Shown piece after piece: positions 1-64,000 of a DNA stretch of 64,000 bases; position 1 is the first letter of the stretch; every line of letters begins with the position of its first letter. The notes below the pieces were generated by a model that was given only the letters and a program-made list of their open reading frames with translations, did no database searches and was not told the origin of the DNA. The position numbers and the translations under genes are program-made. Origin of the DNA: Larkinella rosea (GTDB lineage Bacteria > Bacteroidota > Bacteroidia > Cytophagales > Spirosomataceae); contig NZ_RQJO01000008.1 in assembly GCF_003858635.1 (NCBI RefSeq), positions 1,054,001-1,118,000 on the forward strand. Direction: 5' to 3'.

Positions 1-2
1 AT

Positions 3-1256
3 GCCGCTACGCTGGGGATGACGATTACATCGGTCGGAAATGCTGCTATTCTGACGTATGGCATCTGTTATTCCAGCAAGGATCAGATGCCGGAACGCGG
101 GAAACCGGATGTTTTTGTGCTGGCCAATCCCGGATCACTGCCCATCAATACGCCGGTTACGTTTACGCCCACGAACCTGGAACCCAACACACTCTACTAC
201 GTCCGGAGTTTTGCAGCCAATCAGGAAGGAACCGGTTACAGCAGTCCGGTGCAGTCCTTTCGGACGGGTTCGAAACCATCGCTCAACAGCACGGGGGCCG
301 TCAACGTCAGTGTTCGAACGGCGGGCGTCAATTTTGTCGTGACCAATCCCGGCACGCCAGCCGCCACGGAATACGGTGTTTGCTACTCGTCCACGACAAC
401 TACACCCGACATCAACAATTCGCCGACGGTGAAAGTCGCCACGCCGACCGTGGGTTCGAGCACTACCGTTCCGCTAACGGACCTGACGCCCAATACGAAA
501 TATTATTATCGTTCCTACGCCAAACTGGCTTCCGGCGAGGTAATTTACAGCAGCACCACGGAATCCTTCACGACGCAGGTCGATACGCTGACGCAGGATC
601 TGGTAGCGTCGGTTTCGTTTACCGACGGGTCAAAATCGGATGGTAGCGGGAGTAATAACCACGTGACGCTGGTCGATAATCCGACGTTTGTGGCCGACCG
701 CAAGGGCAAAGCCAACTCGGCAATTCAGCTGGATGGACAGAACGACTATTTCTACATGGAAGAGAGCGGTTCACTGCGCCCGGGTTCGCTTTCCATCAGT
801 ATCTGGATTAAACCGATTACGGTCGACCGCTGGATGCAGATTTACAACAAATCCCGCTTTAGCGACGGCGCATTTGAGATGTATAGTTCATTGATTCGTC
901 CCAATATCGGCGCTCCGGGGATTGTGGTCAATACCGATATCAAACAGAACAGTAATTGCCAGAGCGGGGTTGGCTGGCAAACCTTTACGTTTACCAGTAG
1001 CTTTCAGCTCAATACGTGGCATCACGTGGTAATGGTTTACAGTGGGCAAACCGCCCGCATGTACTTTGATAATGTGATGCTCTACGAAACGACAAAATTG
1101 CCAAAAACGACCATCGACGATTGCCTGGGTGGCGCTTTGAAATTCGGAGCGCAGTCCCAAAGCAGTCCCAATTATTTTTACGGAGCGATGGATGACATCC
1201 GGATTTATAAACGGGCGCTGTCGGCCAGTGAGGTGCAGGCGTTATACAATCAATAA
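3..1256 (+). CDS. Large surface protein with Fn3-like repeats and C-terminal LamG domain (5' end missing)
   Basis: The reading frame is open to the left edge, so this is the C-terminal part of a larger protein. Two Fn3-like repeats are visible, each with a YGxCYSS strand and an NT(L/K)YYxRS(F/Y)A strand (roughly residues 15-85 and 90-190 of the visible part). A concanavalin/LamG-type (Laminin_G_3) jelly roll follows from about residue 195 to the end, with the typical LDGQNDYFYM, SISIWIKP, WHHVVMVYSG and MDDIRIYKRALSASEV strands. Proteins of this build in Bacteroidota are usually exported and bind carbohydrate or matrix. No sorting domain is visible at the C terminus, and the N-terminal signal lies outside the window. 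The next gene is convergent, 12 bp away. Confidence 0.85.
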   Translation, partial: AATLGMTITSVGNAAILTYGICYSSKDQMPERGKPDVFVLANPGSLPINTPVTFTPTNLEPNTLYYVRSFAANQEGTGYSSPVQSFRTGSKPSLNSTGAVNVSVRTAGVNFVVTNPGTPAATEYGVCYSSTTTTPDINNSPTVKVATPTVGSSTTVPLTDLTPNTKYYYRSYAKLASGEVIYSSTTESFTTQVDTLTQDLVASVSFTDGSKSDGSGSNNHVTLVDNPTFVADRKGKANSAIQLDGQNDYFYMEESGSLRPGSLSISIWIKPITVDRWMQIYNKSRFSDGAFEMYSSLIRPNIGAPGIVVNTDIKQNSNCQSGVGWQTFTFTSSFQLNTWHHVVMVYSGQTARMYFDNVMLYETTKLPKTTIDDCLGGALKFGAQSQSSPNYFYGAMDDIRIYKRALSASEVQALYNQ

Positions 1257-1268
1257 ACCGGTTTTCCT

Positions 1269-2054
1269 TTACTGAATCTTCTGCAACACCCGTTGCGCCA
1301 GCGACTGAAATGGATTCGCTTTGTTCGTGCTGATTCGGTTCAGAATGGGAACGGCTTGTTCTTTCTGGTTAGTCTTGACGTAGGCCAGGGCTAAAAACCA
1401 CTCGGCTTTCCGGTGGAGTTCCGGCGATGGGGTTTCCTGCGCTTTGGTCAGCAGCGGAATCGACTCGGTGGGCTGGTGATTGGCCAGGTAGCTCAGGCCC
1501 AGCAGGTAGTTTTTGTAATGAATCGTCTGTTTATCAGTGGGTAAGGTTTTCAACTGCTCGATCACCCGGTCGTATTTACCCGCTTTGTAATTCTTGAACG
1601 CATCCAGGAACGTGATCCGGGTTTCGGCCGGAACCGTTTCGGCCGGAAACCCTTTCATCAAATCCGAATCCGATCTAAATGCTTCATTATACGCCAGATC
1701 GGTCTGCCGACCGGCGGTTTGCTGATAGGCATAATACCCAACCCCCAGAACAACCACCACCGAAGCCGCTGCGACCCAGGACGGCCACGCAGCAAAGGTC
1801 CGAAAAACCGCTAATCGTTTCGGAGCCGGTTCGGCGGCAGGCAAGGCGGTTTTGTAGTTAGTTCTTGCCTGCTCGAGTACGTGCTGGATGCCCAGCGCCC
1901 GCAACCCCAGCCGGAGATCGCGCTGACGACCCACTTCGGCCAAAAGCGCAGCATCGGACTGAATATCAGTCTCGAACGAAGCCCGATCCGGTGCGGATAA
2001 TTCGTTTTTTAAGTACGCTTCAATTAATTCGTATTGATCTTCGGTGAGTTTCAT
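1269..2054 (-). CDS. Membrane-anchored anti-sigma-like protein with periplasmic TPR-like domain
   Basis: 261 aa. Residues 1-65 form a charged helical region beginning MKLTEDQYELIEAYLKNEL, the style of cytoplasmic anti-sigma domains. One transmembrane segment follows at about residues 93-112 (WVAAASVVVVLGVGYYAY). The C-terminal part (about 150-261) is helical and TPR-like (KNYLLGLSYLANHQPTESIP, FLALAYVKTNQKEQAVP). It overlaps the upstream sigma factor gene by 4 bp (ATGA), so the two are translationally coupled, which supports an anti-sigma or sensing role. No zinc-finger HxxxCxxC motif is present. The anti-sigma role is inferred from order and topology; the ligand is unknown. Confidence 0.7.
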   Translation of the reverse strand: MKLTEDQYELIEAYLKNELSAPDRASFETDIQSDAALLAEVGRQRDLRLGLRALGIQHVLEQARTNYKTALPAAEPAPKRLAVFRTFAAWPSWVAAASVVVVLGVGYYAYQQTAGRQTDLAYNEAFRSDSDLMKGFPAETVPAETRITFLDAFKNYKAGKYDRVIEQLKTLPTDKQTIHYKNYLLGLSYLANHQPTESIPLLTKAQETPSPELHRKAEWFLALAYVKTNQKEQAVPILNRISTNKANPFQSLAQRVLQKIQ

Positions 2055-2638
2055 AAGCGTTGGTGGTTAGTTGTCTGCCGGTAAAAAGCCTTCAGTTTTT
2101 CGGCGCATTGGTATCGTTTTGATTTAACAGACTCTTCCTTCATGTTCAGTCGTTCGGCAATTTCCCGGAGTGACACTTCCTCGACGTAAAACCAGTCCAG
2201 GAGTTTCCGGCAAATGTCTTTCATCTGGTGAAGCGATTGCTGAACGGCGGAGACAATATCCAGTCGTTCCAGATCTTTTTCCACATCGGCGGTATCGATC
2301 AGTTCCAGATGGTCGGGCAGGGTGCCACGGTGTCGCAGCCGGGCAGATTTCAACTCCGTCAGCCAGACCCGTTTGCAATATTCAAAAGCCACCGTCGTAA
2401 TGCGGGCTTCCGGCTGAAACTGATACTTGCCGGTTTCGATGTTCAGCAGAAAGTTGAGCAAGCCTTTTTGAAAAGCATCTTCAGCATCCATTTCGGAACC
2501 GTTGTTGGTCAGGACCCAGTGCTGGAACGAAGGGAAAACGTGGGCATATAAAAATTGGTACGCCCGTTCCTCACGTCGACGAAGTGCCTCGTAAAAATCC
2601 AGTTCGGTTTTGTAAACAGGTAGTGGTCGGGTGGCCAT
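2051..2638 (-). CDS. ECF-type RNA polymerase sigma factor
   Basis: 195 aa, the usual length of an ECF sigma factor. Region 2 covers about residues 18-90 (EERAYQFLYAHVFPSFQHW, then DAEDAFQKGLLNFL, which occupies the core-binding helix position). Region 4 covers about 130-187, with a helix-turn-helix around SLREIAERLNMKEESVKSKR. It should direct core polymerase to a small regulon that may include its own operon. The membrane TPR protein downstream overlaps its stop codon and is the likely partner. The gene is divergent from the methyltransferase gene to the right; I see no TAnnTTTG motif in the 270-bp gap. Confidence 0.85.
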   Translation of the reverse strand: MATRPLPVYKTELDFYEALRRREERAYQFLYAHVFPSFQHWVLTNNGSEMDAEDAFQKGLLNFLLNIETGKYQFQPEARITTVAFEYCKRVWLTELKSARLRHRGTLPDHLELIDTADVEKDLERLDIVSAVQQSLHQMKDICRKLLDWFYVEEVSLREIAERLNMKEESVKSKRYQCAEKLKAFYRQTTNHQRL

Positions 2639-2729
2639 AAGACAGAATAATACTCGAATATAAAACCGGTTAAGCTACCATTTTACAGACCAGGTGATTA
2701 TTGATTAGTACTTAATCGGGAATGTCTTC

Positions 2730-2796
2730 AAAAGGTGAACAGCCGACCGGTTTTCAACGACTAATTTTTAAATAGAGCAACTACCGTTCACCTTTT
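2730..2796. repeat. Spaced 11-bp inverted repeat in a divergent intergenic region
   Basis: AAAAGGTGAAC at 2730-2740 is exactly inverted at 2786-2796 with a 45-nt spacer. It lies between the divergent sigma factor and methyltransferase genes. A shorter hairpin (GATAGCC/GGCTATC, 2855-2878) follows just before the methyltransferase. The first could be an operator for a dimeric regulator or a looped structure. There is no functional evidence. Confidence 0.4.
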
Positions 2797-2910
2797 CAGC
2801 CCAACGCCGATATACATTCGAAGTCGGTTAACCGAGACCGATCAGATGCTGTAAGATAGCCCGCTAGCGGTGGCTATCGATTGATACTCTATCCACACCA
2901 TTTTCTCTTT

Positions 2911-3819
2911 ATGAAAGCATTCGCCAAACTTCTGCTTAACCATATTCCGTACATCCGGAACATGCGGCTGCAACTGGAACAGTACCACACCATGTATCCG
3001 CCAGGGCATTTTTACAGTCCCATTGTCAACATTGAAGAGCTAAAACCGCTGCGGACGACGCTCTTTTCAACGAAGCCCGATCAGTTGAAAGGCATTGACT
3101 TGCGGGAAGGTTTCCAGTTTCGGTTGCTGCAATTATTCGCCGATTATTACGACACAATTCCGTTTCCCGACCGGCAAAACGCTTCTTTCCGTTACTATTT
3201 TGAGAACGATTTATACAGTTACGGCGATGCCATCGTGCTGCATTCCATGTTCCGGCATTTTCGGCCCCAACGCATTATTGAAGTGGGTTCCGGTTTTAGT
3301 TCGGCGGCCATGCTGGACACGAATGAGCGGTTTTTCGACAGTTTGCTCCAATTCACCTTTATCGATCCCAATCCCGAACGGCTGTATGGTTTATTGCGGA
3401 ACGAAGACCGGGCGAGCGCAACGGTTTTAGCGTCCCGGCTGCAATCCGTCCCGTTGCAGGGGTTCGAGAAACTGGAAAAAAACGATGTGTTCTTCGTGGA
3501 TTCGACGCACGTGTCGAAAACCGGCAGCGACGTGAATTACATCTTTTTTGAAATTCTGCCCCGATTGCAAAGCGGTGTTCTGATTCACTTTCACGACATT
3601 TTTTACCCGTTCGAATACCCGGAAGAATGGGTGCTGGGCTGGAAAGGTTTCGGCTGGAACGAAAGTTACATGCTCCGTAATTTTCTGATGTATAATCACG
3701 ATTTTGAAATCCTGTTTTTCAATTCGTTCATGCAGCAGAATTATTCGGCCTGGTTCTCCAAACACATGCCCCGGTTTCTCAACAATCCGGGCGGAAGTAT
3801 CTGGCTGCGAAAGAAATAG
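2911..3819 (+). CDS. Class I SAM-dependent methyltransferase (Methyltransf_24-like)
   Basis: 302 aa from the ATG at 2911. The frame is open from a TTG at 2881, but the ATG gives a natural N terminus. The SAM-binding glycine motif is IIEVGSGFSSAAM at about residues 129-141, followed by an acidic strand end (FTFIDPNPERL) and a later DVFFVDSTHVSKTGSDV segment. HFHDIFYPFEYPEEW is typical of a family often found near glycosyltransferase and surface-polysaccharide genes. The substrate cannot be predicted. It is a monocistronic-looking gene, about 140 bp before the HD gene. Confidence 0.8.
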   Translation: MKAFAKLLLNHIPYIRNMRLQLEQYHTMYPPGHFYSPIVNIEELKPLRTTLFSTKPDQLKGIDLREGFQFRLLQLFADYYDTIPFPDRQNASFRYYFENDLYSYGDAIVLHSMFRHFRPQRIIEVGSGFSSAAMLDTNERFFDSLLQFTFIDPNPERLYGLLRNEDRASATVLASRLQSVPLQGFEKLEKNDVFFVDSTHVSKTGSDVNYIFFEILPRLQSGVLIHFHDIFYPFEYPEEWVLGWKGFGWNESYMLRNFLMYNHDFEILFFNSFMQQNYSAWFSKHMPRFLNNPGGSIWLRKK

Positions 3820-3957
3820 GCGTTTTTGAAGGATAGCGAGTTGGATGAAACGATTCAGGCGATTTTCTGATGGAAGTGAGCCAAACCCGCAAACGATTCT
3901 GATCCAAGGTGTGTTGCTCAACTGTTCCGGAAATACACACCATCAACCGATCAGCAA

Positions 3958-4488
3958 ATGAGCTATCCGCACGCCCTGATTGAAGAAGTATTCCAACGAT
4001 TTAAACCGGTTATCGGCGTCGATTATGAACGCTACCGAAACCACGTTTACCGGGTTTTTCTAAATTGCCTGTTGCTGGGTAATGACCAAAACGATGAGGC
4101 AAAATACGCCCTGGCCGCCGTGTTTCATGACATCGGCATCTGGACAAACCATACCATCGATTACCTCGATCCGTCGATTGCGCAGGCAAAAATGTACCTG
4201 ACAGAAACCGGGAAACCGGACTGGATCGACGAAATTTCAGCGATGATTTACTGGCATCATAAAATCTGTCCTTACCGGGGAAACCACCAAAAAACCGTCG
4301 AGAATTTTCGGAAAGCCGACTGGATCGACGTCTCGCTGGGGGTGCTGCGGTTTGGGCTGGATCAACAGCAATTGCAGGCAAACCGGAAAGCGTTGCCAAA
4401 CCGGGGATTTCATTGGTTTTTGACGAAAGAAATCACGAAAAACTTCTTCGGACATCCGCTCAACCCGCTTCCTATGTTCACCAAATGA
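3958..4488 (+). CDS. HD-domain-like phosphohydrolase
   Basis: 176 aa. It shows the HD core: H29 (NHVYRVFLNCLLLG), then the paired metal-binding dipeptide in AAVFHDIGIWTN (about residues 53-64), and a later WHHKICPYRG histidine pair (about 98-107). The order H...HD...H fits the HD superfamily of metal-dependent phosphohydrolases, although the final conserved aspartate is only weakly apparent (KADWIDVSLG). The substrate is unknown. The next gene is convergent, 28 bp downstream. Confidence 0.65.
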   Translation: MSYPHALIEEVFQRFKPVIGVDYERYRNHVYRVFLNCLLLGNDQNDEAKYALAAVFHDIGIWTNHTIDYLDPSIAQAKMYLTETGKPDWIDEISAMIYWHHKICPYRGNHQKTVENFRKADWIDVSLGVLRFGLDQQQLQANRKALPNRGFHWFLTKEITKNFFGHPLNPLPMFTK

Positions 4489-4515
4489 CTGGTCAGGAAG
4501 TTTCTGACGGGCAGC

Positions 4516-5772
4516 CTACGTCTTCCGTTTTTTCTTTTTCGCCGAAGGGAACAATACGTTATTGAGAATCAGCCGGTAACCGGGCGAATTGGGGTGCAGA
4601 TTCAGGTCGGTGGGCATTTTCCAGCCGCCACCGCGCGTTCCTTCGGGGTCGTGCCCGCCGTAAAATGTCCATTGTCCGATGCCTACTTCGCCGTAAATAT
4701 ACCGGTCGGACGAAGGGCTGGTGCCCATCACGAGCACGTTCGGTTTGACGGTGCTTTTGCGGAACGCCGTGGTCTGCCCCTGAAATTCCTTGATGTTCGA
4801 TTCGTGGTTCTGAACCAGCATGGCGGGAATCATGTCCCATTTGGCCGAAAAATTAAACAGGTTGAAATACCCCGAAGGTTGATCCCATCCCCCGAAACGC
4901 CCCGCCGAACTATTAATGTCGGAAAACGCCATGCCGCCATAGCCGTTGTCGAGTTCCAGCGTAAAGTTCTGAAAAGCAACGGTTTTGCTGAAATCGAGCT
5001 TCGATTGGGCGTTCGGATCGACGCCGTCGCCGTCGTACGTGCTGCTCACAATATCGACACCCTCGGCCGCCAGCGCAATGTCGAAGGTTTCGGCGCCCGA
5101 ACACATGGCGAACATGTAACCGCCCCCGGCGCAGAAATCGCGGATTTTCTTGGCAACCGCCAACTTCATCTGCGAAACTTTCGGGAAATTAAATTTACGG
5201 GCAATGTCTTCCTGCGCTTTCACATCTTCAACCGACATCCGGCGCGTATTTCGGCCAAACTGACCCGTAAAATCTTCGTGGTGCAGGTGAATCCAGTCGT
5301 ATTTGGCCAGATCGCCCCGCAGGATTTCTTCGTCGTAAACCACTTCAAACGGGATTTCGGCGTATTTGAGCACCAGCAAAACCGCATCGGTGTTTTCAAA
5401 TTCGGAAGGGCTGACCTTGATCGGCGAATACACCACGATGCGGGCCGCCGACACCAGCTTGACTGAAGCCATGTTCAGGTCCGGATTCGAAATCTGCTGT
5501 TGAATGGTGTTGGCATCGGCATCCGAAATGATCTCGAACGAAATGCCCCGAACCCGGCATTCGGTTTCGACGGTCGGGCTGTGCTTGATCATGAAACTAC
5601 CGCCCCGGTAATTGAGCAGCCAGTCGACTTCCAGCCCGGCTTTCAGGACAAAATAGGCAATACCGTATGATTTGAGATGGTTTTTCTGGCGGTCGTCCAT
5701 CGGAATCAGGATGGAATTGGCGCGGCTGGCTATCGACAGAATCAGCAGCAGGAGCGTGAGATATCGTTTCAT
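4516..5772 (-). CDS. Conserved exported protein, labelled 'asparagine synthetase B-like' in relatives
   Basis: 418 aa with a signal peptide (residues 1-18, MKRYLTLLLLILSIASRA). From memory, close relatives in Cytophagales databases carry the name asparagine synthetase B. However, I see neither an N-terminal catalytic Cys nor an ATP-pyrophosphatase SGGxDS loop, so that name is doubtful. Visible features are a Rossmann-like early part (ARIVVYSPIKVSPSEF), an IHLHHEDFTGQFGR segment, and MFAMCSGAETFDIALAAEG (about residues 225-243), which resembles the nucleophile-elbow region of class I amidotransferase/ThuA-like folds. The C terminus ends in a basic KKKKRK run. Periplasmic; function unknown. Confidence 0.6.
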   Translation of the reverse strand: MKRYLTLLLLILSIASRANSILIPMDDRQKNHLKSYGIAYFVLKAGLEVDWLLNYRGGSFMIKHSPTVETECRVRGISFEIISDADANTIQQQISNPDLNMASVKLVSAARIVVYSPIKVSPSEFENTDAVLLVLKYAEIPFEVVYDEEILRGDLAKYDWIHLHHEDFTGQFGRNTRRMSVEDVKAQEDIARKFNFPKVSQMKLAVAKKIRDFCAGGGYMFAMCSGAETFDIALAAEGVDIVSSTYDGDGVDPNAQSKLDFSKTVAFQNFTLELDNGYGGMAFSDINSSAGRFGGWDQPSGYFNLFNFSAKWDMIPAMLVQNHESNIKEFQGQTTAFRKSTVKPNVLVMGTSPSSDRYIYGEVGIGQWTFYGGHDPEGTRGGGWKMPTDLNLHPNSPGYRLILNNVLFPSAKKKKRKT

Positions 5773-6010
5773 AACGGACTTCTATTCACAGTAACCAATA
5801 GAACGTAAAAAACTCCCTGTATTTCAGCTACCTAAGTTACTTTAAGTTTAGCCAAAAACGGCATTCGACTAAAAATTTATGCCAGAAATCTATTGAGTGA
5901 AATCGAAAGAGCTGCGTAAACCGTTGGCGCTGTCTGTTAGGTATTCACTGAGAACGGCTTATTGTTTATTCTCGGTGGTTTTCGTGCGCCAACGGGTGCA
6001 TCTTCGGGCT

Positions 6011-7012
6011 ATGAAAATCATCTCAATCACCAACTGGGTTTTAATTGGCATTTACGGACTACTGACCCTCTATACCTTGCTGGGCATCGGCCGGTCGGGC
6101 AACGATGCCGCCGGACGGGGCATGGAATCCGGTCTGGTGTTTTTTGCGGTGCTGGTCCTGGCTGGCCTGATCGTGCTCAACATTATTCCCTATAAAGCAG
6201 CCAAAATAACTGCCCTGATTATTTTGGGGTTACCCGCGATCATCGGTTTGTCCATCGCCATTGGGAATTATTTTGAATTGCAGAAACAACGCCGGAATGC
6301 AGCGGCCAGCGAAGATGGTTCGGCCTATTTTCAGGACGCCAGCCGCCAGCAAATCGCGGCTGTGATTGCCGCTGGTGACGTGGCTCAGTTGAAAACGCTG
6401 CTGGAAAAACCGCTGCCGTCGCTCAATGAAACCGGTTCTCAATCCAAGACGCTGCTCGATTTTGCAGCCGAAACAGCGACCAGGAGCGACAAACCGCAAC
6501 AGATTATACAGTGCATGGACGTGTTGCTGGAACACGGCGCGACCTTTCAGATTGCCGATTCGGCGCATGTGCCGACCCCGTTTCAGGTTTGCGAAACCGG
6601 TTCGGCGGACTTGCTGGCGTGGTTCCTGAACAAAGGTGTCGATCCGAATTGGGTACCGCGCGACGGGAGTCCGATTCTCTTTAAGGTGATGGACCTGGAC
6701 GTGGAACGGCTGGAAAAAGTAAAGGTATTGCTCGATCATGGTGCCAATCCGAATGCACCCGCCGGTAGTCATGAATATACGATCCGGCCGTTTACCTCCC
6801 CTTTGATGTATACCGCACAACGCCAGTCGTGGGCGATTGCCGAACTGCTACTGGAACGCGGTGCCGATCCGAACTACCGGACACCGGCTGGCGACGACCT
6901 CAAAAAAGTGCTGGCCGAATTTGAAAAACCGTATGAAGGACCGGAGACGATGCCCGTCGTTTACCTGAATTTTAAAAAGAAACTGGAGGCTAAGTCCGGT
7001 AAAAAGTTCTGA
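6011..7012 (+). CDS. Membrane-anchored ankyrin-repeat protein, first of two paralogues
   Basis: 333 aa. The ATG at 6011 is chosen over an upstream in-frame start at 5897 because it aligns with the paralogue's start (MKIISITNWVLIGIYGLL against MKAVTISNWVLISIYVLL). Three transmembrane helices occupy about residues 6-28, 42-62 and 66-87. The cytosolic part carries divergent ankyrin repeats: AAGDVAQLKTLLEKP, CMDVLLEHGATFQ, LLAWFLNKGVDPN, VKVLLDHGANPNAP and AELLLERGADPNYR. Its TGA shares one base with the next ATG (TGATG), so translation is coupled. Probably a membrane scaffold or sensor with an unknown partner. Confidence 0.75.
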   Translation: MKIISITNWVLIGIYGLLTLYTLLGIGRSGNDAAGRGMESGLVFFAVLVLAGLIVLNIIPYKAAKITALIILGLPAIIGLSIAIGNYFELQKQRRNAAASEDGSAYFQDASRQQIAAVIAAGDVAQLKTLLEKPLPSLNETGSQSKTLLDFAAETATRSDKPQQIIQCMDVLLEHGATFQIADSAHVPTPFQVCETGSADLLAWFLNKGVDPNWVPRDGSPILFKVMDLDVERLEKVKVLLDHGANPNAPAGSHEYTIRPFTSPLMYTAQRQSWAIAELLLERGADPNYRTPAGDDLKKVLAEFEKPYEGPETMPVVYLNFKKKLEAKSGKKF

Positions 7013-8076
7013 TGAAAGCCGTCACCATATCCAACTGGGTTCTCATCAGTATATACGTTCTGCTGGTCATTTATACGTTGATGACCGTCAACCGTTCGGG
7101 TAACGATGCCGCCGGTCGGGGTATGGAACTTGGGTTTGCGGTTTTGGGAGCTTTCCTGTTGGCCAGCCTGATCGTGCTCAACATCATTCCGTATAAAGCG
7201 TCAAAGATTACCGCGCTGGTTATTTTATCGCTGCCGTTTGCCATTAGTCTGATCGGGGGAATCCGGCATTTCCTTGCATTACAAAAACAGCGAAGGGATG
7301 CCGTAGCTGCCGAAAATGGTTCTTTCTATTTTGAAGATAAGGAGCGTCAGCGAATGGCGGCTGCCATTGCCGCCGGGGATGTCGCTCAACTGAAAGCACT
7401 CCTGCAAAAACCGCAACCACTGCTCAACGAAAGTGGCTACCAATCCACCACCTTGCTCAGTTTTGCAGCCACCAGGACCTTCGACAACGACAATCCGGAG
7501 CCGATCTTGGCGTGTATGGAATTGCTGGTGCAACACGGTGCCACCGTTCAGGGGCCGGATTCGGCGTATGCTCCGGTTCATTTCATGACGTGCCCAGCCG
7601 GGTCGGCGGCTTTGCTGGCGTGGTTTTTACAAAAAGGCGCCGATCCCAACGTTAGACCTGCCGATGCCAGCCCGATTCTGTTCGAAGTGATGAAATACGG
7701 TGATGAACAACGCGAAAAAGTCCAGTTGTTACTCGATCACGGTGCTGACCCGAACGCCCTGGCCGCCAGTAACGGCTATCATGTCGGGGCCTTGTATTCG
7801 CCTTTGCTATTTGCGGCTCATCAGGAATTGTGGGACGTTTGCCAACTGCTGCTGGAACGCGGTGCCGATCCCTCTTATCAGGTGCCGGAAGAAGTGGAAT
7901 TGATTCGGATTATGAAACAGACGTCCTATTACGCCGGGAATACCGAGAGTCAGGGCGAAAATCTGGCCATCATCATGGCAAAACATGAAAAGAAATACGC
8001 AGAAAGTGGCCAAATGCCGGAGGCTTATACGGTTTTTAAACGATTTCTGAACACTAAATCCACCCCAAAATCATGA
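7012..8076 (+). CDS. Membrane-anchored ankyrin-repeat protein, second paralogue
   Basis: 354 aa, a tandem paralogue of the preceding gene with the same layout: three N-terminal transmembrane helices (about residues 6-28, 42-62, 66-85), then ankyrin repeats (AAGDVAQLKALLQKP, CMELLVQHGATVQ, LLAWFLQKGADPN, VQLLLDHGADPNAL, CQLLLERGADPSYQ). The regions GNDAAGRGME and LIVLNIIPYKA are almost identical in the two. The C terminus is about 20 residues longer. It begins one base inside the previous stop and ends 4 bp inside the next gene (ATGA), so all three genes are probably made from one message in a fixed ratio. Function unknown. Confidence 0.75.
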   Translation: MKAVTISNWVLISIYVLLVIYTLMTVNRSGNDAAGRGMELGFAVLGAFLLASLIVLNIIPYKASKITALVILSLPFAISLIGGIRHFLALQKQRRDAVAAENGSFYFEDKERQRMAAAIAAGDVAQLKALLQKPQPLLNESGYQSTTLLSFAATRTFDNDNPEPILACMELLVQHGATVQGPDSAYAPVHFMTCPAGSAALLAWFLQKGADPNVRPADASPILFEVMKYGDEQREKVQLLLDHGADPNALAASNGYHVGALYSPLLFAAHQELWDVCQLLLERGADPSYQVPEEVELIRIMKQTSYYAGNTESQGENLAIIMAKHEKKYAESGQMPEAYTVFKRFLNTKSTPKS

Positions 8077-8654
8077 TCAAAGGGCTTATTTTAAGTGCGT
8101 TGCTGGCTCTTTCGGCGGCTGGTTATCAGGTCGAAACCATTCGGAAATCTGCCGAGAACCGAACCAGTGCAGTTTCGGCAATTGCGAAAGATTCGGCAGC
8201 CGCAGCGCGAACCGTTGTGAATTTGCTGAACTGGTATAAAAACCACATCGACTCCGTTAGCCGGATTGTGCTGGTCGATCAAAAACCGGGAAAAACCTAT
8301 TCCGTGAATTTCAAAAACGGCGAAAAATACCTGGGGTATCTCCGCAGCAGCCACCTGCTGACCGATACTTTTCTGAACGAATGGCGCATTTACTTCCGGG
8401 AACGGCATCAGGGATTTCTGTTAACACAGCAGAAAGAAGGCCCGCCGACCGGTTTTGAATATGATCTGGTGCTGCTCAGTCAGGAAGTAGGATTGCAATT
8501 GAAATCGTTGAAAAAGCTGAAAATCACCGGCGTGAAAGTTCAGAAAGACCGGGCCAGCGTTGAGTTTGACCTGCTCGAAAGTTATGAGTTCAGGCTGATT
8601 CGCAAAAATGGCGTCTGGCTGATCAATGAAATTTTGAATCTGAGCGCGGAGTAA
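8073..8654 (+). CDS. Exported DUF3828-like protein, third gene of the ankyrin operon
   Basis: 193 aa with a signal peptide (MIKGLILSALLALSAAGYQ). The mature part starts with a helix containing AARTVVNLLNWYKNH and ends with alternating strands (ITGVKVQKDRASVEFDLL, YEFRLIRKNGVWLINEIL). This is the pattern of the NTF2-like DUF3828 family, a tentative match by eye. The start overlaps the stop of the second ankyrin gene by 4 bp. The operon therefore pairs two membrane proteins having cytosolic ankyrin arms with one exported protein. A terminator-like hairpin follows 30 bp after the stop. Confidence 0.6.
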   Translation: MIKGLILSALLALSAAGYQVETIRKSAENRTSAVSAIAKDSAAAARTVVNLLNWYKNHIDSVSRIVLVDQKPGKTYSVNFKNGEKYLGYLRSSHLLTDTFLNEWRIYFRERHQGFLLTQQKEGPPTGFEYDLVLLSQEVGLQLKSLKKLKITGVKVQKDRASVEFDLLESYEFRLIRKNGVWLINEILNLSAE

Positions 8655-8683
8655 TTTACTTCTGAAAAAGATAGGCGTAAAAA

Positions 8684-8716
8684 CCAAAAAGCGGACCGTT
8701 CAAGTCCGCTTTTTGG
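8684..8716. terminator. Bidirectional intrinsic terminator
   Basis: Perfect 13-bp stem CCAAAAAGCGGAC / GTCCGCTTTTTGG with a 7-nt loop. It is A-rich on one side and T-rich on the other. It sits between convergent genes (the ankyrin operon and the PspC gene), so it can serve both. Confidence 0.8.
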
Positions 8717-8733
8717 ATGATCAGGCGTGCGAA

Positions 8734-8970
8734 TTATCGGGGTTGATGGTGTGGGTCCGGGCGGGCTTCGAAATACCGCTCGCCTTTTGGCATGATGATC
8801 CACAGAACGATGTAGACCACAAAAACCGGGAACGGAGTCGGGACAATGAACATCAATACGAAGAAAAGACGTACGAAAACTTTATCGATTCCGAAATAAT
8901 CAGCAAGTCCGGCGGACACGCCACCTAACATGGCTTCGGAAGGAATGCGGTGCAATTGCTTGGTTGTCAT
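8734..8970 (-). CDS. PspC-domain small membrane protein
   Basis: 78 aa. It shows the PspC signature: LHRIPSEAMLGGVSAGLADYF (about residues 6-26), then FGIDKVFVRLFFVLMF and one long hydrophobic helix (about 30-60) ending in IVLWIIMPKGE. PspC proteins are envelope-stress membrane proteins; stand-alone short copies are common in Bacteroidota, often without other psp genes, as here. It is preceded by a good promoter-like motif (9027-9055). Confidence 0.85.
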   Translation of the reverse strand: MTTKQLHRIPSEAMLGGVSAGLADYFGIDKVFVRLFFVLMFIVPTPFPVFVVYIVLWIIMPKGERYFEARPDPHHQPR

Positions 8971-9026
8971 GGTTTTATTAGTTTAGTTGTTTACTTTGTT
9001 CCGTTTCTTTGTTGTTATTGTTGATT

Positions 9027-9055
9027 CAAAGGTACTATGCAATGCCAAGTAGCAA
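9027..9055 (-). promoter_or_regulatory. Bacteroidota-type promoter for the pspC-like gene
   Basis: On the minus strand TTG is followed after 18 nt by TACCTTTG, a perfect match to the -7 consensus TAnnTTTG. The spacer is one shorter than the usual 19-21. The predicted transcription start leaves a leader of about 50 nt before the ATG at 8970. Confidence 0.5.
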
Positions 9056-9111
9056 AAGAACTTTCTTATAAACGGATTTGGGACGGTATGATGGGTAAAA
9101 AACCGGGATGC

Positions 9112-11262
9112 TCAGGCCAGAATGGCGTCGGTTAGCTTGCTGATATCGTGGCTTACTTTCTGAATGAAATCCAGTTGCTCTTTCAACGTGCGGTCGTCGG
9201 TAACGAGGAGTTCCGATTTTTCCGGGAGGGCAGTTTCCAAAACGGCCGGTTCAGAAACCGCTCTAACGGGCATCGGGTCGAATTTTTTCAGGCTTTCATT
9301 CAAAACCGTCAGCGAGCGTTTCACCGGACGCAATACTTCGGGCGGGCAACTGGCCGGTTGTTCAAGGTTCAGCCGGGCGGAGGCAATCGTGGCGATGTTA
9401 GACGATAAAATGTGGTTCAGTACCACAAATTCGTGGATTTCGTTTTTGTGCCACTGCTTACTTTGCGGTTCGGACGTCATCCGCTGAAAAGCCGCCGAGA
9501 GGTTGGCCGAACTGACGTACACTTCCTTGCGGGCCAGTTTGTAGTCCATCACCGTGAGTCGTTTGCCCGACAGACTGTCGACCAGTTTACGCAAATACGT
9601 CCGGTTGGCTTCCAGCACATCGCGCAGCAGTCCTTTCAGCTGTTGCGACTCCCAGTGCGGAAAAAGAAAACTGGCCGCAAACGCAATCACGCAGCCAATC
9701 AACGTATCAAGCACGCGCTCTTCGGCCACGCTGATGCCACCCAGACCGAGAAACCGGAAGAGAATCAGGATATAGGGCGTCATCAGGATCACCATCACAA
9801 TGTAGTTGGTACGCTGAAAACTGTAGGCACCGATCATCAGTACCAGCATCACCCAGAACAACGCGGTCGTGTTCGGAATCGCGACCAGCAGACCAACGCC
9901 GATCAAACCGCCCGCCACCGTCCCGATAATCCGTTCGTAGTTGCGCTGTTTGGTCAGGCTGAAAGCCGGTTTCAGAATCACCGAAACCGTTAACAGAATC
10001 CAATAACCGTGGTGTCCGTAGGCAATGAGTTTCGCTGCGATAAACCCGACCAGACACGCGATGGTGACCCGCAGCGAGTGTCGGAAAATAGACGAACTGA
10101 GGGTAAGGCTGTTGACGATGAGTTTGGGATCAATTTCCTGGTGCGACACAAACCGGGAGTATTCGGGTACTTCCTTATTTGGCGGTTTTTCGGACAGCTC
10201 CGATGGCGAATAGGTGTGAATATCGTTCAGCCGCTGGTTCAGGTTGCGAAGCGTCACCAGTATTTTTTTCAGCACCAGATTGCTGCCTTCTTTCTCGTTT
10301 TTACCCAATTCATCAATGTGGTTTTTCAGCCTTTCCAGGTGCCGGATCAAATCCGTGCGGCTTTTATAAGGTCGGTTCGACTGAATGGCCAGCCCGATGT
10401 AGTCCATTTCGACGGCCAGCTGGCGAATCAGCCGGGCGATTTCATCCAGAATACCGGTGTCGCCAAATCGTTCCCGGATCGACGCGTAGTCGTAATACAT
10501 CGCAATGATCTGTTCGTACAGATCCACGACATCGCCGAACGTCAGCACCAGCAACCGACCCGTCCAGGTCGTTTCCTTGACAATAACCCGGGTTTTGAAC
10601 AGGATTTCCCGGACCGCATCCTGTTTTTCGCTGACAATGGCCTGTTGCGCCACCAGTTTCCGGTAATCTTCCTGTAAATCCGTTCGGATGCTGTAAAATT
10701 CAGCCTTGATTGTCAGGAACTTCGCGATTTCATGAATGCATTCCCCGAGCGCCTGTTGAGCGGCCCGGTAGGGGCGGAGTTGGGAAAAAGACAGGCTAAT
10801 GGCCGTATACCAGAAACCGCCCGCGCAAACCAGACCGCCGTATCGCCAGACTTCCGCCGGGTCCAGTTCGCGGTCCATCATCAGAATCATCGACAGCAAA
10901 CCGGCGGTTCCGACGGACGTGGCCCGGTTGCCGTAGATCGCAAACATGGAGAAGAAAAAACTCAACAGCAGAATTTCGACGCCCAGCAGCCAGCCATTCA
11001 TCCGGATAAAACCGGTGATGAGCGAAACCAGCACGACGGTTAGATTGCCCGCCAGCATGCCGTTCCGGCGGTGAACAACGGGACCGGGCGCGTCCGAAAT
11101 GCTCACCCAAAAAGCGCCCAGCGAAATGGGCATTCCCGTTTCAAAATGACCAAACTGGTAGGAAACGACGGAAGGAATCAGGATGGCCAGCGTAATCCGC
11201 AGCCCATCCGAAAAATGCTGGCCAGATAGAAAATACCGGACTTCCCGGATCTGTCTTTTCAT
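9112..11262 (-). CDS. FUSC/YccS-family inner-membrane protein
   Basis: 716 aa, the usual length for the YccS/YhfK family. Two hydrophobic helix bundles are visible. The first (about residues 18-165) includes SLGAFWVSISDAPGP, the family's most recognisable segment. The second (about 395-545) includes LRVTIACLVGFIAAKL and GYWILLTVSVILKPAFSLTK followed by a basic YERIIGTVAGGLIG segment, matching the FUSC_2 half. A cytosolic helical linker separates them and another helical domain follows. Members are linked to efflux of aromatic or phenolic compounds; the substrate here is unknown. The nearest gene upstream (11327-11551) is on the same strand, 64 bp away. Confidence 0.8.
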   Translation of the reverse strand: MKRQIREVRYFLSGQHFSDGLRITLAILIPSVVSYQFGHFETGMPISLGAFWVSISDAPGPVVHRRNGMLAGNLTVVLVSLITGFIRMNGWLLGVEILLLSFFFSMFAIYGNRATSVGTAGLLSMILMMDRELDPAEVWRYGGLVCAGGFWYTAISLSFSQLRPYRAAQQALGECIHEIAKFLTIKAEFYSIRTDLQEDYRKLVAQQAIVSEKQDAVREILFKTRVIVKETTWTGRLLVLTFGDVVDLYEQIIAMYYDYASIRERFGDTGILDEIARLIRQLAVEMDYIGLAIQSNRPYKSRTDLIRHLERLKNHIDELGKNEKEGSNLVLKKILVTLRNLNQRLNDIHTYSPSELSEKPPNKEVPEYSRFVSHQEIDPKLIVNSLTLSSSIFRHSLRVTIACLVGFIAAKLIAYGHHGYWILLTVSVILKPAFSLTKQRNYERIIGTVAGGLIGVGLLVAIPNTTALFWVMLVLMIGAYSFQRTNYIVMVILMTPYILILFRFLGLGGISVAEERVLDTLIGCVIAFAASFLFPHWESQQLKGLLRDVLEANRTYLRKLVDSLSGKRLTVMDYKLARKEVYVSSANLSAAFQRMTSEPQSKQWHKNEIHEFVVLNHILSSNIATIASARLNLEQPASCPPEVLRPVKRSLTVLNESLKKFDPMPVRAVSEPAVLETALPEKSELLVTDDRTLKEQLDFIQKVSHDISKLTDAILA

Positions 11263-11326
11263 GGTGGCAAGGTAGGGTGCATTGCCCGCTTAACCAACAC
11301 CAAAAGTGGATAATCCGGTTTTGTTT

Positions 11327-11551
11327 TTAGCGAACCGCGATGGAGTAACCGGCGCTTTCCATTTGCCGGGTCACTTGCGGAGGCACCACACAGTAACGCA
11401 TTTTTTCCAAACGAATCACGCTGTGAAGCACACCGGTGCGTTTGTCGATGCACTGCCGGCGGTAAAGCGCGTCGGAAAGGCAATCGAATTGGGGAAACGT
11501 TTTCAGAAAATCGGAAGAGTCAGCTTGTTGCTGGGTCAACGGTAAAGACAT
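11327..11551 (-). CDS. Small conserved-looking protein of unknown function
   Basis: 74 aa, starting MSLPLTQQQADSSDFLKTFP. It contains four scattered residues of interest, Cys in FDCLSD, RRQCIDKR and MRYCVV, without a recognisable metal motif. No signal peptide or membrane helix. The call rests mainly on a near-perfect promoter motif located upstream on the same strand (11682-11711) and on an ordinary amino-acid mix, unlike most antisense frames here. It could be co-transcribed with the FUSC gene. I do not recognise a family. Confidence 0.5.
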   Translation of the reverse strand: MSLPLTQQQADSSDFLKTFPQFDCLSDALYRRQCIDKRTGVLHSVIRLEKMRYCVVPPQVTRQMESAGYSIAVR

Positions 11552-11980
11552 AAACGCGTAACTTAAAAGGGTCGCTGAGTAAACATGGAAAATAAGAAGC
11601 TTTAAAAAGTGTTACGGCGGGAAGGAATCGGGTAGTACGGCGATTGCAGGAAGTAAAAACTGACTGCCTGAATCACTTTTACAAAGTTACTAATTTATCA
11701 AATAAGTACAACTGATTGTTGGTGTATATTTTTCATTACTAATAGTACTTTGGTAATAATTTTTACCTAATAATCACTTATTGGTATAATATAAGCAGGT
11801 TATTACGGAGAAGCCCAACGCGATGCCGATTGGGGGTAGGTGGAAAAATTTACTATTATTTTTGTTATTTGTCAGACTGGCGGAGCCTTTTTATGGTTAG
11901 ACACGGTTTTTTGCCCGATTCGGCAGGAAATAGTTGTAGTACCTACTGGTAGAAACTCATCTTGAATACTTCGCTAAAGT
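11552..11980. other. A+T-rich intergenic region (429 bp)
   Basis: Markedly A+T-rich compared with its neighbours, especially 11690-11810. It holds one well-formed minus-strand promoter motif (11682-11711) and otherwise no gene, hairpin or repeat that I can support. The 3' end of the FG-GAP lipoprotein gene borders it on the right. Confidence 0.6.
11682..11711 (-). promoter_or_regulatory. Perfect Bacteroidota promoter motif upstream of the 74-aa gene
   Basis: Minus strand: TTG (11711-11709), a 19-nt spacer, then TAACTTTG (11689-11682). This is an exact fit to TTG-N19-21-TAnnTTTG. The predicted start near 11675 leaves about 125 nt of leader before the ATG at 11551. Confidence 0.6.
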
Positions 11981-13555
11981 CTACCGAATCGTGTTTTCCA
12001 GAACAATAACCGAAGGCCCGGTTTTCAGCCATTGTTGACCTAAACCGGTGGTATCGCCCTGGGGGATAAAGTACACAAACGAGCCCAGGACCAGATCAAT
12101 ATCGCCATCAGCATCCATGTCGCCCGCATCCATGACCACCCATCGTCCCTTCGGAGCTTCGGGAAAAGAATAATCGTTGAATGTTAGATTGCCCTTGTTT
12201 TGCAGGTAGATAAAGCTTTCTTCCGGGTAGCGGGCATAATCGGGGAAAAATGAAATGGCCGCAATATCGAGGTCACCGTCCCGGTCATAGTCCCGAACCA
12301 GCGCCTTGTAAGCCCCATTAAGTTGGTAGAAATACGATTGCCTGAAGTTGGATTTTCCGTCATTCAGAAAAATATAAATACCGTGATACGGCTTTAAAAT
12401 CGGCGTCTTGTCGGCGTTGTCGCCACAGACATAGACGATGTCATCAAAACCGTCTTTGTTGAAATCGGCCAGTTCAATGTGCTGGGAGCCGTTGAGCGGC
12501 AGGAAGGTCAGCAGTCGTTTTTCCAGAAATTTTCCCGCTCCCTGATTTTCGTAGAGGAAAACACCTTCGTCGCCCTGCGCCATGAGCACATAAATATCCG
12601 GCAGCCCATCTTTATTCGCATCTTTAATAATTGCCGAAATCGCACCCGGTTTCTCGCGTAAGATCCGTTTGTCATAACCGCCTTTGCCGTTGTTTTCGTA
12701 CCAGGTCAGTTGGCCGGTCTGGTTGCCAAATTCACAGGCTACGACATCTTCCCGACCGTCTTTGTTCAAGTCACCGTAGGTCATAAAAACCGGTCGTTTT
12801 AAATCGGGAATTAGTTGATTTTCCGGTTGATAACGCGGTTCGGTTCCCTTTTTGACGAATCGTTGCAAAGCGCCATTGGGCGCATCCGTTGGAAAAACAC
12901 CTTTCCCAACGGTTGTTAGCCATAGCTCATTGGATTTTTCGTAAAAATGAATCGGCGTTGATTCCAGCGGAATGCTGTAATTTTCGTCCAGTTTAGGCGT
13001 CAGAAACGTTAAAATATTGCGCCGGTTTTTCCCGTCACTAAAGACGATACCACGTTTGTCAGGCAGGATTTTGACGAGTGTAGTCAGGGAAGGGCGGTGC
13101 GAAAAGGAGGGTTCCCGGTATTTGAAATGCGGTAATCCCATCCGGATCGGGTGTTTGCGCTGGGGCGGAAGGAGGGTGTCTGGCGCATTCTCCAGGTAAT
13201 AGGTCTCAATTTTGCGCCAGTCTTCTTTGGCCAGAACCGGTTTTTCGGGAAAGACATTGGCATCGCGGACAACGATGCCGCTCAGGCCGTCGTCAAACAA
13301 ACTGTCGGGGCGAAAACCGCTGCTGTAAATTCCCAACCGATGCCCCATCGCCGGAAGTACATCCCGCCAGATGGATTTGGGTAGCAAGTCGGGGCTTACG
13401 TAGGCATGACACCGGCTGCAGTGCGCCATCGCCAGTTCTTTCCCGGAGAGCGCCGAAACCGGTGGTTCTTCAAATTTGGTTGCGTCATTTTGCTTTTTGG
13501 TCGTACAGGAAATCAGGAGGCAAAGTAGTATGCAAACGGGGATCAGTTGTCTCAT
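11981..13555 (-). CDS. FG-GAP/VCBS-repeat lipoprotein with N-terminal cytochrome c motif
   Basis: 524 aa from the ATG at 13555. An in-frame start at 13594 adds 13 residues but would bury the signal peptide. The signal ends in a lipobox (LLCLLISC), so this is a lipoprotein. Residues 35-75 hold a single c-type heme motif CSRCH followed by a plausible axial Met (LPAMGHRLG). The rest is a beta-propeller of FG-GAP repeats with calcium-type loops: DLNKDGREDVV, DANKDGLPDIYV, DFNKDGFDDIVY, DYDRDGDLDIAA, DMDADGDIDLVL. One heme plus a propeller suggests a periplasmic or surface electron-transfer or dehydrogenase-associated protein. The substrate is unknown. Confidence 0.8.
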   Translation of the reverse strand: MRQLIPVCILLCLLISCTTKKQNDATKFEEPPVSALSGKELAMAHCSRCHAYVSPDLLPKSIWRDVLPAMGHRLGIYSSGFRPDSLFDDGLSGIVVRDANVFPEKPVLAKEDWRKIETYYLENAPDTLLPPQRKHPIRMGLPHFKYREPSFSHRPSLTTLVKILPDKRGIVFSDGKNRRNILTFLTPKLDENYSIPLESTPIHFYEKSNELWLTTVGKGVFPTDAPNGALQRFVKKGTEPRYQPENQLIPDLKRPVFMTYGDLNKDGREDVVACEFGNQTGQLTWYENNGKGGYDKRILREKPGAISAIIKDANKDGLPDIYVLMAQGDEGVFLYENQGAGKFLEKRLLTFLPLNGSQHIELADFNKDGFDDIVYVCGDNADKTPILKPYHGIYIFLNDGKSNFRQSYFYQLNGAYKALVRDYDRDGDLDIAAISFFPDYARYPEESFIYLQNKGNLTFNDYSFPEAPKGRWVVMDAGDMDADGDIDLVLGSFVYFIPQGDTTGLGQQWLKTGPSVIVLENTIR

Positions 13556-13610
13556 ATCCAAAAATCGCATTCGGGCCATTGGCAAATAAGGCACTTAATT
13601 TTCGACTTAC

Positions 13611-13618
13611 CAAAACTA
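13611..13618 (-). promoter_or_regulatory. Possible -7 element for the FG-GAP lipoprotein gene
   Basis: TAGTTTTG on the minus strand matches TAnnTTTG, but no TTG lies 19-21 nt upstream. A start near 13604 would give about 50 nt of leader to the ATG at 13555, which favours that start over the one at 13594. Confidence 0.3.
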
Positions 13619-13673
13619 AACCGCTACCGGTTTTTATCCGAATGTGCCAGGCCATCAGCCGTTGGCGAAATTG

Positions 13674-13716
13674 AAAATCGGAGGTAGTCTTCATCAAGAA
13701 GACTACCTCCGATTTT
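13674..13716. terminator. Perfect 19-bp hairpin with T-rich flank, no gene ending beside it
   Basis: Arms at 13674-13692 and 13698-13716 are exact inverse copies with a 5-nt loop (ATCAA). The left arm begins AAAA and the right ends TTTTT, giving the look of a bidirectional intrinsic terminator. No annotated gene ends at it: the flanking genes diverge from this region. Confidence 0.6.
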
Positions 13717-14286
13717 TAAATGAAACAGGATATGAGCGCTTTAACGTACCCTAAGTTGGCTTCAGTACATCGCCGGAAAATATACGGCGGGCCACCTTCA
13801 CGTTTGGCATTCGATTTTCGCATGACGAATAACCGAATCCGCTCGTGTCTGGCAATTAAATATTCGATTTCATAGCCTGCAAAGCTAAATTGAATTTACT
13901 TTCTCTTAACAAGCATCAGCTGAATCAAAACAATTCAACTTATCCGAGTAATCCAACCGTCATATGGTGAATTGATGAAAAATAGGGCAGAATTGTCGAA
14001 ACAGACCGCGATGGTTTTGGCCTTAATGGCGTTGCTTCATCAAATCAAATGACTATTTGAACCGGTAATAAGTGCGTTTAGCCACTTTCCTGATTTCTGC
14101 AAAATCAGATACTATTGCCCGAGGATGCGCGTTTGAACGTCTATACTAGATAGTTCACAGACGATGTATTGAGCAAACCGTTGCGGGTTTAACATCCTGT
14201 TCGGGAGTCAATATGCCGGTTAGCACGTAAGAACGCCGTTTTTTACCATTTTAGATCGGTTTTACGATAAAGTAAGAAAGTGCGGT

Positions 14287-14318
14287 TTGCCTGAATCGGT
14301 TATCTTTTATTATTTTTG
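14287..14318 (+). promoter_or_regulatory. Promoter of the LytTR gene pair
   Basis: TTG at 14287-14289, a 21-nt spacer, then TATTTTTG at 14311-14318: a full match to the Bacteroidota consensus. It is about 165 nt upstream of the first LytTR start codon. The -7 element overlaps the first of two direct repeats. Confidence 0.6.
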
Positions 14319-14352
14319 ATACAAAAACGATCATTTTTTGATACAAAAGCGA
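14313..14352 (+). repeat. Two 18-bp direct repeats, operator-like, 22 bp apart
   Basis: TTTTTGATACAAAAACGA at 14313-14330 and TTTTTGATACAAAAGCGA at 14335-14352 differ at one base. The 22-bp period is about two helical turns, so both copies face the same side of the DNA. LytTR-family regulators classically bind paired direct repeats with about this period, and the genes downstream encode LytTR proteins. The repeats overlap the -7 element and predicted start site, which would suit repression or autoregulation. Confidence 0.6.
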
Positions 14353-14482
14353 CACTCTTTCATTGGAAGCTTCGCCACGTTTGCCTGGCGTGGAAGACAA
14401 ATCACCCATGCACTACTATACTGAAGCTGTTTGTTGCAAATATTGATTACAAGACTTTCTTATTTTATCCGCCACACCTGAA

Positions 14483-15505
14483 ATGAAACCCGTTATCCTA
14501 CCAAACCTGGGCCGCAAGACCGTCAGCGAGCCTATCAAAATCCCTTTAACCTTAGAAACCATCCAGCGGTTTGGGTTAATGGCCTTGCTACTGACGGCTA
14601 TTTATAGCTTTCTTACCATCAGCCTCTATATCACCCATTTTGAATTTAAGAAAGAATTAGCTGCCAAACTGAATGGCTGGTATGTATTGATCTGCCTGGA
14701 GGTAACCATGATTATTCCGGAAATGGTCACTTTGTATGGGTTACAAAAGTTATTGTTGATTTATCATCGACTAATCCCCATTCGCTCCGTCCGATTGACG
14801 GCCCTTGGGGTGGGCCGTTATTATTTGTCACTCTTACCCCTTCTGCTGACGGTGTTTTTTATAATTAGCCCCTTTACCCAAACCGTTCGTTTTTTTCTGG
14901 AAGTCCCGATCGAGAGCGGGTTTGACGCCCTGACGTTTACCCATTACTTCCACAACTTCCTAATTGGACCTTATGTCCGACCTGTAATTGTAGCAACTTA
15001 TTCACTTGTGATTCCATTTTTGGGATATTGTATGATTTCCGTTTCGCTAATTCGTGACTTCTTTGTCTGGCGGGATCAGCAGAAAAAGTCCCAGGTAGAA
15101 GAACGGCAGATAGAAAAGGTGGCTAACTATGCGACCAGCCTGACGGTGCAATCGAATCAGGGGCAAACCGTGATACACTGCTCGGAGGTTGCTTTGATCA
15201 CCAGCGACAGCCCGAATTGCCTGGTCCACCATCTGCAGGGAACTTATAAATTATGTCATAAAACACTGACTGAAGTGGAAGCTATGCTGGATCCTGAGCT
15301 GTTTTTTCGGGTTAACCGGGGCGGTTTGGTGAATCGGACCTTTGTCGACGGTTATGTGCACGTAGGCAACAACAACTACATCGTCAATCTCAAACCGCCG
15401 TTCCAGCACCAAACCGTTTCCTTGTCCCGGACGCGTTTGTCGGAATTCCGTCACTGGCTTGAGGTTTCTGTCCAGATTCAGTTCCACAGCCCATCCAGAT
15501 TTTAG
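14483..15505 (+). CDS. Membrane-bound LytTR-domain transcriptional regulator, first of a tandem pair
   Basis: 340 aa. Four transmembrane helices lie in the N-terminal part (about residues 30-52, 70-92, 113-137, 170-195). A short charged linker (RDQQKKSQVEERQIEK) leads to a C-terminal LytTR DNA-binding domain (about 225-330; TEVEAMLDPELFFRVNRGG, NNNYIVNL, SLSRTRLSEFRHWL). The LytTR domain is attached straight to the membrane part with no receiver domain, so it probably responds to a membrane or envelope signal without a separate kinase. There is a good promoter and operator-like direct repeats upstream. A near-duplicate gene follows 72 bp later. Confidence 0.85.
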   Translation: MKPVILPNLGRKTVSEPIKIPLTLETIQRFGLMALLLTAIYSFLTISLYITHFEFKKELAAKLNGWYVLICLEVTMIIPEMVTLYGLQKLLLIYHRLIPIRSVRLTALGVGRYYLSLLPLLLTVFFIISPFTQTVRFFLEVPIESGFDALTFTHYFHNFLIGPYVRPVIVATYSLVIPFLGYCMISVSLIRDFFVWRDQQKKSQVEERQIEKVANYATSLTVQSNQGQTVIHCSEVALITSDSPNCLVHHLQGTYKLCHKTLTEVEAMLDPELFFRVNRGGLVNRTFVDGYVHVGNNNYIVNLKPPFQHQTVSLSRTRLSEFRHWLEVSVQIQFHSPSRF

Positions 15506-15577
15506 AAACAATTCAAAATTCGGATGACTTTAAAAATATCGTAATCCATACCTTCCAATTGGTCTGCCATACCTGAA

Positions 15578-16606
15578 ATGAAACCATTTTTCCTGCCGAG
15601 CCTGAATCAAAAAAACGCCAGCGAGCCTATAAAAGTCCCCTTAACCTTAAAAACCATTCAGCGGTTTTGGTTGATGGCCTTTTTGCTGGGGATTGTTTGT
15701 GGCTTTCGCATTATCAATATCTATATTACCAATTTTGAATTTAAAAAAGCGGTGGCTACTCGATATGGGGGTTGGGATGTATTGGCCTTCATGGAAATCA
15801 TGGGGGGAGTTGTTCCAGAATTGGTAACGCTATATGGGCTACAAAAGCTATTGTTGTTTTATCATCGGCTGATCCCCATTCGATCTGTCCAATTGACCCC
15901 ATTTGGAGTAGTTCGTTATTACTTATCCTTACTACCCGTTCTGTTGGCGGTGTTTTTTATAATCAGCCCTTTTACTCAAACCGTTCGTTATTTTCTTGAA
16001 ATCCCGATTAAGCACGGTTTTGACGCCCTGAATTTTAATGATTACGTCAATGCTTACTTGATCGGGCCTTATCGGCGACCCAAGATTGTAGCAACTTATT
16101 TACTGATGATTCCATTTCTGGGCTACTGTATGGTTTCCATTTCGCTGGTTCGGGACTTTTTTGTCTGGCGGGATCAGCAGAAAAAACCTCAAACGGGAGA
16201 GGAACAGCTAAAAGCTGGGTCTGATTATGCGAGCAGTCTGACGGTGCAATCGAATCAGGGGCAAACGGCGTTACGCTGTTCGGAGGTTGCTTTGATCACC
16301 AGTGACAGCCCGAATTGCCTGGTCCACCATCCGCAGGGGACATATAAATTATGCCACAAAACACTGACTGAAGTGGAGGCTACGCTGGATCCTGAGCTGT
16401 TTTTTCGGGTTAACCGGGGCGGTTTGGTGAATCGGGCCTTTGTCAACGGTTATGTGCACGTGGGCAACAACAACTACATCGTCAATCTCAAACCGCCGTT
16501 CCAGCACCAAACCGTTTCCTTGTCCCGGACGCGTTTATCGGAATTCCGTCACTGGCTTCAATTCGCTATCCCGCATCCCGTTCCTCAGTCAGAGCAGGTT
16601 TTGTAA
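15578..16606 (+). CDS. Membrane-bound LytTR-domain transcriptional regulator, second of a tandem pair
   Basis: 342 aa, a duplicate of the preceding gene with the same four-helix N terminus and C-terminal LytTR domain. The last 110 residues of the DNA-binding part differ at only about eight positions, while the membrane half is clearly more divergent (for example AIYSFLTISLYITHFEFK against IVCGFRIINIYITNFEFK). The sequence just before both start codons is also shared (TACCTGAAATGAAACC here, CACCTGAAATGAAACC in the first), so the duplication unit included the start region. The upstream direct repeats are not duplicated before this copy. The two may share targets while sensing different inputs, or may heterodimerise. 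Confidence 0.85.
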   Translation: MKPFFLPSLNQKNASEPIKVPLTLKTIQRFWLMAFLLGIVCGFRIINIYITNFEFKKAVATRYGGWDVLAFMEIMGGVVPELVTLYGLQKLLLFYHRLIPIRSVQLTPFGVVRYYLSLLPVLLAVFFIISPFTQTVRYFLEIPIKHGFDALNFNDYVNAYLIGPYRRPKIVATYLLMIPFLGYCMVSISLVRDFFVWRDQQKKPQTGEEQLKAGSDYASSLTVQSNQGQTALRCSEVALITSDSPNCLVHHPQGTYKLCHKTLTEVEATLDPELFFRVNRGGLVNRAFVNGYVHVGNNNYIVNLKPPFQHQTVSLSRTRLSEFRHWLQFAIPHPVPQSEQVL

Positions 16607-16754
16607 ACCCCAATTCAAATAGCCTTTACTGGCAAATCGATCTAGGTAAGTAAGAAATTGAAGCCGAATACCGGTTTTTACCCAAACCCGCCAAATCATT
16701 ACCCTTTGGCGACAGATCGATTCGGGCTTTCGGGATAACCATTACCTTTAGTGC

Positions 16755-17768
16755 ATGGAAGATCCCCAGAAACGTTTTGCGCTCAGTTTACTGGCCTATG
16801 CCGCCCAGAAGGACGTTGTTCCGGAACGATTGTGCCAATCGGCAAATATTGACTTACAGGAACTTAAGACTCAATCGGGCGAGTCGCTGACTCAAAAACA
16901 GCTGAGCAATCTTTGGCGGAACGCGGTTCAACTCACCAGCGATCCGCTTCTGGGGCTGCATTTCGGCGAGTCGCTGCAACTGGCGGCTTTGGGCATTGTG
17001 GGCCAGCTTGTTCAGAGCTGCGCGACGGTCGGCGAGGCCCTGACGCAGGCGGCCGCAGCTACGCACCTGATCACAGATTTGTTTCGGATGGAAGTGACCC
17101 ATACCGCACAGTCGTTCACGATCCGGTTTGTGCCGAACGAGCCCGTGGACCCCGAATTTGCTCCGTTGTTGCGGCAGTTGCTGGATTTGTTCATCGTGTT
17201 TGTGCTGCATGAAGCCGATGGTCTGGTGTTGAAAAAGATCAGCCCCAAAACCGTCCGGTTTCCGTTCGATGTGCCGGATCCGGCGGAATACGAACGGATT
17301 TTGCGTTGTAAACCGATTGCAAATTCGGGCGAATATGCACTGGAATTTGAAAACCGGTACTGGCATGAACCCATTCTGACCGCCAACTACGAATTACAGA
17401 ACCTGTTGCTAAAGCAAGTTGGCGCACTGGACCGGGATTTTGAAAACGCCAAGGCCCTGCCCGACCGTATCCGCCATTTTTTGCTGGCCAACGCCTACCT
17501 CGGCATTCCGTCGCTGGAGCAACTGGCTACCCATTTCAACACCAGCCCCCGCAGCCTGCAACGCAGGCTTCAGGACGAGGGCATGACGTACCAGCAACTG
17601 GCCGATTCGGTTCGCAAATCGCTGGCGATGAATTACCTGTCGTCCGGCAAATACCCCGTTAAAGAGATTTCGTTCATTCTGGGATACAATGAATTAAGCG
17701 CATTTAGCCGGGCGTTCAAGCGCTGGACGGGCCGGACGCCGGTTCGGTATCGGCAGAGCGCAACCTAA
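16755..17768 (+). CDS. AraC-family transcriptional regulator (Arabinose_bd/OruR-like type)
   Basis: 337 aa, typical for this subfamily. The N-terminal effector domain (about residues 20-200) carries the TSDPLLGLHFGESLQ and LGIVGQLVQSCATVGEAL segments typical of the PF12625 type. The C-terminal double helix-turn-helix (about 235-335) shows PSLEQLATHFNTSPRSLQRR and VKEISFILGYNELSAFSRAF, then KRWTGRTPVRYR, the AraC signature. The inducer is unknown. Its neighbours are the LytTR pair on the same strand and an exported-protein operon converging 2 bp downstream; its target may be elsewhere. Confidence 0.85.
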   Translation: MEDPQKRFALSLLAYAAQKDVVPERLCQSANIDLQELKTQSGESLTQKQLSNLWRNAVQLTSDPLLGLHFGESLQLAALGIVGQLVQSCATVGEALTQAAAATHLITDLFRMEVTHTAQSFTIRFVPNEPVDPEFAPLLRQLLDLFIVFVLHEADGLVLKKISPKTVRFPFDVPDPAEYERILRCKPIANSGEYALEFENRYWHEPILTANYELQNLLLKQVGALDRDFENAKALPDRIRHFLLANAYLGIPSLEQLATHFNTSPRSLQRRLQDEGMTYQQLADSVRKSLAMNYLSSGKYPVKEISFILGYNELSAFSRAFKRWTGRTPVRYRQSAT

Positions 17769-17769
17769 C

Positions 17770-19317
17770 TTATTCGTTCAATTTTCGGGAGAGATTGATG
17801 CCCATGATTCTCCGGTTTGGGATAGTCGACTCGATGGCCGAAACCCGAATCCACAAATACCGGGAGGTGCTGAATGGGTCCTTGACAAAATGGATTGCAT
17901 CAACGCGCCACCCGGTTTTTTCATCCCCCGGTTCGATCAGGCAGTCATTTTTTCGAAAGCTTATTTTTCCTTTAAGCCAGATGCGTTTGATACTATCGGC
18001 TAAAATGGGAAGCGTATCTCGCAGGTATTGGGGTTCTTGCAACTTCAATTTGCTGCCCTCTCCGGGGATTCGTTCGGTAGCCACATCCCGCCCGCCATAA
18101 ATCCAGAACGAGGAACGGCTGGTGTTGGAACTGATCAAAATCCGGTCGTCAATATTCAGTGGAACAACCGCTGCTTTGGCCGAATCGGTTTTCTGTTGAA
18201 CGTATTTGAGGTTGCTGTCCTGTTGGGCAATGGTGTTAGGCGATGGGTCGGTTGGCTTAAGCAGTTTCTGGGTGCGCTGGTACGTATTGCCCTTCCGATA
18301 AGCCAGGATCAGATCTTTCGAGAGATCGATGCCATGCACAAACTGGTCGTTCGGTTCATTGGACGTAATGAGGGAGCGGTAGAGCGGATTGCGGCTCACA
18401 AAAAAACCGTGTTGCCCGCGTTGGGCCAGTTCCGTGTCGTTCATGCTGTCGGTTGCAATAAAATTGTAGCTGTATTCGGCCCCCTCGATCAGGTCTTCGC
18501 TGAGCGGATATTTCGTCCATTTCAGCGTCAGCGTTTTGCCGATCGATGTCATTTCATCCTCCAGAAAACCGACTTTAAATGCTTTAATCTGCTTGCTCAG
18601 ATTGATGGTTCGCAGCAGGTTGCGGGCCGTAGGTGACGGCTTATAACGCACGGAATCTGGGTGAATTGACGCGGCACCGGAGACCTCCATATGGCGAATG
18701 TTAAGCTGTGAATCAGTTGTCGTCAGAAAGGCTTTGGTGGAATCGGTATTGTCTCTCTGGCTAAAATCGTCGAAATAACGGTCGGGCAATTGTGCGACGT
18801 ATTTCAGCGACTTCCAGTGTTGCTCGGTCGACGTACAGCGCTGCTTATTGGCGTGCATGTCGCCCCGGCAAATATTGAGGACGTAGTCCGGATAAACATT
18901 GAGCCGGTATTCGAGCGTTCGTTCGTCGAAATACAGTTTACACATCATGAAAAAACCGTCCTTGTCGTTTTCGTAGACTTTATGATGGGTGTATCGCTTG
19001 TTGTAATGGCTTTCGAGATACCGTTCGCTCATGAATAGCTTGCCGATATACGCCCGTTGATCGCTGGTGGGTTCAAAATCGGAAAACCGTAAATAAACGA
19101 AGGTGAATTCATTATGCGCCTGAGGGGTAAAACCCCGCGTGAATTTGGGGGGCGACGGTAAATAACCCAGATTGATGATTCGCTCATAAATTCCACGTTG
19201 CATTTGCTGCGTAATTTGGCCCAGGGTGGCCAGTGACACCTGCTGATTCGTCTGCGCCCAGGCCACCTGATTAAGGAGAATGAACCCCAAAAGCGCTTGT
19301 CGTAACCGATTATTCAT
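17770..19317 (-). CDS. Exported protein of unknown function
   Basis: 515 aa with a signal peptide (MNNRLRQALLGFILLNQVAWA). It is rich in Tyr, Ser, Thr and Asn with no transmembrane segment, and reads like a periplasmic or surface beta-rich protein. I recognise no domain. Cys appears in MMCKLYF, NICRGDMHANKQRC and KNDCLIEPG, so disulphides are possible. It follows the outer-membrane-like gene by 6 bp and is almost certainly in the same operon. It ends 2 bp from the AraC gene stop (convergent). Confidence 0.6.
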   Translation of the reverse strand: MNNRLRQALLGFILLNQVAWAQTNQQVSLATLGQITQQMQRGIYERIINLGYLPSPPKFTRGFTPQAHNEFTFVYLRFSDFEPTSDQRAYIGKLFMSERYLESHYNKRYTHHKVYENDKDGFFMMCKLYFDERTLEYRLNVYPDYVLNICRGDMHANKQRCTSTEQHWKSLKYVAQLPDRYFDDFSQRDNTDSTKAFLTTTDSQLNIRHMEVSGAASIHPDSVRYKPSPTARNLLRTINLSKQIKAFKVGFLEDEMTSIGKTLTLKWTKYPLSEDLIEGAEYSYNFIATDSMNDTELAQRGQHGFFVSRNPLYRSLITSNEPNDQFVHGIDLSKDLILAYRKGNTYQRTQKLLKPTDPSPNTIAQQDSNLKYVQQKTDSAKAAVVPLNIDDRILISSNTSRSSFWIYGGRDVATERIPGEGSKLKLQEPQYLRDTLPILADSIKRIWLKGKISFRKNDCLIEPGDEKTGWRVDAIHFVKDPFSTSRYLWIRVSAIESTIPNRRIMGINLSRKLNE

Positions 19318-19323
19318 GGCTGA

Positions 19324-20508
19324 TCAGGGAGTAGAAATTCGTGGAATGGTGTTGAAAATCAGGCCCGCTCCGGTGATGAACCGACTTTTCGTATATGCCG
19401 GAAAAAAACGGTGATACCGGTCCTGTTGCTGGCCCTGTTTGCGGGCGCTGGGGCGGAGTTGGTCTGGCTCCGGGTGTGTGGGATTGATCTTGTCGATCTT
19501 GATGGCATTATGGATTAAATTCTGCGACCACATCTGGTTTTTGCCGCCCTGCCAGCCGCCGTACACCTGAAGCGTGGGGTGATTGTCGAACGGACCGTTC
19601 CACCCGAAGAGGTTGGGCGACAGCTCAATAACGGTCAGATCACGACCTTTGTTGAACAACTTCTGGCCGGGGTCCAGTGCCACGTAGCGCGGGTGACGAC
19701 GTCGGGGGCCACGGCCGATGGAATCGGTCGGCTGTTTCGAAAAATCAGTTTTGTAGGGATGGTACAAATCCGGGCTATCGAACAGATCGCGGGAAGCCGT
19801 ACCGGTATATACATCGGAATATTGCTTAATTTTCAGGTAGCGTGTCCGGAACTGAATATTGCCGCCACCGGTGTAAAACCGGTCGTAGTTATCGGCAAGT
19901 GCCTGACCGTAAGGCGTATCCGTAAACGGCAAAAAATCTTCGTACAGGTTGACGTTCACATCCCAGTCCTTTGCGCCGAAACGCAAACCGATGTAAACCA
20001 GTTGCTGGGTGCGGTTGCGAAAGGTCGTAATGTTTCGTCCGAGGCTGCGGGGCATCACGATAAAATTACTGCCCAGCGTAACCGAATGCTGGTAATTGGC
20101 GTAGACGGTTCCCTGGGTGCCAAAATAGAACGGGTTGATTTCCTGATAAAGCCCCTGCCCCCTGCCATACGTCAGCATAGGCGTTAAAACCGTATTGATT
20201 TGCCAGTCGGTCAGGTAGCGGTCGCGGTTGCCCAGGCTGGCTTTGTTGCCAATCACATTTACCGACAGATTGCAGGATGGTTGCAGGTGTTTATAGGAAG
20301 TCCAGAAACCAACGCCCGCGCTGAAGCCAAATCCGCCGTAGATGAGGAAATAACCGCCAATTTTCAGATTTACGTGCGTAGTGCCCTTTCCCGGGGGGTT
20401 AAAGTCTATTTGAGCAATGGTCTGCACCGGAGTGATTAACCCAACCAGGAGCAGCAGCCATACCCCGTGCCGTGCCGGTTTTTGAAGATACAAACAGCGT
20501 GGATTCAT
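19324..20508 (-). CDS. Exported beta-barrel-like protein of unknown function
   Basis: 394 aa from the ATG at 20508; an in-frame ATG at 20535 adds 9 residues. The signal region is GVWLLLLVGLITPVQTIAQ. The mature part has aromatic-ended alternating strands with Gly-rich turns (GGYFLIYGGFGFSAGVGF, LVYIGLRFGAKDWDVNVNLY, YDRFYTGGGNIQFRTRYLK) suggesting an outer-membrane barrel. Segments around FGTQGT and the DRFYTGGG motif faintly recall proteins named polymorphic toxin type 23 in Bacteroidota databases; I cannot confirm that. First gene of a two-gene operon. Confidence 0.55.
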   Translation of the reverse strand: MNPRCLYLQKPARHGVWLLLLVGLITPVQTIAQIDFNPPGKGTTHVNLKIGGYFLIYGGFGFSAGVGFWTSYKHLQPSCNLSVNVIGNKASLGNRDRYLTDWQINTVLTPMLTYGRGQGLYQEINPFYFGTQGTVYANYQHSVTLGSNFIVMPRSLGRNITTFRNRTQQLVYIGLRFGAKDWDVNVNLYEDFLPFTDTPYGQALADNYDRFYTGGGNIQFRTRYLKIKQYSDVYTGTASRDLFDSPDLYHPYKTDFSKQPTDSIGRGPRRRHPRYVALDPGQKLFNKGRDLTVIELSPNLFGWNGPFDNHPTLQVYGGWQGGKNQMWSQNLIHNAIKIDKINPTHPEPDQLRPSARKQGQQQDRYHRFFPAYTKSRFITGAGLIFNTIPRISTP

Positions 20509-20857
20509 AGATAGGATCGGTAGCGGTTTTAGCAACTGAGTGGCTTGATTTGAATAGCGTATGGGTTAGTAAAAAATCGGTGAATAGACCTCCGCAACGA
20601 AGCGATTGCAGAACTTCGGAAAAATGCTCTTTTTGCAACTGGAAATCCTTCTAAATAAAAGAATTAGCGAACGAAAACCGCTGAGTTTATTAGTTAAAGG
20701 AAAAAACAGGAATAAAAACCGGATTCAGACCGGCTTCTGCCTAACAATTCCCGATCGATCCCGTTAATAGGTGGTTCGACCAGTCCCGAAATGCAGCAGA
20801 ACGAGTGGAGTGGAGTGACCGGGGAAATAAACAGAATTTACGTAAACTTCACGATCT
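20509..20857. other. Intergenic region between divergent genes (about 350 bp)
   Basis: It lies between the exported-protein operon (minus) and the AI-2E-type gene (plus). I see no TAnnTTTG promoter, no strong hairpin and no small gene. A short GAGTGGAGTGGAGTG triplication and a TTTACGTAAA palindrome near the right end are the only local structures. Confidence 0.5.
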
Positions 20858-21967
20858 ATGCCTTCGGCTACCCCCCCGCCGTTCTACCACCGGCTTTCCC
20901 ATTCCCTTCTGGCTATTGGCCTGCTTATGGCTGCGTTTTATCTCGGTCAGGACATTATTGTGCCGTTCGCCATGGCGGGTTTGCTGGCGGTTTTACTGCG
21001 GCCCGTCGAAGCCTGGCTCATTCGGCGCGGCATTCCGAAGGTCGTTGCGATTAGTCTGGCGCTATTTCTGGCCGTAGCGGTTTTGGTGGGGCTGACGATG
21101 CTCATTTCCATGCAGATTTCCCGCTTTGCCGATGACTGGCCCAAACTTCAGAAAAACCTCAGCGATTTTTACAAAGATGCCCGGCGCTGGATTCGGCAGG
21201 AATACAACCTGAGCTACAGCCAGCAGGATCAGTACCTCAAAAAAGCCCAGGCACAAACGATGGATACCTTGCAGGGGTCCGACACGCTCGGGGTCATCAC
21301 GGGGCCGCTCGGCACGTTGTTGCTGCTTCCGATTTATGTTTTTCTGCTGCTGTATTACCGGTCCATGCTCATCCAGTTCATCATCCGGTCATTTGCCAGC
21401 GAACACACCGAACGCGTGCGCGAAGTGTTGGGCGAAATCCGGAGTGTGATTCAAAGTTACGTCGTAGGGCTGGTTACCGAAACGGCCTGCGTGGCGGTTC
21501 TCAATTCGGTGGGCCTGCTGGTTTTGGGCGTTCAATACGCGGTTTTGATGGGCGTCATTGCCGCTATTTTAAACCTGATTCCGTACATCGGTGGTTTGGT
21601 GGCAACCGGCCTGGCCGTGGCGGTTACGTTTGTAAATCATCCCGAACCGGCAACGTTGCTCGGCGTGGTAGGCGTTTTTCTGGTGGTACAATTCATTGAT
21701 AACAACTTTCTGGTACCGGTTATCATCGGTTCCAAAGTGCGGATCAATGCGCTGGTGTCGATTGTGGCCGTGTTGATCGGCGGGGCGCTGGCGGGCGTTT
21801 CCGGGATGTTTCTGTCGATTCCGACGATTGCGATCATGAAAGTGATTTTCGACCGCGTCGAAGGCATGGAACCCTGGGGCATTTTGCTCGGCGACCAGAC
21901 CTCCGAAGAAGACATCAATAAAATGCTGCGGTTGCGCCGGCGGAAGAAGAAAGTTCCGGTAGACTGA
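20858..21967 (+). CDS. AI-2E/PerM-family membrane transporter
   Basis: 369 aa, a typical length. Hydrophobic segments: a pair at about residues 15-50 and one at 61-83, then a long amphipathic region (about 90-145), and the conserved C-terminal bundle (about 150-340) with YAVLMGVIAAILNLIPYIGG, the family's hallmark, and FIDNNFLVPVIIGSKVRINA and SIPTIAIMKVIFDR. Members export or take up small molecules, named after the autoinducer-2 exporter TqsA, but most are uncharacterised. The C terminus is basic (RLRRRKKK). It stands alone as a transcription unit. Confidence 0.85.
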   Translation: MPSATPPPFYHRLSHSLLAIGLLMAAFYLGQDIIVPFAMAGLLAVLLRPVEAWLIRRGIPKVVAISLALFLAVAVLVGLTMLISMQISRFADDWPKLQKNLSDFYKDARRWIRQEYNLSYSQQDQYLKKAQAQTMDTLQGSDTLGVITGPLGTLLLLPIYVFLLLYYRSMLIQFIIRSFASEHTERVREVLGEIRSVIQSYVVGLVTETACVAVLNSVGLLVLGVQYAVLMGVIAAILNLIPYIGGLVATGLAVAVTFVNHPEPATLLGVVGVFLVVQFIDNNFLVPVIIGSKVRINALVSIVAVLIGGALAGVSGMFLSIPTIAIMKVIFDRVEGMEPWGILLGDQTSEEDINKMLRLRRRKKKVPVD

Positions 21968-22066
21968 GGAGGAAAACCGGGTACTCGTTGCCGCAAAAAC
22001 CGGTTTGTGCTTGGCCAAAAATGGGTAAATTAGCCGTCGAAACACTTGACTTCGGGCAAACTTCTC

Positions 22067-22900
22067 ATGAAACACGGACTGTTTTCTGCCGGTTTTGTTT
22101 TAATTCTCGCATCGGCCACACTGGCCCAATCGCCCCTGAAACCGGATCGCTGGACGTCGCTTTTTAACGGAAAAAATCTCAGTGGCTGGGAATCGTACCT
22201 CGATCGTCCACACCAGACCAAAACCGAGCCGTTTGGCCTGAACAATGACCCAAAGGCGGTTTTTTCGGTGGTTGAAACCGACGGAAAACCGGCGATTCGG
22301 GTGTCGGGCGAGATCTTCGGTGGCATCAATACGCTGGCAGAATTTGAAAATTACCACCTGCGGCTGGAGTTCAAATGGGGACAGCTCAAGTGGGCGCCCA
22401 AACTTGACCGGCCCCGCGACAGCGGTTTACTGTACCACAGCGTTGGCCCCCACGGAACGGCGCATCTCTGGATGGAATCGCTGGAATTCCAGATTCAGGA
22501 AGGCGATTGTGGTGATTACTGGGGCGTGATGAATGTGTCGGCGGATATTTCGGCCCGAAAAGATGAAAAAGGACGCTACGTTTACCAGCCCGGTGCCGAA
22601 CCCGTGACGTTCAAAGACAAAACGCCGGTGGGCCGCTGGTGCGTAAAAAGCCCGGATAACGAAAAACCGTCCGGCGAGTGGAATGTGCTGGAACTCTACT
22701 GCCTCGGCGACACCTGTCTGCACGTGATGAACGGGAAAGTCAATCTGGTGGTGACCAGAGCCCGGCACATTGTCGACGGCCTGGAGGTTCCGCTGACCAA
22801 AGGAAAACTGCAACTTCAGTCGGAAGGAGCGGAGTTATTTTACCGGAATATTGAAATCCGCCCGATTCAGGTGTTACCGAAAGAACTGTTGGAGAAATGA
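22067..22900 (+). CDS. Exported DUF1080 (3-keto-disaccharide hydrolase-type) protein
   Basis: 277 aa from the ATG at 22067, with a signal peptide (MKHGLFSAGFVLILASATLA). The DUF1080 concanavalin-like fold begins at once with WTSLFNGKNLSGWESYL, followed by FENYHLRLEFKWG, RDSGLLYHSVGP, LEFQIQEGDCGDYWG and GKLQLQSEGAELFYRNIEIRP, all family hallmarks. DUF1080 proteins act on modified disaccharides or bind glycans in the periplasm; the substrate here is not predictable. The stop codon lies inside a strong hairpin terminator. Confidence 0.85.
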   Translation: MKHGLFSAGFVLILASATLAQSPLKPDRWTSLFNGKNLSGWESYLDRPHQTKTEPFGLNNDPKAVFSVVETDGKPAIRVSGEIFGGINTLAEFENYHLRLEFKWGQLKWAPKLDRPRDSGLLYHSVGPHGTAHLWMESLEFQIQEGDCGDYWGVMNVSADISARKDEKGRYVYQPGAEPVTFKDKTPVGRWCVKSPDNEKPSGEWNVLELYCLGDTCLHVMNGKVNLVVTRARHIVDGLEVPLTKGKLQLQSEGAELFYRNIEIRPIQVLPKELLEK

Positions 22901-22942
22901 ATGATAAATGTAAACCGGGTCGCCGGTTTACATTTATCATTC
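22899..22942. terminator. Bidirectional terminator hairpin overlapping a stop codon
   Basis: Perfect 20-bp stem (arms 22899-22918 and 22923-22942) with a 4-nt loop (GTCG). The left arm starts inside the TGA of the DUF1080 gene, and the convergent GNAT gene ends 5 bp beyond the right arm. CCCTTTTA follows. Confidence 0.75.
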
Positions 22943-22946
22943 CCTT

Positions 22947-23249
22947 TTATAGCACTTCTTCCTTATTCCAGATATCCGTGTAGTCGTTCGGGTGGCGTTT
23001 GAACTGGACATTGACGTAGGGACAGAGCGGAATTACTTTCAGATCGTGTTCACGGGCATAGGCGGCCATTGCGTCGAGGAGCTGTTTCGCATAGCCTTTG
23101 CCTTCGAGTTCCGGGTCCACTTCCGTGTGATAAACCGTCAGATTGCTGCCGGAAATGCTGATCACCATTTCGCCAATTTTAGTGCCTGACTCGAACAGAT
23201 TGAAAGCCCCGTGTCCTTTTTGATTGAGTTCTAATTTGATTTCTGCCAT
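22947..23249 (-). CDS. Small GNAT N-acetyltransferase (Acetyltransf_CG/YidJ type)
   Basis: 100 aa from the ATG at 23249. The frame is open further upstream but that part has no matching composition. It shows the minimal GNAT fold of PF14542: FNLFESGTKIGEMVISI, LTVYHTEVDPELEGKGYAKQLLDAM (acetyl-CoA loop E-G-K-G-Y-A, about residues 50-55), then VIPLCPYVNVQFKRHP (about 77-92), which is very typical. The acceptor is unknown. Confidence 0.85.
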   Translation of the reverse strand: MAEIKLELNQKGHGAFNLFESGTKIGEMVISISGSNLTVYHTEVDPELEGKGYAKQLLDAMAAYAREHDLKVIPLCPYVNVQFKRHPNDYTDIWNKEEVL

Positions 23250-23437
23250 GATTGTTTGCTTTGTTGATCCAACCGGTTTTGCGGACGAAGGTTTGAAAAA
23301 CCGGTCGACGGGCGGAATATAGGGAGAAAAAGATTCGCACCAGCCAGCAGCCGTTCGGTTTCTGGAAGAACACCGATACCTGTACACTTGCTCCGGACAC
23401 CGCAGCAAAATTGTATATTTGTATGCTGAAATATTAA

Positions 23438-23515
23438 CCTTAGAAGCAGTTATAGCTAAGGTTGTTTAAAGTTCGCCAAATATGAGTTCGGCATTAACTT
23501 AAACAGCTTCTAAGG
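23438..23515. repeat. Imperfect inverted-repeat element, possibly fused insertion-element ends
   Basis: CCTTAGAAGC at 23438-23447 is exactly inverted as GCTTCTAAGG at 23506-23515. Further in, GTTTAAAGTTCGCC is mirrored by GGCATTAACTTAAAC with mismatches. The whole 78 bp looks like the two terminal inverted repeats of an insertion sequence joined without a transposase. A related direct copy is at 24995-25015. Interpretation as a mobile-element scar is inference. Confidence 0.45.
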
Positions 23516-23566
23516 GTTCAGGGCATTTACTAAGTAGTGTCGTTTTTGGACTAACAGGTCCAGCTC

Positions 23567-23625
23567 AATGGTTTCAAAATCTAATACAGGCGAGCAGTTC
23601 GCCTGTATTAGATTTTGAAACCATT
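23567..23625. repeat. Perfect 27-bp inverted repeat with 5-nt loop
   Basis: Arms 23567-23593 and 23599-23625 are exact inverse copies; the loop is GCAGT. There is no U-tract next to it, so it is not a classical terminator. It lies between the GNAT gene and the A+T-rich unknown gene, inside a possible island. Confidence 0.7.
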
Positions 23626-23725
23626 TTGAAGCAGATGAAGATTTGGTTTGATGCCTGTCTAAAGGTCAGATGGCGTTTTGTCCAGTAATCAGAAAGATAC
23701 GCACCGCTTTTACGGTTCCCCCCAA

Positions 23726-24577
23726 TTATTTAGTTTTCTTCCTTAACTGTATTTGCTGATTTAAAAGATCAATAACGGTTTTTCGATTCTTATTTTGCTT
23801 TTCAACTGTGAGCAGATGCTCCAAGCTTGCTGTATCGGTTATTTCTTTAATAGATTGAGCAATAGCTATCCCTTCTAAATTATTGATATCTGGAACAGAA
23901 GCCAGTAACGATTCTTCATAAACCGTTATTAAATCCTCTACACCTTCAGGAGAAAGTAGTTTTTGCACTTTTTCCCACGGTATTTCTTTTTTTGCCCGTA
24001 ATATTTTTACTGCTGTATCATTTAAAATCCTCTTTTGTATATCCGACATTGATGCGAAAAGTTCTTCTTGCCAGCGACTTACATCTTGCCCCAAGAATGC
24101 ATATCCAGCTAAAAGAGCAGATGTTCCAACAATATAACAAGCTTCCCAAATATCCTGATCTCCATAATCCTGAATACGAAATTTTGCTATTTCAAGACTG
24201 ACTTGCAAGGGGTTAAGTGCAGTTATAACAAGCTGCATAGTAATATTAGGGTCAAGGTTTTTCGATGTTGTCAGCATTTTAAGAGAACGGACTCTGGCTT
24301 GAACATCCTGGATAGCTTCTCTAACTCGTTGTTTACGGGCTTCTTCAAGCAGCAATTGAGTTTGAGCATCAATAATAGAATTAAGGTGTTTTGTTGTTTG
24401 ATTAATAAATTTCTGTAGAGTTTCCTCATCCAATACTTTTTCATGAATATGGACGTAGGTGGTTTTTGTTGTCTCTCTGATAGTCTCTTGTGGCGCCCTT
24501 ACAAAATACGTTTGGGTGAGAACTTCACGGGCAAAAACAATGGATTCTTTTATTAATGTAACAAGAATAGGGTGCAT
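23726..24577 (-). CDS. A+T-rich gene encoding a helical protein of unknown function
   Basis: 283 aa starting MHPILVTLIKESIVFAREVL. It is strongly helical and Lys/Glu/Gln-rich, with a coiled-coil-like stretch at about residues 65-95 (DAQTQLLLEEARKQRVREA) and one possible membrane or amphipathic segment (ACYIVGTSALLAGYAFLG, about 150-167). Codon and base use are much more A+T-rich than flanking genes, a sign of recent acquisition. It has no co-directional neighbour. The start codon lies at the edge of a hairpin (24577-24609). I do not recognise a family. Confidence 0.7.
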   Translation of the reverse strand: MHPILVTLIKESIVFAREVLTQTYFVRAPQETIRETTKTTYVHIHEKVLDEETLQKFINQTTKHLNSIIDAQTQLLLEEARKQRVREAIQDVQARVRSLKMLTTSKNLDPNITMQLVITALNPLQVSLEIAKFRIQDYGDQDIWEACYIVGTSALLAGYAFLGQDVSRWQEELFASMSDIQKRILNDTAVKILRAKKEIPWEKVQKLLSPEGVEDLITVYEESLLASVPDINNLEGIAIAQSIKEITDTASLEHLLTVEKQNKNRKTVIDLLNQQIQLRKKTK

Positions 24578-24609
24578 AGATTGGTTTTTAAAATTTTAAA
24601 ACCAATCTA
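24577..24609 (-). promoter_or_regulatory. Hairpin abutting the start codon of the unknown gene
   Basis: TAGATTGGTTTT at 24577-24588 and AAAACCAATCTA at 24598-24609 are exact inverse copies. On the coding (minus) strand the 3' arm ends with the A of the ATG. The arm occupies the ribosome-binding position, which has no purine-rich Shine-Dalgarno. It may be an operator, or an mRNA hairpin that controls translation. Confidence 0.45.
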
Positions 24610-25019
24610 CTAATTTTTTCTTCTCACTGAACTTATAGCTCAATAATTAAAATTAAACAGGAGCCATTTCTGTATATTCTGGGCAATAGTGGAGTATCCT
24701 ATATAATTAATACAAAAGTTTCATTGACACTTTTTAATATGGTAATGTCCTAAATCCTTAAATACGACGGTTTGCTATGGCAGAAATCACTCAAGCAAAT
24801 CTCATCAGATAATACCGTTTTTGATCAAATAAAAAGAGGGTGCAAGAATCCCTTGAGGGCCAAATGCTTTTTCATTGACGGTAATCGGTTTTTCAATACC
24901 TTGCTGCCCCCTTGAGAGGCCGTCAGGTCGGAGGAATAAGGTTGTTGCACACAGCATAACCCCGATTGACGGTTTTCTCGTTTAAAAACCAGCTAACTCA
25001 AACAGCTTCTTAACCTGCC
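24610..25019. other. Non-coding A+T-rich region between the island gene and ggt
   Basis: About 410 bp with only short frames and no convincing promoter motif. The right end (24995-25015, AACTCAAACAGCTTCTTAACC) resembles 23496-23516 of the inverted-repeat element, so this stretch may be the right flank of a decayed mobile element. Confidence 0.45.
24995..25015. repeat. Repeat related to the 23438-23515 element
   Basis: AACTCAAACAGCTTCTTAA compares with AACTTAAACAGCTTCTAAG at 23496-23514, in the same orientation. It ends 5 bp before the ggt start codon. It may mark the right boundary of an insertion. Confidence 0.4.
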
Positions 25020-26780
25020 ATGAAACTGCCTATCATTCGTTGTGCCACTTCGTTCCTGACCGGTTTTTTCCTGTTTATGGTAATCGGTTCGTTGTCGGCC
25101 TGGGCCCAGATCGGGAAAGGCGACCGCATCAACGGGCCGAATTTTGCGACGCGCAGCCCGGTCGTCGCCAGCCACGGCATGGTCGCAACGGCGCACCCGC
25201 TGGCTTCCCAGATCGGGCTGGACATCCTGAAACAAGGTGGAACCGCCGTCGATGCGGCCATTGCCGCCAATGCAGCGCTGGGCGTGCTGGAACCCAATAA
25301 TTGCGGCATCGGCGGGGATTTATTTGCGATTGTCTGGTCGGCCAAAGACAAAAAGCTCTACGGTTTAAACGCCAGCGGTCGTTCGCCGAAAGGGCTTTCG
25401 TCCGAAAAATTGAAAGCGGTTTTGGGTGATAACCAGCCAATTCTGCTGTACGGCCCCCTTTCGGTGTCGGTACCCGGTGCGGTAGATGGTTGGTTCGAAT
25501 TGCACCGGCGTTTCGGGAAACAGCCCATGAAGCAACTGCTCGCTCCGGCCATTCGCTACGCCCGTGAGGGTGCTCCGGTTCCGCAGGTGATCGCGTATTC
25601 CTGGCAGGAAGCCGTTCGGCGGCTCGAAGCGAGTCGGTCGACGGTGCAGGAATTTGACAATTTTCGCCGGACGTTTCTGATCAATCAGCAGGCCCCGAAA
25701 GAGGGGCAAATCTTTAAAAATCCGGACTTGGCCGCTACGTACGAAAAACTGGCAACGGGCGGTCGGGATGCGTTTTACAAAGGCGAAATTGCCGCTACCA
25801 TCGACCGTTACGCCCGAAAAACCGGGATGTATCTGCGAAAAGAAGATCTGGCCGAAAACCGCAGCACCTGGGTCGAGCCGGTTTCGGTTACCTACCGGGG
25901 TTTCGAGGTGTATGAATTACCGCCCAACGGCCAGGGTGTTGCCGTGCTTCAGATGCTGAACCTGCTCGAAGCGTATGATGTAAAGCGGTTGGGGCACAAC
26001 AGCGCGGAGTATCTGCATCTGCTGACCGAAGTTAAAAAGCTGGCCTTTGAAGACCGCGCCCGGTTTTATGCCGACCCGGCGTTTTCCAAAATCCCGCTTA
26101 AGTGGCTGCTTTCGAAGGAATATGCCGCCGAACGGCGCAAGCTGATTGATCCGAAACAGGCGGCCAAGCGGTTTGATTCGGGCGCTCCTCCGCTCCGCGA
26201 AGGCGACACCACCTACCTGACCGTGGCCGACGACGAAGGAAATATGGTTTCCCTGATTCAAAGCAACATGCTCGAATTTGGCAGCGGACTGGTGCCCGAT
26301 GGTCTGGGGTTTGTCTTCCACAACCGGGGAACGAGTTTCAGTTTACAAAGCGGTCATGCCAATGAATATCAACCGGGTAAACGCCCGTTCAACACCATCA
26401 TCCCGGCTTTTGTGCTGAAAGAGGGAAAACCGTATCTGAGTTTTGGCGTGATGGGCGGGGCAATGCAGCCGCAGGGCCACGTCCAGATTCTGTGCAATCT
26501 GATCGATTTTGGCATGAATGTGCAGGAAGCCGGGGATGCCGCCCGGATGAGTCATTCCGGTAGCAGCGAACCCATCGGATCAATGATGCAGGACGGCGGT
26601 CATCTGGCGCTGGAAAGCGGTATTTCCAAGGAAGTGCGCGACGAACTGGAACGGCGTGGTCACCACCTGATTTTGAAGGATTTCTTTGGCGGTTATCAGG
26701 CCATTCAATCCGACCCGGTAAACAAAGTCTACCACGGCGCGTCGGAAATGCGGAAAGACGGGCAAGCCGTGGGATACTGA
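25020..26780 (+). CDS. ggt: Gamma-glutamyltransferase (Ntn-hydrolase)
   Basis: 586 aa with a signal peptide (residues 1-29, ending SAWAQ). It hydrolyses or transfers the gamma-glutamyl group of glutathione and related peptides in the periplasm. The family architecture is complete: VATAHPLASQIGLDILKQGG and AVDAAIAANAALGVLEP near the N terminus, GIGGDLFAIVW, then the self-cleavage site at about residue 400, GDTTYLTVADDEGNMVSLIQ. The Thr-Thr pair is the nucleophile position; the usual following His is Tyr here, a variant I associate with the broader ggt-like clade. NTIIPAFVLKEGKPYLSFGVMGG (split across about 460-485) is also typical. It stands as a single gene. Confidence 0.85.
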   Translation: MKLPIIRCATSFLTGFFLFMVIGSLSAWAQIGKGDRINGPNFATRSPVVASHGMVATAHPLASQIGLDILKQGGTAVDAAIAANAALGVLEPNNCGIGGDLFAIVWSAKDKKLYGLNASGRSPKGLSSEKLKAVLGDNQPILLYGPLSVSVPGAVDGWFELHRRFGKQPMKQLLAPAIRYAREGAPVPQVIAYSWQEAVRRLEASRSTVQEFDNFRRTFLINQQAPKEGQIFKNPDLAATYEKLATGGRDAFYKGEIAATIDRYARKTGMYLRKEDLAENRSTWVEPVSVTYRGFEVYELPPNGQGVAVLQMLNLLEAYDVKRLGHNSAEYLHLLTEVKKLAFEDRARFYADPAFSKIPLKWLLSKEYAAERRKLIDPKQAAKRFDSGAPPLREGDTTYLTVADDEGNMVSLIQSNMLEFGSGLVPDGLGFVFHNRGTSFSLQSGHANEYQPGKRPFNTIIPAFVLKEGKPYLSFGVMGGAMQPQGHVQILCNLIDFGMNVQEAGDAARMSHSGSSEPIGSMMQDGGHLALESGISKEVRDELERRGHHLILKDFFGGYQAIQSDPVNKVYHGASEMRKDGQAVGY

Positions 26781-26833
26781 TTGAGTTATGAGTTGGCTGA
26801 CGCGTTCACAACTCTTAATTCTTAACTCTTAAC

Positions 26834-27622
26834 TTATATTCCTAACTGTTTCAGAATTGCTTCCGTGATTTGTCGGCGGGCGGGGATAAAGGTATCGGGG
26901 GCCGGTTCGGGGCTTTCGACGTTCGTGGCAAAATAATAGACTTTATCGCCTTTTTCGACGTAGCCGACGAACCAGCCAATGTTGAGATTGGAAGTAACGG
27001 CCCAGCCGGTTTTTCCGTAAAGTTTGGCAGTGGGGCTTTCGTCGATGAGCATGATCTTTTTCAGAATCGCCAGGTTCTTTTTGGCAAACGGTACCTTACT
27101 GTCGTGGATTCGGCGCAGGAAATCGACCTGTTCCTCCTGCGAAATCGTCGACGTGCCGACCACCCAGAATTTATCGAGATTTTCGGCGGTGATATCCATC
27201 TGACCGTACCCGGTTTTGGCGACCCACTCCTGCATGCGTTTCAGACCGATTTTTCGCGCCAGTTCCTGGTAACACGGCAGACACGATACTTTATAGGCGG
27301 TTTCGAGCGTATGATCGCGGTTCCAGTTTTCGTTGCTGCGCTTGACGCTGTCCCACTTCATGACCGAGTTTTCGTCTTTCAGAATACCGGTTTCCAGCCC
27401 GATCAGCGTGTTCAGAATCTTGTAGGTGGAAGCGGGCAAAAACCGCTGGCGGGTGCGTTCAAAGTTGTAGGCGGTATAATGGTCGCGCTGCGGGTCGTAG
27501 AGCAGGAAAGACCCTTTGAGTTTCTTTTCGGTAAAAAACCGCTCAAAATCCGGTCGCTCCGTCACGGAGGCCGGGCGGTAGCTCAGCAGCAAAACAGCCG
27601 CGAGCGCAACGAGAAGTTTCAT
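26834..27622 (-). CDS. Class D (OXA-like) beta-lactamase family protein
   Basis: 262 aa with a signal peptide (MKLLVALAAVLLLSYRPAS). Class D motifs in order: nucleophile S-x-x-K in LPASTYKILNTLIGLETG (about residues 62-79); the SxV position reads SCL within VSCLPCYQELARKIG (about 113); the YGN position reads YGQ (TGYGQMD); KTG is intact in YGKTGWA; and WFVGYVE follows. The general fold is clearly OXA-like, but two of the four active-site motifs are altered, and a CxxC pair sits in the second. Activity on beta-lactams is therefore uncertain. It lies 6 bp behind a lipoprotein gene, probably in its operon. Confidence 0.75.
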   Translation of the reverse strand: MKLLVALAAVLLLSYRPASVTERPDFERFFTEKKLKGSFLLYDPQRDHYTAYNFERTRQRFLPASTYKILNTLIGLETGILKDENSVMKWDSVKRSNENWNRDHTLETAYKVSCLPCYQELARKIGLKRMQEWVAKTGYGQMDITAENLDKFWVVGTSTISQEEQVDFLRRIHDSKVPFAKKNLAILKKIMLIDESPTAKLYGKTGWAVTSNLNIGWFVGYVEKGDKVYYFATNVESPEPAPDTFIPARRQITEAILKQLGI

Positions 27623-27628
27623 GAAACG

Positions 27629-29110
27629 CTACGGTTTGGATGAAATGGATTGAATTTTGGCAAATTTGCCCGCTCCGCCTTTCTCGCCCAGCGCCGGTTC
27701 CAAACCCAGTTTAATGATGGACCCTTTCCAGGCCGGCACTTTAGTCATGTCGATTTCATAGGTCCGGTATTCGCCATCGCCAATAATCGGAAAGTCGACG
27801 AGCCGCTCCGCAATAAATTCGGGGTCGTTCGGAGCCTGCCACCGAAGACGGGCCTGGGTGGCATCGGTCTTGAAAGCCGCCCGGATATAGACCTTCGGCA
27901 TGTCGGCAGCCTGCCACAATTCGCCCGGCCCGATGAGCAGAAAACTGCCTTTGTCGAGCGGAATGTTCAGTTCATTTTTGATGGGCCAGCCACTGTCCGT
28001 TCCCAGGTAATACCACCACGACTGGCGATCGGATACAAAGCGGTATTCGGGGGCGGTTTTGGGCCGGGGCTGCGCATACACATACTTTCGAATGTCGTCG
28101 AGCGAGCCCAGAATCAGCGTGTAATCGTATTGATACTGAATGTTATGGTCAAGAATTTCGTAGCCCGATGGAGTAATGTAAGCCGTCGTGAAATCGTATT
28201 CGCCCCCCGTAATGCCTGTTCCGAAACTGCCGCCGATAAAATACTGGTGGTTGGGTTTGTAAACCGCCAGCCCCCAGTTCGCGTCGTTGACCATCGCCAG
28301 CCAGTTTTCCGGCGACAGTACCTCTTTTCCGCCAAAAATATCGAAAACCGTCTGGCTGTTCGTTTTAGTCAGTACATCGTTGGTAAACGGACGAGTACCC
28401 GTATACGAAACAATGTTGTGATAGGGCGCATTTAGAAAAATAGCGGGCAGTTCCTGCGGTTTGGCCGAATATTGTTTGGTATCGCTCCGGTTGTTGTTGA
28501 GTTTATGCCGAACCTTGACGGTATTTTTATCGAGCGTAATCCAGGTTTCAATGGAACATTCACAGGGCACATTGTCGTTGGGGTAAATCATCGGCACGGT
28601 TTTGATGTAAATTTCCCGACCGTCGTTGCGGCTTTCGAGGATTTTGGAGCGGTTTCCAAATACATCGCCCGACATCACCGGATTCCAGCCCAGATCTTTC
28701 CACTGCGGGTGCGGCTCTTTTCCGTTGGGCGCAAAGGGGGTGGGGTCCGCATAAAAAGACGCCTGAATTTGCCGCCCCGCGTCCCAGTTATTGACCAGAT
28801 TTAGCCCATTGCCCGAAGCCGCCAGATAGGTGATGGCCCCACCCATGTTCAGGTCGACGCTCAACCGGATCGAGCCGTTGTCGATGTATGAAGGTCGGGC
28901 CGGTGGGTTGGGCAAGCCGGTAATGGGCGAGGTGCCGGGTCCGCCTGCCCCCGGATTGGACGTTCCGGGCGTGCCCGGCGTACCGGTGGAACCACCCGGT
29001 TGGTTGGAAGGGGTGCGCCAAACCCGCTCCTCGTATTTATAACAGCCTGAAAACGTCAGACCAACTACCCCAATCAAAATCCATACACGCAGACGTATCA
29101 TTCTATTCAT
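27629..29110 (-). CDS. Exported lipoprotein with sugar-binding-like C terminus
   Basis: 493 aa. The signal ends in a lipobox (VGLTFSGC), followed by a Gly/Pro/Thr/Ser linker (about residues 35-70). The body is beta-rich (GSIRLSVDLNMGGAITYLA, WLAMVNDANWGLAVYKPNHQ). The last 150 residues resemble a carbohydrate-binding sandwich (VYIRAAFKTDATQARLRWQA, GDGEYRTYEIDMTKVPAWKG). The N-terminal body faintly recalls sugar-acting enzymes, but I cannot name a family. Probably outer-membrane-anchored, acting on or binding glycans. The beta-lactamase-like gene follows after 6 bp. Confidence 0.6.
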   Translation of the reverse strand: MNRMIRLRVWILIGVVGLTFSGCYKYEERVWRTPSNQPGGSTGTPGTPGTSNPGAGGPGTSPITGLPNPPARPSYIDNGSIRLSVDLNMGGAITYLAASGNGLNLVNNWDAGRQIQASFYADPTPFAPNGKEPHPQWKDLGWNPVMSGDVFGNRSKILESRNDGREIYIKTVPMIYPNDNVPCECSIETWITLDKNTVKVRHKLNNNRSDTKQYSAKPQELPAIFLNAPYHNIVSYTGTRPFTNDVLTKTNSQTVFDIFGGKEVLSPENWLAMVNDANWGLAVYKPNHQYFIGGSFGTGITGGEYDFTTAYITPSGYEILDHNIQYQYDYTLILGSLDDIRKYVYAQPRPKTAPEYRFVSDRQSWWYYLGTDSGWPIKNELNIPLDKGSFLLIGPGELWQAADMPKVYIRAAFKTDATQARLRWQAPNDPEFIAERLVDFPIIGDGEYRTYEIDMTKVPAWKGSIIKLGLEPALGEKGGAGKFAKIQSISSKP

Positions 29111-29244
29111 ACGATCAAGAGGTTTGTTGTTTTTCCGGTCAATAAAAAACTGTTTACTTCAAAACGCCAAATTGGGGATAAGTTTACAAAATAATGGCTT
29201 TAATGTTTAACTTGCTGGCTATATAAACCAAAAGTCATTCAATA

Positions 29245-30075
29245 ATGGGTCTGAAAAGCTTGATTCCCAATCCGATAAAGACGGCGTTAAAAAATGTAAT
29301 TCCGATGTCGGTAATCGATCAATTAGAAATCATTACCGGTGAACGGGATGTGCTTACTCCTCCGTCGCGGATGATTTTTATCGGAGATGGTGATTTCAAA
29401 AAGGTGGGGCAGCTTGGGATCGATCGCATGGTGGCGATTGGCGATCTGAAACCGACCGACCGCGTTTTGGACGTGGGCAGCGGTATTGGCCGGCTGGCGG
29501 TTCCGCTCACCAAATACCTGACAACCGGTGCGTATGACGGGATTGAAATTGTGAAGGAAGGCGTCGATTGGTGTAACAAGGAAATTCATAAGCGTTTCCC
29601 GAATTTCAATTTTCACCATTTGAATGTCTATAACAAGATGTATAATCCGAAGGGAACGATGCAGGGCCACGAACTGCGGTTTCCGTTTGCGGATGCTACC
29701 TTCGATTATGTCATCCTCAATTCGGTGTTTACCCACATGCTCGAAGCGGATTTTGAGCGATATCTGGCCGAAATTTCGCGGGTGTTGAAAAAAGGTGCCC
29801 GGGGCTATATTACGATGTTCTGGCTGAACGACGAATCGCGCCGGTTGAACGCCGAAAAGAAAAACAAATACGACCGCGTTCTGACGCCTTTCACGGAAAA
29901 GACGATGGTGCACATTCAGGATTTGCCCGAAAGCATGATTGCCTTCGACGAAACCTACGCCCGCGAATCGTTTAAAAAAGCCGGGTTGACCATCCGGGAT
30001 GTCAAATTCGGCAGCTGGCCGGGTCGTGAGAATACGATCGATTACCAGGATTTGCTCTTTGTTACTAAAAAATAG
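29245..30075 (+). CDS. Class I SAM-dependent methyltransferase
   Basis: 276 aa. Motif I is RVLDVGSGIGRLAVPL (about residues 72-87), the acidic residue ending strand 2 is YDGIEIVKEG, motif II is FDYVILNSVFTHM (about 153-165), and the post-II segment is ISRVLKKGARGYITMFWL. This is a Methyltransf_11/25-type small-molecule or glycan methyltransferase. The N-terminal 60 residues are a non-catalytic lead. The nearest gene upstream is divergent, and a terminator follows 2 bp after the stop. Confidence 0.85.
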   Translation: MGLKSLIPNPIKTALKNVIPMSVIDQLEIITGERDVLTPPSRMIFIGDGDFKKVGQLGIDRMVAIGDLKPTDRVLDVGSGIGRLAVPLTKYLTTGAYDGIEIVKEGVDWCNKEIHKRFPNFNFHHLNVYNKMYNPKGTMQGHELRFPFADATFDYVILNSVFTHMLEADFERYLAEISRVLKKGARGYITMFWLNDESRRLNAEKKNKYDRVLTPFTEKTMVHIQDLPESMIAFDETYARESFKKAGLTIRDVKFGSWPGRENTIDYQDLLFVTKK

Positions 30076-30076
30076 C

Positions 30077-30120
30077 GTTTTTGTCGTTGCGCAACGGTTT
30101 TGGGGCGCAACGACAAAAAC
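30077..30120 (+). terminator. Intrinsic terminator after the methyltransferase
   Basis: Perfect 16-bp stem GTTTTTGTCGTTGCGC / GCGCAACGACAAAAAC, with a 12-nt loop. It starts 2 bp after the stop codon. The arms carry their T/A-run on the outer ends, so it can act in both directions. Confidence 0.7.
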
Positions 30121-30157
30121 ATTTAAAAGTTTTTCTTCCTAATTTGTCTCCATCCAC

Positions 30158-30165
30158 TAATTTTG
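30158..30165 (+). promoter_or_regulatory. Possible -7 element of the carB transcript
   Basis: TAATTTTG fits TAnnTTTG exactly; at the -33 position with 19-nt spacing there is TTC instead of TTG. It would start a message with a leader of about 210 nt before the carB ATG. The leader contains a small hairpin (TGTGGG/CCCACA, about 30300-30325). Confidence 0.35.
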
Positions 30166-30192
30166 TGGGATTTTTGACCATACCAAAACAGA

Positions 30193-30384
30193 TTGGCTTC
30201 GGAAGCTACCAAACGGTTCGCCCTGTGTCTGCGTTCCGGTCGCGCTGCCAACCTGTTTTCGCTTCGGGCCAATACGTTTCAGGAGGTCAGGAATAGTGAT
30301 TGTGGGCCGTTAATTCGTCCCACATTGTTCGTCGGTTCGTCGCTTGTGACGGTTCAGATTCATTATTCAATTGTCTCACTGTAA
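30193..30384 (+). other. Candidate leader reading frame ending on the carB start codon
   Basis: A 63-codon frame opens with TTG in the carB leader, and its TAA shares one base with the carB ATG (TAATG). Codon choice in the first 30 codons looks coding-like. No homology or ribosome-binding site supports it, so it is recorded only as a possible translated leader. Confidence 0.2.
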
Positions 30385-33278
30385 TGCCCAAAGACTCTTC
30401 AATTCGTTCGATTCTCATTATCGGCTCCGGCCCCATCGTTATTGGTCAGGCGTGTGAATTCGACTATGCCGGTTCACAGGCAGCCCGCTCCCTGCGCGAA
30501 GAAGGCATCGAGGTATCGTTGATCAACTCGAACCCGGCCACCATCATGACCGATCCCATCAATGCGGATTACGTGTACCTGAAACCGCTCGAGAAAAAAT
30601 CCATCGTGGAGATTCTCAAAGCGCATCAGGAAGCGGGACGGCCCATTGATGCGGTGTTGCCAACCATGGGCGGTCAGACGGCGCTGAACCTGGCCATTGA
30701 ATGCGACAAGGCCGGTGTCTGGAAAAAATACGGCGTTCGCATCATCGGCGTTGACATCAAGGCCATCGAAACCACCGAGGACCGCGAGAAATTCCGGTTG
30801 AAAATGCTCGAGCTGGGCGTCGGCGTTTGCAAAGGCCGCACGGCCCGTTCCTTTCTGGAAGGAAAAGAAATTGCGCAGGAAATCGGTTTTCCGCTGGTCA
30901 TCCGGCCATCCTTCACCCTCGGCGGAACCGGGGGCGGTTTTGTCGATCGGCCGGAAGATTTTGACAAGGCGCTGAACAACGGTCTGCACGCTTCTCCGGT
31001 TCACGAAGTGCTGGTTGAGCAGAGCGTGATGGGTTGGAAAGAGTATGAACTCGAACTGCTGCGCGACGGTGCCGGGAACTTCATCATTATCTGTTCCATC
31101 GAAAACTTCGACCCGATGGGCATCCATACGGGCGACAGCATCACCGTGGCTCCGGCCATGACGCTGCCCGATACGCTGTATCAGCAGATGCGCGATCTGG
31201 CCATCAAAATGATGGACGGCATCGGAAAATTTGCCGGTGGCTGTAATGTTCAGTTCTCCGTCAATCCGGAAACCGATGATATTATTGCCATCGAAATCAA
31301 CCCGCGCGTAAGCCGTTCGTCGGCGCTGGCTTCCAAAGCGACCGGTTATCCGATTGCGAAGATTGCCGCTAAAATGGCGATCGGCTATAATCTGGACGAA
31401 CTGACGAATCCGATTACCGGTTCGACCTCGGCTTTCTTCGAACCCGCCATCGACTACGTGATCGTGAAAGTGCCCCGCTGGAATTTCGACAAATTTCCGG
31501 GATCTGACCGTACGCTGGGCCTGCAGATGAAATCGGTGGGTGAAGCGATGGGCATTGGGCGCAATTTTCAGGAAGCGTTGCAGAAGGCCTGCCAATCCCT
31601 CGAAATCCGGCGCAACGGCCTGGGAGCTGACGGCAAGGAACTGACCGATCAGGAAGCCATCAAATACAGCCTGGCGCACCCGAGCTGGAACCGCATGTTC
31701 CATATTTACGATGCGTTCAAAGCCGGTATTTCGTTCAAAACCATCCAGAATCTGACCAAAATCGATAAGTGGTTTTTGTTCCAGATTGAAGAACTGGTGG
31801 AGCTGGAACGTGAAATCATGCAGTTTGATCTGGAAGATATTTCGCCCGCTTTAATCCTGAAAGCCAAGCAGAAAGGCTATGCCGACCGCCAGTTGGCGCA
31901 CTTGCTGGGGGTGAAGGAAAGCAAAATCTATAATTTCCGGCAGGAGCATAACATTCGGCGCGTGTTCAAGTGTGTCGATACCTGCGCGGCTGAGTTCGAG
32001 GCCCGTACGCCTTACTACTACTCGACCTTCAACAGTCCGCAATTGCCGAGCGCGGGTGGTGAATTTCCCGAAACCGGGGCGTTGCCCGTTGGCGAACTGG
32101 CCGGTAACGAGTCGATCACCAGCGAGCGCAAAAAAGTCGTCATTCTCGGATCGGGACCCAACCGCATCGGGCAGGGAATCGAATTTGATTATTCCTGCGT
32201 ACACGGCGTTCTGGCGGCCAAAGAGTGTGGTTATGAGACGATTATGATCAACTGTAATCCCGAAACCGTCTCGACCGATCCGGATATTGCCGACAAATTG
32301 TATTTCGAACCGGTTTTCTGGGAACACGTTCACGCGATCATCATGCACGAAAAACCGGTGGGTGTCATCGTGCAGCTGGGCGGACAAACGGCGCTGAAAA
32401 TGGCCGAAAAACTGACGCGCTACGGGATTAAAATCATCGGTACGGATTACGAATCGCTTGATCTGGCCGAGGATCGCGGTCGTTTCTCGGCGCTGCTGCG
32501 CGATTACAACATTCCGTATCCGAAATTCGGGACGGTGCGCGGTTCCGACGAAGCCGTCGAATTGTCGCGTGAACTTGGTTTTCCGCTGCTGGTGCGGCCC
32601 AGCTACGTGTTGGGCGGTCAGAGCATGAAAATTGTGTTGAACGAACAGGAACTGGAACAACACGTCGTTAAGATTCTGCACGACATTCCCGACAATAATA
32701 TTCTGCTCGATCACTTCCTCGAAAACGCCATCGAAGCCGAAGCCGACGCCATCTGTGACGGCGAAGACGTGTACATCATCGGAGTGATGGAGCACATCGA
32801 ACCGGCCGGGATTCACTCCGGCGATTCCTACGCGCTGCTGCCGACTTTCGACCTGAGCGACACTGTCATTCAGCAAATCGAAACCCATACGCGCACCATC
32901 GCCAAGGCCTTGAACACCGTCGGGTTGATCAATATTCAGTTTGCGGTGAAAGACGAGGTGGTGTACATCATCGAAGCCAATCCACGGGCGTCGCGGACGG
33001 TGCCGTTCATTTGCAAGGCGTACCAGGAACCGTATGTCAACTACGCCACGAAGGTGATGCTGGGTGAGAAAAAAGTGAAGGATTTTGATTTCAACCCGGT
33101 GAAGAAGGGGTACGCGATCAAAATACCGGTTTTCTCGTTCAGTAAATTCCCGAATGTGAACAAAGAACTGGGCCCGGAAATGAAGTCGACCGGTGAAGGC
33201 ATTTACTTCATCGACGATCTGGAAGATGAATTCTTTCAGAAGGTGTATTCCGAGCGGAATTTGTATCTGAGCCGGTAG
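30384..33278 (+). CDS. carB: Carbamoyl-phosphate synthase large subunit, without the C-terminal MGS domain
   Basis: 964 aa from the ATG at 30384. It makes carbamoyl phosphate from bicarbonate, ammonia (from the CarA glutaminase) and two ATP, for pyrimidines and arginine. Two homologous halves are clear: SILIIGSGPIVIGQACEFDY near the start, and VVILGSGPNRIGQGIEFDYS at about residue 588. Each is followed by an ATP-grasp domain (SFTLGGTGGGFV, and RPSYVLGGQSMKIV), with an oligomerisation region between them. The protein ends at NLYLSR, right after the second ATP-grasp, about 110 residues short of the E. coli enzyme, so the allosteric MGS-like domain is absent. carA is not in the window. Confidence 0.95.
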   Translation: MPKDSSIRSILIIGSGPIVIGQACEFDYAGSQAARSLREEGIEVSLINSNPATIMTDPINADYVYLKPLEKKSIVEILKAHQEAGRPIDAVLPTMGGQTALNLAIECDKAGVWKKYGVRIIGVDIKAIETTEDREKFRLKMLELGVGVCKGRTARSFLEGKEIAQEIGFPLVIRPSFTLGGTGGGFVDRPEDFDKALNNGLHASPVHEVLVEQSVMGWKEYELELLRDGAGNFIIICSIENFDPMGIHTGDSITVAPAMTLPDTLYQQMRDLAIKMMDGIGKFAGGCNVQFSVNPETDDIIAIEINPRVSRSSALASKATGYPIAKIAAKMAIGYNLDELTNPITGSTSAFFEPAIDYVIVKVPRWNFDKFPGSDRTLGLQMKSVGEAMGIGRNFQEALQKACQSLEIRRNGLGADGKELTDQEAIKYSLAHPSWNRMFHIYDAFKAGISFKTIQNLTKIDKWFLFQIEELVELEREIMQFDLEDISPALILKAKQKGYADRQLAHLLGVKESKIYNFRQEHNIRRVFKCVDTCAAEFEARTPYYYSTFNSPQLPSAGGEFPETGALPVGELAGNESITSERKKVVILGSGPNRIGQGIEFDYSCVHGVLAAKECGYETIMINCNPETVSTDPDIADKLYFEPVFWEHVHAIIMHEKPVGVIVQLGGQTALKMAEKLTRYGIKIIGTDYESLDLAEDRGRFSALLRDYNIPYPKFGTVRGSDEAVELSRELGFPLLVRPSYVLGGQSMKIVLNEQELEQHVVKILHDIPDNNILLDHFLENAIEAEADAICDGEDVYIIGVMEHIEPAGIHSGDSYALLPTFDLSDTVIQQIETHTRTIAKALNTVGLINIQFAVKDEVVYIIEANPRASRTVPFICKAYQEPYVNYATKVMLGEKKVKDFDFNPVKKGYAIKIPVFSFSKFPNVNKELGPEMKSTGEGIYFIDDLEDEFFQKVYSERNLYLSR

Positions 33279-33295
33279 AAGCGATTCTGTAATCC

Positions 33296-33337
33296 AAAAC
33301 CGTTGAGCGACTTACCAGGGGGAAGCTCAACGGTTTT
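33296..33337 (+). terminator. Intrinsic terminator of carB
   Basis: 13-bp stem AAAACCGTTGAGC / GCTCAACGGTTTT with a 16-nt loop and a T-tract running on to 33340 and beyond. It begins 18 bp after the carB stop. Confidence 0.85.
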
Positions 33338-33383
33338 TTTGTTTTTTATGTTAAGGAATCGGATATTTACTAAAAACAGAATC

Positions 33384-33599
33384 ATGACCGTTCTGACCGT
33401 TTCCATAGAAGAAAATGCGTTTGATGACTTGGAAAAGAAATCAAAGCAGCTCAACTTATCGTCAGAAAAATTGATTCAAAAGATTATTGACGATTATTTG
33501 TACCTGGAAAAAGTTAATCAGATACGTCAGGAAATGAAAGGAGTTGCCGAAGAAGCTGGATTCCAATCCGAGGAGGATATATTCAAGGAAATCTCTTGA
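33384..33599 (+). CDS. Small antitoxin-like (ribbon-helix-helix type) protein
   Basis: 71 aa from the ATG at 33384. The start MTVLTVSIEENAFDDLEKKS looks like the beta-strand and first helix of a ribbon-helix-helix/antitoxin fold; LNLSSEKLIQKIIDDYLYLE is the second helix, and an acidic tail follows (GFQSEEDIFKEIS), a form I associate with antitoxins of type II systems. No intact toxin frame follows: the next 90 bp contain only short frames. It may be an orphan or the survivor of a broken module. Confidence 0.6.
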   Translation: MTVLTVSIEENAFDDLEKKSKQLNLSSEKLIQKIIDDYLYLEKVNQIRQEMKGVAEEAGFQSEEDIFKEIS

Positions 33600-33688
33600 T
33601 TCAGGGTAAAATTTGGCAAAACGATGATTTTTTACCAGGATAATTCTACATTCAACAAGGAAGAATATGATTCTCTGGGTATATGGCT

Positions 33689-34129
33689 TTAATCTCTTGT
33701 AAACGTGTGTCGAAAGCAATCATCGCAATTATCCGCCAGTTCCAGCTCTCTAGTTGAAACTTTTCTGATTATACTGTTATTCCCATTCATTAAGTATAAT
33801 GGGTAAAAATTGATTGTATCTTTCTTCTGACTTACGAAATTGCTAACACTAATACCTGGTTCCTTGTCGGCATTGTAAATACTTTTTGCGTTGATTAATT
33901 GATAGTTTCCGGAATATAATAAAGCCTGATTGCTATAGACCTCAAATATTCCATCCTCTTTAAACCGCAAAATACGTACATCGTTGTCCCTGGGTTTTAG
34001 GTGCAAAGTCGCTATTCCGCCGGTTGATGAAACCCAGCGCCAGTCGCCCACGATGGGATGTTTCGGTTCGTTGGGCTGACAGCCCCAGGTGATTAACAGT
34101 AATGTTAGCAGCGGTAGTATCTTTTTCAT
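33689..34129 (-). CDS. Lipocalin-like small lipoprotein
   Basis: 146 aa. Signal with lipobox LLLITWGC, then HPIVGDWRWVSSTGG and RILRFKEDGIFEVYSN, which match the start of lipocalin-like domains common in Bacteroidota (a single small barrel following the G-x-W motif). Near the C terminus is DNCDDC, a CxxC. Located at the cell envelope; ligand unknown. It lies in an A+T-richer stretch together with the antitoxin-like and Uma2 genes. Confidence 0.65.
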   Translation of the reverse strand: MKKILPLLTLLLITWGCQPNEPKHPIVGDWRWVSSTGGIATLHLKPRDNDVRILRFKEDGIFEVYSNQALLYSGNYQLINAKSIYNADKEPGISVSNFVSQKKDTINFYPLYLMNGNNSIIRKVSTRELELADNCDDCFRHTFTRD

Positions 34130-34194
34130 AGTGACTTTGAGAATGGTAGATAGCTACTATGATTCCTGATCAAACCAACTCGTTGTAAAGCCAA

Positions 34195-34776
34195 TCAGGA
34201 AAATAAATCTGCCAGCTTAAACTGAAAGTCCGGAGCTACCGGAGCCGCTGAGATGATATCGTTACCTTTATATGCTTTGGATTCATCGGGAGAGGTGTAA
34301 ACGTAAATCTTCTGTCGTTTGGGTGCAATGTACCAGACCAATTGTGCGCCACCATCGAAATAATCCTGAATCTTGTCATTGACATCTTCGTAGGTTTCAG
34401 AATCCGACAGAATTTCAATGGCAAATGCGGTTTTAACCCGTTCGCCCCGGCGAATGGTTTGTAATTGTTCCGCCGTAAAATACGTTAAATCCGGAATCCG
34501 CTTTCTAAATCCATCCACATACGAATCGGTTTCTGGTATCAGGAGATCACCTTTTTGGAAATACGTTGTTTGTACAAAATTTCGTAGTAGAAAATTGGCA
34601 ATATAGATTTCATCCTGCTTCATCGATTCCTTCGGAAGAATCCGGCCTCGTACAAATTCAAAACTGCCTTCGGTAACAGATTGGCGCTGCCACTGTTCAA
34701 ATTCTTCGACTGTCTGAAATGTCGTTGGTAATGGTTGACCGGACTGATTTTCCCATTGTGATGGCATTGTAATCAT
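34195..34776 (-). CDS. Uma2-family (DUF820) putative PD-(D/E)XK endonuclease
   Basis: 193 aa; an alternative start at 34767 gives MPSQWENQ. The restriction-like catalytic core is visible: FEFVRGRILPKES with the N-terminal acidic residue, RIPDLTYF (the PD of the motif), then AIEILSDSETYEDVNDKI, where E is the (D/E)xK-equivalent position, and VWYIAPKRQKIYVY as the last strand. Uma2 genes are abundant in cyanobacteria and Bacteroidota and often behave as mobile, multi-copy genes of unknown biological role. Not in an operon. Confidence 0.85.
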   Translation of the reverse strand: MITMPSQWENQSGQPLPTTFQTVEEFEQWQRQSVTEGSFEFVRGRILPKESMKQDEIYIANFLLRNFVQTTYFQKGDLLIPETDSYVDGFRKRIPDLTYFTAEQLQTIRRGERVKTAFAIEILSDSETYEDVNDKIQDYFDGGAQLVWYIAPKRQKIYVYTSPDESKAYKGNDIISAAPVAPDFQFKLADLFS

Positions 34777-34923
34777 GATCCGTGTGTTGATTTGCTAGTA
34801 AAGATAACGAAACGTTTCGGGGGACGATAATTTTAAGGTTTTTATAATTACAGTAGAGCAACTGTTTGTTTCCCTTTTGCGTTATATCTTTATCTCATAA
34901 TTCGAACAGCCCAGTCGTTCCGC

Positions 34924-35160
34924 ATGCTATTCAAATTCTTATTCGTTCTGCTGCTCCTCATCGCCTTCGTTCCGCCGGTCCGACGGTTTTTCTTTTGGCT
35001 GCTCGTCGGCCGACAAATCGCGAAAGAGCAGCGGAAAGCCAATGAACGTTTTAATCGGGGAGGCCGCGAAGGCGAAACCCGCGTTTATACCACGACTCCC
35101 GGCGCCACCGATTCCAAGCTGAAAGGCGGGGAATACGTGGATTATGACGAGGTGAAGTAA
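34924..35160 (+). CDS. DUF4834 small membrane protein
   Basis: 78 aa. It has an N-terminal hydrophobic helix (LFKFLFVLLLLIAFVPPVRR) and a second short one (FFFWLLVGRQ), then a basic region and the family-typical C terminus GGEYVDYDEVK. DUF4834 is specific to Bacteroidota; function unknown. It converges on the YbjQ-like gene with a 3-bp gap. Confidence 0.8.
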   Translation: MLFKFLFVLLLLIAFVPPVRRFFFWLLVGRQIAKEQRKANERFNRGGREGETRVYTTTPGATDSKLKGGEYVDYDEVK

Positions 35161-35163
35161 GCC

Positions 35164-35595
35164 TTACTGCCCCACTTCCCGCTCCTTCTGATACTTGACG
35201 GCCATGCCCCGCATCGAATATCCGTTGACGGTTGCCGACGTATAATACTGATACCGAACCGCAATCAGGGCATCGGCGCCTATTTTTTTAGCCTGCATCG
35301 TCAAGCGGGCCAGCAGTAATTCCTTTTGCTCGATGTTGTTTCCCCGTTTGACCATCCGTCCCTTTTGCGGTTGTTGCTGATCGGCCAGCGGAAATTCTTC
35401 CTTGTATTCCAGCCATTCCAGTTCCGTAAACGGCCGGTCGGGCTGCTGATTCTCGTAAAACACATCCACCGGATAATGGGGCGACATTGAAATCGGAATT
35501 GCCGGCCGAAAACACCCCGCCAGGCTCGTCATCAGGACGACTAACCCCACAAAACCGTACTGCCCCCACTTCGCTATTCGATATTTGTTATTCAT
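35164..35595 (-). CDS. Small lipoprotein with YbjQ/RcsF-like C-terminal fold
   Basis: 143 aa. A long signal with lipobox MTSLAGC (about residues 22-28) indicates a lipoprotein. The C-terminal half (LLLARLTMQAKKIGADALIAVRYQYYTSATVNGYS) resembles YbjQ/DUF4156-type domains, in which AxxxGAnAxIxxxy is the hallmark. Its start overlaps the end of purN by 8 bp, so the two are co-translated. No functional link with purine synthesis is obvious. Confidence 0.55.
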   Translation of the reverse strand: MNNKYRIAKWGQYGFVGLVVLMTSLAGCFRPAIPISMSPHYPVDVFYENQQPDRPFTELEWLEYKEEFPLADQQQPQKGRMVKRGNNIEQKELLLARLTMQAKKIGADALIAVRYQYYTSATVNGYSMRGMAVKYQKEREVGQ

Positions 35596-36196
35596 GATTC
35601 GTTATTTCATGATTCAGTAACACTTTCTCCACAATTTCCGGGTAATATCGGTGTTCCAACACCTGCACTTTTCGGGCCACATCTTCCGGTGTATCCGACG
35701 GCTCGAGTGCGCAGGAAGCCTGAAAAAGAATGTTGCCTTCGTCGTACTGCTCATTGACGTAATGAATGGTAATCCCGGATTTCAGTTCTCCGGCTTCCAC
35801 CACGGCTTCGTGCACAAAATGACCGTACATGCCTTTTCCGCCGTATTTCGGCAGCAAGGCCGGGTGAATGTTGATCATCTTTTGAGGAAACGCTTTCACC
35901 AGAGCTTCCGGTATAAGCCACATAAAACCGGCTAATACAATAAGGTCAATTTCCTGTTTCTGAAGTAGTTGTACAATACGGTCACTCTCGTAAAACGTCT
36001 TTCGATCGAACACCAAAACCGGCACGTGCAGTTTTTGATCGGAGCCAAAACCCCGGCGCGCACGATCGATAATCCCGGCTTTCGGGTTGTTGGAAAGAAT
36101 CAGCGTGACCTCAATGTCGGGATGATCCGTTAAATAACCGGCAATTTTCTCCGCATTGGAGCCAGAGCCGGAGGCAAAAATGGCAATTCGCTTCAT
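35588..36196 (-). CDS. purN: Phosphoribosylglycinamide formyltransferase
   Basis: 202 aa. It transfers a formyl group from 10-formyl-THF to GAR in step 3 of purine synthesis. It starts RIAIFASGSGSNAEKIAGYL, the phosphate-binding loop; the folate/catalytic part shows LVLAGFMWLIPEALVKAFP, then NIHPALLPKYGGKGMYG, with the catalytic Asn-His (N and H of INIHPALLP), and later the catalytic Asp in YDEGNILFQ. It overlaps the downstream small lipoprotein gene by 8 bp. Other pur genes (purE, purK) lie about 11 kb away. Confidence 0.95.
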   Translation of the reverse strand: MKRIAIFASGSGSNAEKIAGYLTDHPDIEVTLILSNNPKAGIIDRARRGFGSDQKLHVPVLVFDRKTFYESDRIVQLLQKQEIDLIVLAGFMWLIPEALVKAFPQKMINIHPALLPKYGGKGMYGHFVHEAVVEAGELKSGITIHYVNEQYDEGNILFQASCALEPSDTPEDVARKVQVLEHRYYPEIVEKVLLNHEITNHE

Positions 36197-36227
36197 GGAA
36201 TGATCAAAATGGAACGCAATAACGCTA

Positions 36228-36235
36228 CAAACCTA
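36228..36235 (-). promoter_or_regulatory. Possible -7 element of purN
   Basis: TAGGTTTG on the minus strand matches TAnnTTTG. No TTG lies at the expected distance. A start near 36221 gives a leader of about 25 nt. It lies in the short gap between divergent purN and the ABC transporter gene. Confidence 0.35.
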
Positions 36236-36270
36236 CGTATCTTTCGAAAAAATTTGATGATATTAGCCGT

Positions 36271-36897
36271 ATGCTTCAATCGCATCAACTGACCTTCGCT
36301 TACTCACCGACCAAGCGTTTCTCGTTTCCGGACATTCGCTGCAACGATCGCGAAGCGGTTTTGATTCTGGGGAAATCCGGTACGGGGAAAACCACGCTGC
36401 TCCACTTGCTGGCGTTGCTCCTTCGGCCTGAAAAAGGCTCGGTCACCATCGACCAAACCGATCTGACGCAGTTACCGGTTTCCAAAACCGCCACCTTTCG
36501 GGCGGCTCATGTGGGGATTATTTACCAGAAACCGCATTTTGTCAGTGCGCTGTCGGTGATGGATAACCTTCTGCTGGCAAACTATTTAGCCAAAAATCCG
36601 CAGGACAAAAACCGCGCCCGCGAACTGGCTGCCCACCTGGGTTTTGCCGACCATCTCAACAAGAAAACCCACGAAATGAGCCAGGGCGAACAGCAGCGCG
36701 TCAGCATTGCGCGGGCCGTCATGAACAAACCGGGGGTCATTCTGGCCGACGAGCCCACCTCCAGTCTCGACGATGTCAACTGCGCCCGTGTGGTGGCTTT
36801 GCTGCGCGAACAGTCCGAGCAAATCGGAGCGAGTTTGATTGTGGTAACCCATGACCAACGGTTGAAAGACGAATTCTCGAATCAGGTGAATTTATAA
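36271..36897 (+). CDS. ABC transporter ATP-binding protein (LolD/MacB-like)
   Basis: 208 aa, a stand-alone ATPase. Walker A is LILGKSGTGKTTLLHLLALL (about residues 31-50); the Q-loop is GIIYQKPHFVSALSVMDN; the ABC signature is MSQGEQQRVSIARAVMNKPG (about 130-149); Walker B is VILADEPTSSLDD; the H-loop is IVVTHDQRL. It is shorter than LolD by the C-terminal tail. It is transcribed with the FtsX-like permease that follows after 89 bp and probably powers it. Likely role: extraction of a lipid, lipoprotein or peptide from the inner membrane. Confidence 0.85.
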   Translation: MLQSHQLTFAYSPTKRFSFPDIRCNDREAVLILGKSGTGKTTLLHLLALLLRPEKGSVTIDQTDLTQLPVSKTATFRAAHVGIIYQKPHFVSALSVMDNLLLANYLAKNPQDKNRARELAAHLGFADHLNKKTHEMSQGEQQRVSIARAVMNKPGVILADEPTSSLDDVNCARVVALLREQSEQIGASLIVVTHDQRLKDEFSNQVNL

Positions 36898-36986
36898 GTT
36901 TATAGTTTAGGGTGTATGGTTTATAGTTGAAAGTCAGCTGACTACTCATAACCATAAACGTTAAACTAAGAATGGACTAACTGGAT

Positions 36987-38219
36987 ATGAATCTTTTTAA
37001 AATAAGCTGGGCCAATCTGAAAGATAAACCGCTCAGCAGTTTCCTCAGCGGTTTATTGATGACGTTGGGCATCACGATTATCTCGCTGCTGCTGCTGTTG
37101 AACAAGCAACTGGACGAGCAGTTTTCCCGCAACGTCAAAGGCATCGACATGGTGTTGGGCGCGAAAGGCAGCCCGTTGCAACTGATTCTGTCAAGTATCT
37201 ACCAGATCGACTCGCCGACGGGCAACATTCCGCTGGACGAAGCTGAGCGGCTGACCCGCAATCCAATGATCAAAACCGCCATTCCGCTGTCGATGGGGGA
37301 TAGCTACAAAACCTTCCGGATTGTCGGTACCAACAAACAATACGTCGATCATTTCGAAGCGACCGTCGGACAAGGTGTTCTGTTTCAGAAAGACCTGGAA
37401 GCGACCATCGGCGCCCGCGTGGCCGAAACGACCGGGTTGAAAATTGGTGATACCTTTTCCGGTTCGCACGGTTTGGACGGCAATGGCGAAGAACACGGCG
37501 CTACAAAGTACAAAGTCGTCGGTATTTTTAACCCAAGCAGCAGCGTCATCGACCAACTGATTCTGACGCCCTTATCGAGTGTCTGGGCGATTCATGAACA
37601 CCACGAAGAGCACGAACACGAAGGTGAGGAGCCTGAGGAACACGCCGAGGAAGACCACGATCACGAAGCCGAAGCGCCCCGCGAAATCACCAGCATGCTG
37701 ATCAAATTCCGGAATCCGTTGGGGATGATGGTCGCTCGGGGCATCAACAACAACTCCAAATTGCAGGCGGCTTTGCCGTCCATCGAAATCAACCGCCTGT
37801 TCGATTTGCTGGGCATCGGCGTCGATACGCTGCGTGGGCTGGCCGTCGCCATCATGCTCATTGCGGGCATCAGCGTGTTTGTGTCGCTTTATAATTCGCT
37901 GAAAGAACGGAAGTACGAAATGGCGCTGATGCTGTCGATGGGTGCCGGACGCACACAGTTGTTTGGCATGTTGCTGCTGGAAGGGCTGACGCTTTCGCTG
38001 ATCGGTTTTCTATTGGGCCTGATCATGAGCCGCATCGGTTTACTATTATTTTCAATGCGGGCCGAACGTAACTTTCACTACAGCCTGAACAACCTCAGTA
38101 TTTTACCTGAAGAATGGCTCGTTCTCGGCGTTGCCGTTTTGATCGGCATTGTAGCTGCAGCCTTACCCGCGCTGGGCGTCTACCGGATGAATATTTCCAA
38201 AACGCTGGCAGAAGAATAA
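36987..38219 (+). CDS. FtsX-like ABC transporter permease with a His/Glu-rich periplasmic insert
   Basis: 410 aa. One N-terminal transmembrane helix (about residues 18-38), a large periplasmic domain (about 39-275), and three C-terminal helices (about 277-300, 325-350, 372-398): the MacB/LolC-E topology. The inner C-terminal part has NSLKERKYEMALMLSMGAGR, the coupling-helix segment of FtsX domains. Residues about 203-233 form a run of His, Glu and Asp with little else, beginning HEHHEEHEHEGEEPEEHAEE, a probable divalent-metal binding loop. Together with the preceding ATPase it makes a complete exporter core. Confidence 0.85.
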   Translation: MNLFKISWANLKDKPLSSFLSGLLMTLGITIISLLLLLNKQLDEQFSRNVKGIDMVLGAKGSPLQLILSSIYQIDSPTGNIPLDEAERLTRNPMIKTAIPLSMGDSYKTFRIVGTNKQYVDHFEATVGQGVLFQKDLEATIGARVAETTGLKIGDTFSGSHGLDGNGEEHGATKYKVVGIFNPSSSVIDQLILTPLSSVWAIHEHHEEHEHEGEEPEEHAEEDHDHEAEAPREITSMLIKFRNPLGMMVARGINNNSKLQAALPSIEINRLFDLLGIGVDTLRGLAVAIMLIAGISVFVSLYNSLKERKYEMALMLSMGAGRTQLFGMLLLEGLTLSLIGFLLGLIMSRIGLLLFSMRAERNFHYSLNNLSILPEEWLVLGVAVLIGIVAAALPALGVYRMNISKTLAEE

Positions 38220-38228
38220 TTGGTTTTG

Positions 38229-38318
38229 ACGTACCCACGGACTTTAGTCCGTGAAATCACTATAATTCCTGATTCTAACATTTATCGGGATTACACGGAC
38301 TGAAGTCCGTGGGTACGT
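38229..38318. repeat. Double-palindrome element between convergent genes
   Basis: Arms 38229-38253 and 38294-38318 pair over 25 bp with one mismatch, and each arm contains its own smaller palindrome (CACGGACTTTAGTCCGTG on the left, CACGGACTGAAGTCCGTG on the right). It sits exactly between the convergent permease and TIM-barrel genes, starting 10 bp after one stop. It resembles REP-type elements or a bidirectional terminator. Confidence 0.7.
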
Positions 38319-38320
38319 TT

Positions 38321-39247
38321 TCAACTTCCAAAAACCTCCTTCACATACTGCAGATCCTGCCGGTGGGCGGTGAGGGCGTCCATCGTGTTGGGCGATTGTT
38401 TCTCGATGCACTGCTCCAGCACCAGATGCGGGCGGATTCCAATACTTTTTAGCTCTTTCGCCAGTCGCGGATAATCGATGTCGCCCGGCCCGAACGTTTC
38501 GCTCCAGATGCCGCCTTTCGACTGGCGGAGGTGCAGTTCCGTGATCCGTTTACCGTAGAGTTTCACAATGTCGAACAATGCCACCTGCGAATTGCCCGAA
38601 CCCCGATAAATCCAGTGAACATCCAGACAAAGTGATACATTCTTCGGATCGGTTGCCAGCATCATGTGGTGAAATTCACGGGCGGAGTTGCGCATTTCAA
38701 CGTCGTGGGTGTGGTACGCGAGCACCATGCCCCGTTTCTTCAGTTCGGCTCCCAGCCGATCCAGATTAGCCGCCTGAATGGCCAGATCGGCATCGGTTTT
38801 GTCCTCCCCGCTCCCCCACTTGATCGGGCTGGGGTTCGTCACCACAATCCGCAAACCGAGCGGTCGGGCAGCATCGGCAATGGCCGTTACCGTTGCCAGC
38901 GTTTTATCGGCTTCATCGGCTTTGTGCAGGGTGCTGTTGACGTACAGCGAATGCATTTCCAGCTTGTGTTTTTTCAGCAAGGGCGCGAGTTTCTGGATTT
39001 CGTCCGCCGAATTCACCGACGGTTCGTAGCCCACAAGGCCCGATTTGGCAAAATCGGCCAGTGACGCATCCAGGTCAGCCGCCCAGTTGCGGCCCTGCCG
39101 CTGGTAAAACGTGTGCCAGGTGTATTGGTTGCAGGCAATCTGCGAGCGTTCAGCGGCTCCGGTTTTTGCCAGAGCGGTTTTTGTAACTGGAAGCAATGCG
39201 GCCAAACCGGCGAGCGATTGCAAGAAAGTACGGCGATCAGCGATCAT
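38321..39247 (-). CDS. Tat-exported TIM-barrel sugar phosphate isomerase/epimerase-like protein
   Basis: 308 aa from the ATG at 39247; an in-frame ATG 33 bp upstream would place extra residues before the signal. It starts MIADRRTFLQSLAGLAALLP, a twin-arginine signal. The body is the AP-endonuclease-2/xylose-isomerase barrel: VGYEPSVNSADEIQKLAPLL, GLRIVVTNPSP, VLAYHTHDVEMRNS, VSLCLDVHWIYRG, ITELHLRQSKGG, LVLEQCIEKQ. The metal-binding His, Asp, His and Glu positions of the family appear present. The substrate is unknown, probably a sugar or inositol derivative in the periplasm. A paralogue occurs at 61871-62803. Confidence 0.8.
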   Translation of the reverse strand: MIADRRTFLQSLAGLAALLPVTKTALAKTGAAERSQIACNQYTWHTFYQRQGRNWAADLDASLADFAKSGLVGYEPSVNSADEIQKLAPLLKKHKLEMHSLYVNSTLHKADEADKTLATVTAIADAARPLGLRIVVTNPSPIKWGSGEDKTDADLAIQAANLDRLGAELKKRGMVLAYHTHDVEMRNSAREFHHMMLATDPKNVSLCLDVHWIYRGSGNSQVALFDIVKLYGKRITELHLRQSKGGIWSETFGPGDIDYPRLAKELKSIGIRPHLVLEQCIEKQSPNTMDALTAHRQDLQYVKEVFGS

Positions 39248-39376
39248 GGGTTTAGGATTAAACCCTGTCAGGGTCTTCAATCGAACGTCGGCCCGGCACT
39301 GACAGGGTGAATTTCCGGCAATTTATTTAAATTTAAAGCTTTGCTCCATCATTCGAACTTTGTTTAGTCGTTTTTC

Positions 39377-41056
39377 ATGAAACACCGTTTCCTTCCGGTT
39401 ATTCTGGCCGGGATGTTGACCAGTTGCTTTGCCGTTGTTTTCAATGCCGTTGCGCAAACGCCACCCGCCGGAACCTACCCGTCGGCAGCCCAACTTTCAT
39501 CCCGCTTAAAGGCAATTACCAGTCGCTACGGTACGCTGACGAATCTCCAGTCGATTGGGAAATCACCCGGCGGAAAAGACGTCTGGCTGTTGACAGTCGG
39601 TCGTGGAAAAACTGCCCAGAAACCAGCCATTGCCCTCGTAGCCGGTCTGAACGGCACGCACCTGGCCGGAACCGAACTGGCCGTTCAACTGGCCGAAAAA
39701 CTCCTTGCAGCTTCCAATCAGGATAGCGTAGCGCGGTTGCTCGACAGCAAGACGTTTTATATTTTCCCCAGCGTCAATCCCGACGCGCAGGAGCAGTTTG
39801 TGGCCAAACCGCGCTACGAACGGAGCGGTAACGGAACCGATACCGACGACGACCGCGACGGCCGTTTGAACGAAGATCCGTTTGAAGACCTGAACAAGGA
39901 CGGCCTGATCACGCAAATCCGGGTGGAAGACCCGACCGGCACCTTTATTCCCAGCAAAGAAGACCCGCGCGTGTTGGTCAAAGCCGATCCGGCCAAAGCG
40001 GAAACCGGTCGTTATCTGGTGATTTCGGAAGGAACCGACAACGACAAGGATGGCGCTTTCAACGAAGACGGCGCGGGCGGTGTAGCGCTGGACAAAAACT
40101 TTACGTTCGATTACCCCATTTTCGTACCGGGTTCGGGCGAAATGGCGGTTTCGGAACCGGAAGACCGGGCGCTGCTCGATTTTCTGTACAAAGCCCCGAA
40201 CGTCTATGCGGTTTTTACGTTCAGCCCCCACAATAACCTCTCGGAAGCACCGAAATTCGATCGAACGAAAACCACCAAACGCATCATTACCGGCGTCATG
40301 GAGAAAGACGCCACCGTCGGCGATCAGGTTTCGAAACTTTATAACAGCCAGACGGCGCTGAAAGATGCTCCACCGATGCCGCCGACCAAGGGTAATTTTG
40401 TCCAAACCGCTTATTACCATTACGGCCGATTCAGTTTTTCGACGCCGGGCTGGTGGGTTCCCAAAGCTGCGGCTCCGGCGGATACCACGAAGGGAAAAAC
40501 CGCTCCCAAACCGTCGGATAATGACGATGTCAAATTCCTGAAATGGGCCGATGTCCATAAAGTCAGCGATGTTTTTGTCGACTGGAAACCCATCGAACAC
40601 CCCGATTTCCCGGGCCATAAAGCGGAAGTGGGCGGTATTTCGCCCTTTGCCCGACTGAATCCGCCGGTTTCGTTTCTGAACGATATCGCCGATAAACACC
40701 TGAAATTCATGACGGCGTTTGTCCGTCAAATGCCCGTGATCGACGTAGTGAATCTGCGGACGGAAGCGTTGTCGGGTGGTCTGACGCGCGTCACGGCGCA
40801 GGTGATCAACCGGGGTTTGCTGCCGACGGGCTCGGAAATCGGCGACCGGGTGCGGTTTGTGCCGAAGATGAAAATCGAACTCAAAACCAGTACGGGTCAG
40901 ACCGTTGTCTCGGGCCGGAAGCGGATTCTGCGGAGCCCGATGGCGGCTGGCGAGTCGATGGAAGTCACCTTCCTCGTCTCCGGCACCGGACGCGCCAACC
41001 TCGAAGCCGGTAACGCCATGACTGGCACCAAATCAATCGACATAACCCTCAAATAA
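39377..41056 (+). CDS. M14 carboxypeptidase-like protein with a degenerate active site
   Basis: 559 aa with a signal peptide (ending FNAVAQ). It aligns with the next gene along its length: the substrate domain, DxDxDG calcium-type loops (DTDDDRDGRLNEDPF, DLNKDGLI, DNDKDGAFNED) and a C-terminal beta domain (GLTRVTAQVINRGLLPTGSE). The zinc motif HxxE is replaced: the aligned segment is LNGTHLAGTE with Asn92 and His95 where the paralogue has His110 and Glu113. The third ligand His is kept (FSPHNN, H285). The Arg of the NR motif is Phe, and the catalytic Glu is Pro357 (FSTPGWW). It is therefore probably a catalytically dead partner or binding protein. Confidence 0.8.
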   Translation: MKHRFLPVILAGMLTSCFAVVFNAVAQTPPAGTYPSAAQLSSRLKAITSRYGTLTNLQSIGKSPGGKDVWLLTVGRGKTAQKPAIALVAGLNGTHLAGTELAVQLAEKLLAASNQDSVARLLDSKTFYIFPSVNPDAQEQFVAKPRYERSGNGTDTDDDRDGRLNEDPFEDLNKDGLITQIRVEDPTGTFIPSKEDPRVLVKADPAKAETGRYLVISEGTDNDKDGAFNEDGAGGVALDKNFTFDYPIFVPGSGEMAVSEPEDRALLDFLYKAPNVYAVFTFSPHNNLSEAPKFDRTKTTKRIITGVMEKDATVGDQVSKLYNSQTALKDAPPMPPTKGNFVQTAYYHYGRFSFSTPGWWVPKAAAPADTTKGKTAPKPSDNDDVKFLKWADVHKVSDVFVDWKPIEHPDFPGHKAEVGGISPFARLNPPVSFLNDIADKHLKFMTAFVRQMPVIDVVNLRTEALSGGLTRVTAQVINRGLLPTGSEIGDRVRFVPKMKIELKTSTGQTVVSGRKRILRSPMAAGESMEVTFLVSGTGRANLEAGNAMTGTKSIDITLK

Positions 41057-41060
41057 ACCC

Positions 41061-41142
41061 CTGATCACCTCTGATTTACCCTGATAAACCCTGAGATATA
41101 ATTGTTACACAGAGTTTATCAGGGTAAATCAGAGGTGATCAG
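41061..41142. repeat. Perfect 28-bp hairpin between the two M14 genes
   Basis: Arms 41061-41088 and 41115-41142 are exact inverse copies with a 26-nt loop. The left arm has an internal 10-bp rhythm, successive decamers starting CTGAT (CTGATCACCT, CTGATTTACC, CTGATAAACC). There is no U-tract. It separates two same-strand genes, so it may attenuate transcription or stabilise the upstream message. Confidence 0.7.
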
Positions 41143-41153
41143 AGAAACAAGAT

Positions 41154-42887
41154 ATGAAAAAGCTATTTGTACTTTTCTGTATACTTTTATCGACCACGAC
41201 TTTCGCGCAGCAGAAACCGGCTCAGAACGATGATTTGACCGGTTTACGGGCTGTGGGTTCGCCCGCCAATCCGAAGGTGCCGATGCGCTGGAACCATTAC
41301 AACGACTACGCCGGGATTACGAAGTTTTGCCAGGATATGGCGAAAGCGCATCCCAACCTCGTCAAGATCGAGTCGATGGGCAAAACGTTTCAGGGCCGCG
41401 ATTTGTGGGTGCTGGTGGTCAGTGATTTCAAAACCGGGAACGTCGAGCGCAAACCCGGTTTTTACATCGACGGCAACATTCACTCGAATGAGTTACAAGG
41501 CTCGGAAATCGCGATGTATACGGCCTGGTACTTGGCCGAAAATTTTGGTACGGTCGAGTTTACGACGCAGTTGCTGAAAGACAAGGTGTTTTACATTGCG
41601 CCCAGCATCAACCTCGACGCGCGGGAGGATTTCATCAAGAATCCGAACAATCCCAACTCGCCCCGCTCGGGGATGATGCCGTTTGACGACGACGGCGACG
41701 GTGAAATTGACGAGGACAAATACGATGATCTGGACGGCGATGGGAACATCGTGCTGATGCGCCGGAAAACCCCACTGGGCCGCATGAAACAGGACCCGAA
41801 CGACCCGACGCGCATGATTCCGGCCAAAGCCGACGAACCGGGCGAATACGAAATTCTGGGGTACGAAGGCATCGATAACGACGGCGACGGGCAGGTGAAC
41901 GAAGATCTGGCCGGACGTTACGACCCCAACCGCGACTGGGCCTGGAACTGGCAACCCGATTACGTGCAGAACGGCGCGCTTTTCTACCCCGGAACCTTGC
42001 CCGAAACGCAGGCCATCAAGAAGTTCATTATCAACCATCCGAACATCGCCGGAGCGCAGAGTTACCACAATTACGGCGGTATGTTTCTGCGCGGGCCGGG
42101 CGCCGAAGAGGATCAGCAATTTTACAATCCAAGCGATGTGGCGGTGTATGATGTGATCGGGAAAACCGGTGAGAAAATCATTCCCGGTTACAATTACTTC
42201 GTGATTTACAAAGACTTGTATACGGTTTATGGTGGGGAAATCGACTGGCTGGCGCTGGGTCGGGGCGTGTTTACGTTCTCGACGGAATTGATGACGCCGT
42301 ATCTGCTGTTCCGGCAAAAACCAACTCAGAACGATGAGTTTAACCAGTTTGGCAAGTATTTGCTGTTCGACGATGCCTATGTGACCTGGAAACCGTTCAA
42401 ACATCCACAGTACGGCGACATCGAAATCGGCGGTCCGAAGAAGAATTACATCCGAAACCACCCCGGTTTTATGCTGGAAGAAGACGCCCACCGCAACATG
42501 TCGTTCACGCTTTTTCACGCCCATCAGACACCGAAGCTGGATGTGCAATCCATTACGTCAAAACCGCTCGGGAATGGGCTGACCGAAGTGACGGCCATCG
42601 TGATCAACCAGCGCGTGATTCCCACGCATTCATCGCACGACATCAAATACAAAATCGAACGGCCCGATTACATTACGCTGAAAGGAGCCAGTCCGCTGGC
42701 GGCCATGATTGTGGAAAACGCCGATCTGAACATCACGCGGGAGCAAAAAAACAATCCGGCCACGATTGAAGTCCCGAACATTCCGGGCATGGGCTACGTG
42801 CAGGTTCGCTGGATTGTGAAAGGGAGCGGAAAATACACGGTTTCGGTCGACAGCCGGAAGGGGGGCGTGGTGGAGAAGACGCAGTAA
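41154..42887 (+). CDS. M14-family zinc carboxypeptidase, active-site residues intact
   Basis: 577 aa with a signal peptide (MKKLFVLFCILLSTTTFAQ). Zinc ligands: His110 and Glu113 in GNIHSNELQGSE, and His305 in SYHNYGG. DPNRDWAWNW supplies the Asn-Arg pair, and Glu378 in FSTELMTP is the catalytic base. Two calcium-type acidic loops (DDDGDGEIDEDKYDDLDGDG, DNDGDGQVNED) are inserted in the catalytic domain, and a C-terminal beta-sandwich follows. It removes C-terminal residues from peptides, probably in the periplasm or outside the cell. It is preceded by the degenerate paralogue and a long hairpin. Confidence 0.85.
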   Translation: MKKLFVLFCILLSTTTFAQQKPAQNDDLTGLRAVGSPANPKVPMRWNHYNDYAGITKFCQDMAKAHPNLVKIESMGKTFQGRDLWVLVVSDFKTGNVERKPGFYIDGNIHSNELQGSEIAMYTAWYLAENFGTVEFTTQLLKDKVFYIAPSINLDAREDFIKNPNNPNSPRSGMMPFDDDGDGEIDEDKYDDLDGDGNIVLMRRKTPLGRMKQDPNDPTRMIPAKADEPGEYEILGYEGIDNDGDGQVNEDLAGRYDPNRDWAWNWQPDYVQNGALFYPGTLPETQAIKKFIINHPNIAGAQSYHNYGGMFLRGPGAEEDQQFYNPSDVAVYDVIGKTGEKIIPGYNYFVIYKDLYTVYGGEIDWLALGRGVFTFSTELMTPYLLFRQKPTQNDEFNQFGKYLLFDDAYVTWKPFKHPQYGDIEIGGPKKNYIRNHPGFMLEEDAHRNMSFTLFHAHQTPKLDVQSITSKPLGNGLTEVTAIVINQRVIPTHSSHDIKYKIERPDYITLKGASPLAAMIVENADLNITREQKNNPATIEVPNIPGMGYVQVRWIVKGSGKYTVSVDSRKGGVVEKTQ

Positions 42888-42982
42888 CGTACCTGAAAAC
42901 GCTGGCCGTTACTGTCAGCCGAAACGCGGTGTTAAGGGGAGGTCCAACTTCCTGTCCGAGGAAACAGGCACTACGAAGCGAA

Positions 42983-43237
42983 TTAACGAACGGTATTTCT
43001 GCTGCTTATTTCTGCCTGGATGCTTTTCCGCTTTTTTGCATACCTGGAGCCAATCAGAAAAGAACCAATTAGCAGCATAACAGGAAGAATAAACCCTTGA
43101 TGGGTAGCCGAATAAATAGCAATGCCAACTAAAAAACCGATGAACACCGCCATTGTAATTCGTTGTGATTTCATTTTTTTCTCTTCTGACACCAATTCAT
43201 CAAGTGTCATTTTAGAGTAATCTTTATTTGAGAACAT
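42983..43237 (-). CDS. Small two-helix membrane protein
   Basis: 84 aa from the ATG at 43237; the longer frame to 43303 adds a basic stretch of no clear relevance. A charged N terminus (MTLDELVSEEKKMKSQR) is followed by two transmembrane segments (ITMAVFIGFLVGIAIYSA and FILPVMLLIGSFLIGSRYA) and a basic tail. I do not recognise a Pfam family; proteins of this build are often found in Cytophagales genomes. It converges on nothing and stands alone. Confidence 0.55.
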   Translation of the reverse strand: MFSNKDYSKMTLDELVSEEKKMKSQRITMAVFIGFLVGIAIYSATHQGFILPVMLLIGSFLIGSRYAKKRKSIQAEISSRNTVR

Positions 43238-43477
43238 ACGATTGTCTGTGGATTGGGGAAGGCTGAGTCTGACAAAGGAATCTCTTTTGCAATAAAATGA
43301 CAAATCTTACCCCATCTTTACCAAAACTTCTGCCTGCAGCCAGAATCGCAGATAGTAAATGACAAAACGTTAATTTAAGCCCCGAAAATCCGCCTATTTT
43401 TCTTACCTTGCTTTCAGTCCATCTACCCCGTATGAAACGTTGCGGTAATGGATCGTGCATCATTTTTCTAAACCCCA

Positions 43478-43825
43478 ATGACCGAAGAATACCAAACCCC
43501 GAAAGACCGTGCCTATACGGACTTGCTGATTAATTCTGCTCCCAAAGAGGCTGCTGCTTTTTTAAATCTAAAGTATACTGCCGAGCGAAAGGATGGCGTG
43601 ATTCCCGTCAAATACCGCGAACTGATGTCGGTGGCCGTTGCCCTGACAACTCAATGTTCCTATTGCATTGAATCCCACATCAAGAATGCCGTTCAGGCCG
43701 GTGCCACCCGCGAAGAAATTGCCGAAACCGTATTCATTGCGGCCGCACTTCGGGCCGGTGGTGCCGTTGGAAATGGCCTGATGGCGATGCGGCTTTTTGA
43801 AGATGAGAGCGAGGCAAACCGTTGA
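43478..43825 (+). CDS. Carboxymuconolactone decarboxylase-family (AhpD-like) protein
   Basis: 115 aa. The AhpD-type active-site pattern is complete: Glu in KYRELMSV, then TQCSYCIESHIKNAVQAG, a C-x-x-C with the following His. EIAETVFIAAALRAGGAVGN is the conserved C-terminal helix. Members with CxxC act as alkylhydroperoxidase-type reductases, usually as oligomers in the cytosol. It stands as a single gene. Confidence 0.85.
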   Translation: MTEEYQTPKDRAYTDLLINSAPKEAAAFLNLKYTAERKDGVIPVKYRELMSVAVALTTQCSYCIESHIKNAVQAGATREEIAETVFIAAALRAGGAVGNGLMAMRLFEDESEANR

Positions 43826-43840
43826 GCGTTGCGCCTTATG

Positions 43841-44350
43841 TTACCGCATATACACCCCAATCCGTTCTTCGTCGCTGAGGACAACCTGCACGTGTTCGGT
43901 CAGGGTGGTGGATAATTTGTAGCCAATGTAATCGGCGGCAACCGGGTAACGTTTGTGATCCCGGTCAACAATAACCGCCACTTTCAGACTGGTCAGCGGC
44001 ACGTTCAGGAAGGGCTGGAGGGCAAACGCCAGCGTCCGGCCCGAGTTCAGCACGTCGTCGACGACAATGACCGACCGATCCGTAAAAACCGCGTCCTCCG
44101 CGTCCAGATGAATGGCGGGTTGCTGCCGGGTGGTTTTATCGAGCATGATTTTCATGACCCTGACCGCCAGCGGGGCAATCTGCTGCAGCACATCCGCCAG
44201 CCGCTGGGCCAGCACGTGGCCCTCGCCCGAAACCCCGGCCAGAATCACCTCCGATTGTTCAAAGTTGTTCTCGTATATTTCAAACGCAATCCGGCGGATT
44301 TTTTGCTCCACCTGCACGCGTGTCAGAATCTGGGTAACCTCGGCCGTCAT
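43841..44350 (-). CDS. PyrR-like phosphoribosyltransferase
   Basis: 169 aa from the ATG at 44350. The PRPP loop is RSVIVVDDVLNSGRTLAFAL (about residues 90-109), preceded by ILAGVSGEGHVLAQRLADVL and followed by VAVIVDRDHKRYPV, as in PyrR and other uracil/hypoxanthine PRTases. The N terminus (ILTRVQVEQKIRRIAFEIYE) matches PyrR-type proteins. Function could be uracil salvage or regulation of pyrimidine genes; the RNA-binding surface cannot be judged. It converges with the CMD gene. Confidence 0.75.
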   Translation of the reverse strand: MTAEVTQILTRVQVEQKIRRIAFEIYENNFEQSEVILAGVSGEGHVLAQRLADVLQQIAPLAVRVMKIMLDKTTRQQPAIHLDAEDAVFTDRSVIVVDDVLNSGRTLAFALQPFLNVPLTSLKVAVIVDRDHKRYPVAADYIGYKLSTTLTEHVQVVLSDEERIGVYMR

Positions 44351-44417
44351 ACACTCCTGATTAAAAATGAAAATTAACCGAAATGGGCGAATGCACAAAA
44401 TAAACAAAGCCTTTTCG

Positions 44418-44425
44418 TACTTTTG
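44418..44425 (+). promoter_or_regulatory. Possible -7 element for the YcxB-like gene
   Basis: TACTTTTG matches TAnnTTTG. No TTG at the -33 position. A start near 44432 would place the 44436-44511 repeat in the leader of the gene at 44531. Confidence 0.3.
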
Positions 44426-44435
44426 CAACTTCGTT

Positions 44436-44511
44436 AGACAAGAGATGTGAGACAAGAGATAAAAGACGCTCGGTTTCTTTTCTTTGTACTCTTGTCTATC
44501 CGCTCTTGTCT
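44436..44511. repeat. Imperfect inverted repeat built from the word AGACAAGAG
   Basis: AGACAAGAG occurs twice (44436, 44450) and its inverse CTCTTGTCT twice (44489, 44503), so 23-bp arms 44436-44458 and 44489-44511 pair over 18 positions. The same word recurs at 48453. It sits in the leader of the YcxB-like gene. Confidence 0.55.
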
Positions 44512-44530
44512 TAAAAGTTTATCTATTTCA

Positions 44531-45100
44531 ATGATTATTAAAACCAAAAAATACGCCCTCGACCAGAAAACATACATCAGTCTGGCGATGCGTAGCTGGG
44601 TAAAACACAATTGGTACTGGGGCTTCGTTCCACTGGGGCTTATTTTTATCAATGCCATTCTGAACGTCACGGGCGTATATCCGAACTGGTGGATTTACCT
44701 CGTCATCGTGCTGCTCACCATTCTGTACGTGCTCTTCTGGGCGGTGCAATTTACGGGTATTACGCAAATGGAGCAGACCAAATCGCTGTTCCAGAAATAC
44801 GTCTATGAAATCGACAGCCGTCAGATCATGCTGAAACTGAACGCGCGGGAAGGCGGTATTTTGAAATGGGACCAGATCCGGAGCGTTACCAAAGACAAAA
44901 CCGCCTATGTGCTGGTGGTTTCCAACGATCAGGCCATGAACGGAATGAAAGTGAACTGGCTGGCTAAAATTGTGGCCAAAGGCATGAAGAACGCCCAGTT
45001 TCTGTACCTGCCGTACTCGATTTTTACCACCGAAAATGAACTGAAGTTCATGGATACACTCCTGAAGCGGAAGGGTTTTTTGGGTGAAGTAGAGAAATAG
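44531..45100 (+). CDS. YcxB-like membrane protein
   Basis: 189 aa from the ATG at 44531. Two transmembrane helices (about residues 29-50, WGFVPLGLIFINAILNVTG, and 55-78, YLVIVLLTILYVLFWAV) are followed by a cytosolic beta-rich domain: YEIDSRQIMLKLNAREGGIL, KWDQIRSVTKDKTAYVLVVS, QFLYLPYSIFTTENELKFM. The order is typical of YcxB/PH-like membrane proteins. Function unknown. Its stop codon lies in the arm of a 33-bp hairpin. Confidence 0.65.
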   Translation: MIIKTKKYALDQKTYISLAMRSWVKHNWYWGFVPLGLIFINAILNVTGVYPNWWIYLVIVLLTILYVLFWAVQFTGITQMEQTKSLFQKYVYEIDSRQIMLKLNAREGGILKWDQIRSVTKDKTAYVLVVSNDQAMNGMKVNWLAKIVAKGMKNAQFLYLPYSIFTTENELKFMDTLLKRKGFLGEVEK

Positions 45101-45178
45101 AGGATAAAGGGAGGAGAGGATGAAAGGAAAAGGGAAAACCGTTATTCCTTTCATCCTCTCCTCCCTTTATCCTCTATT
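45096..45178. repeat. Perfect 33-bp hairpin between convergent genes
   Basis: Arms 45096-45128 and 45146-45178 are exact inverse copies with a 17-nt loop. The left arm contains the stop codon of the YcxB-like gene, and the right arm ends 2 bp before the stop of the convergent Dabb gene. The arms are almost pure purine on one strand (GGATAAAGGGAGGAGAGG) and lack a terminal U-tract. Confidence 0.8.
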
Positions 45179-45179
45179 A

Positions 45180-45566
45180 TTACTTCGCCTGATTCGTGAA
45201 GTCAACAACGGTTACAATGTCGAGCCACGGGCCGACGATCTTGCCGAATTCCTTGTGGGCCGGATGCGGCAGGTAGTCGTCCCGGTCTTTTTCGTTGTCG
45301 AACGTCAGCACAAAAGCGTGCGTCAGGCCTTTATTGAGTTTCTCCGGGCTGTTGTTCGTTCCCCACTTAAAGCCTTTAATTTGCTTGATTTTTGACGGCA
45401 GCGCTTCAAACGCGGCAATAATTTCCTGCACTTTCGCGGGCGTTGCTTCCGGCTTGAACTTAAACAGTACGACGTGCGTGAGATCAGATTTCGTCATTTT
45501 GTTTTGGGCGGTAGCACCCGTCAGGGCGATACCAATGAAGAGAAGAGTGGCAAAAATGGTTTTCAT
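45180..45566 (-). CDS. Exported Dabb (stress-responsive A/B barrel) protein
   Basis: 128 aa from the ATG at 45566, with a signal peptide (MKTIFATLLFIGIALTGATAQ). The Dabb ferredoxin-like fold is visible: LTHVVLFKFKPEATPAKVQE with the conserved His and Phe-Lys, GFKWGTNNSPEKLNKGLTHA, and DYLPHPAHKEFGKIVGP, the family's most conserved segment. Exported copies are common in Bacteroidota. The role is unclear; probably a dimer. Confidence 0.8.
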   Translation of the reverse strand: MKTIFATLLFIGIALTGATAQNKMTKSDLTHVVLFKFKPEATPAKVQEIIAAFEALPSKIKQIKGFKWGTNNSPEKLNKGLTHAFVLTFDNEKDRDDYLPHPAHKEFGKIVGPWLDIVTVVDFTNQAK

Positions 45567-45640
45567 GTAAGCGGTTTTAAAGATTGAATCGGCAATGGCC
45601 GAACGATTGGAAAAAGTCAATTCGCCCCGGAAACTACTGC

Positions 45641-46444
45641 CTACTGCTTTTCGGCGTATGGAATGATCAATTTCTCTCCCCGGGCCGCGTAGTTCTTGGT
45701 TTTTCCATTGGCTTTCATCAGCGCATCGACCGTAACACCGTATTTCTCGGCCACAACCCGCAGAATATCCCCGGCCCCAACGGTGTGGTACGCCCGCGCT
45801 TTCACTTTTAATTTCGTCACGTCAGCCTTCACCGAATTATCTTTCAAATCCGGATTCAAGGCTTTCAACGTATTGATACTCAGGTTGTATTTTGTCGCAA
45901 CGCTGTAGATCGTTTCACCCGGTTTTACCGTATGCGTCAGCGATACTCCCCCCGCCGGAACGCTGACTTTAGGCGTTTCTTTTTTCTCTTCTTTGGGCTT
46001 TTCCTCTTTCGGTTTTTCCGCAACCGGTTTCTCTTCCTGCGGTTTTTCGGTGCGGGTTTCCGCCACCGGTTTTTCAGCGGGTTTTCCTACTGCCGGTCGT
46101 TCTTCCGAATCAAGGGCGGGTGCCGGTTTTTTTTCCTCTTCTTTCCCTTCTTCGAGGGGCACAGGCGTGTTTTGCGACATATCTACCGGCGCATTGCGGC
46201 TGGACGTGTCAATTTCGATGGGCGCAGCCAGCTCCGGTTCCAGCGGCAGTTCAACCGGTTTTTGAACGGTTGTATCCAGCGCCACGTTGGTCAGTTCTGA
46301 GGACCCTTTTACGTCATCGGCAACGTACTCATAACCAACGTATAACAACGCCAGAATCGTCAACACCAGCACAGCCAGTGTAATGGTTGGCAGACTTGAA
46401 CCCTCCGTCGGCCGGGGATTACGCTTCGCATTTTCGGTTTCCAT
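45641..46444 (-). CDS. Membrane-anchored protein with two LysM domains
   Basis: 267 aa. A cytosolic N terminus and a transmembrane helix (about residues 20-43, TITLAVLVLTILALLYVGYE) are followed by a low-complexity linker rich in Lys, Pro and Glu (about 95-165, repeated EKPxxEKP words). Two LysM motifs follow: THTVKPGETIYSVATKYNLS and YHTVGAGDILRVVAEKYGVT, each with its second half (LKALNPDLK, LMKANGKTK). LysM binds peptidoglycan, so the linker probably spans the periplasm. It is downstream of purE on the same strand. Confidence 0.85.
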   Translation of the reverse strand: METENAKRNPRPTEGSSLPTITLAVLVLTILALLYVGYEYVADDVKGSSELTNVALDTTVQKPVELPLEPELAAPIEIDTSSRNAPVDMSQNTPVPLEEGKEEEKKPAPALDSEERPAVGKPAEKPVAETRTEKPQEEKPVAEKPKEEKPKEEKKETPKVSVPAGGVSLTHTVKPGETIYSVATKYNLSINTLKALNPDLKDNSVKADVTKLKVKARAYHTVGAGDILRVVAEKYGVTVDALMKANGKTKNYAARGEKLIIPYAEKQ

Positions 46445-46456
46445 AATTGGGTTTTC

Positions 46457-46539
46457 GGTTCACGGTTTACCGTTTTCGGTTGGCTGACGCATTCATTTGA
46501 TACGCGCGTCAGCCAACCGAAAACGGTAAACTGTGAACC
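46457..46539. repeat. 34-bp near-perfect hairpin between purE and the LysM gene
   Basis: Arms 46457-46490 and 46506-46539 pair at 33 of 34 positions with a 15-nt loop. Contains the word TTGGCTGACGC, also seen at 26784-26833 and 47050-47066. It begins 3 bp from the purE stop codon. There is no U-tract. Confidence 0.8.
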
Positions 46540-46541
46540 CA

Positions 46542-47024
46542 TTATCTGTTTCTTACTTCCTGACTCATTTGTTCCACTTTCACTTTCATATCTTCCTTGT
46601 AGGCCTGCAAGCGGTCGGCTACTTTTTCGTCGAATGTGCCAACAATCTGGGCCGCCAGGATTCCGGCGTTGCGGGCGCCGTTGAGCGCCACCGTTGCAAC
46701 GGGAACACCCGAAGGCATTTGCAGAATCGACAGCACCGAATCCCAGCCGTCAATTGAATTGCTGGATTTGACCGGCACACCGATCACCGGCAACGTCGTC
46801 AGCGAAGCGACCATTCCCGGTAAATGGGCGGCTCCACCCGCACCGGCAATGACCACTTTCAGGCCCCGCTGTCGGGCGGTTTTGCCGTATTCCACCATTT
46901 TCTCCGGTGTCCGGTGGGCCGATACGACATCGATTTCGTACGATACGCCCAGTTCCGCCAATATATCGGCAGCTTCCTGCATGACCTTCAGGTCCGAGCT
47001 GCTCCCCATGATAATTCCAACCAT
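46542..47024 (-). CDS. purE: N5-carboxyaminoimidazole ribonucleotide mutase
   Basis: 160 aa from the ATG at 47024, the usual class I PurE length. It isomerises N5-CAIR to CAIR in purine synthesis. It starts [20 protein letters not shown], the phosphate loop; the family motif [15 protein letters not shown] includes the catalytic His, and [20 protein letters not shown] with [19 protein letters not shown] completes it. It follows purK by about 76 bp on the same strand, the common purK-purE order. Confidence 0.95.
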
Positions 47025-47030
47025 GTTTTT

Positions 47031-47119
47031 AGTTAAGAGGTAAGAGTTAAGAATTGGCTGACGCATTCTAGTTAGCTTGCGCCAGCCAACTCATCACTCA
47101 TCACTCTTCATTCTTAACT
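47031..47119. repeat. Decayed hairpin between purK and purE with recurring words
   Basis: Outer AGTTAAG/CTTAACT and inner TTGGCTGACGCA/TGCGCCAGCCAA pairs (one mismatch) flank an A+T-rich interior. The sequence AGAGTTAAGAATTGGCTGACGC is shared in part with 26784-26833 (reverse complement) and 46478-46490. Confidence 0.5.
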
Positions 47120-48258
47120 TTTATGCTTTCCTTCACGGTTTCGGCTTTTTGCCGAAGCTGTTCTAAATCCGAACTAATAACGGTAATATGCCCCATTTTG
47201 CGAAACGGGCGGGTGATTTTTTTACCGTACAGAAACGGAAACACGCCGGGCATGGCCAGCAGAGTTTCCAGGCCTTCGTACCGGGCGGGGCCGCTGTGGC
47301 CGGGTTCGCCCAGCAGGTTGATCATCGCGGCTGGCGATAGGGCCGTGGTGTCGCCCAGCGGCAGGTTCAGAATGGCCCGCCAATGCTGTTCAAACTGCGA
47401 GGTGATGTTGGCCCGGATCGTTTGATGGCCGCTGTTGTGCGGACGGGGCGCCACTTCATTCACCAGAATGTCACCGGTTTTGGTAAGAAACAATTCAACG
47501 GCCAGCAAACCAACAATGCCGAAGGCTTCGGCGGTTTTTCGGGCCACCTCCTGCGCCAGCCGATCGACGGTTTCGGAAACGGCTGCGGGCGCAAACAGGT
47601 ATTCGACCAGATTTTGTTCGGGATGAAAGACCATTTCGACCGTCGGAAAAGTGGCGGTTTCGCCCTGTTCGTTGCGGGCGACGATCACGGCGAGTTCTTT
47701 TTCAAAATCGACGGCTTTTTCCAGTACGCCCGGCGCATCGAAGGCTTTGTCGACATCGTTTGCCGTGGCAATCCGTTGCACCCCGCGACCATCGTATCCG
47801 TCGCGGCCCAGTTTATGAAAAGCGGGCAGAAAACCGGGTTGGCTGGCCAAAACCTGCGGCACATCGGCGCGGTTTTCGGTCAGAATAAAATCGGCGGTGG
47901 GCAGGTCGTGATCGCGGTAAAATTGTTTCTGCGCCCGTTTGTCCTGAATGATCCGGATCACCGACGGTTGCGGAAAAACCCGCTTTCCTTCGCGTTCGAG
48001 CGCTTCGAGGGCATCGACGTTCACCCGTTCAATTTCAATCGTCAGGACATCAACCTGTTGCCCAAACTGATAAACCGTATCGTAGTCGGTGAGCGAGCCT
48101 TGCGTAAACGCCGTTGCCAGATGACGACAGGGGGCATCGGCATCGGGGTCGAGAATATGAACGATCAGGTTCCAGTCGATCCCGGCCTGAAGAAGCATCA
48201 AACCCAGTTGACCTCCACCAAGGATTCCAATGCGGGTGTTGGGGTTAAATGTAGACAT
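47101..48258 (-). CDS. purK: N5-carboxyaminoimidazole ribonucleotide synthase
   Basis: 385 aa, an ATP-grasp enzyme that makes N5-CAIR from AIR, bicarbonate and ATP. Start: IGILGGGQLGLMLLQAGIDW, the N-terminal nucleotide-type fold with a Gly-rich loop. ATP-grasp parts: DKRAQKQFYRDHDLPTADF, KLGRDGYDGRGVQRI, then LAVELFLTKTGDILVNEVAP and RPHNSGHQTIRANITSQFEQ, with the metal-binding Glu and Asn. It pairs with purE downstream. Its product is unstable and is handed to PurE. Confidence 0.95.
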   Translation of the reverse strand: MSTFNPNTRIGILGGGQLGLMLLQAGIDWNLIVHILDPDADAPCRHLATAFTQGSLTDYDTVYQFGQQVDVLTIEIERVNVDALEALEREGKRVFPQPSVIRIIQDKRAQKQFYRDHDLPTADFILTENRADVPQVLASQPGFLPAFHKLGRDGYDGRGVQRIATANDVDKAFDAPGVLEKAVDFEKELAVIVARNEQGETATFPTVEMVFHPEQNLVEYLFAPAAVSETVDRLAQEVARKTAEAFGIVGLLAVELFLTKTGDILVNEVAPRPHNSGHQTIRANITSQFEQHWRAILNLPLGDTTALSPAAMINLLGEPGHSGPARYEGLETLLAMPGVFPFLYGKKITRPFRKMGHITVISSDLEQLRQKAETVKESIKVKNEE

Positions 48259-48278
48259 ACTTTAAAAAAATCCGTGCG

Positions 48279-48286
48279 CAAAAGTA
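48279..48286 (-). promoter_or_regulatory. Possible -7 element of purK
   Basis: TACTTTTG on the minus strand matches TAnnTTTG; no matching -33 TTG. A start near 48272 gives a leader of about 14 nt before the purK ATG. Confidence 0.3.
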
Positions 48287-48456
48287 GCCCCATTTATGGC
48301 TTTATTTTACTTTTTGATAGACTTGTTTTTCACGCCGTTTAGTCGTTTTCTGTCTAACTCCTGAATTTATGGAAACGAAATCTCAACTCTTCCTGCTAAT
48401 TTGCACGTTCATACCCGAATCAGAAAGGGTCAAAATGGGATGAAAGAGAATAGACA

Positions 48457-48533
48457 AGAGATGAAAGATAGCTTCAACGTGCTGACTAACAATCCGTTGT
48501 CCGGTTTCTTGCGTCTTACATTCTTTCATCTCT
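48457..48533. repeat. Spaced inverted repeat AGAGATGAAAGA
   Basis: AGAGATGAAAGA at 48457-48468 is inverted at 48522-48533 with a 53-nt spacer, just upstream of the GtrA gene. The word is shared with the other purine-rich hairpins (44436, 45096). Confidence 0.45.
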
Positions 48534-48543
48534 GTTTTAAAAC

Positions 48544-49035
48544 ATGTCGGACAAGTTATTTAATCAAAAGGATTTAATTGCCTATTTCATTGTAGCCGCC
48601 ATTGGCGCATCCCTGCAAATTGTGGTGAGTTCGCTGCTTCAGGAGTGGTTTCAGGTTTCGTACGAAAATGGAGTGCTGATTGGGTATGTTACCTCGTTTT
48701 TTATCGGGTTTTTTCTGACCAAGCTGCTGGCTTTCAACGCCAAGAACTCGGCAAAAACCCGGCGGGAAATGGTTAAATTCGCGATGGTTTCGGTCATTTC
48801 CTGCCTGATTACCGTTTACGGCGCGTCGGCCTTATACAATTTCTCCATCAGCCAGAACGGTATTTACACATTTACACTTCCGGGTTCGGTGAAAACCGTG
48901 AACGTGAATAAGTTAGTCTCGCACACGTTTGGGATGGGCCTGAGTTTTATCTCCAATTACATTCTGCACAAAACCTTTACGTTCAAAAACACCGGTTTCT
49001 ACGAACGGCTGAAAGCGTTGCTGAATCTGAATTGA
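48544..49035 (+). CDS. GtrA-family membrane protein
   Basis: 163 aa with four predicted transmembrane helices (about residues 12-30, 40-60, 78-98, 120-142). KFAMVSVISCLITVYGASAL and GMGLSFISNYILHKTFTF are typical of GtrA; the latter, ending FxxN(Y/F)xxxRxxVF in most relatives, is the C-terminal signature in altered form. GtrA proteins are thought to move lipid-linked sugars across the inner membrane. No glycosyltransferase gene is adjacent. It converges with the SNF2 gene. Confidence 0.85.
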   Translation: MSDKLFNQKDLIAYFIVAAIGASLQIVVSSLLQEWFQVSYENGVLIGYVTSFFIGFFLTKLLAFNAKNSAKTRREMVKFAMVSVISCLITVYGASALYNFSISQNGIYTFTLPGSVKTVNVNKLVSHTFGMGLSFISNYILHKTFTFKNTGFYERLKALLNLN

Positions 49036-49039
49036 TTCG

Positions 49040-52000
49040 CTATTCCAGCAAGGTCAGAATATCCTCTTTCGTGAGTGATTTCATGAAGTTCTCTTCGGTC
49101 GTGATCAGATCGCTGGCTAGTTTTTGCTTCGAACGCTGTAGGGCCAGAATCTTTTCCTCGACGGTATTCCGGGAAATAAATTTGTAGGTAAAAACCGTTC
49201 GTTTCTGACCGATCCGGTGCGCCCGGTCGATGGCCTGGGCTTCAATGGCCGGATTCCACCAGGGATCGAGGATAAACACGTAATCGGCCGCGGTCAGGTT
49301 GTGCCCCAAACCGCCCGCTTTCAGCGAAATCAAAAAGAGCTTGATCGAGTCGTTGTTCTGAAACAGATTTACCTGTCCGCGCCGGTCCTGCGTTGATCCG
49401 TCGAGATAGGCGTACTGAATCCCGCGTTCCTGTAAATACTCCTGAACAACATCCAGGTGTTTAATAAACTGGCTGAAAACCAGTATTTTGTGATTATCAG
49501 CCATGGCCCCTTCCAGCCGCATCACCATGTCGTCGAGCTTCCCGGAATTGCCTTCGTACGTTTCGTCGATCATGCGCGGGTGGTTGGCAATCTGCCGGAG
49601 CTTGGTCAGCCCCTGTAAAACCACCATCTGCGATTTGGCGACGCCTTCTTCCTCGATGCGCTCCAGAATCAGGTTTCGGTAATACGATTTGGCTTCTTCG
49701 TACTGTTTTTCCTGTTCCGGCGACATGTCGCTGTAGTGAACGCTTTCCACTTTTTCGGGCAGGTCCCGCGCCACCTGCGACTTATGGCGCCGGAGCATGA
49801 ACGGTTTAATGATCCCGTAGAGCCGTTGCGTTTTTTGCTCGTCGTTCTTTTTCTCGATCGGAATCTGAAATTCGTTGCGGAAAAACGTCTGGCTGCCCAG
49901 CAAACCGGGGTTGATGAACGTCATCTGCGTCCACAAATCCATCGTGCTGTTTTCCAGCGGAGTACCGGTCAGAATCAAGCGGTGGGCCGAATTGAGCTGC
50001 ATCACCGCCCGCGTGATGTGCGACGACGGGTTTTTGATGGCCTGCGATTCGTCCAGAATGATGTAATGAAACCGGTACATTTTCAACAGGTCGATGTCGA
50101 TCCGGACAATCCCGTAGGAGGTCAGAATCACGTCGTACCCATCAAATTGAGCGGTATTTTTATCGCGATACGTTCCCGTATATGCCATCACGCGCAAATC
50201 GGGCGTAAACCGTTTGGCTTCCAGCTCCCAGTTATACAGCAGGGAGGTGGGCATGACGAGCAGCGTCGGTTCTGTAAATCCGGCTTCCTTCTGCGACTGC
50301 AACAGGGTGAGTGTCATGACGGTTTTACCCAGACCCATATCGTCGGCCAGACAACCGCCAAACCGGTATTGATTCAGGAATTGCAGCCAGTCGTAACCGG
50401 CTTTCTGGTAGGGGCGCAATTCCCCCTTAAAACCTTTGGGTAGCGGATGCGAATTGATCTCTTCAAAACTCCGCAGTTGTTCCAGTTTCCGGCTGATCAC
50501 CGCCGACGCCAGGCTTTCCTCCTGCAGTTCCTGAACGAGCGCAATGTGGTGTTTGTGGAGCACCAGCCGGTCGCTGTCGACCTCGTGTTCCATAAACGCA
50601 AACAACTCCGAATACTTCGTAAACCAGGTTTCGGGAATCACCGCAATCTCGCCGTTCGGTAGCGCAAATTCCCGTTTCTTGTTCAGAATCAGCGTCCGCA
50701 GTTTAATGAACGGAATTTCAAATTCCCCGAACTGTACCTTGGCGTAAATGTCGAACCAGTCACGGGTTTCGTTGATCGAAACCACAATGGATGAATAGCC
50801 CAGAAAATACCGCTTGGCGTCGTTGGCGTGCTGCGAAATCTGAAAACCGGCTTCCACCAGCCGATTGTGGTTTTGCTGGAGCCACTCAAAAGCGGCCGCT
50901 TTTCCGAGTTTGGAGTGGCCGTTGTCTTTCAGTTCCAGGCCGTTTTCCTTGAGCCAGAAAAGCGTCGATTTCTCCTTCCGGACATCCCGGCGAATCTTGT
51001 GAAAAACGTAGTCGTCGCCCTTCTTTTCGATGCTGACGTTGGACGAATCCGTGAAACCGTCGTAACGGAACGTAAATTGTCCGTATTGAAACAGCAGGTC
51101 AAAAACCACCTGCGAATCATCGACGGGCGCGGCATGGGCCATTTCCGTCAACACCGTATTCATGCGTTCCGCCGGGTTGTGTCCATTCCGGTAGGCATCG
51201 CCGTTCGAAACCGACTGGTCGAACAGGGAAGGAACAGCGCGTTGCGACGTTGCATGTTCAGAAACCGTCAGCACGGGCGCAGGCGGCAACACTTCACTCC
51301 GGATTTCAAACCCCCGGGCGTATACGTCATACGACGCAATCAGCGGGGCCACAAACCGGTGATAGTACTGATCCTCAATATTTTTTGGAATAACGATATT
51401 CCTTTTTTGCAGAAACGGGCGCAGTTTCTTGCCATCGACGTTTTTGTCGAAATGGAAAAGCCGCTTGCCCACCATCATCCAGGCCGGTTCGTCGCAGATC
51501 AGGAGGGCATCCTTGAATTGAAATTCGACCCGTTCGCCGAGGTACTTGATAATGGGAAAATATTCGGTGGCGGTTTCGGTTCGAACAAAATTGAAAAAGA
51601 CGCGGGCCTTCTCGGGCATGCGCTCTACGGACATCCAGGCCGGATTGCCGTCGTTTCCCATGACATATAACTGCTTGTCGGCCAGACGCTCCAGAATCAA
51701 CGCACGACGTACTTCGAGGTATTCGCAAATCCGGTCACGCAGTTCTTTATCCCCTTTCTGGGTGTCGTAGACTTTCAGAAAGAAATCGACGGCGGGTAAT
51801 TTTTTCGGATTGAATTTTTTCAGAATGACATCCTGCTGGATTTCATCGATGATGCGGACCAGCTCAAAATCAGCCTCATCCAGCTCGCTGGCAAACTCCT
51901 GCGCATTTTTGGCCGACAGCGTCTGGTTCTGCAACGTCAGCTCCCCACGGGCATTGAGCTGCACAACGAATGCTTCAAACAGATAGCCCAGGAACTCGTG

Positions 52001-52051
52001 TTCCAGGAGCGAATAAACCAGTTGAAACGGTTCCGCAGGGGAGACTTTCAT
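49040..52051 (-). CDS. SNF2-family DEAD/DEAH-type helicase/ATPase
   Basis: 1003 aa. The N-terminal half (about residues 1-540) is a family-specific extension with no named domain. The Snf2 core follows: motif I GCLADDMGLGKTVMTLTLLQ, motif Ia-like TLLVMPTSLLYNWELEAKRF, motif II as LDESQ (DESQ, not DEAH), motif III LILTGTPLENS, and the helicase C half with LVFSQFIKHLDVVQEYL, LISLKAGGLGHNLTAADYVF and DRAHRIGQKRTVFTYKFI. A DNA-translocating ATPase for DNA repair or transcription remodelling; no SWIM zinc finger is apparent. It lies downstream of dnaN, separated by a 350-bp gap with a long hairpin. Confidence 0.9.
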   Translation of the reverse strand: MKVSPAEPFQLVYSLLEHEFLGYLFEAFVVQLNARGELTLQNQTLSAKNAQEFASELDEADFELVRIIDEIQQDVILKKFNPKKLPAVDFFLKVYDTQKGDKELRDRICEYLEVRRALILERLADKQLYVMGNDGNPAWMSVERMPEKARVFFNFVRTETATEYFPIIKYLGERVEFQFKDALLICDEPAWMMVGKRLFHFDKNVDGKKLRPFLQKRNIVIPKNIEDQYYHRFVAPLIASYDVYARGFEIRSEVLPPAPVLTVSEHATSQRAVPSLFDQSVSNGDAYRNGHNPAERMNTVLTEMAHAAPVDDSQVVFDLLFQYGQFTFRYDGFTDSSNVSIEKKGDDYVFHKIRRDVRKEKSTLFWLKENGLELKDNGHSKLGKAAAFEWLQQNHNRLVEAGFQISQHANDAKRYFLGYSSIVVSINETRDWFDIYAKVQFGEFEIPFIKLRTLILNKKREFALPNGEIAVIPETWFTKYSELFAFMEHEVDSDRLVLHKHHIALVQELQEESLASAVISRKLEQLRSFEEINSHPLPKGFKGELRPYQKAGYDWLQFLNQYRFGGCLADDMGLGKTVMTLTLLQSQKEAGFTEPTLLVMPTSLLYNWELEAKRFTPDLRVMAYTGTYRDKNTAQFDGYDVILTSYGIVRIDIDLLKMYRFHYIILDESQAIKNPSSHITRAVMQLNSAHRLILTGTPLENSTMDLWTQMTFINPGLLGSQTFFRNEFQIPIEKKNDEQKTQRLYGIIKPFMLRRHKSQVARDLPEKVESVHYSDMSPEQEKQYEEAKSYYRNLILERIEEEGVAKSQMVVLQGLTKLRQIANHPRMIDETYEGNSGKLDDMVMRLEGAMADNHKILVFSQFIKHLDVVQEYLQERGIQYAYLDGSTQDRRGQVNLFQNNDSIKLFLISLKAGGLGHNLTAADYVFILDPWWNPAIEAQAIDRAHRIGQKRTVFTYKFISRNTVEEKILALQRSKQKLASDLITTEENFMKSLTKEDILTLLE

Positions 52052-52294
52052 AGTAAATTAAGGATCCGTATAAGTTGCTGACTGTCTGTCTCAAAATCGG
52101 GTAGGTTTCCAAAAATCCCCGTTTCCGGGCCGAACGGATAAGCTTCCAAAAAGAAAGCAAAATGAACGGTTTGCGGTCCGGCAATAATGAGCAACAAACT
52201 CAAATATACGAATAGGCACAAAAAAGACAAGCCCGAAACGCAGGTTCCGGGCTAGAAATGATTAAATGGGTCTTGAACCGCTCGGGCGGCCCCG

Positions 52295-52391
52295 TGGGAT
52301 TACGCAGATTCAAGGATTAAGAGGATGGCTGCCGCAACGCTACTTTTTATATCCTCTTAATCCTCTTAATCCTTGAATCCGCGTAATCCCA
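52295..52391. repeat. 32-bp near-perfect hairpin between dnaN and the SNF2 gene
   Basis: Arms 52295-52326 and 52360-52391 pair at 31 of 32 positions. The right arm is preceded by an extra copy of TCCTCTTAA. It lies in the 350-bp gap between two same-strand genes; apart from this the gap (52052-52401) holds nothing I can identify. Confidence 0.75.
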
Positions 52392-52401
52392 GTTCAGACG
52401 A

Positions 52402-53538
52402 TTATGCGTACGTATTCAGCATCACCGGCATGACCAGCATCAGGATGTCTTCGTTTTCTTCTTTATCGGCCGGAATGATCAGACCGGCGCGGTTGGGAGC
52501 CGACATTTCGAACGAGAGCATTTTGGCGCTCAGGTTGTTGAGCATTTCGGTCAGGAATTTGGCGTTGAAGCCAATTTCCAGCGGATCACCGTCGTAGTCG
52601 CAGAGCAGTTTTTCGTTGGCTTCGTTGCTGTAGTCCAGGTCTTCGGCGGAAATAGCCAGTGAATTGGTTTTGAGCGAGAGCCGGATTTGATGCGTCGTCC
52701 GGTTGGCGTAAATCATAATCCGCTTCAGCGAATTCAGCATATCTGTCCGGCCAATGGTCATCACGTTCGGGTTGTTGACCGGAATGGCGTTCTCGAAATC
52801 CGGAAACCGCTCGTCGATCAACCGGCAAATCATCTGCGTGGAACCCGCTGGCGAACCGGCAAAGGTAAACGACGCGTTCGACTGGCTGAATTCGGCTTTC
52901 ACCGGCGCAGCTTCGGGCAACGAGGCTTTCAGAAGCGTTAATGCTTTCCGCGGAATAATCATCGACGAATCGCTGGGCGAACTGATATCCGTCCGGCGGT
53001 AGCGAATCAGCCGGTGACCGTCCGTAGCCACGAATGTCGCACTTTCGGCCGTCAGTTGCAGATAAACCCCCGTCATGGCCGGGCGCAGATCGTCGGTACT
53101 GGTGGCAAAAACCGTATTGTTGATGGCGCTCAGCAGCGCATCCGATGACAGTTCGACCGAAAGACTCCGGTTAACCGTTGGGATTTTGGGAAAATCAATC
53201 GGGTTTTCGCCCGACAATTTATAGCGACCGTTGTCGGTCAGAATTTCCGTTCCGAACGTCTCGGTATTGACGTTAAACGTAATGGGTTGTTCGGGCAAAC
53301 CGCGCAGCGTGTCGAGCAGCAGTTTGGCCGGTATAGCAATGGCTCCCTTCTCCGACGACTCGACAGCGATGTTCGTGATCATGGTCGTTTGGAGGTCAGA
53401 AGCCGTGACGGTCAGAATGTCGTCTTCCAGCTTAAACAGAAAATTTTCCAGAATCGGCACAATCGGGTTCGTTGCCACCACACCGTTGATGGCCGAAAGT
53501 TGCTTGAGTAATACGGAGGAGGAAACGATGAATTTCAT
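52402..53538 (-). CDS. dnaN: DNA polymerase III sliding clamp (beta subunit)
   Basis: 378 aa from the ATG at 53538 (MKFIVSSSVLLKQLSAINGV). The ring-forming processivity clamp of DNA polymerase III. Three similar domains are visible: the first with NPIVPILENFLFKLEDD, the second starting LLSAINNTVFATSTDDLRPA, with the typical MTGVYLQLTAESATFVATDGHRL, and the third with the C-terminal MLVMPVML, which forms part of the binding pocket for partner proteins. Located directly after gldG on the same strand, an order common in Bacteroidota. Confidence 0.95.
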   Translation of the reverse strand: MKFIVSSSVLLKQLSAINGVVATNPIVPILENFLFKLEDDILTVTASDLQTTMITNIAVESSEKGAIAIPAKLLLDTLRGLPEQPITFNVNTETFGTEILTDNGRYKLSGENPIDFPKIPTVNRSLSVELSSDALLSAINNTVFATSTDDLRPAMTGVYLQLTAESATFVATDGHRLIRYRRTDISSPSDSSMIIPRKALTLLKASLPEAAPVKAEFSQSNASFTFAGSPAGSTQMICRLIDERFPDFENAIPVNNPNVMTIGRTDMLNSLKRIMIYANRTTHQIRLSLKTNSLAISAEDLDYSNEANEKLLCDYDGDPLEIGFNAKFLTEMLNNLSAKMLSFEMSAPNRAGLIIPADKEENEDILMLVMPVMLNTYA

Positions 53539-53573
53539 ATGCAAATTGTTTGGGGCCAATAGTCCAATGAGAA

Positions 53574-53581
53574 CAAAAGTA
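53574..53581 (-). promoter_or_regulatory. Possible -7 element of dnaN
   Basis: TACTTTTG on the minus strand matches TAnnTTTG, about 36 bp before the dnaN ATG at 53538. No TTG at the -33 position. Confidence 0.35.
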
Positions 53582-53597
53582 GGAAAAATAGTCGAAA

Positions 53598-53728
53598 TTT
53601 TAGAGGTTATTTCGCAGAGTTTAGCGGAGAAAATTAGAGTTAAACAGAGTTTATATTTTTTTCTCCGCTTAGCTCTTTTTACTCCCCTAAACCGCCGGGC
53701 GGCCCCGTCCGCGAAATAACCTCTAAAA
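53598..53728. repeat. Nested hairpins between gldG and dnaN
   Basis: Outer arms TTTTAGAGGTTATTTCGC at 53598-53615 and GCGAAATAACCTCTAAAA at 53711-53728 pair perfectly over 18 bp. Inside is a second stem, AGCGGAGAAA/TTTCTCCGCT (about 53623-53632 and 53660-53669). It fills the entire gap between the gldG stop and the dnaN promoter. Confidence 0.7.
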
Positions 53729-53730
53729 CG

Positions 53731-55386
53731 CTACGCGTACTTTCTTCTGCGGACGAATTGCCACAGAACACCCGTGAAAGCGACCAAAGCCGCTGGCCCC
53801 AGCAGGTTCAGAAGTTGCCATTGGGTACGCTCTTCTTTCATCCGGATTTTATCCAACGGTCGGAGCGTCACCTGCCGCGTGCGGGCAGTGATGATGCCGT
53901 TGTCATCCATCAGGTAATTGACCGCGTTGACCACGAAATCCTTGTTGGCGAAGGTGTTTTTCGAAAACCGCTCATAGCCGAGCGGGTAGGGCGTGTTATT
54001 GCGGTAATTCATATCGTTGACGAGCAGATCGCCGTCGGTACAAACCACAATTTTAGTGGCCGTTCCCTGGGCTTTAAAAGCCGCAGCCCGCGGGTCGCCG
54101 GGCAGAATCCGGTTGGTATAGAGTGACTGAAATCGCCCTTCCAGCAGGCAGGCAATGAGCTTGACGCCGTCGTTGTAGGTGCGCGGATCGGGTTGCTGAC
54201 GGGCTTCGTTGTAGCTCACCAGCGCGGGCGCTTTCAGGATTTTGGTGTATTGTGACGTCATCAGCAAAGGCGTTTTGGCAATGCCCACGGCCTGAACGGT
54301 GTCGAGGGTGCTGGTAAACCGGCTGTAAATCGCGTCGAGATTGCGCACAATCGGGCTTTTACCAAAGGTGTTGATCAACGGGAAAAACCGCCAGGGCAGC
54401 ATCTGGACATTCGGTTTGTCGCCCATATCGCCCACGTTCAGCGGAATTAACGCGCAGCTCAAGTCCTTGATAATGTCGTTGTTGACCCGAACGCCCCAGC
54501 GAAAAAACAGATCGTTCAGGTTCAGGTCGAGCGGTTGAGCGTAGGTCCCTTCCCGACCGACGCTGTCGATTTTCAGGCCATCGACAAAAAACAGCGCCTT
54601 GCCGCCGTTGACCACAAACTGGTCGATCTTGTATTTATCGGCTTCGGAAAACGCGCGGTCGGGTTTGGGAACGATCAAACCGTCCAGCCCTACCAAATCG
54701 CGGGAATCCTGCAAATTAATTAGTTTGATGTCGTAAAATTCCTGGAGCGTCGCCAGTAGATCCGATAACCGGAGCGGTTCGACATTCGTGTAGGAAACCG
54801 CCACACCCAGCACTTTTTTCTCCTTGATCGTCAGCCGCCGGATGGCCGACGCCAGCTCGTACTCCACGTTTTCAATCGACTGATTGAGCTGTTCTTCCTT
54901 TGAATTGGAGCGGTTTCCCCGCAACAATAAAACCGGTTGTTCCCGGCCTTTGTAAGACACCACCGCCCACGGGAAAATCAGTTGTTCGGTTCGTTGATTA
55001 CCATCGGTGTTAGAAACCAGGCTGGTCGGCGAGAGTCCTTTCTGAAGTAATTGGGTCTGAAATTCCGCCCGCTTTTTAGCGTCCGGATTGGCAGTTGGAT
55101 CGATAAACCGGTAGGTCAGATCCTGGCTGGCCCGCGCCTGAAACTCGGCCAAGGTTTCCCGAATGCTGGTTTCCAGGCGTTTGAAAGCGGGAGGCAGATT
55201 GCCCTTCAGGTAGACGTTGACGTGGATGTCATCGTCGAGGTTCGCCAGCAGATTATCGGTGGCTTCCGACAGCGTATACCGGCCTTCCTGCGTCAGATCG
55301 ACCCGAAAAAACAGAAAAGACGACAGTAAATTGACGACAACCAGAACGGCCAGGACGATACCGAAACGAAAAACGAATGACTTCAT
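53731..55386 (-). CDS. gldG: Gliding motility-associated ABC transporter substrate-binding protein GldG
   Basis: 551 aa. N-terminal transmembrane helix (about residues 6-30), a large periplasmic part of the GldG/ABC_transp_aux type (LTYRFIDPTANPDAKKRAEF, VLGVAVSYTNVEPLRLSDLL, KALFFVDGLKIDSVGREG, TKIVVCTDGDLLVND) and a C-terminal helix (about 525-545) before a basic tail. With GldF and the ATPase GldA it forms an ABC complex required for gliding and, in Flavobacterium, for the type IX secretion machinery. gldF, normally adjacent upstream, is not beside it here; the next gene upstream is on the opposite strand. Confidence 0.9.
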   Translation of the reverse strand: MKSFVFRFGIVLAVLVVVNLLSSFLFFRVDLTQEGRYTLSEATDNLLANLDDDIHVNVYLKGNLPPAFKRLETSIRETLAEFQARASQDLTYRFIDPTANPDAKKRAEFQTQLLQKGLSPTSLVSNTDGNQRTEQLIFPWAVVSYKGREQPVLLLRGNRSNSKEEQLNQSIENVEYELASAIRRLTIKEKKVLGVAVSYTNVEPLRLSDLLATLQEFYDIKLINLQDSRDLVGLDGLIVPKPDRAFSEADKYKIDQFVVNGGKALFFVDGLKIDSVGREGTYAQPLDLNLNDLFFRWGVRVNNDIIKDLSCALIPLNVGDMGDKPNVQMLPWRFFPLINTFGKSPIVRNLDAIYSRFTSTLDTVQAVGIAKTPLLMTSQYTKILKAPALVSYNEARQQPDPRTYNDGVKLIACLLEGRFQSLYTNRILPGDPRAAAFKAQGTATKIVVCTDGDLLVNDMNYRNNTPYPLGYERFSKNTFANKDFVVNAVNYLMDDNGIITARTRQVTLRPLDKIRMKEERTQWQLLNLLGPAALVAFTGVLWQFVRRRKYA

Positions 55387-55548
55387 ACCTGCGTAAAACG
55401 CTGAAAGCAGTTAAGTTGTGCGAAAGTAGAAGAAAAAATGACGACCCGCGCGATTGATTTTCTGCTAATTTTTTCGAAACCGGCGTAGGGGGAACGGCCG
55501 GGATGACGGTCTTAGGGTCGTAAACAACACTACTACTGAAACATTGTT

Positions 55549-56094
55549 ATGAATTACCGTCACACATTTCTCTTGCTGTTTCTGCTGGAATTGACCAGCG
55601 TACTGATCCCGGCTTTTGCCGAAATGCGCGAATTTCCGGTTCCACCACCGGCGCCCAACCGGCTGTTTTACATTCAGCGGAGCAACAACACCAATACCGT
55701 TATTTACGAAGCGAATGTTACGGCCAACCGGCAACTCGATGCGGACGATCCGGTCAATGTTTACTGGATTCGATATGCTGAACATGGGCAACGCGAATCG
55801 CTGTCGCTGTTTCAGTGGAAAATGGCGTACGGTTACAAGCACAAGGCGGTGAACCACAGCGAGAACCATTTTGAAATTTACCTGAATGCGTTCAAAAAAC
55901 GCACGATCTGGGTGGATTTTCAGCAGGGAAAACCAATGGCCCTGACGACCATCAACGGCCGGAAAGCGTGTTTGCAAAAGGTATTTGTGCAGATTGAACC
56001 CGGCTCCGGGCTGATTCCGAAAGTGCAGTACGTCGAACTGTTCGGGATCGATCCGGTGGCTGGCATACCGGTTTACGAACGGATGCTGGTGTAG
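55549..56094 (+). CDS. Exported DUF4833 protein
   Basis: 181 aa with a signal peptide (LLLFLLELTSVLIPAFA). Mature part: APNRLFYIQRSNNTNTVIYE and DDPVNVYWIRYAEHGQRESL, then MAYGYKHKA and LQKVFVQIEPGSGLIPKVQY, which together match the DUF4833 family. No known function; periplasmic, beta-rich. Divergent from gldG. Confidence 0.8.
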   Translation: MNYRHTFLLLFLLELTSVLIPAFAEMREFPVPPPAPNRLFYIQRSNNTNTVIYEANVTANRQLDADDPVNVYWIRYAEHGQRESLSLFQWKMAYGYKHKAVNHSENHFEIYLNAFKKRTIWVDFQQGKPMALTTINGRKACLQKVFVQIEPGSGLIPKVQYVELFGIDPVAGIPVYERMLV

Positions 56095-56124
56095 GAGTAA
56101 CGGGTGAATGAGGCCGCCACGCGG

Positions 56125-56184
56125 TGTAAAATGCGAAATGCAAAAGTGTGCTGTTTTGCGCACTTTTGCATTTCGCATTTTACA
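56125..56184. repeat. Hairpin of 24 perfect base pairs (27 with a GU pair)
   Basis: Arms 56125-56148 and 56161-56184 are exact inverse copies; TGC/GCG extends the stem, leaving a 6-nt loop. It lies between the DUF4833 stop and the methyltransferase start, on the same strand, so it would be transcribed as a leader or intercistronic structure. No U-tract. Confidence 0.75.
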
Positions 56185-56217
56185 TTTGGCATTCTGTTAA
56201 CGTTTTTCAACACACTA

Positions 56218-57270
56218 ATGCAGGAAACACCCCAATCCGATCTTGCCCCCATTACCCGACACCTGCGCGCCATGTTTGGCTCCCGTCTGTTGATTGCCGC
56301 CGTTCATCACCTGAATGTTCTGGAAGAACTGAGTAACGGCCCGCTGTCGGTGGCCGACCTTCGTAGCCGCATTGGGTTGAAAGAACGCCCGGCCGCCGTG
56401 CTTTTCCCGGCTTTGTGTGCAATGGAAATGCTGGAATACGACGAATCCGGCAACCTTCGGGTGACGGAGCTGGGCCGCTACCTGACCCAAAATCAGGTGC
56501 CGAATCTGATCGGTTATGTTGGTTTGGAAAAAAACGATCCGGGCGTGCTCGAAATGGCGGTTCGGTTGAAAAACGACGGGCCTTTGGATACATCGGGCGG
56601 TATTTCGTACGTGAAAGAGGGGGATGACCCGTCGCCGATGGACGATGCTGAATTGTCGCGGATGTTCACGCTGGCGCTGGCCGGCCGGGCCCAGAAACTC
56701 TCCCCCATTGTGGCCGCCAATCTGCCGAAAAGCAAGGGACATTTGCTCGATGTTGCAGGCGGAACCGGTTTTTATACGTTTGAGTGGCTGCTGCTGAATC
56801 AGCAAGCTACGGCGACCATTCTGGATCGTCCGGCGGTTTTGTCGGTTGCCACCGAATTACTCGAAGCATTTAGTAAAAGTGGCCGTCCGGGAGCCGAAAC
56901 CGTCAAAAACCGGATAACATTCCAACCTGGAGACATGCTGGCGGACGAACTGCCGCAAACCGATCTGCTCCTGGCTGCCAGCCTTTTCCACGACTGGCCG
57001 ACCGAAACCTGCCAACCCCTGGCCGACCGGTTTGCGGCTGCCATCCGGCCGGGGGGTGAACTCTGGGTGCATGATGCTTTTCTGAACGACGCGCTGGATG
57101 GGCCGCTGGCCGTGACCGACTATTCGGCGCAACTGTTTTGGGCGACCAAAGGCCGGTGCTATAGCCGCCGGGAATACCGCGAGTGGTTTGCAAAAGCCGG
57201 GCTGGACCCGACCAGCGAAAACATTCCAACGCAGATGGATTATGGGCTGATTTGGGCAATTAAACCATAA
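56218..57270 (+). CDS. O-methyltransferase of the acetylserotonin/hydroxyneurosporene type
   Basis: 350 aa from the ATG at 56218. The frame stays open back to 56104 only because it reads through the hairpin. The N-terminal winged-helix dimerisation domain is clear (about residues 10-95; LLIAAVHHLNVLEELSNGPL, SVADLRSRIGLKE). The SAM-binding domain has GHLLDVAGGTGFYTFEWLL and later DLLLAASLFHDWPTETCQPL with the catalytic His, then GGELWVHDAFLND. Small-molecule O-methylation; substrate not predictable. A strong terminator follows. Confidence 0.85.
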   Translation: MQETPQSDLAPITRHLRAMFGSRLLIAAVHHLNVLEELSNGPLSVADLRSRIGLKERPAAVLFPALCAMEMLEYDESGNLRVTELGRYLTQNQVPNLIGYVGLEKNDPGVLEMAVRLKNDGPLDTSGGISYVKEGDDPSPMDDAELSRMFTLALAGRAQKLSPIVAANLPKSKGHLLDVAGGTGFYTFEWLLLNQQATATILDRPAVLSVATELLEAFSKSGRPGAETVKNRITFQPGDMLADELPQTDLLLAASLFHDWPTETCQPLADRFAAAIRPGGELWVHDAFLNDALDGPLAVTDYSAQLFWATKGRCYSRREYREWFAKAGLDPTSENIPTQMDYGLIWAIKP

Positions 57271-57311
57271 GGAGCCAGTCTGCAACTTCTGCAACTTACT
57301 TGTTAAAACAG

Positions 57312-57357
57312 CGAAGCGACCCGCAATTTTGCTTAAGCAGAATTGCGGGTCGCTTCG
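57312..57357 (+). terminator. Terminator hairpin after the methyltransferase
   Basis: 21-bp arms (57312-57332 and 57337-57357) with one mismatch and a 4-nt loop (TTAA). The stem is G+C-rich in the middle. It lies 40 bp after the stop codon and before the response-regulator gene. Confidence 0.75.
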
Positions 57358-57457
57358 TTAAGTAAAAAACTGTCTTATAATTAGTAATTTCTCCCAATTC
57401 TAGTTAAACTAAAGTTGGAAACAATTCTATTTTGTATAGAAATAATGATGAAGTAGT

Positions 57458-57907
57458 ATGAAAACGATGACAGACCTCCATCTGTTTGCCAGGAATGAAT
57501 CTGATCCGATCAGTATTCTCGTAGTTGAAGACAATCTCAATGACCAATTGATACTACACTATTTATTGCGAAAGCAAATTCCGGGCGTTTTACCGGTTGG
57601 TGCGACTTCGGTGGAGCAAGCCATTACGTGTCTGACGAATTGCCACACGCAGCGATTTCCGCTTCCGGTACTTATTTTACTGGATCTATATTTACCCCGC
57701 CGGGATGATGGCTGGAAGCTGTTGCGCCAACTTCGGGCGCACCCGATTTATCAGCATATTCCGGTTGTGATGGTTAGTTCCTCAACGGATTTACACGACA
57801 TTGAACAGTCTTATTCATGGGGTGCCTGCAAGTACATGATCAAACCGGTCACGCTGGAAGAATGGGAGGAAATGTTGCAGTCGATTCCGCAATTATTCAG
57901 GACATAG
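57458..57907 (+). CDS. Single-domain response regulator (CheY-like)
   Basis: 149 aa; a second in-frame ATG lies three codons in. One receiver domain only: the acidic pair in ILVVEDNLNDQLIL (about residues 21-34), the phospho-acceptor Asp in LILLDLYLPRRDDGW, Ser in VVMVSSSTDLHD (T/S position) and the invariant Lys in YMIKPVTLEEW. No output domain, so it probably acts by protein contact or in a phosphorelay. No kinase gene is adjacent. Confidence 0.9.
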   Translation: MKTMTDLHLFARNESDPISILVVEDNLNDQLILHYLLRKQIPGVLPVGATSVEQAITCLTNCHTQRFPLPVLILLDLYLPRRDDGWKLLRQLRAHPIYQHIPVVMVSSSTDLHDIEQSYSWGACKYMIKPVTLEEWEEMLQSIPQLFRT

Positions 57908-57911
57908 GTGG

Positions 57912-59039
57912 TTATTGCTTCAACTGACCGGCTTTTTTCAACAATTCGACAACGCGCTCGACCGGCAGTTGCGTTACCTCGTAGCCGTTACTCGTCGTCA
58001 TGGAGCGGGCGGCAAAGAGGGAGTTGATGATGGCTTCCTCCGTCGCTTCGATCGCGGCCATGAAGCAGGGCGACGCATCGTCGTTGCGGAGCAGTTTCAT
58101 CTCATCAATGCTGCTTTTTGACGTATTCGGAATGCGATTGGCCGTTGAGACGGCAATGACGTAATCACCACTGCCGTTGGAGGCAATGCCGCCCGTGCGG
58201 GCCATGCCCATGAACGCCCGTTTGGCCAGTCGTTTCAGATTCCGGGCATCCAGCGGGGCGTCGGTCAGGACCACCATCATGCACGAACCGTCGAGTTTTT
58301 CCCTGAACGAAAACTTACCCAGTTCCACGCCAACGGGCACGCCCGCAATTTGTAAAACACCCCCGAAATTGGTCTGTACCAGCACGCCAACCGTGTAACC
58401 GCCGAGCGAAACCGGGAGTTTTCGGGATGCGGTTCCGATGCCTCCTTTGAATCCAAAACAAACCGTACCGGTTCCGGCACCCACGTTGCCCTCTTCAACC
58501 GCACCGGTTTTGGCTTTTTGGATGGCTTCCAGCACGTGTTGTTTCGTGACAGGGCGGCTCCGGATGTCGTTCAAACCACCGTCGTTGGTTTCGCCCACCA
58601 CCGGATTCAGGGAGCGGACCTGTTCGTTGCCGGGTTGCGCCAGTGTATAATCGATAACGGCATCAGCCGCCGTCGGAACACCCAGGGTATTGGTCAGCAC
58701 GATGGGCGTTTCGAGCGTGCCGAGTTCCTCAACCTGGGTGTAGCCCGCCAGTTTGCCAAAACCGTTGCCGATGTAAATAGCCGCCGGACATTTCTCCTGA
58801 AACAGATTGCCTTCGTGCGGCAAAATGGCCGTTACGCCCGTCCGAACGCGCTGCCCTTCCAGCAACGTCACCTGCCCGACCCGCACGCCCGGCACATCGG
58901 TGATGGCATTCCGCGCGCCGGTGGGAATAACCCCGAATCGAATGCCGTAGTCGCGGGGGCGTTTGGAGGGTTGGGCCATTAACGTAAAGCTGGCGATGAA
59001 GCAAAAAGCCGTCAGGAATACACAGAAAGCGGTTTTCAT
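57912..59039 (-). CDS. P1/S58-family aminopeptidase (DmpA/BapA type), exported
   Basis: 375 aa from the ATG at 59039 with a signal peptide (FCVFLTAFCFIASFTLMAQ). This Ntn-type family self-cleaves before a nucleophilic Ser. Visible: RFGVIPTGARNAITDVPGVR and LPHEGNLFQEKCPAAIYIG, GYTQVEELGTLETPIVLTNT, and the nucleophile region KLDGSCMMVVLTDAPLDARN, with Ser after Gly as in DmpA. GIASNGSGDYVIAVST is the matching C-terminal strand. It releases N-terminal residues, including D-amino acids or beta-amino acids in relatives. It lies 47 bp after the DUF418 gene on the same strand. Confidence 0.85.
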   Translation of the reverse strand: MKTAFCVFLTAFCFIASFTLMAQPSKRPRDYGIRFGVIPTGARNAITDVPGVRVGQVTLLEGQRVRTGVTAILPHEGNLFQEKCPAAIYIGNGFGKLAGYTQVEELGTLETPIVLTNTLGVPTAADAVIDYTLAQPGNEQVRSLNPVVGETNDGGLNDIRSRPVTKQHVLEAIQKAKTGAVEEGNVGAGTGTVCFGFKGGIGTASRKLPVSLGGYTVGVLVQTNFGGVLQIAGVPVGVELGKFSFREKLDGSCMMVVLTDAPLDARNLKRLAKRAFMGMARTGGIASNGSGDYVIAVSTANRIPNTSKSSIDEMKLLRNDDASPCFMAAIEATEEAIINSLFAARSMTTSNGYEVTQLPVERVVELLKKAGQLKQ

Positions 59040-59086
59040 CCTGTAAAATACAGATTGGAGCGGTTTTTTGCAAAACGCATTTTTCG

Positions 59087-60448
59087 CTATTGCTGCACGA
59101 GCATTGGCTGGCGTTTCCAGTAAGTCAGGGAGCGCCAGAGCCATTCGAAGGGACCAAAGCGGAAATAGTGCAGCCAGATGGCCGAGAAAATGAGTTGGAA
59201 CAACCAGACCGCGCCCACAACGTAATAGAGTTCGTAATACGAAAGCTTGCCGAAATAACCCAAACCGTATCCGTAGAAAAACAGCGTACAGATAATGCTC
59301 TGCATCAGGTAGTTCGTGAAGGCCAGCTGCCCGACATTGGCGAGGGCTTTCATCAGCCAGTTAACCACGCCCGACCGATAAATCAGCAGCAGCAAACTCG
59401 CGTGACCGATGGCGGATGCTGCCCGGCGGATGTGGTAAAATAGCTGAAACGGAAACGAATCCGCGTCGAGGACTTTGCCGGGATCGGTAAACCAGGCGAC
59501 GAGGTACTGAAAGCCGAACCAGCCGAAGGTCAGGCCAAAACCATAACCGGCCAGGAGCGTCAGGAAATACGTCCGGGTGGACAGTTGATTCGAAAAAAAG
59601 CCCCATTTGAACAGCGCCATGCCCAGAAACATCAGTGCCCAGGCATCCCAGACAAAGTCCAGGTAAAACCGGGTAGACTCGAACTTTGTGTTGAGCGGAA
59701 TGTAGCTGGCGAAAATGGTACGGTAGTTTCCCCGCATGGTTTTATTGGCTTCTTCTTCCTTCTTTTTATCGTATTTGAAATTCTTCTCCCAGGTCAACCA
59801 GGCTTCTTTGGCTTTTTTCTGTTCGTCGGTCAGTGGTTTTTTCTGTTTCTCCAGTTGGAGCGCCTGGGTATAGCCATCCCGCTTTTCTTTATTTTCCATC
59901 GCGCCAAAAAAGCTTTTTACGCCCGAAACCGTTACGCAGAACAACGCAATGAGCAGGTACGTTTGGGGGCGGATTTTCCGGAATGGGAATAGAAACAGAC
60001 CGCATACGCCGTACGTGTACAGAATGTCACCGGGCCAGAGCAAAATATACGCATTGAAAACGCCAAACAGAATGAGCCAGAAGAGCCGGCGGTAATAGTA
60101 GTCGGGCATCCCGTAGCCGTCGACCGGCGTATCTTTTTTGGCCATAAACAGCAACATGCCCGCCGAGAACAGCATTGAAAACAGGGCGCGCATGGTGCCT
60201 TCAAAAAGGACCGAAACGACCGTCAGAGTGCGAAAATCCAGCGTGTCGGACGGAACGGTGTAAAACCGGTGAATAGCCGTAAAGGACAATCCAAAATACG
60301 GAATGTTCATCATCAGAATGCCGAGAAGCGCAAATCCGCGGACGATGTCGATGGTTTGAATGCGTTCAGCCTGGGCAACGGGCCGGGGGGCGCTCTCGCG
60401 GGTCAGCCCGGAATCAATCGAGACGGTGGAAGGAACAGAGACGTTCAT
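59087..60448 (-). CDS. DUF418 (YeiB-type) membrane protein
   Basis: 453 aa. The N-terminal part contains VRGFALLGILMMNIPYFGLS, the hallmark of the YeiB/acyltransferase-3-related family. Multiple transmembrane helices follow, with a cytosolic charged region (about residues 185-230, many Lys/Glu), and the C-terminal DUF418 block with GQLAFTNYLMQSIICTLFFY and FGPFEWLWRSLTYWKRQPM. Possible transporter or acyl-transfer membrane enzyme; unproven. The S58 peptidase follows after 47 bp, likely in the same operon. Confidence 0.85.
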   Translation of the reverse strand: MNVSVPSTVSIDSGLTRESAPRPVAQAERIQTIDIVRGFALLGILMMNIPYFGLSFTAIHRFYTVPSDTLDFRTLTVVSVLFEGTMRALFSMLFSAGMLLFMAKKDTPVDGYGMPDYYYRRLFWLILFGVFNAYILLWPGDILYTYGVCGLFLFPFRKIRPQTYLLIALFCVTVSGVKSFFGAMENKEKRDGYTQALQLEKQKKPLTDEQKKAKEAWLTWEKNFKYDKKKEEEANKTMRGNYRTIFASYIPLNTKFESTRFYLDFVWDAWALMFLGMALFKWGFFSNQLSTRTYFLTLLAGYGFGLTFGWFGFQYLVAWFTDPGKVLDADSFPFQLFYHIRRAASAIGHASLLLLIYRSGVVNWLMKALANVGQLAFTNYLMQSIICTLFFYGYGLGYFGKLSYYELYYVVGAVWLFQLIFSAIWLHYFRFGPFEWLWRSLTYWKRQPMLVQQ

Positions 60449-60645
60449 GCAGCAGAATAGTATAGGTTAAACCGGATTGTTTTGATTTAAAAAGGCCAGA
60501 GGATAAGTTTACCACCGGGTTCGAAAAACAAACCCGTTCAGAATAGGTATTTTTGTTGGTATTTTCTCGTAATATACCGCCTTACTTTCTGTGTATCAAA
60601 ACGTTTTATTATTCGGCAAATCGAAAAGGCCTCACCATTGAACCT

Positions 60646-61317
60646 ATGAAAAACCGTTTTTTTTACCTTCTTGTCCTGCTTAGTTTTGGAATCATGTCGT
60701 CCGTTCTGGCGCAGAAAAACGTCAAATTGCAGGGCAATGTCGCCGGATTGGGTACGGTTATGGTTTATCTCAAAAAAACCGATAATGCCAACAGCAAACC
60801 CCTGATTGTGGATTCGACCCGGGCGGTCGATGGAAAATTTTCGTTCAGCCGGACTATTCCCGAAATCGATTTTTACAATGTGGTAGCGGCCGGTTTGCCG
60901 GGGCAGGTGCAGTTTATCTGGGATGGCGACCTGACGCTCGAAGGCACCCGCGATGCGTTTCGGGAGTCGACCGTGAAAGGTTCACCGCTCACCGATAGCT
61001 GGCTGAAATTTCAGAACGAAATCGATCTTCCGTACCGCGATGTGCTGATGAATCTGTACAACGACCGCCAGCGGTCGACCGGCGACACGGCCATTGCCAA
61101 CCGCGTTGCCCGCGAAGAAAAACGGCTGAAAATCGAGCAAAATCAGAAAGTGGCCGAGCAGATCAAGGCCAATCCCGACTCGCAACTGAGTTTGTATCTG
61201 CTGAACTGGTACTGGACGCAGTTCCCGAAAACCGAAGCCCGCGCAATGTACGACAAACTGAGTCCGTCGTTCAAAACCCACACGCTGGCGAAGCGGTTGT
61301 CGGCGCAGTTGAAGTAG
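60646..61317 (+). CDS. Exported DUF4369 protein without thioredoxin domain
   Basis: 223 aa from the ATG at 60646, with a signal peptide (FFYLLVLLSFGIMSSVLAQ). DUF4369, normally the N-terminal part of TlpA-like redoxins in Bacteroidota, is visible (VKLQGNVAGLGTVMVYLKK, STRAVDGKFSFSRTIPEIDF, LEGTRDAFRESTVKGSPLTD), followed by a helical part (NRVAREEKRLKIEQNQKVAE). The protein stops where the thioredoxin domain and its CxxC would begin. It may be a stand-alone binding module. The next gene is 29 bp downstream on the same strand. Confidence 0.7.
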   Translation: MKNRFFYLLVLLSFGIMSSVLAQKNVKLQGNVAGLGTVMVYLKKTDNANSKPLIVDSTRAVDGKFSFSRTIPEIDFYNVVAAGLPGQVQFIWDGDLTLEGTRDAFRESTVKGSPLTDSWLKFQNEIDLPYRDVLMNLYNDRQRSTGDTAIANRVAREEKRLKIEQNQKVAEQIKANPDSQLSLYLLNWYWTQFPKTEARAMYDKLSPSFKTHTLAKRLSAQLK

Positions 61318-61346
61318 AGCGGTTTTTGTTGTAATCTCCCTAACCA

Positions 61347-61850
61347 ATGGCACAGCAACTAAGTAAAGCAATTCAGCATTTACAGCAGAAAGCGCAAACG
61401 CTGAGAGAAGCTTTCGAAAAAGTGCAGAGTAATCGCTATTACTGGCAGAGAAAGACTAAACCGCTGCTGGAAACGACTCTGAACCAGATCAGGAATGATA
61501 CGGGTTTAAACGGGTCGTATCAGGAAGTGAGTAATGATTCCATCCGGTTTGTAATCAGCGATGAACAGGGGGAAGAAACCGCCGTTTTGTCGTTTATTCT
61601 AACGCATAACAGCCGCGTGTCGGTCGATGTAAGCTATCATTCCAGGACCTACCATCCGGAAACCAAAACGCAGCTTTTCAGTAACTTATACAATCTGGAG
61701 CCGGGTTTGCTCGACGAAGAACTCATTTACACCATCGTAACTCAGTTTATTGATGTTATTCTCAACGAATACAACACAAAACCGGCTACGTACAAAAACC
61801 TGAACGATCAATCAGTAAAGCAATATATTCGCATGAGGCCCGGTAAATAA
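61347..61850 (+). CDS. Cytosolic protein of unknown function
   Basis: 167 aa without signal peptide. The N-terminal 50 residues are a likely coiled coil (AIQHLQQKAQTLREAFEKVQ); the rest alternates strands and helices (SIRFVISDEQGEETAVLSFI, RVSVDVSYHSRTYHPETKT). I recognise no family. It follows the DUF4369 gene closely and converges on the TIM-barrel gene with a 20-bp gap. Confidence 0.6.
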   Translation: MAQQLSKAIQHLQQKAQTLREAFEKVQSNRYYWQRKTKPLLETTLNQIRNDTGLNGSYQEVSNDSIRFVISDEQGEETAVLSFILTHNSRVSVDVSYHSRTYHPETKTQLFSNLYNLEPGLLDEELIYTIVTQFIDVILNEYNTKPATYKNLNDQSVKQYIRMRPGK

Positions 61851-61870
61851 TGCCGCCTTTACCCCGTTTC

Positions 61871-62803
61871 TTACGCCAGCGGAATTCCGGCTTCGGCGGC
61901 TTTTTTGATCACAAATTGCCGGGCTTCATCGTATTCTTCGGCTGTGCGCAGGTGTTCGAGCAGGAAAGGCGTTTCCTGCGGTAAAGCCGTGACGTTCCGG
62001 AGGTAAGCCAGGTAGTCGAGGTTCCCGCGACCGGGCATGGTTTCGGCAAAATGAACGTCTTTGCCGTGGACATCTTTGGCGTGAACCGCCACAATCCAGC
62101 GACCGAGTTTGCGGAACGTCTCGTTGATGAGTTCCGTATTTTTGTAAAACCGCTCGGGCGTATTGATGATGTTGGCCATGTCGATGTGCGCCCCAAACGC
62201 CGGGCGGTCGATGGCCTTGATGAATTTCAGGTACGAATCCGGGCCGTCGGGCAAACTCCAGCCCATCATTTCCAGCGCAAATTTGGCTTTTTTCGGTTTT
62301 ACGGCATCGATCACCTTCCGGCAGTTTTCCACCGTTGCGTCGAAATATTCCTTCGAAAAATTACGGGCATCCGGGCCGTCCCACTGGTTGGGATTGTAGG
62401 AACCGGCAATATTGACGCAGGTCAGCGCCCCGATTTCGTCCGCCAACGCCAGCCGTTCGGTGACGTAGGTCCGGTTTTTCTGCCGTTTTTCGGCATCCTG
62501 ATCCAGCATGTTTACCCAGGCGCCGACCTCGGCAATCAGCACATTCTGCTTCGAAAATGCGTCTCGGATGGCCCTGATTTTATCCGTTTCCGAGTTTTTA
62601 ACCGCCGGAACGTAGGCCGAGCTGTAGTTCAACCGCCGGTGTTCGCGGGCCAGTTCTTCGGGATCGTCGCTTTTCAGAAAGATCGGACCGCCCAGCCGCA
62701 GCGGTTTTGGAGCGGTTTTTAAAACCGGAACCGGGTTGATGGTCAGACTACCCGCCAGCAGGGTAGCGGATTGCAGAAAGGTGCGACGGGAAAAGGGCTT
62801 CAT
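61871..62803 (-). CDS. Tat-exported TIM-barrel sugar phosphate isomerase/epimerase-like protein
   Basis: 310 aa from the ATG at 62803. A twin-arginine signal (MKPFSRRTFLQSATLLAGSL) precedes the xylose-isomerase-like barrel: IGALTCVNIAGSYNPNQWDG, KKAKFALEMMGWSLPDGPDS with a metal-binding Glu, FGAHIDMANIINTPERFYKN with the following His and Asp, and WIVAVHAKDVHGKDVHFAET. It is a distant paralogue of the protein at 38321-39247, both with RRTFLQ. Substrate unknown. Confidence 0.8.
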   Translation of the reverse strand: MKPFSRRTFLQSATLLAGSLTINPVPVLKTAPKPLRLGGPIFLKSDDPEELAREHRRLNYSSAYVPAVKNSETDKIRAIRDAFSKQNVLIAEVGAWVNMLDQDAEKRQKNRTYVTERLALADEIGALTCVNIAGSYNPNQWDGPDARNFSKEYFDATVENCRKVIDAVKPKKAKFALEMMGWSLPDGPDSYLKFIKAIDRPAFGAHIDMANIINTPERFYKNTELINETFRKLGRWIVAVHAKDVHGKDVHFAETMPGRGNLDYLAYLRNVTALPQETPFLLEHLRTAEEYDEARQFVIKKAAEAGIPLA

Positions 62804-63032
62804 GCGGTTTTTGGGGTAAAGATAGTACGAATGCAATAAATGTGATTTTGTAACCATTTTTACCATTTTATTCAGTTTGAGTGATAACTTATTGCCCGAT
62901 TCGGACATCCTTACTGGAAGGTTTGTGGTAGGTTACCGCCTTGATCGGTTTCTTTTCTTCAAGCGCAAAAATGTAAACCGTTCGGCAGAGAGACGGCCGA
63001 CTTTCGTCACGAATTTGAAGCGAATGGAATTT

Positions 63033-64000
63033 ATGTCGAAAATGAATGAGAAAATAGGTGCGATTCTGGTATTGCTTTTCATCGGTTGGTTGGGATGCAT
63101 CGTGTCTGCGAAAGCACAGAAAAATGATCCCAAGAAGTATAAGGATTTGATGGATCGGGGCGTGGCGGCTTTTCAGAAGAAAGACTATCCGAGTGCCATC
63201 CGGTTAATGACGGAAGCGGGTGAAATCATCCCGACCGACACCATTGCCCCGCTTTATACCGGAATTGCGGCTCAGCAGATCAATGATCAGGCCGGTGCAA
63301 TAGAACAATTTGAAAAATACATGGCGCGCGGAGGACGGGACGCTGCGGTTTACTACAGCGTGTCTGCTTATTATAGGGGAAACAAGGAGTTTGAGCAGGC
63401 GCTCTCGGTTCTTGATCGAGCAATTGCCATTCACCCGACTAGTATTGATCTCGCCAATGAACGCATTAATATTCTGTTAGCTGCGGATCGGATGGACGAA
63501 GCCATTAGCGGTTTAAAGCGCGCGGTTGAGCGAAATCCGAACGATGCCCGAAGCCTCCTTAACCTTTCCATCATCTACACGAACATTTCCGCTAAAACGG
63601 ACGAAGAAGTCAGTAGACTGGAGATTGAAACCAAAAAAGAAAGCGATCTGGGAAAACAACTGGCGGATACCAAAAAAACGCTGGACGTATACCTGACCGA
63701 GCAGATGCGGTTAACGGCGCGTCTTAAAAAAGAGCCTAAAAATGGGGAGGTCAAACAACAGCTAACTTCCGTCATGCAACGTATTGCCGATCAGAAAACC
63801 GCCATTGCCCAACTGGAAGCGAATGATCAGTCGGCCCTGCATGCGTCAGCCGCGCGGGAATATGGCCAACGGCTGGCGGAGGTCCGGCAGAAATATGCCA
63901 TCGAAAAAAAATGGGAAAAGTATTACCTGGACCGCTCGCTCGCGCTCGATCCCACTAGCTACGATGCCAACTACAACATGGGCGTGCTGTATTTTAATCG
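63033..64000 (+). CDS. Exported tetratricopeptide-repeat protein (3' end beyond the window)
   Basis: Open from the ATG at 63033 (a second ATG lies at 63042) to the window edge, so at least 322 codons without a stop. Signal peptide with hydrophobic core (IGAILVLLFIGWLGCIVSA). TPR repeats are clear: RGVAAFQKKDYPSAIRLMTE, YTGIAAQQINDQAGAIEQFE, SVSAYYRGNKEFEQALSVLD, RINILLAADRMDEAISGLKR and later DPTSYDANYNMGVLYFN. Between them lies a coiled-coil region (about residues 195-285). Probably a periplasmic scaffold. Confidence 0.8.
   Translation, partial: MSKMNEKIGAILVLLFIGWLGCIVSAKAQKNDPKKYKDLMDRGVAAFQKKDYPSAIRLMTEAGEIIPTDTIAPLYTGIAAQQINDQAGAIEQFEKYMARGGRDAAVYYSVSAYYRGNKEFEQALSVLDRAIAIHPTSIDLANERINILLAADRMDEAISGLKRAVERNPNDARSLLNLSIIYTNISAKTDEEVSRLEIETKKESDLGKQLADTKKTLDVYLTEQMRLTARLKKEPKNGEVKQQLTSVMQRIADQKTAIAQLEANDQSALHASAAREYGQRLAEVRQKYAIEKKWEKYYLDRSLALDPTSYDANYNMGVLYFN

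Follow-up and report, generated by a model that had tools for sequence, protein, structure and literature searches.

A carboxypeptidase-like gene without a zinc site lies directly ahead of an intact sister gene in many Bacteroidota

In many Bacteroidota, the gene for an exported, carboxypeptidase-like protein that has lost its zinc site (P1) and the gene for its intact sister (P2) form a two-gene unit, with P1 directly ahead of P2. The pair described here is encoded on the plus strand of the window, the 64,000-nucleotide stretch of DNA that was analyzed, which belongs to an 8.17-Mb genome; P1 is upstream and the spacing is 97 nt (Table 1). The evidence strongly supports the view that the site loss in P1 is old and tied to an active neighbor and does not reflect local decay. 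P1 represents a bacterial lineage of M14 pseudopeptidases that is under strong constraint and has a nearly fixed active partner. We consider it probable, with moderate confidence, that P1 acts as a non-catalytic partner of P2 and that both come from one two-gene unit, in analogy to the alpha and beta subunits of the M16B peptidases.

Table 1. Coordinates, in the window, of the two genes and of the features discussed in the text.
Feature	Position	Strand	Extent or basis
P1: pseudo-M14 protein, exported type	39377..41056	+	559 aa, stop codon included
P1 residues 92-95 (Asn-Gly-Thr-His), HxxE position	39650..39661	+	MAFFT, hhalign, column counts
P1 residues 157-176, DxDxDG-type loops, highly conserved	39845..39904	+	alignments
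P1 residues 221-231, additional DxDxDG-type loop	40037..40069	+	alignments
P1 residues 239-240 (Asp-Lys), opposite Asn144-Arg145	40091..40096	+	MAFFT, hhalign
P1 residue 283 (Ser), third-zinc-ligand His196 column	40223..40225	+	MAFFT, hhalign, HMMER profile
P1 residue 357 (Pro), catalytic Glu270 column	40445..40447	+	MAFFT, hhalign
P2: M14 protein, zinc site intact, exported type	41154..42887	+	577 aa, stop codon included
P2 HSNE zinc motif (His110, Glu113)	41481..41492	+	alignments
P2 residues 178-197, DxDxDG-type loops	41685..41744	+	alignments
P2 NR motif (Asn259-Arg260)	41928..41933	+	alignments
P2 third zinc ligand His305	42066..42068	+	alignments
P2 catalytic Glu378	42285..42287	+	alignments

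Both proteins are members of M14 by homology, scoring 67.9 bits (P1) and 117.4 bits (P2) with the Peptidase_M14 profile (PF00246; cut-off 21.6), so that the original prediction of two adjacent M14 paralogues holds, both open reading frames being present at the coordinates that had been given. The predicted models (mean pLDDT 88.2 for P1 and 86.4 for P2) have the carboxypeptidase fold, the best Foldseek matches being M14 structures with E values of 3.2e-14 and 1.4e-18, respectively, and carboxypeptidase T, carboxypeptidase D domain II, carboxypeptidase M and procarboxypeptidase B are among the best matches in sequence or fold. NCBIfam holds no family for P1 or P2 up to an E value of 1; the best named match to P1 in the genome scan, with 94% identity, is from Larkinella terrae. 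The features that had been ascribed to a full-length, exported protein were found in both P1 and P2, namely, a hydrophobic N-terminus (by a hydropathy proxy only), DxDxDG loops (in the sequence) and a beta-rich C-terminal region (in the predicted models). By the same proxy, a signal-peptide-type N-terminus is present in 79 of 79 P1 and in 77 of 79 P2 proteins. The P1 of the window has, in addition, a lipobox-like Leu-Thr-Ser-Cys, and something similar occurs in one of 79 other P1s. The DxDxDG loops of both proteins are putative calcium binders; carboxypeptidase T differs in that, when aligned with the profile, it has no counterpart for most of this stretch (chain 121 to 144 against profile 159 to 254). 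Since P1 also passes the M14 profile, a match to this profile is not enough to identify a Bacteroidota protein as a peptidase.

Compared with solved M14 carboxypeptidases, P1 has lost the site. The register was derived in two ways, by aligning 190 rows jointly in MAFFT and by comparing the profiles of the two families in hhalign (probability 100, 26% identity), and both place His110 of P2 opposite Asn92 of P1, Glu113 opposite His95, Asn259-Arg260 opposite Asp239-Lys240, His305 opposite Ser283 and Glu378 opposite Pro357. Asp239 is paired with the position of Asn144 in bovine carboxypeptidase A numbering, which we take to be the Asn of the NR motif. Predicted secondary structure fits the register, with a helix turn at residues 238-240 of P1 against 258-260 of P2 and a strand at residues 276-282 of P1 against a P2 strand that starts at 298; the alignments and these predictions together form the basis on which residue 240 is assigned its probable place. 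The loss of HxxE and the replacement of the catalytic Glu by Pro357 had both been predicted and are borne out by these columns. Two further assignments had to be corrected. The third zinc ligand, which was said to be kept, corresponds in both alignments to Ser283, and with a HMMER profile of 75 P1 rows, too, the His that binds zinc in carboxypeptidase T falls on the Gly/Ser column 283, although the second segment, to which it belongs, is weak (12-14 bits); His285, probably the residue that was meant, lies two residues past the ligand column and is present in only 6 of the 80 P1s. Similarly, it is Lys240, and not Phe, that stands opposite the NR-motif Arg260. A candidate for a retained Arg127, namely, Arg149 of P1, which lies beside Arg171 of P2 in hhalign, was dropped; the Arg127 stretch falls inside an insertion relative to procarboxypeptidase A.

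Residues His69, Glu72, Arg127, Arg145, His196 and Glu270 are numbered here as in bovine carboxypeptidase A, with the roles given in the part of Table 2 of PMC11266112 on which we draw. The columns were counted in 80 P1 proteins, that is, the one of the window and 79 full-length proteins from the best 80 of 354 matches to the P1 profile; these 80 matches were chosen for their likeness to P1, weaker relatives are under-sampled, and the two search patterns lie off the site. The counts leave aside the split P1 of locus L116 and an extra upstream M14 gene in locus L095. Alignment A2 comprises 74 of the 79 P1s and that of the window, and alignment A3 comprises 67 of the 79 P2s and that of the window. 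In none of the 80 P1s is the catalytic residue present in the His69, Glu72, His196 or Glu270 column. Column 92 holds Glu (44), Asp (26), Gln (4), Ser (3), Asn (2) or Tyr (1) and never His, column 95 holds His (54), Gln (12), Leu (9), Tyr (4) or Arg (1) and never Glu, column 283 is Gly in 79 and Ser in one, and column 357 is Pro in 77, Gln in two and His in one. At residue 240, the charge is mostly kept and the residue mostly changed, with Lys in 63 and Arg in 15 (together 78 of 80), and Gln and Met in one each. Leu288, Tyr346 and Trp359 are found in all 80 P1s and His348 in 79. The phylum sample contains ten divergent proteins of P1 type, one lacking the first two columns; these likewise have no zinc ligand and no Glu270 in the respective columns, and have Arg (9) or Met (1) in column 240. 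Thus, no orthologue with an intact HxxE or catalytic Glu was encountered among the 80 P1s or the nine divergent proteins with readable columns.

From its intact His110, Glu113, His305 and Glu378, P2 is predicted to be an active-type M14 zinc carboxypeptidase. All three zinc ligands and the Glu270 equivalent are present in 75 of 79 P2 partners. Zinc ligands of P2 are lost in the remaining four loci, three from Rufibacter (L076, L084 and L118) and one from Sabulibacter (L080), so that the unit there would be no normal peptidase.

The linkage of the two genes is nearly universal. P2 is the next gene downstream of P1 on the same strand in 79 of the 80 loci; in the 80th (L123), which is without P2, the contig ends. 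The gap between the two genes, measured to the first ATG of the frame, has a median of 12 nt and ranges from -4 to 242, with an overlap in five of the 79 loci. No other neighboring family (open reading frames of at least 150 aa, antisense frames over P1 and P2 set aside) was found in more than 11 of the 80 loci, and the most frequent one, with 11, is confined to Rufibacter and Sabulibacter. No frame in which P1 and P2 are fused was found among the matches listed, where the longest open frame has 781 aa. By record names, the 80 P1 carriers belong to Cytophagia (49), Flavobacteriia (13), Chitinophagia (5), Bacteroidia (3), Saprospiria (2), Sphingobacteriia (1) and Rhodothermia (1), with six unassigned. 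In the family of the window, a strong P1 (best E value below 1e-130) was found in 48 of 222 genomes among the matches listed, each with an adjoining P2 match, and in its genus, P1 and P2 are both present in eight of nine genomes, the ninth having no match to the query used. In an even sample of 395 Bacteroidota genomes, a strong P2 (E value of at most 1.1e-160) was found in 37, of which 36 also have P1, including one (G545) in which the C-terminal part of P1 lies at a contig edge; the sole P2 genome without P1 (G356) has a P2 frame that starts at base 2 of its contig. Conversely, all 36 P1 genomes of this sample have P2. Applied to the initial count (35 genomes with both, 2 with P2 only, 358 with neither), a Fisher test gave a p value of 4e-48, kinship being ignored.

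This joint inheritance suggests that P1 and P2 function as one unit. The original prediction had P1 working with the active enzyme; the genomic association stands (79/80 for linkage and 36/37 for co-occurrence), and the role itself is deduced from that association. In the reading that we favor, P1 and P2 would descend from a gene that was duplicated long ago in a single group of exported M14 carboxypeptidases. P1 would then have lost the ability to bind zinc, along with the general base, and been retained as a non-catalytic partner, with P2 remaining the peptidase. Both would be made from one two-gene unit and would probably be exported by the Sec pathway, and P1 would most likely assemble with P2, or with the substrate of P2, in a positioning, selecting or stabilizing role. 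The loss of metal and base, together with retention of a basic residue at the Arg145 position, points to binding without cutting, and P1 may in this way hold a C-terminal carboxylate. However, a shared operon and shared inheritance would also fit two proteins of one pathway, P1 and P2 are on separate contigs in one genome (G412), and P2 itself has lost zinc ligands in four of 79 loci. A more specific version, which we put forward only tentatively, is that P1 and P2 form an obligate M14 heteromer in which the metal-free P1 would share or take over recognition of the C-terminal carboxylate of the substrate and P2 would cut. If true, M14 would gain its first unit of this type, with a distribution that spans a bacterial phylum.

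It is unlikely that P1 is instead a dedicated inhibitor or folding chaperone that is made first and holds P2 in an inactive state in the periplasm, to be released on export or on arrival of the substrate. The upstream position of P1 in all 79 loci with both genes and the co-occurrence in 36 of 37 genomes would suit such a role, but P1 is no small inhibitor, being a homologue of full length whose former cleft is conserved, and it is retained in the four loci in which P2 is seemingly dead. We give still less credence to the idea that P1 is an independent binder of peptide, cell wall or matrix that is only co-regulated with P2. The former-site region of P1 is somewhat more conserved than the rest (3.20 versus 2.79 bits, a value matched by random window sets in 4.2% of draws; the same test on P2 gave 3.74 versus 3.16 bits and 0.08% of draws), and collagens interact with eukaryotic M14 pseudopeptidases, as described in the part of PMC11266112 used here, both of which would fit binding, but the presence of P2 in every P1 genome of the 395-genome sample speaks against independence.

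It is very improbable that P1 has kept or gained another catalytic activity with the metal on other residues, for example, Glu/Asp92 with His95 or His348. Column 92 is Glu or Asp in 70 of the 80 P1s, His95 is found in 54 and His348 in 79, which would allow such a site; yet 79 of 80 have Gly in place of the third ligand, 26 have Gln, Leu, Tyr or Arg in column 95, which is variable in the divergent P1s as well, and among the His, Asp and Glu residues that are conserved in at least 95%, only His348 is near the former site columns, and near in sequence alone. Re-coordination of a metal by Glu/Asp92, His95 and His348 was accordingly judged unsupported from the column counts and the list of conserved residues. 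That P1 is a decaying copy can be all but dismissed, as had been predicted: the site is lost and P1 is split across two frames in two loci (L116 and L129) and one genome (G177), but dN/dS between the window and four Larkinella is 0.067-0.090 for P1 (0.045-0.065 for P2), P1 has at least 500 aa in 79 of 80 loci, the site loss is common to several classes with HxxE or Glu270 in none of the 80 and none of the nine readable divergent proteins, and the linkage to P2 is near-universal.

The nearest working analogue of the pair would be found among the M16B peptidases (mitochondrial processing peptidase and the bacterial two-gene M16B), in which, according to the portion of PMC11266112 used, an inactive alpha subunit is combined with an active beta subunit. 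The likeness is that the two subunits are homologous, that one of them is without the zinc motif and that, in bacteria, a two-gene operon encodes both. An inactive and an active homologue in two genes, as in M16B alpha/beta, were found in 79 of 80 loci here, in four of which the P2 ligands are lost too. In contrast, M16B belongs to another family with another zinc motif (M16, HxxEH), and its dimer is known, whereas P1 and P2 are known here from genomic pairing alone.

Within M14, AEBP1/ACLP, CPXM1, CPXM2, carboxypeptidase D domain III and Ecm14 resemble P1 in having an M14 domain that has lost catalysis. In these five, as listed in the part of Table 2 of PMC11266112 consulted, His69 is kept in all, Arg at 145 in none, and Glu270 is replaced in four, CPXM1 retaining it. 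P1 is the reverse, with all three zinc ligands and Glu270 gone and Lys or Arg at the 145 position. The M14 pseudopeptidases treated in that part of the article are eukaryotic, and no fixed active partner gene beside them is described there; among the open-licence PMC papers listed, no title or abstract opening describes the pairing of an M14 pseudopeptidase with an active enzyme in bacteria. Being under strong constraint and having a nearly fixed active partner, P1 offers a clean natural case in which to test the effect of a dead sister on a live enzyme.

The history of the pair was followed in two sets of trees. A quick tree with midpoint root was built from 80 rows (24 of the 80 scan loci, the pair of the window and 30 further rows), and in it a single branch sets the 25 named P1s apart. 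The group made up of these P1s and the ten divergent P1-type rows is likewise set apart by one branch, with an SH-aLRT support of 99, the opposite side of which holds the P2s, divergent intact proteins, a separate family of 640 aa and the extra gene of L095. The simplest reading would be that the site was lost once, in the protein ancestral to the P1s; depending on the root, P2 may or may not be their nearest sister. The branching of the P1 tree is mirrored in that of the P2 tree. For 87 pairs compared with FastTree (78 of the 80 loci and nine divergent pairs, one of which, L132/L137, comes from two places in one genome), 48 of 60 supported P1 splits recur among the 63 supported P2 splits and four conflict, and the P1 and P2 distances are correlated with an r of 0.84, the maximum across 1000 permutations being 0.30. 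Such mirroring is partly expected from common descent and linkage. In the quick tree, one row each from Emticicia, Saprospiraceae and Flavobacterium cluster against taxonomy in both P1 and P2 (support 97 and 97), which is consistent with joint transfer of the two genes.

Loss of zinc ligands extends to the intact-site paralogue P2, the downstream partner of the pseudo-peptidase P1, at four Rufibacter and Sabulibacter loci (L118, L076, L084 and L080, the last from Sabulibacter), where P1 and the ligand-poor P2 are both still open frames and still adjoin each other. At two further loci, L135 and L129, two P2-type genes lie in tandem downstream of P1, and in the alignment the first of those in L135 carries Leu in the column of the third zinc ligand, a substitution that may represent a second, independent loss.

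At the four site columns of the alignment the additional M14-type gene of L095 reads His, Glu, His, Glu; in the tree it has a long branch. Five genomes from the taxonomic family of the window encode a separate M14-like protein family (L144-L148) of about 640 aa. Its members have the HxxE motif and Glu270, but Asp aligns with the third zinc ligand and the Asn144 position is occupied by His.

P1 is broken across two reading frames in three draft genomes (L116, L129 and G177), reflecting either mutation or sequencing error. The inverted repeat in the P1-P2 gap is, according to its genome matches, one member of a dispersed palindromic element, with 26 match rows on five contigs, many of which represent one copy counted in both orientations.

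Coordinates of features at the M14 loci
Feature	Position	Remark
Tandem P2-type genes of L135	L135:508-2229 and 2253-3980	
Tandem P2-type genes of L129	L129:3854-7361	
P2 of L118	L118:7650-9398	all three zinc ligands gone
Third M14-type gene	L095:4150-5838	immediately upstream of P1-P2 pair
Inverted repeat	window 41061-41142	between P1 and P2; 33 nt, 97% complementary, 16-nt spacer
Split P1 of L116	L116:3-1596	
Split P1 of L129	L129:2216-3864
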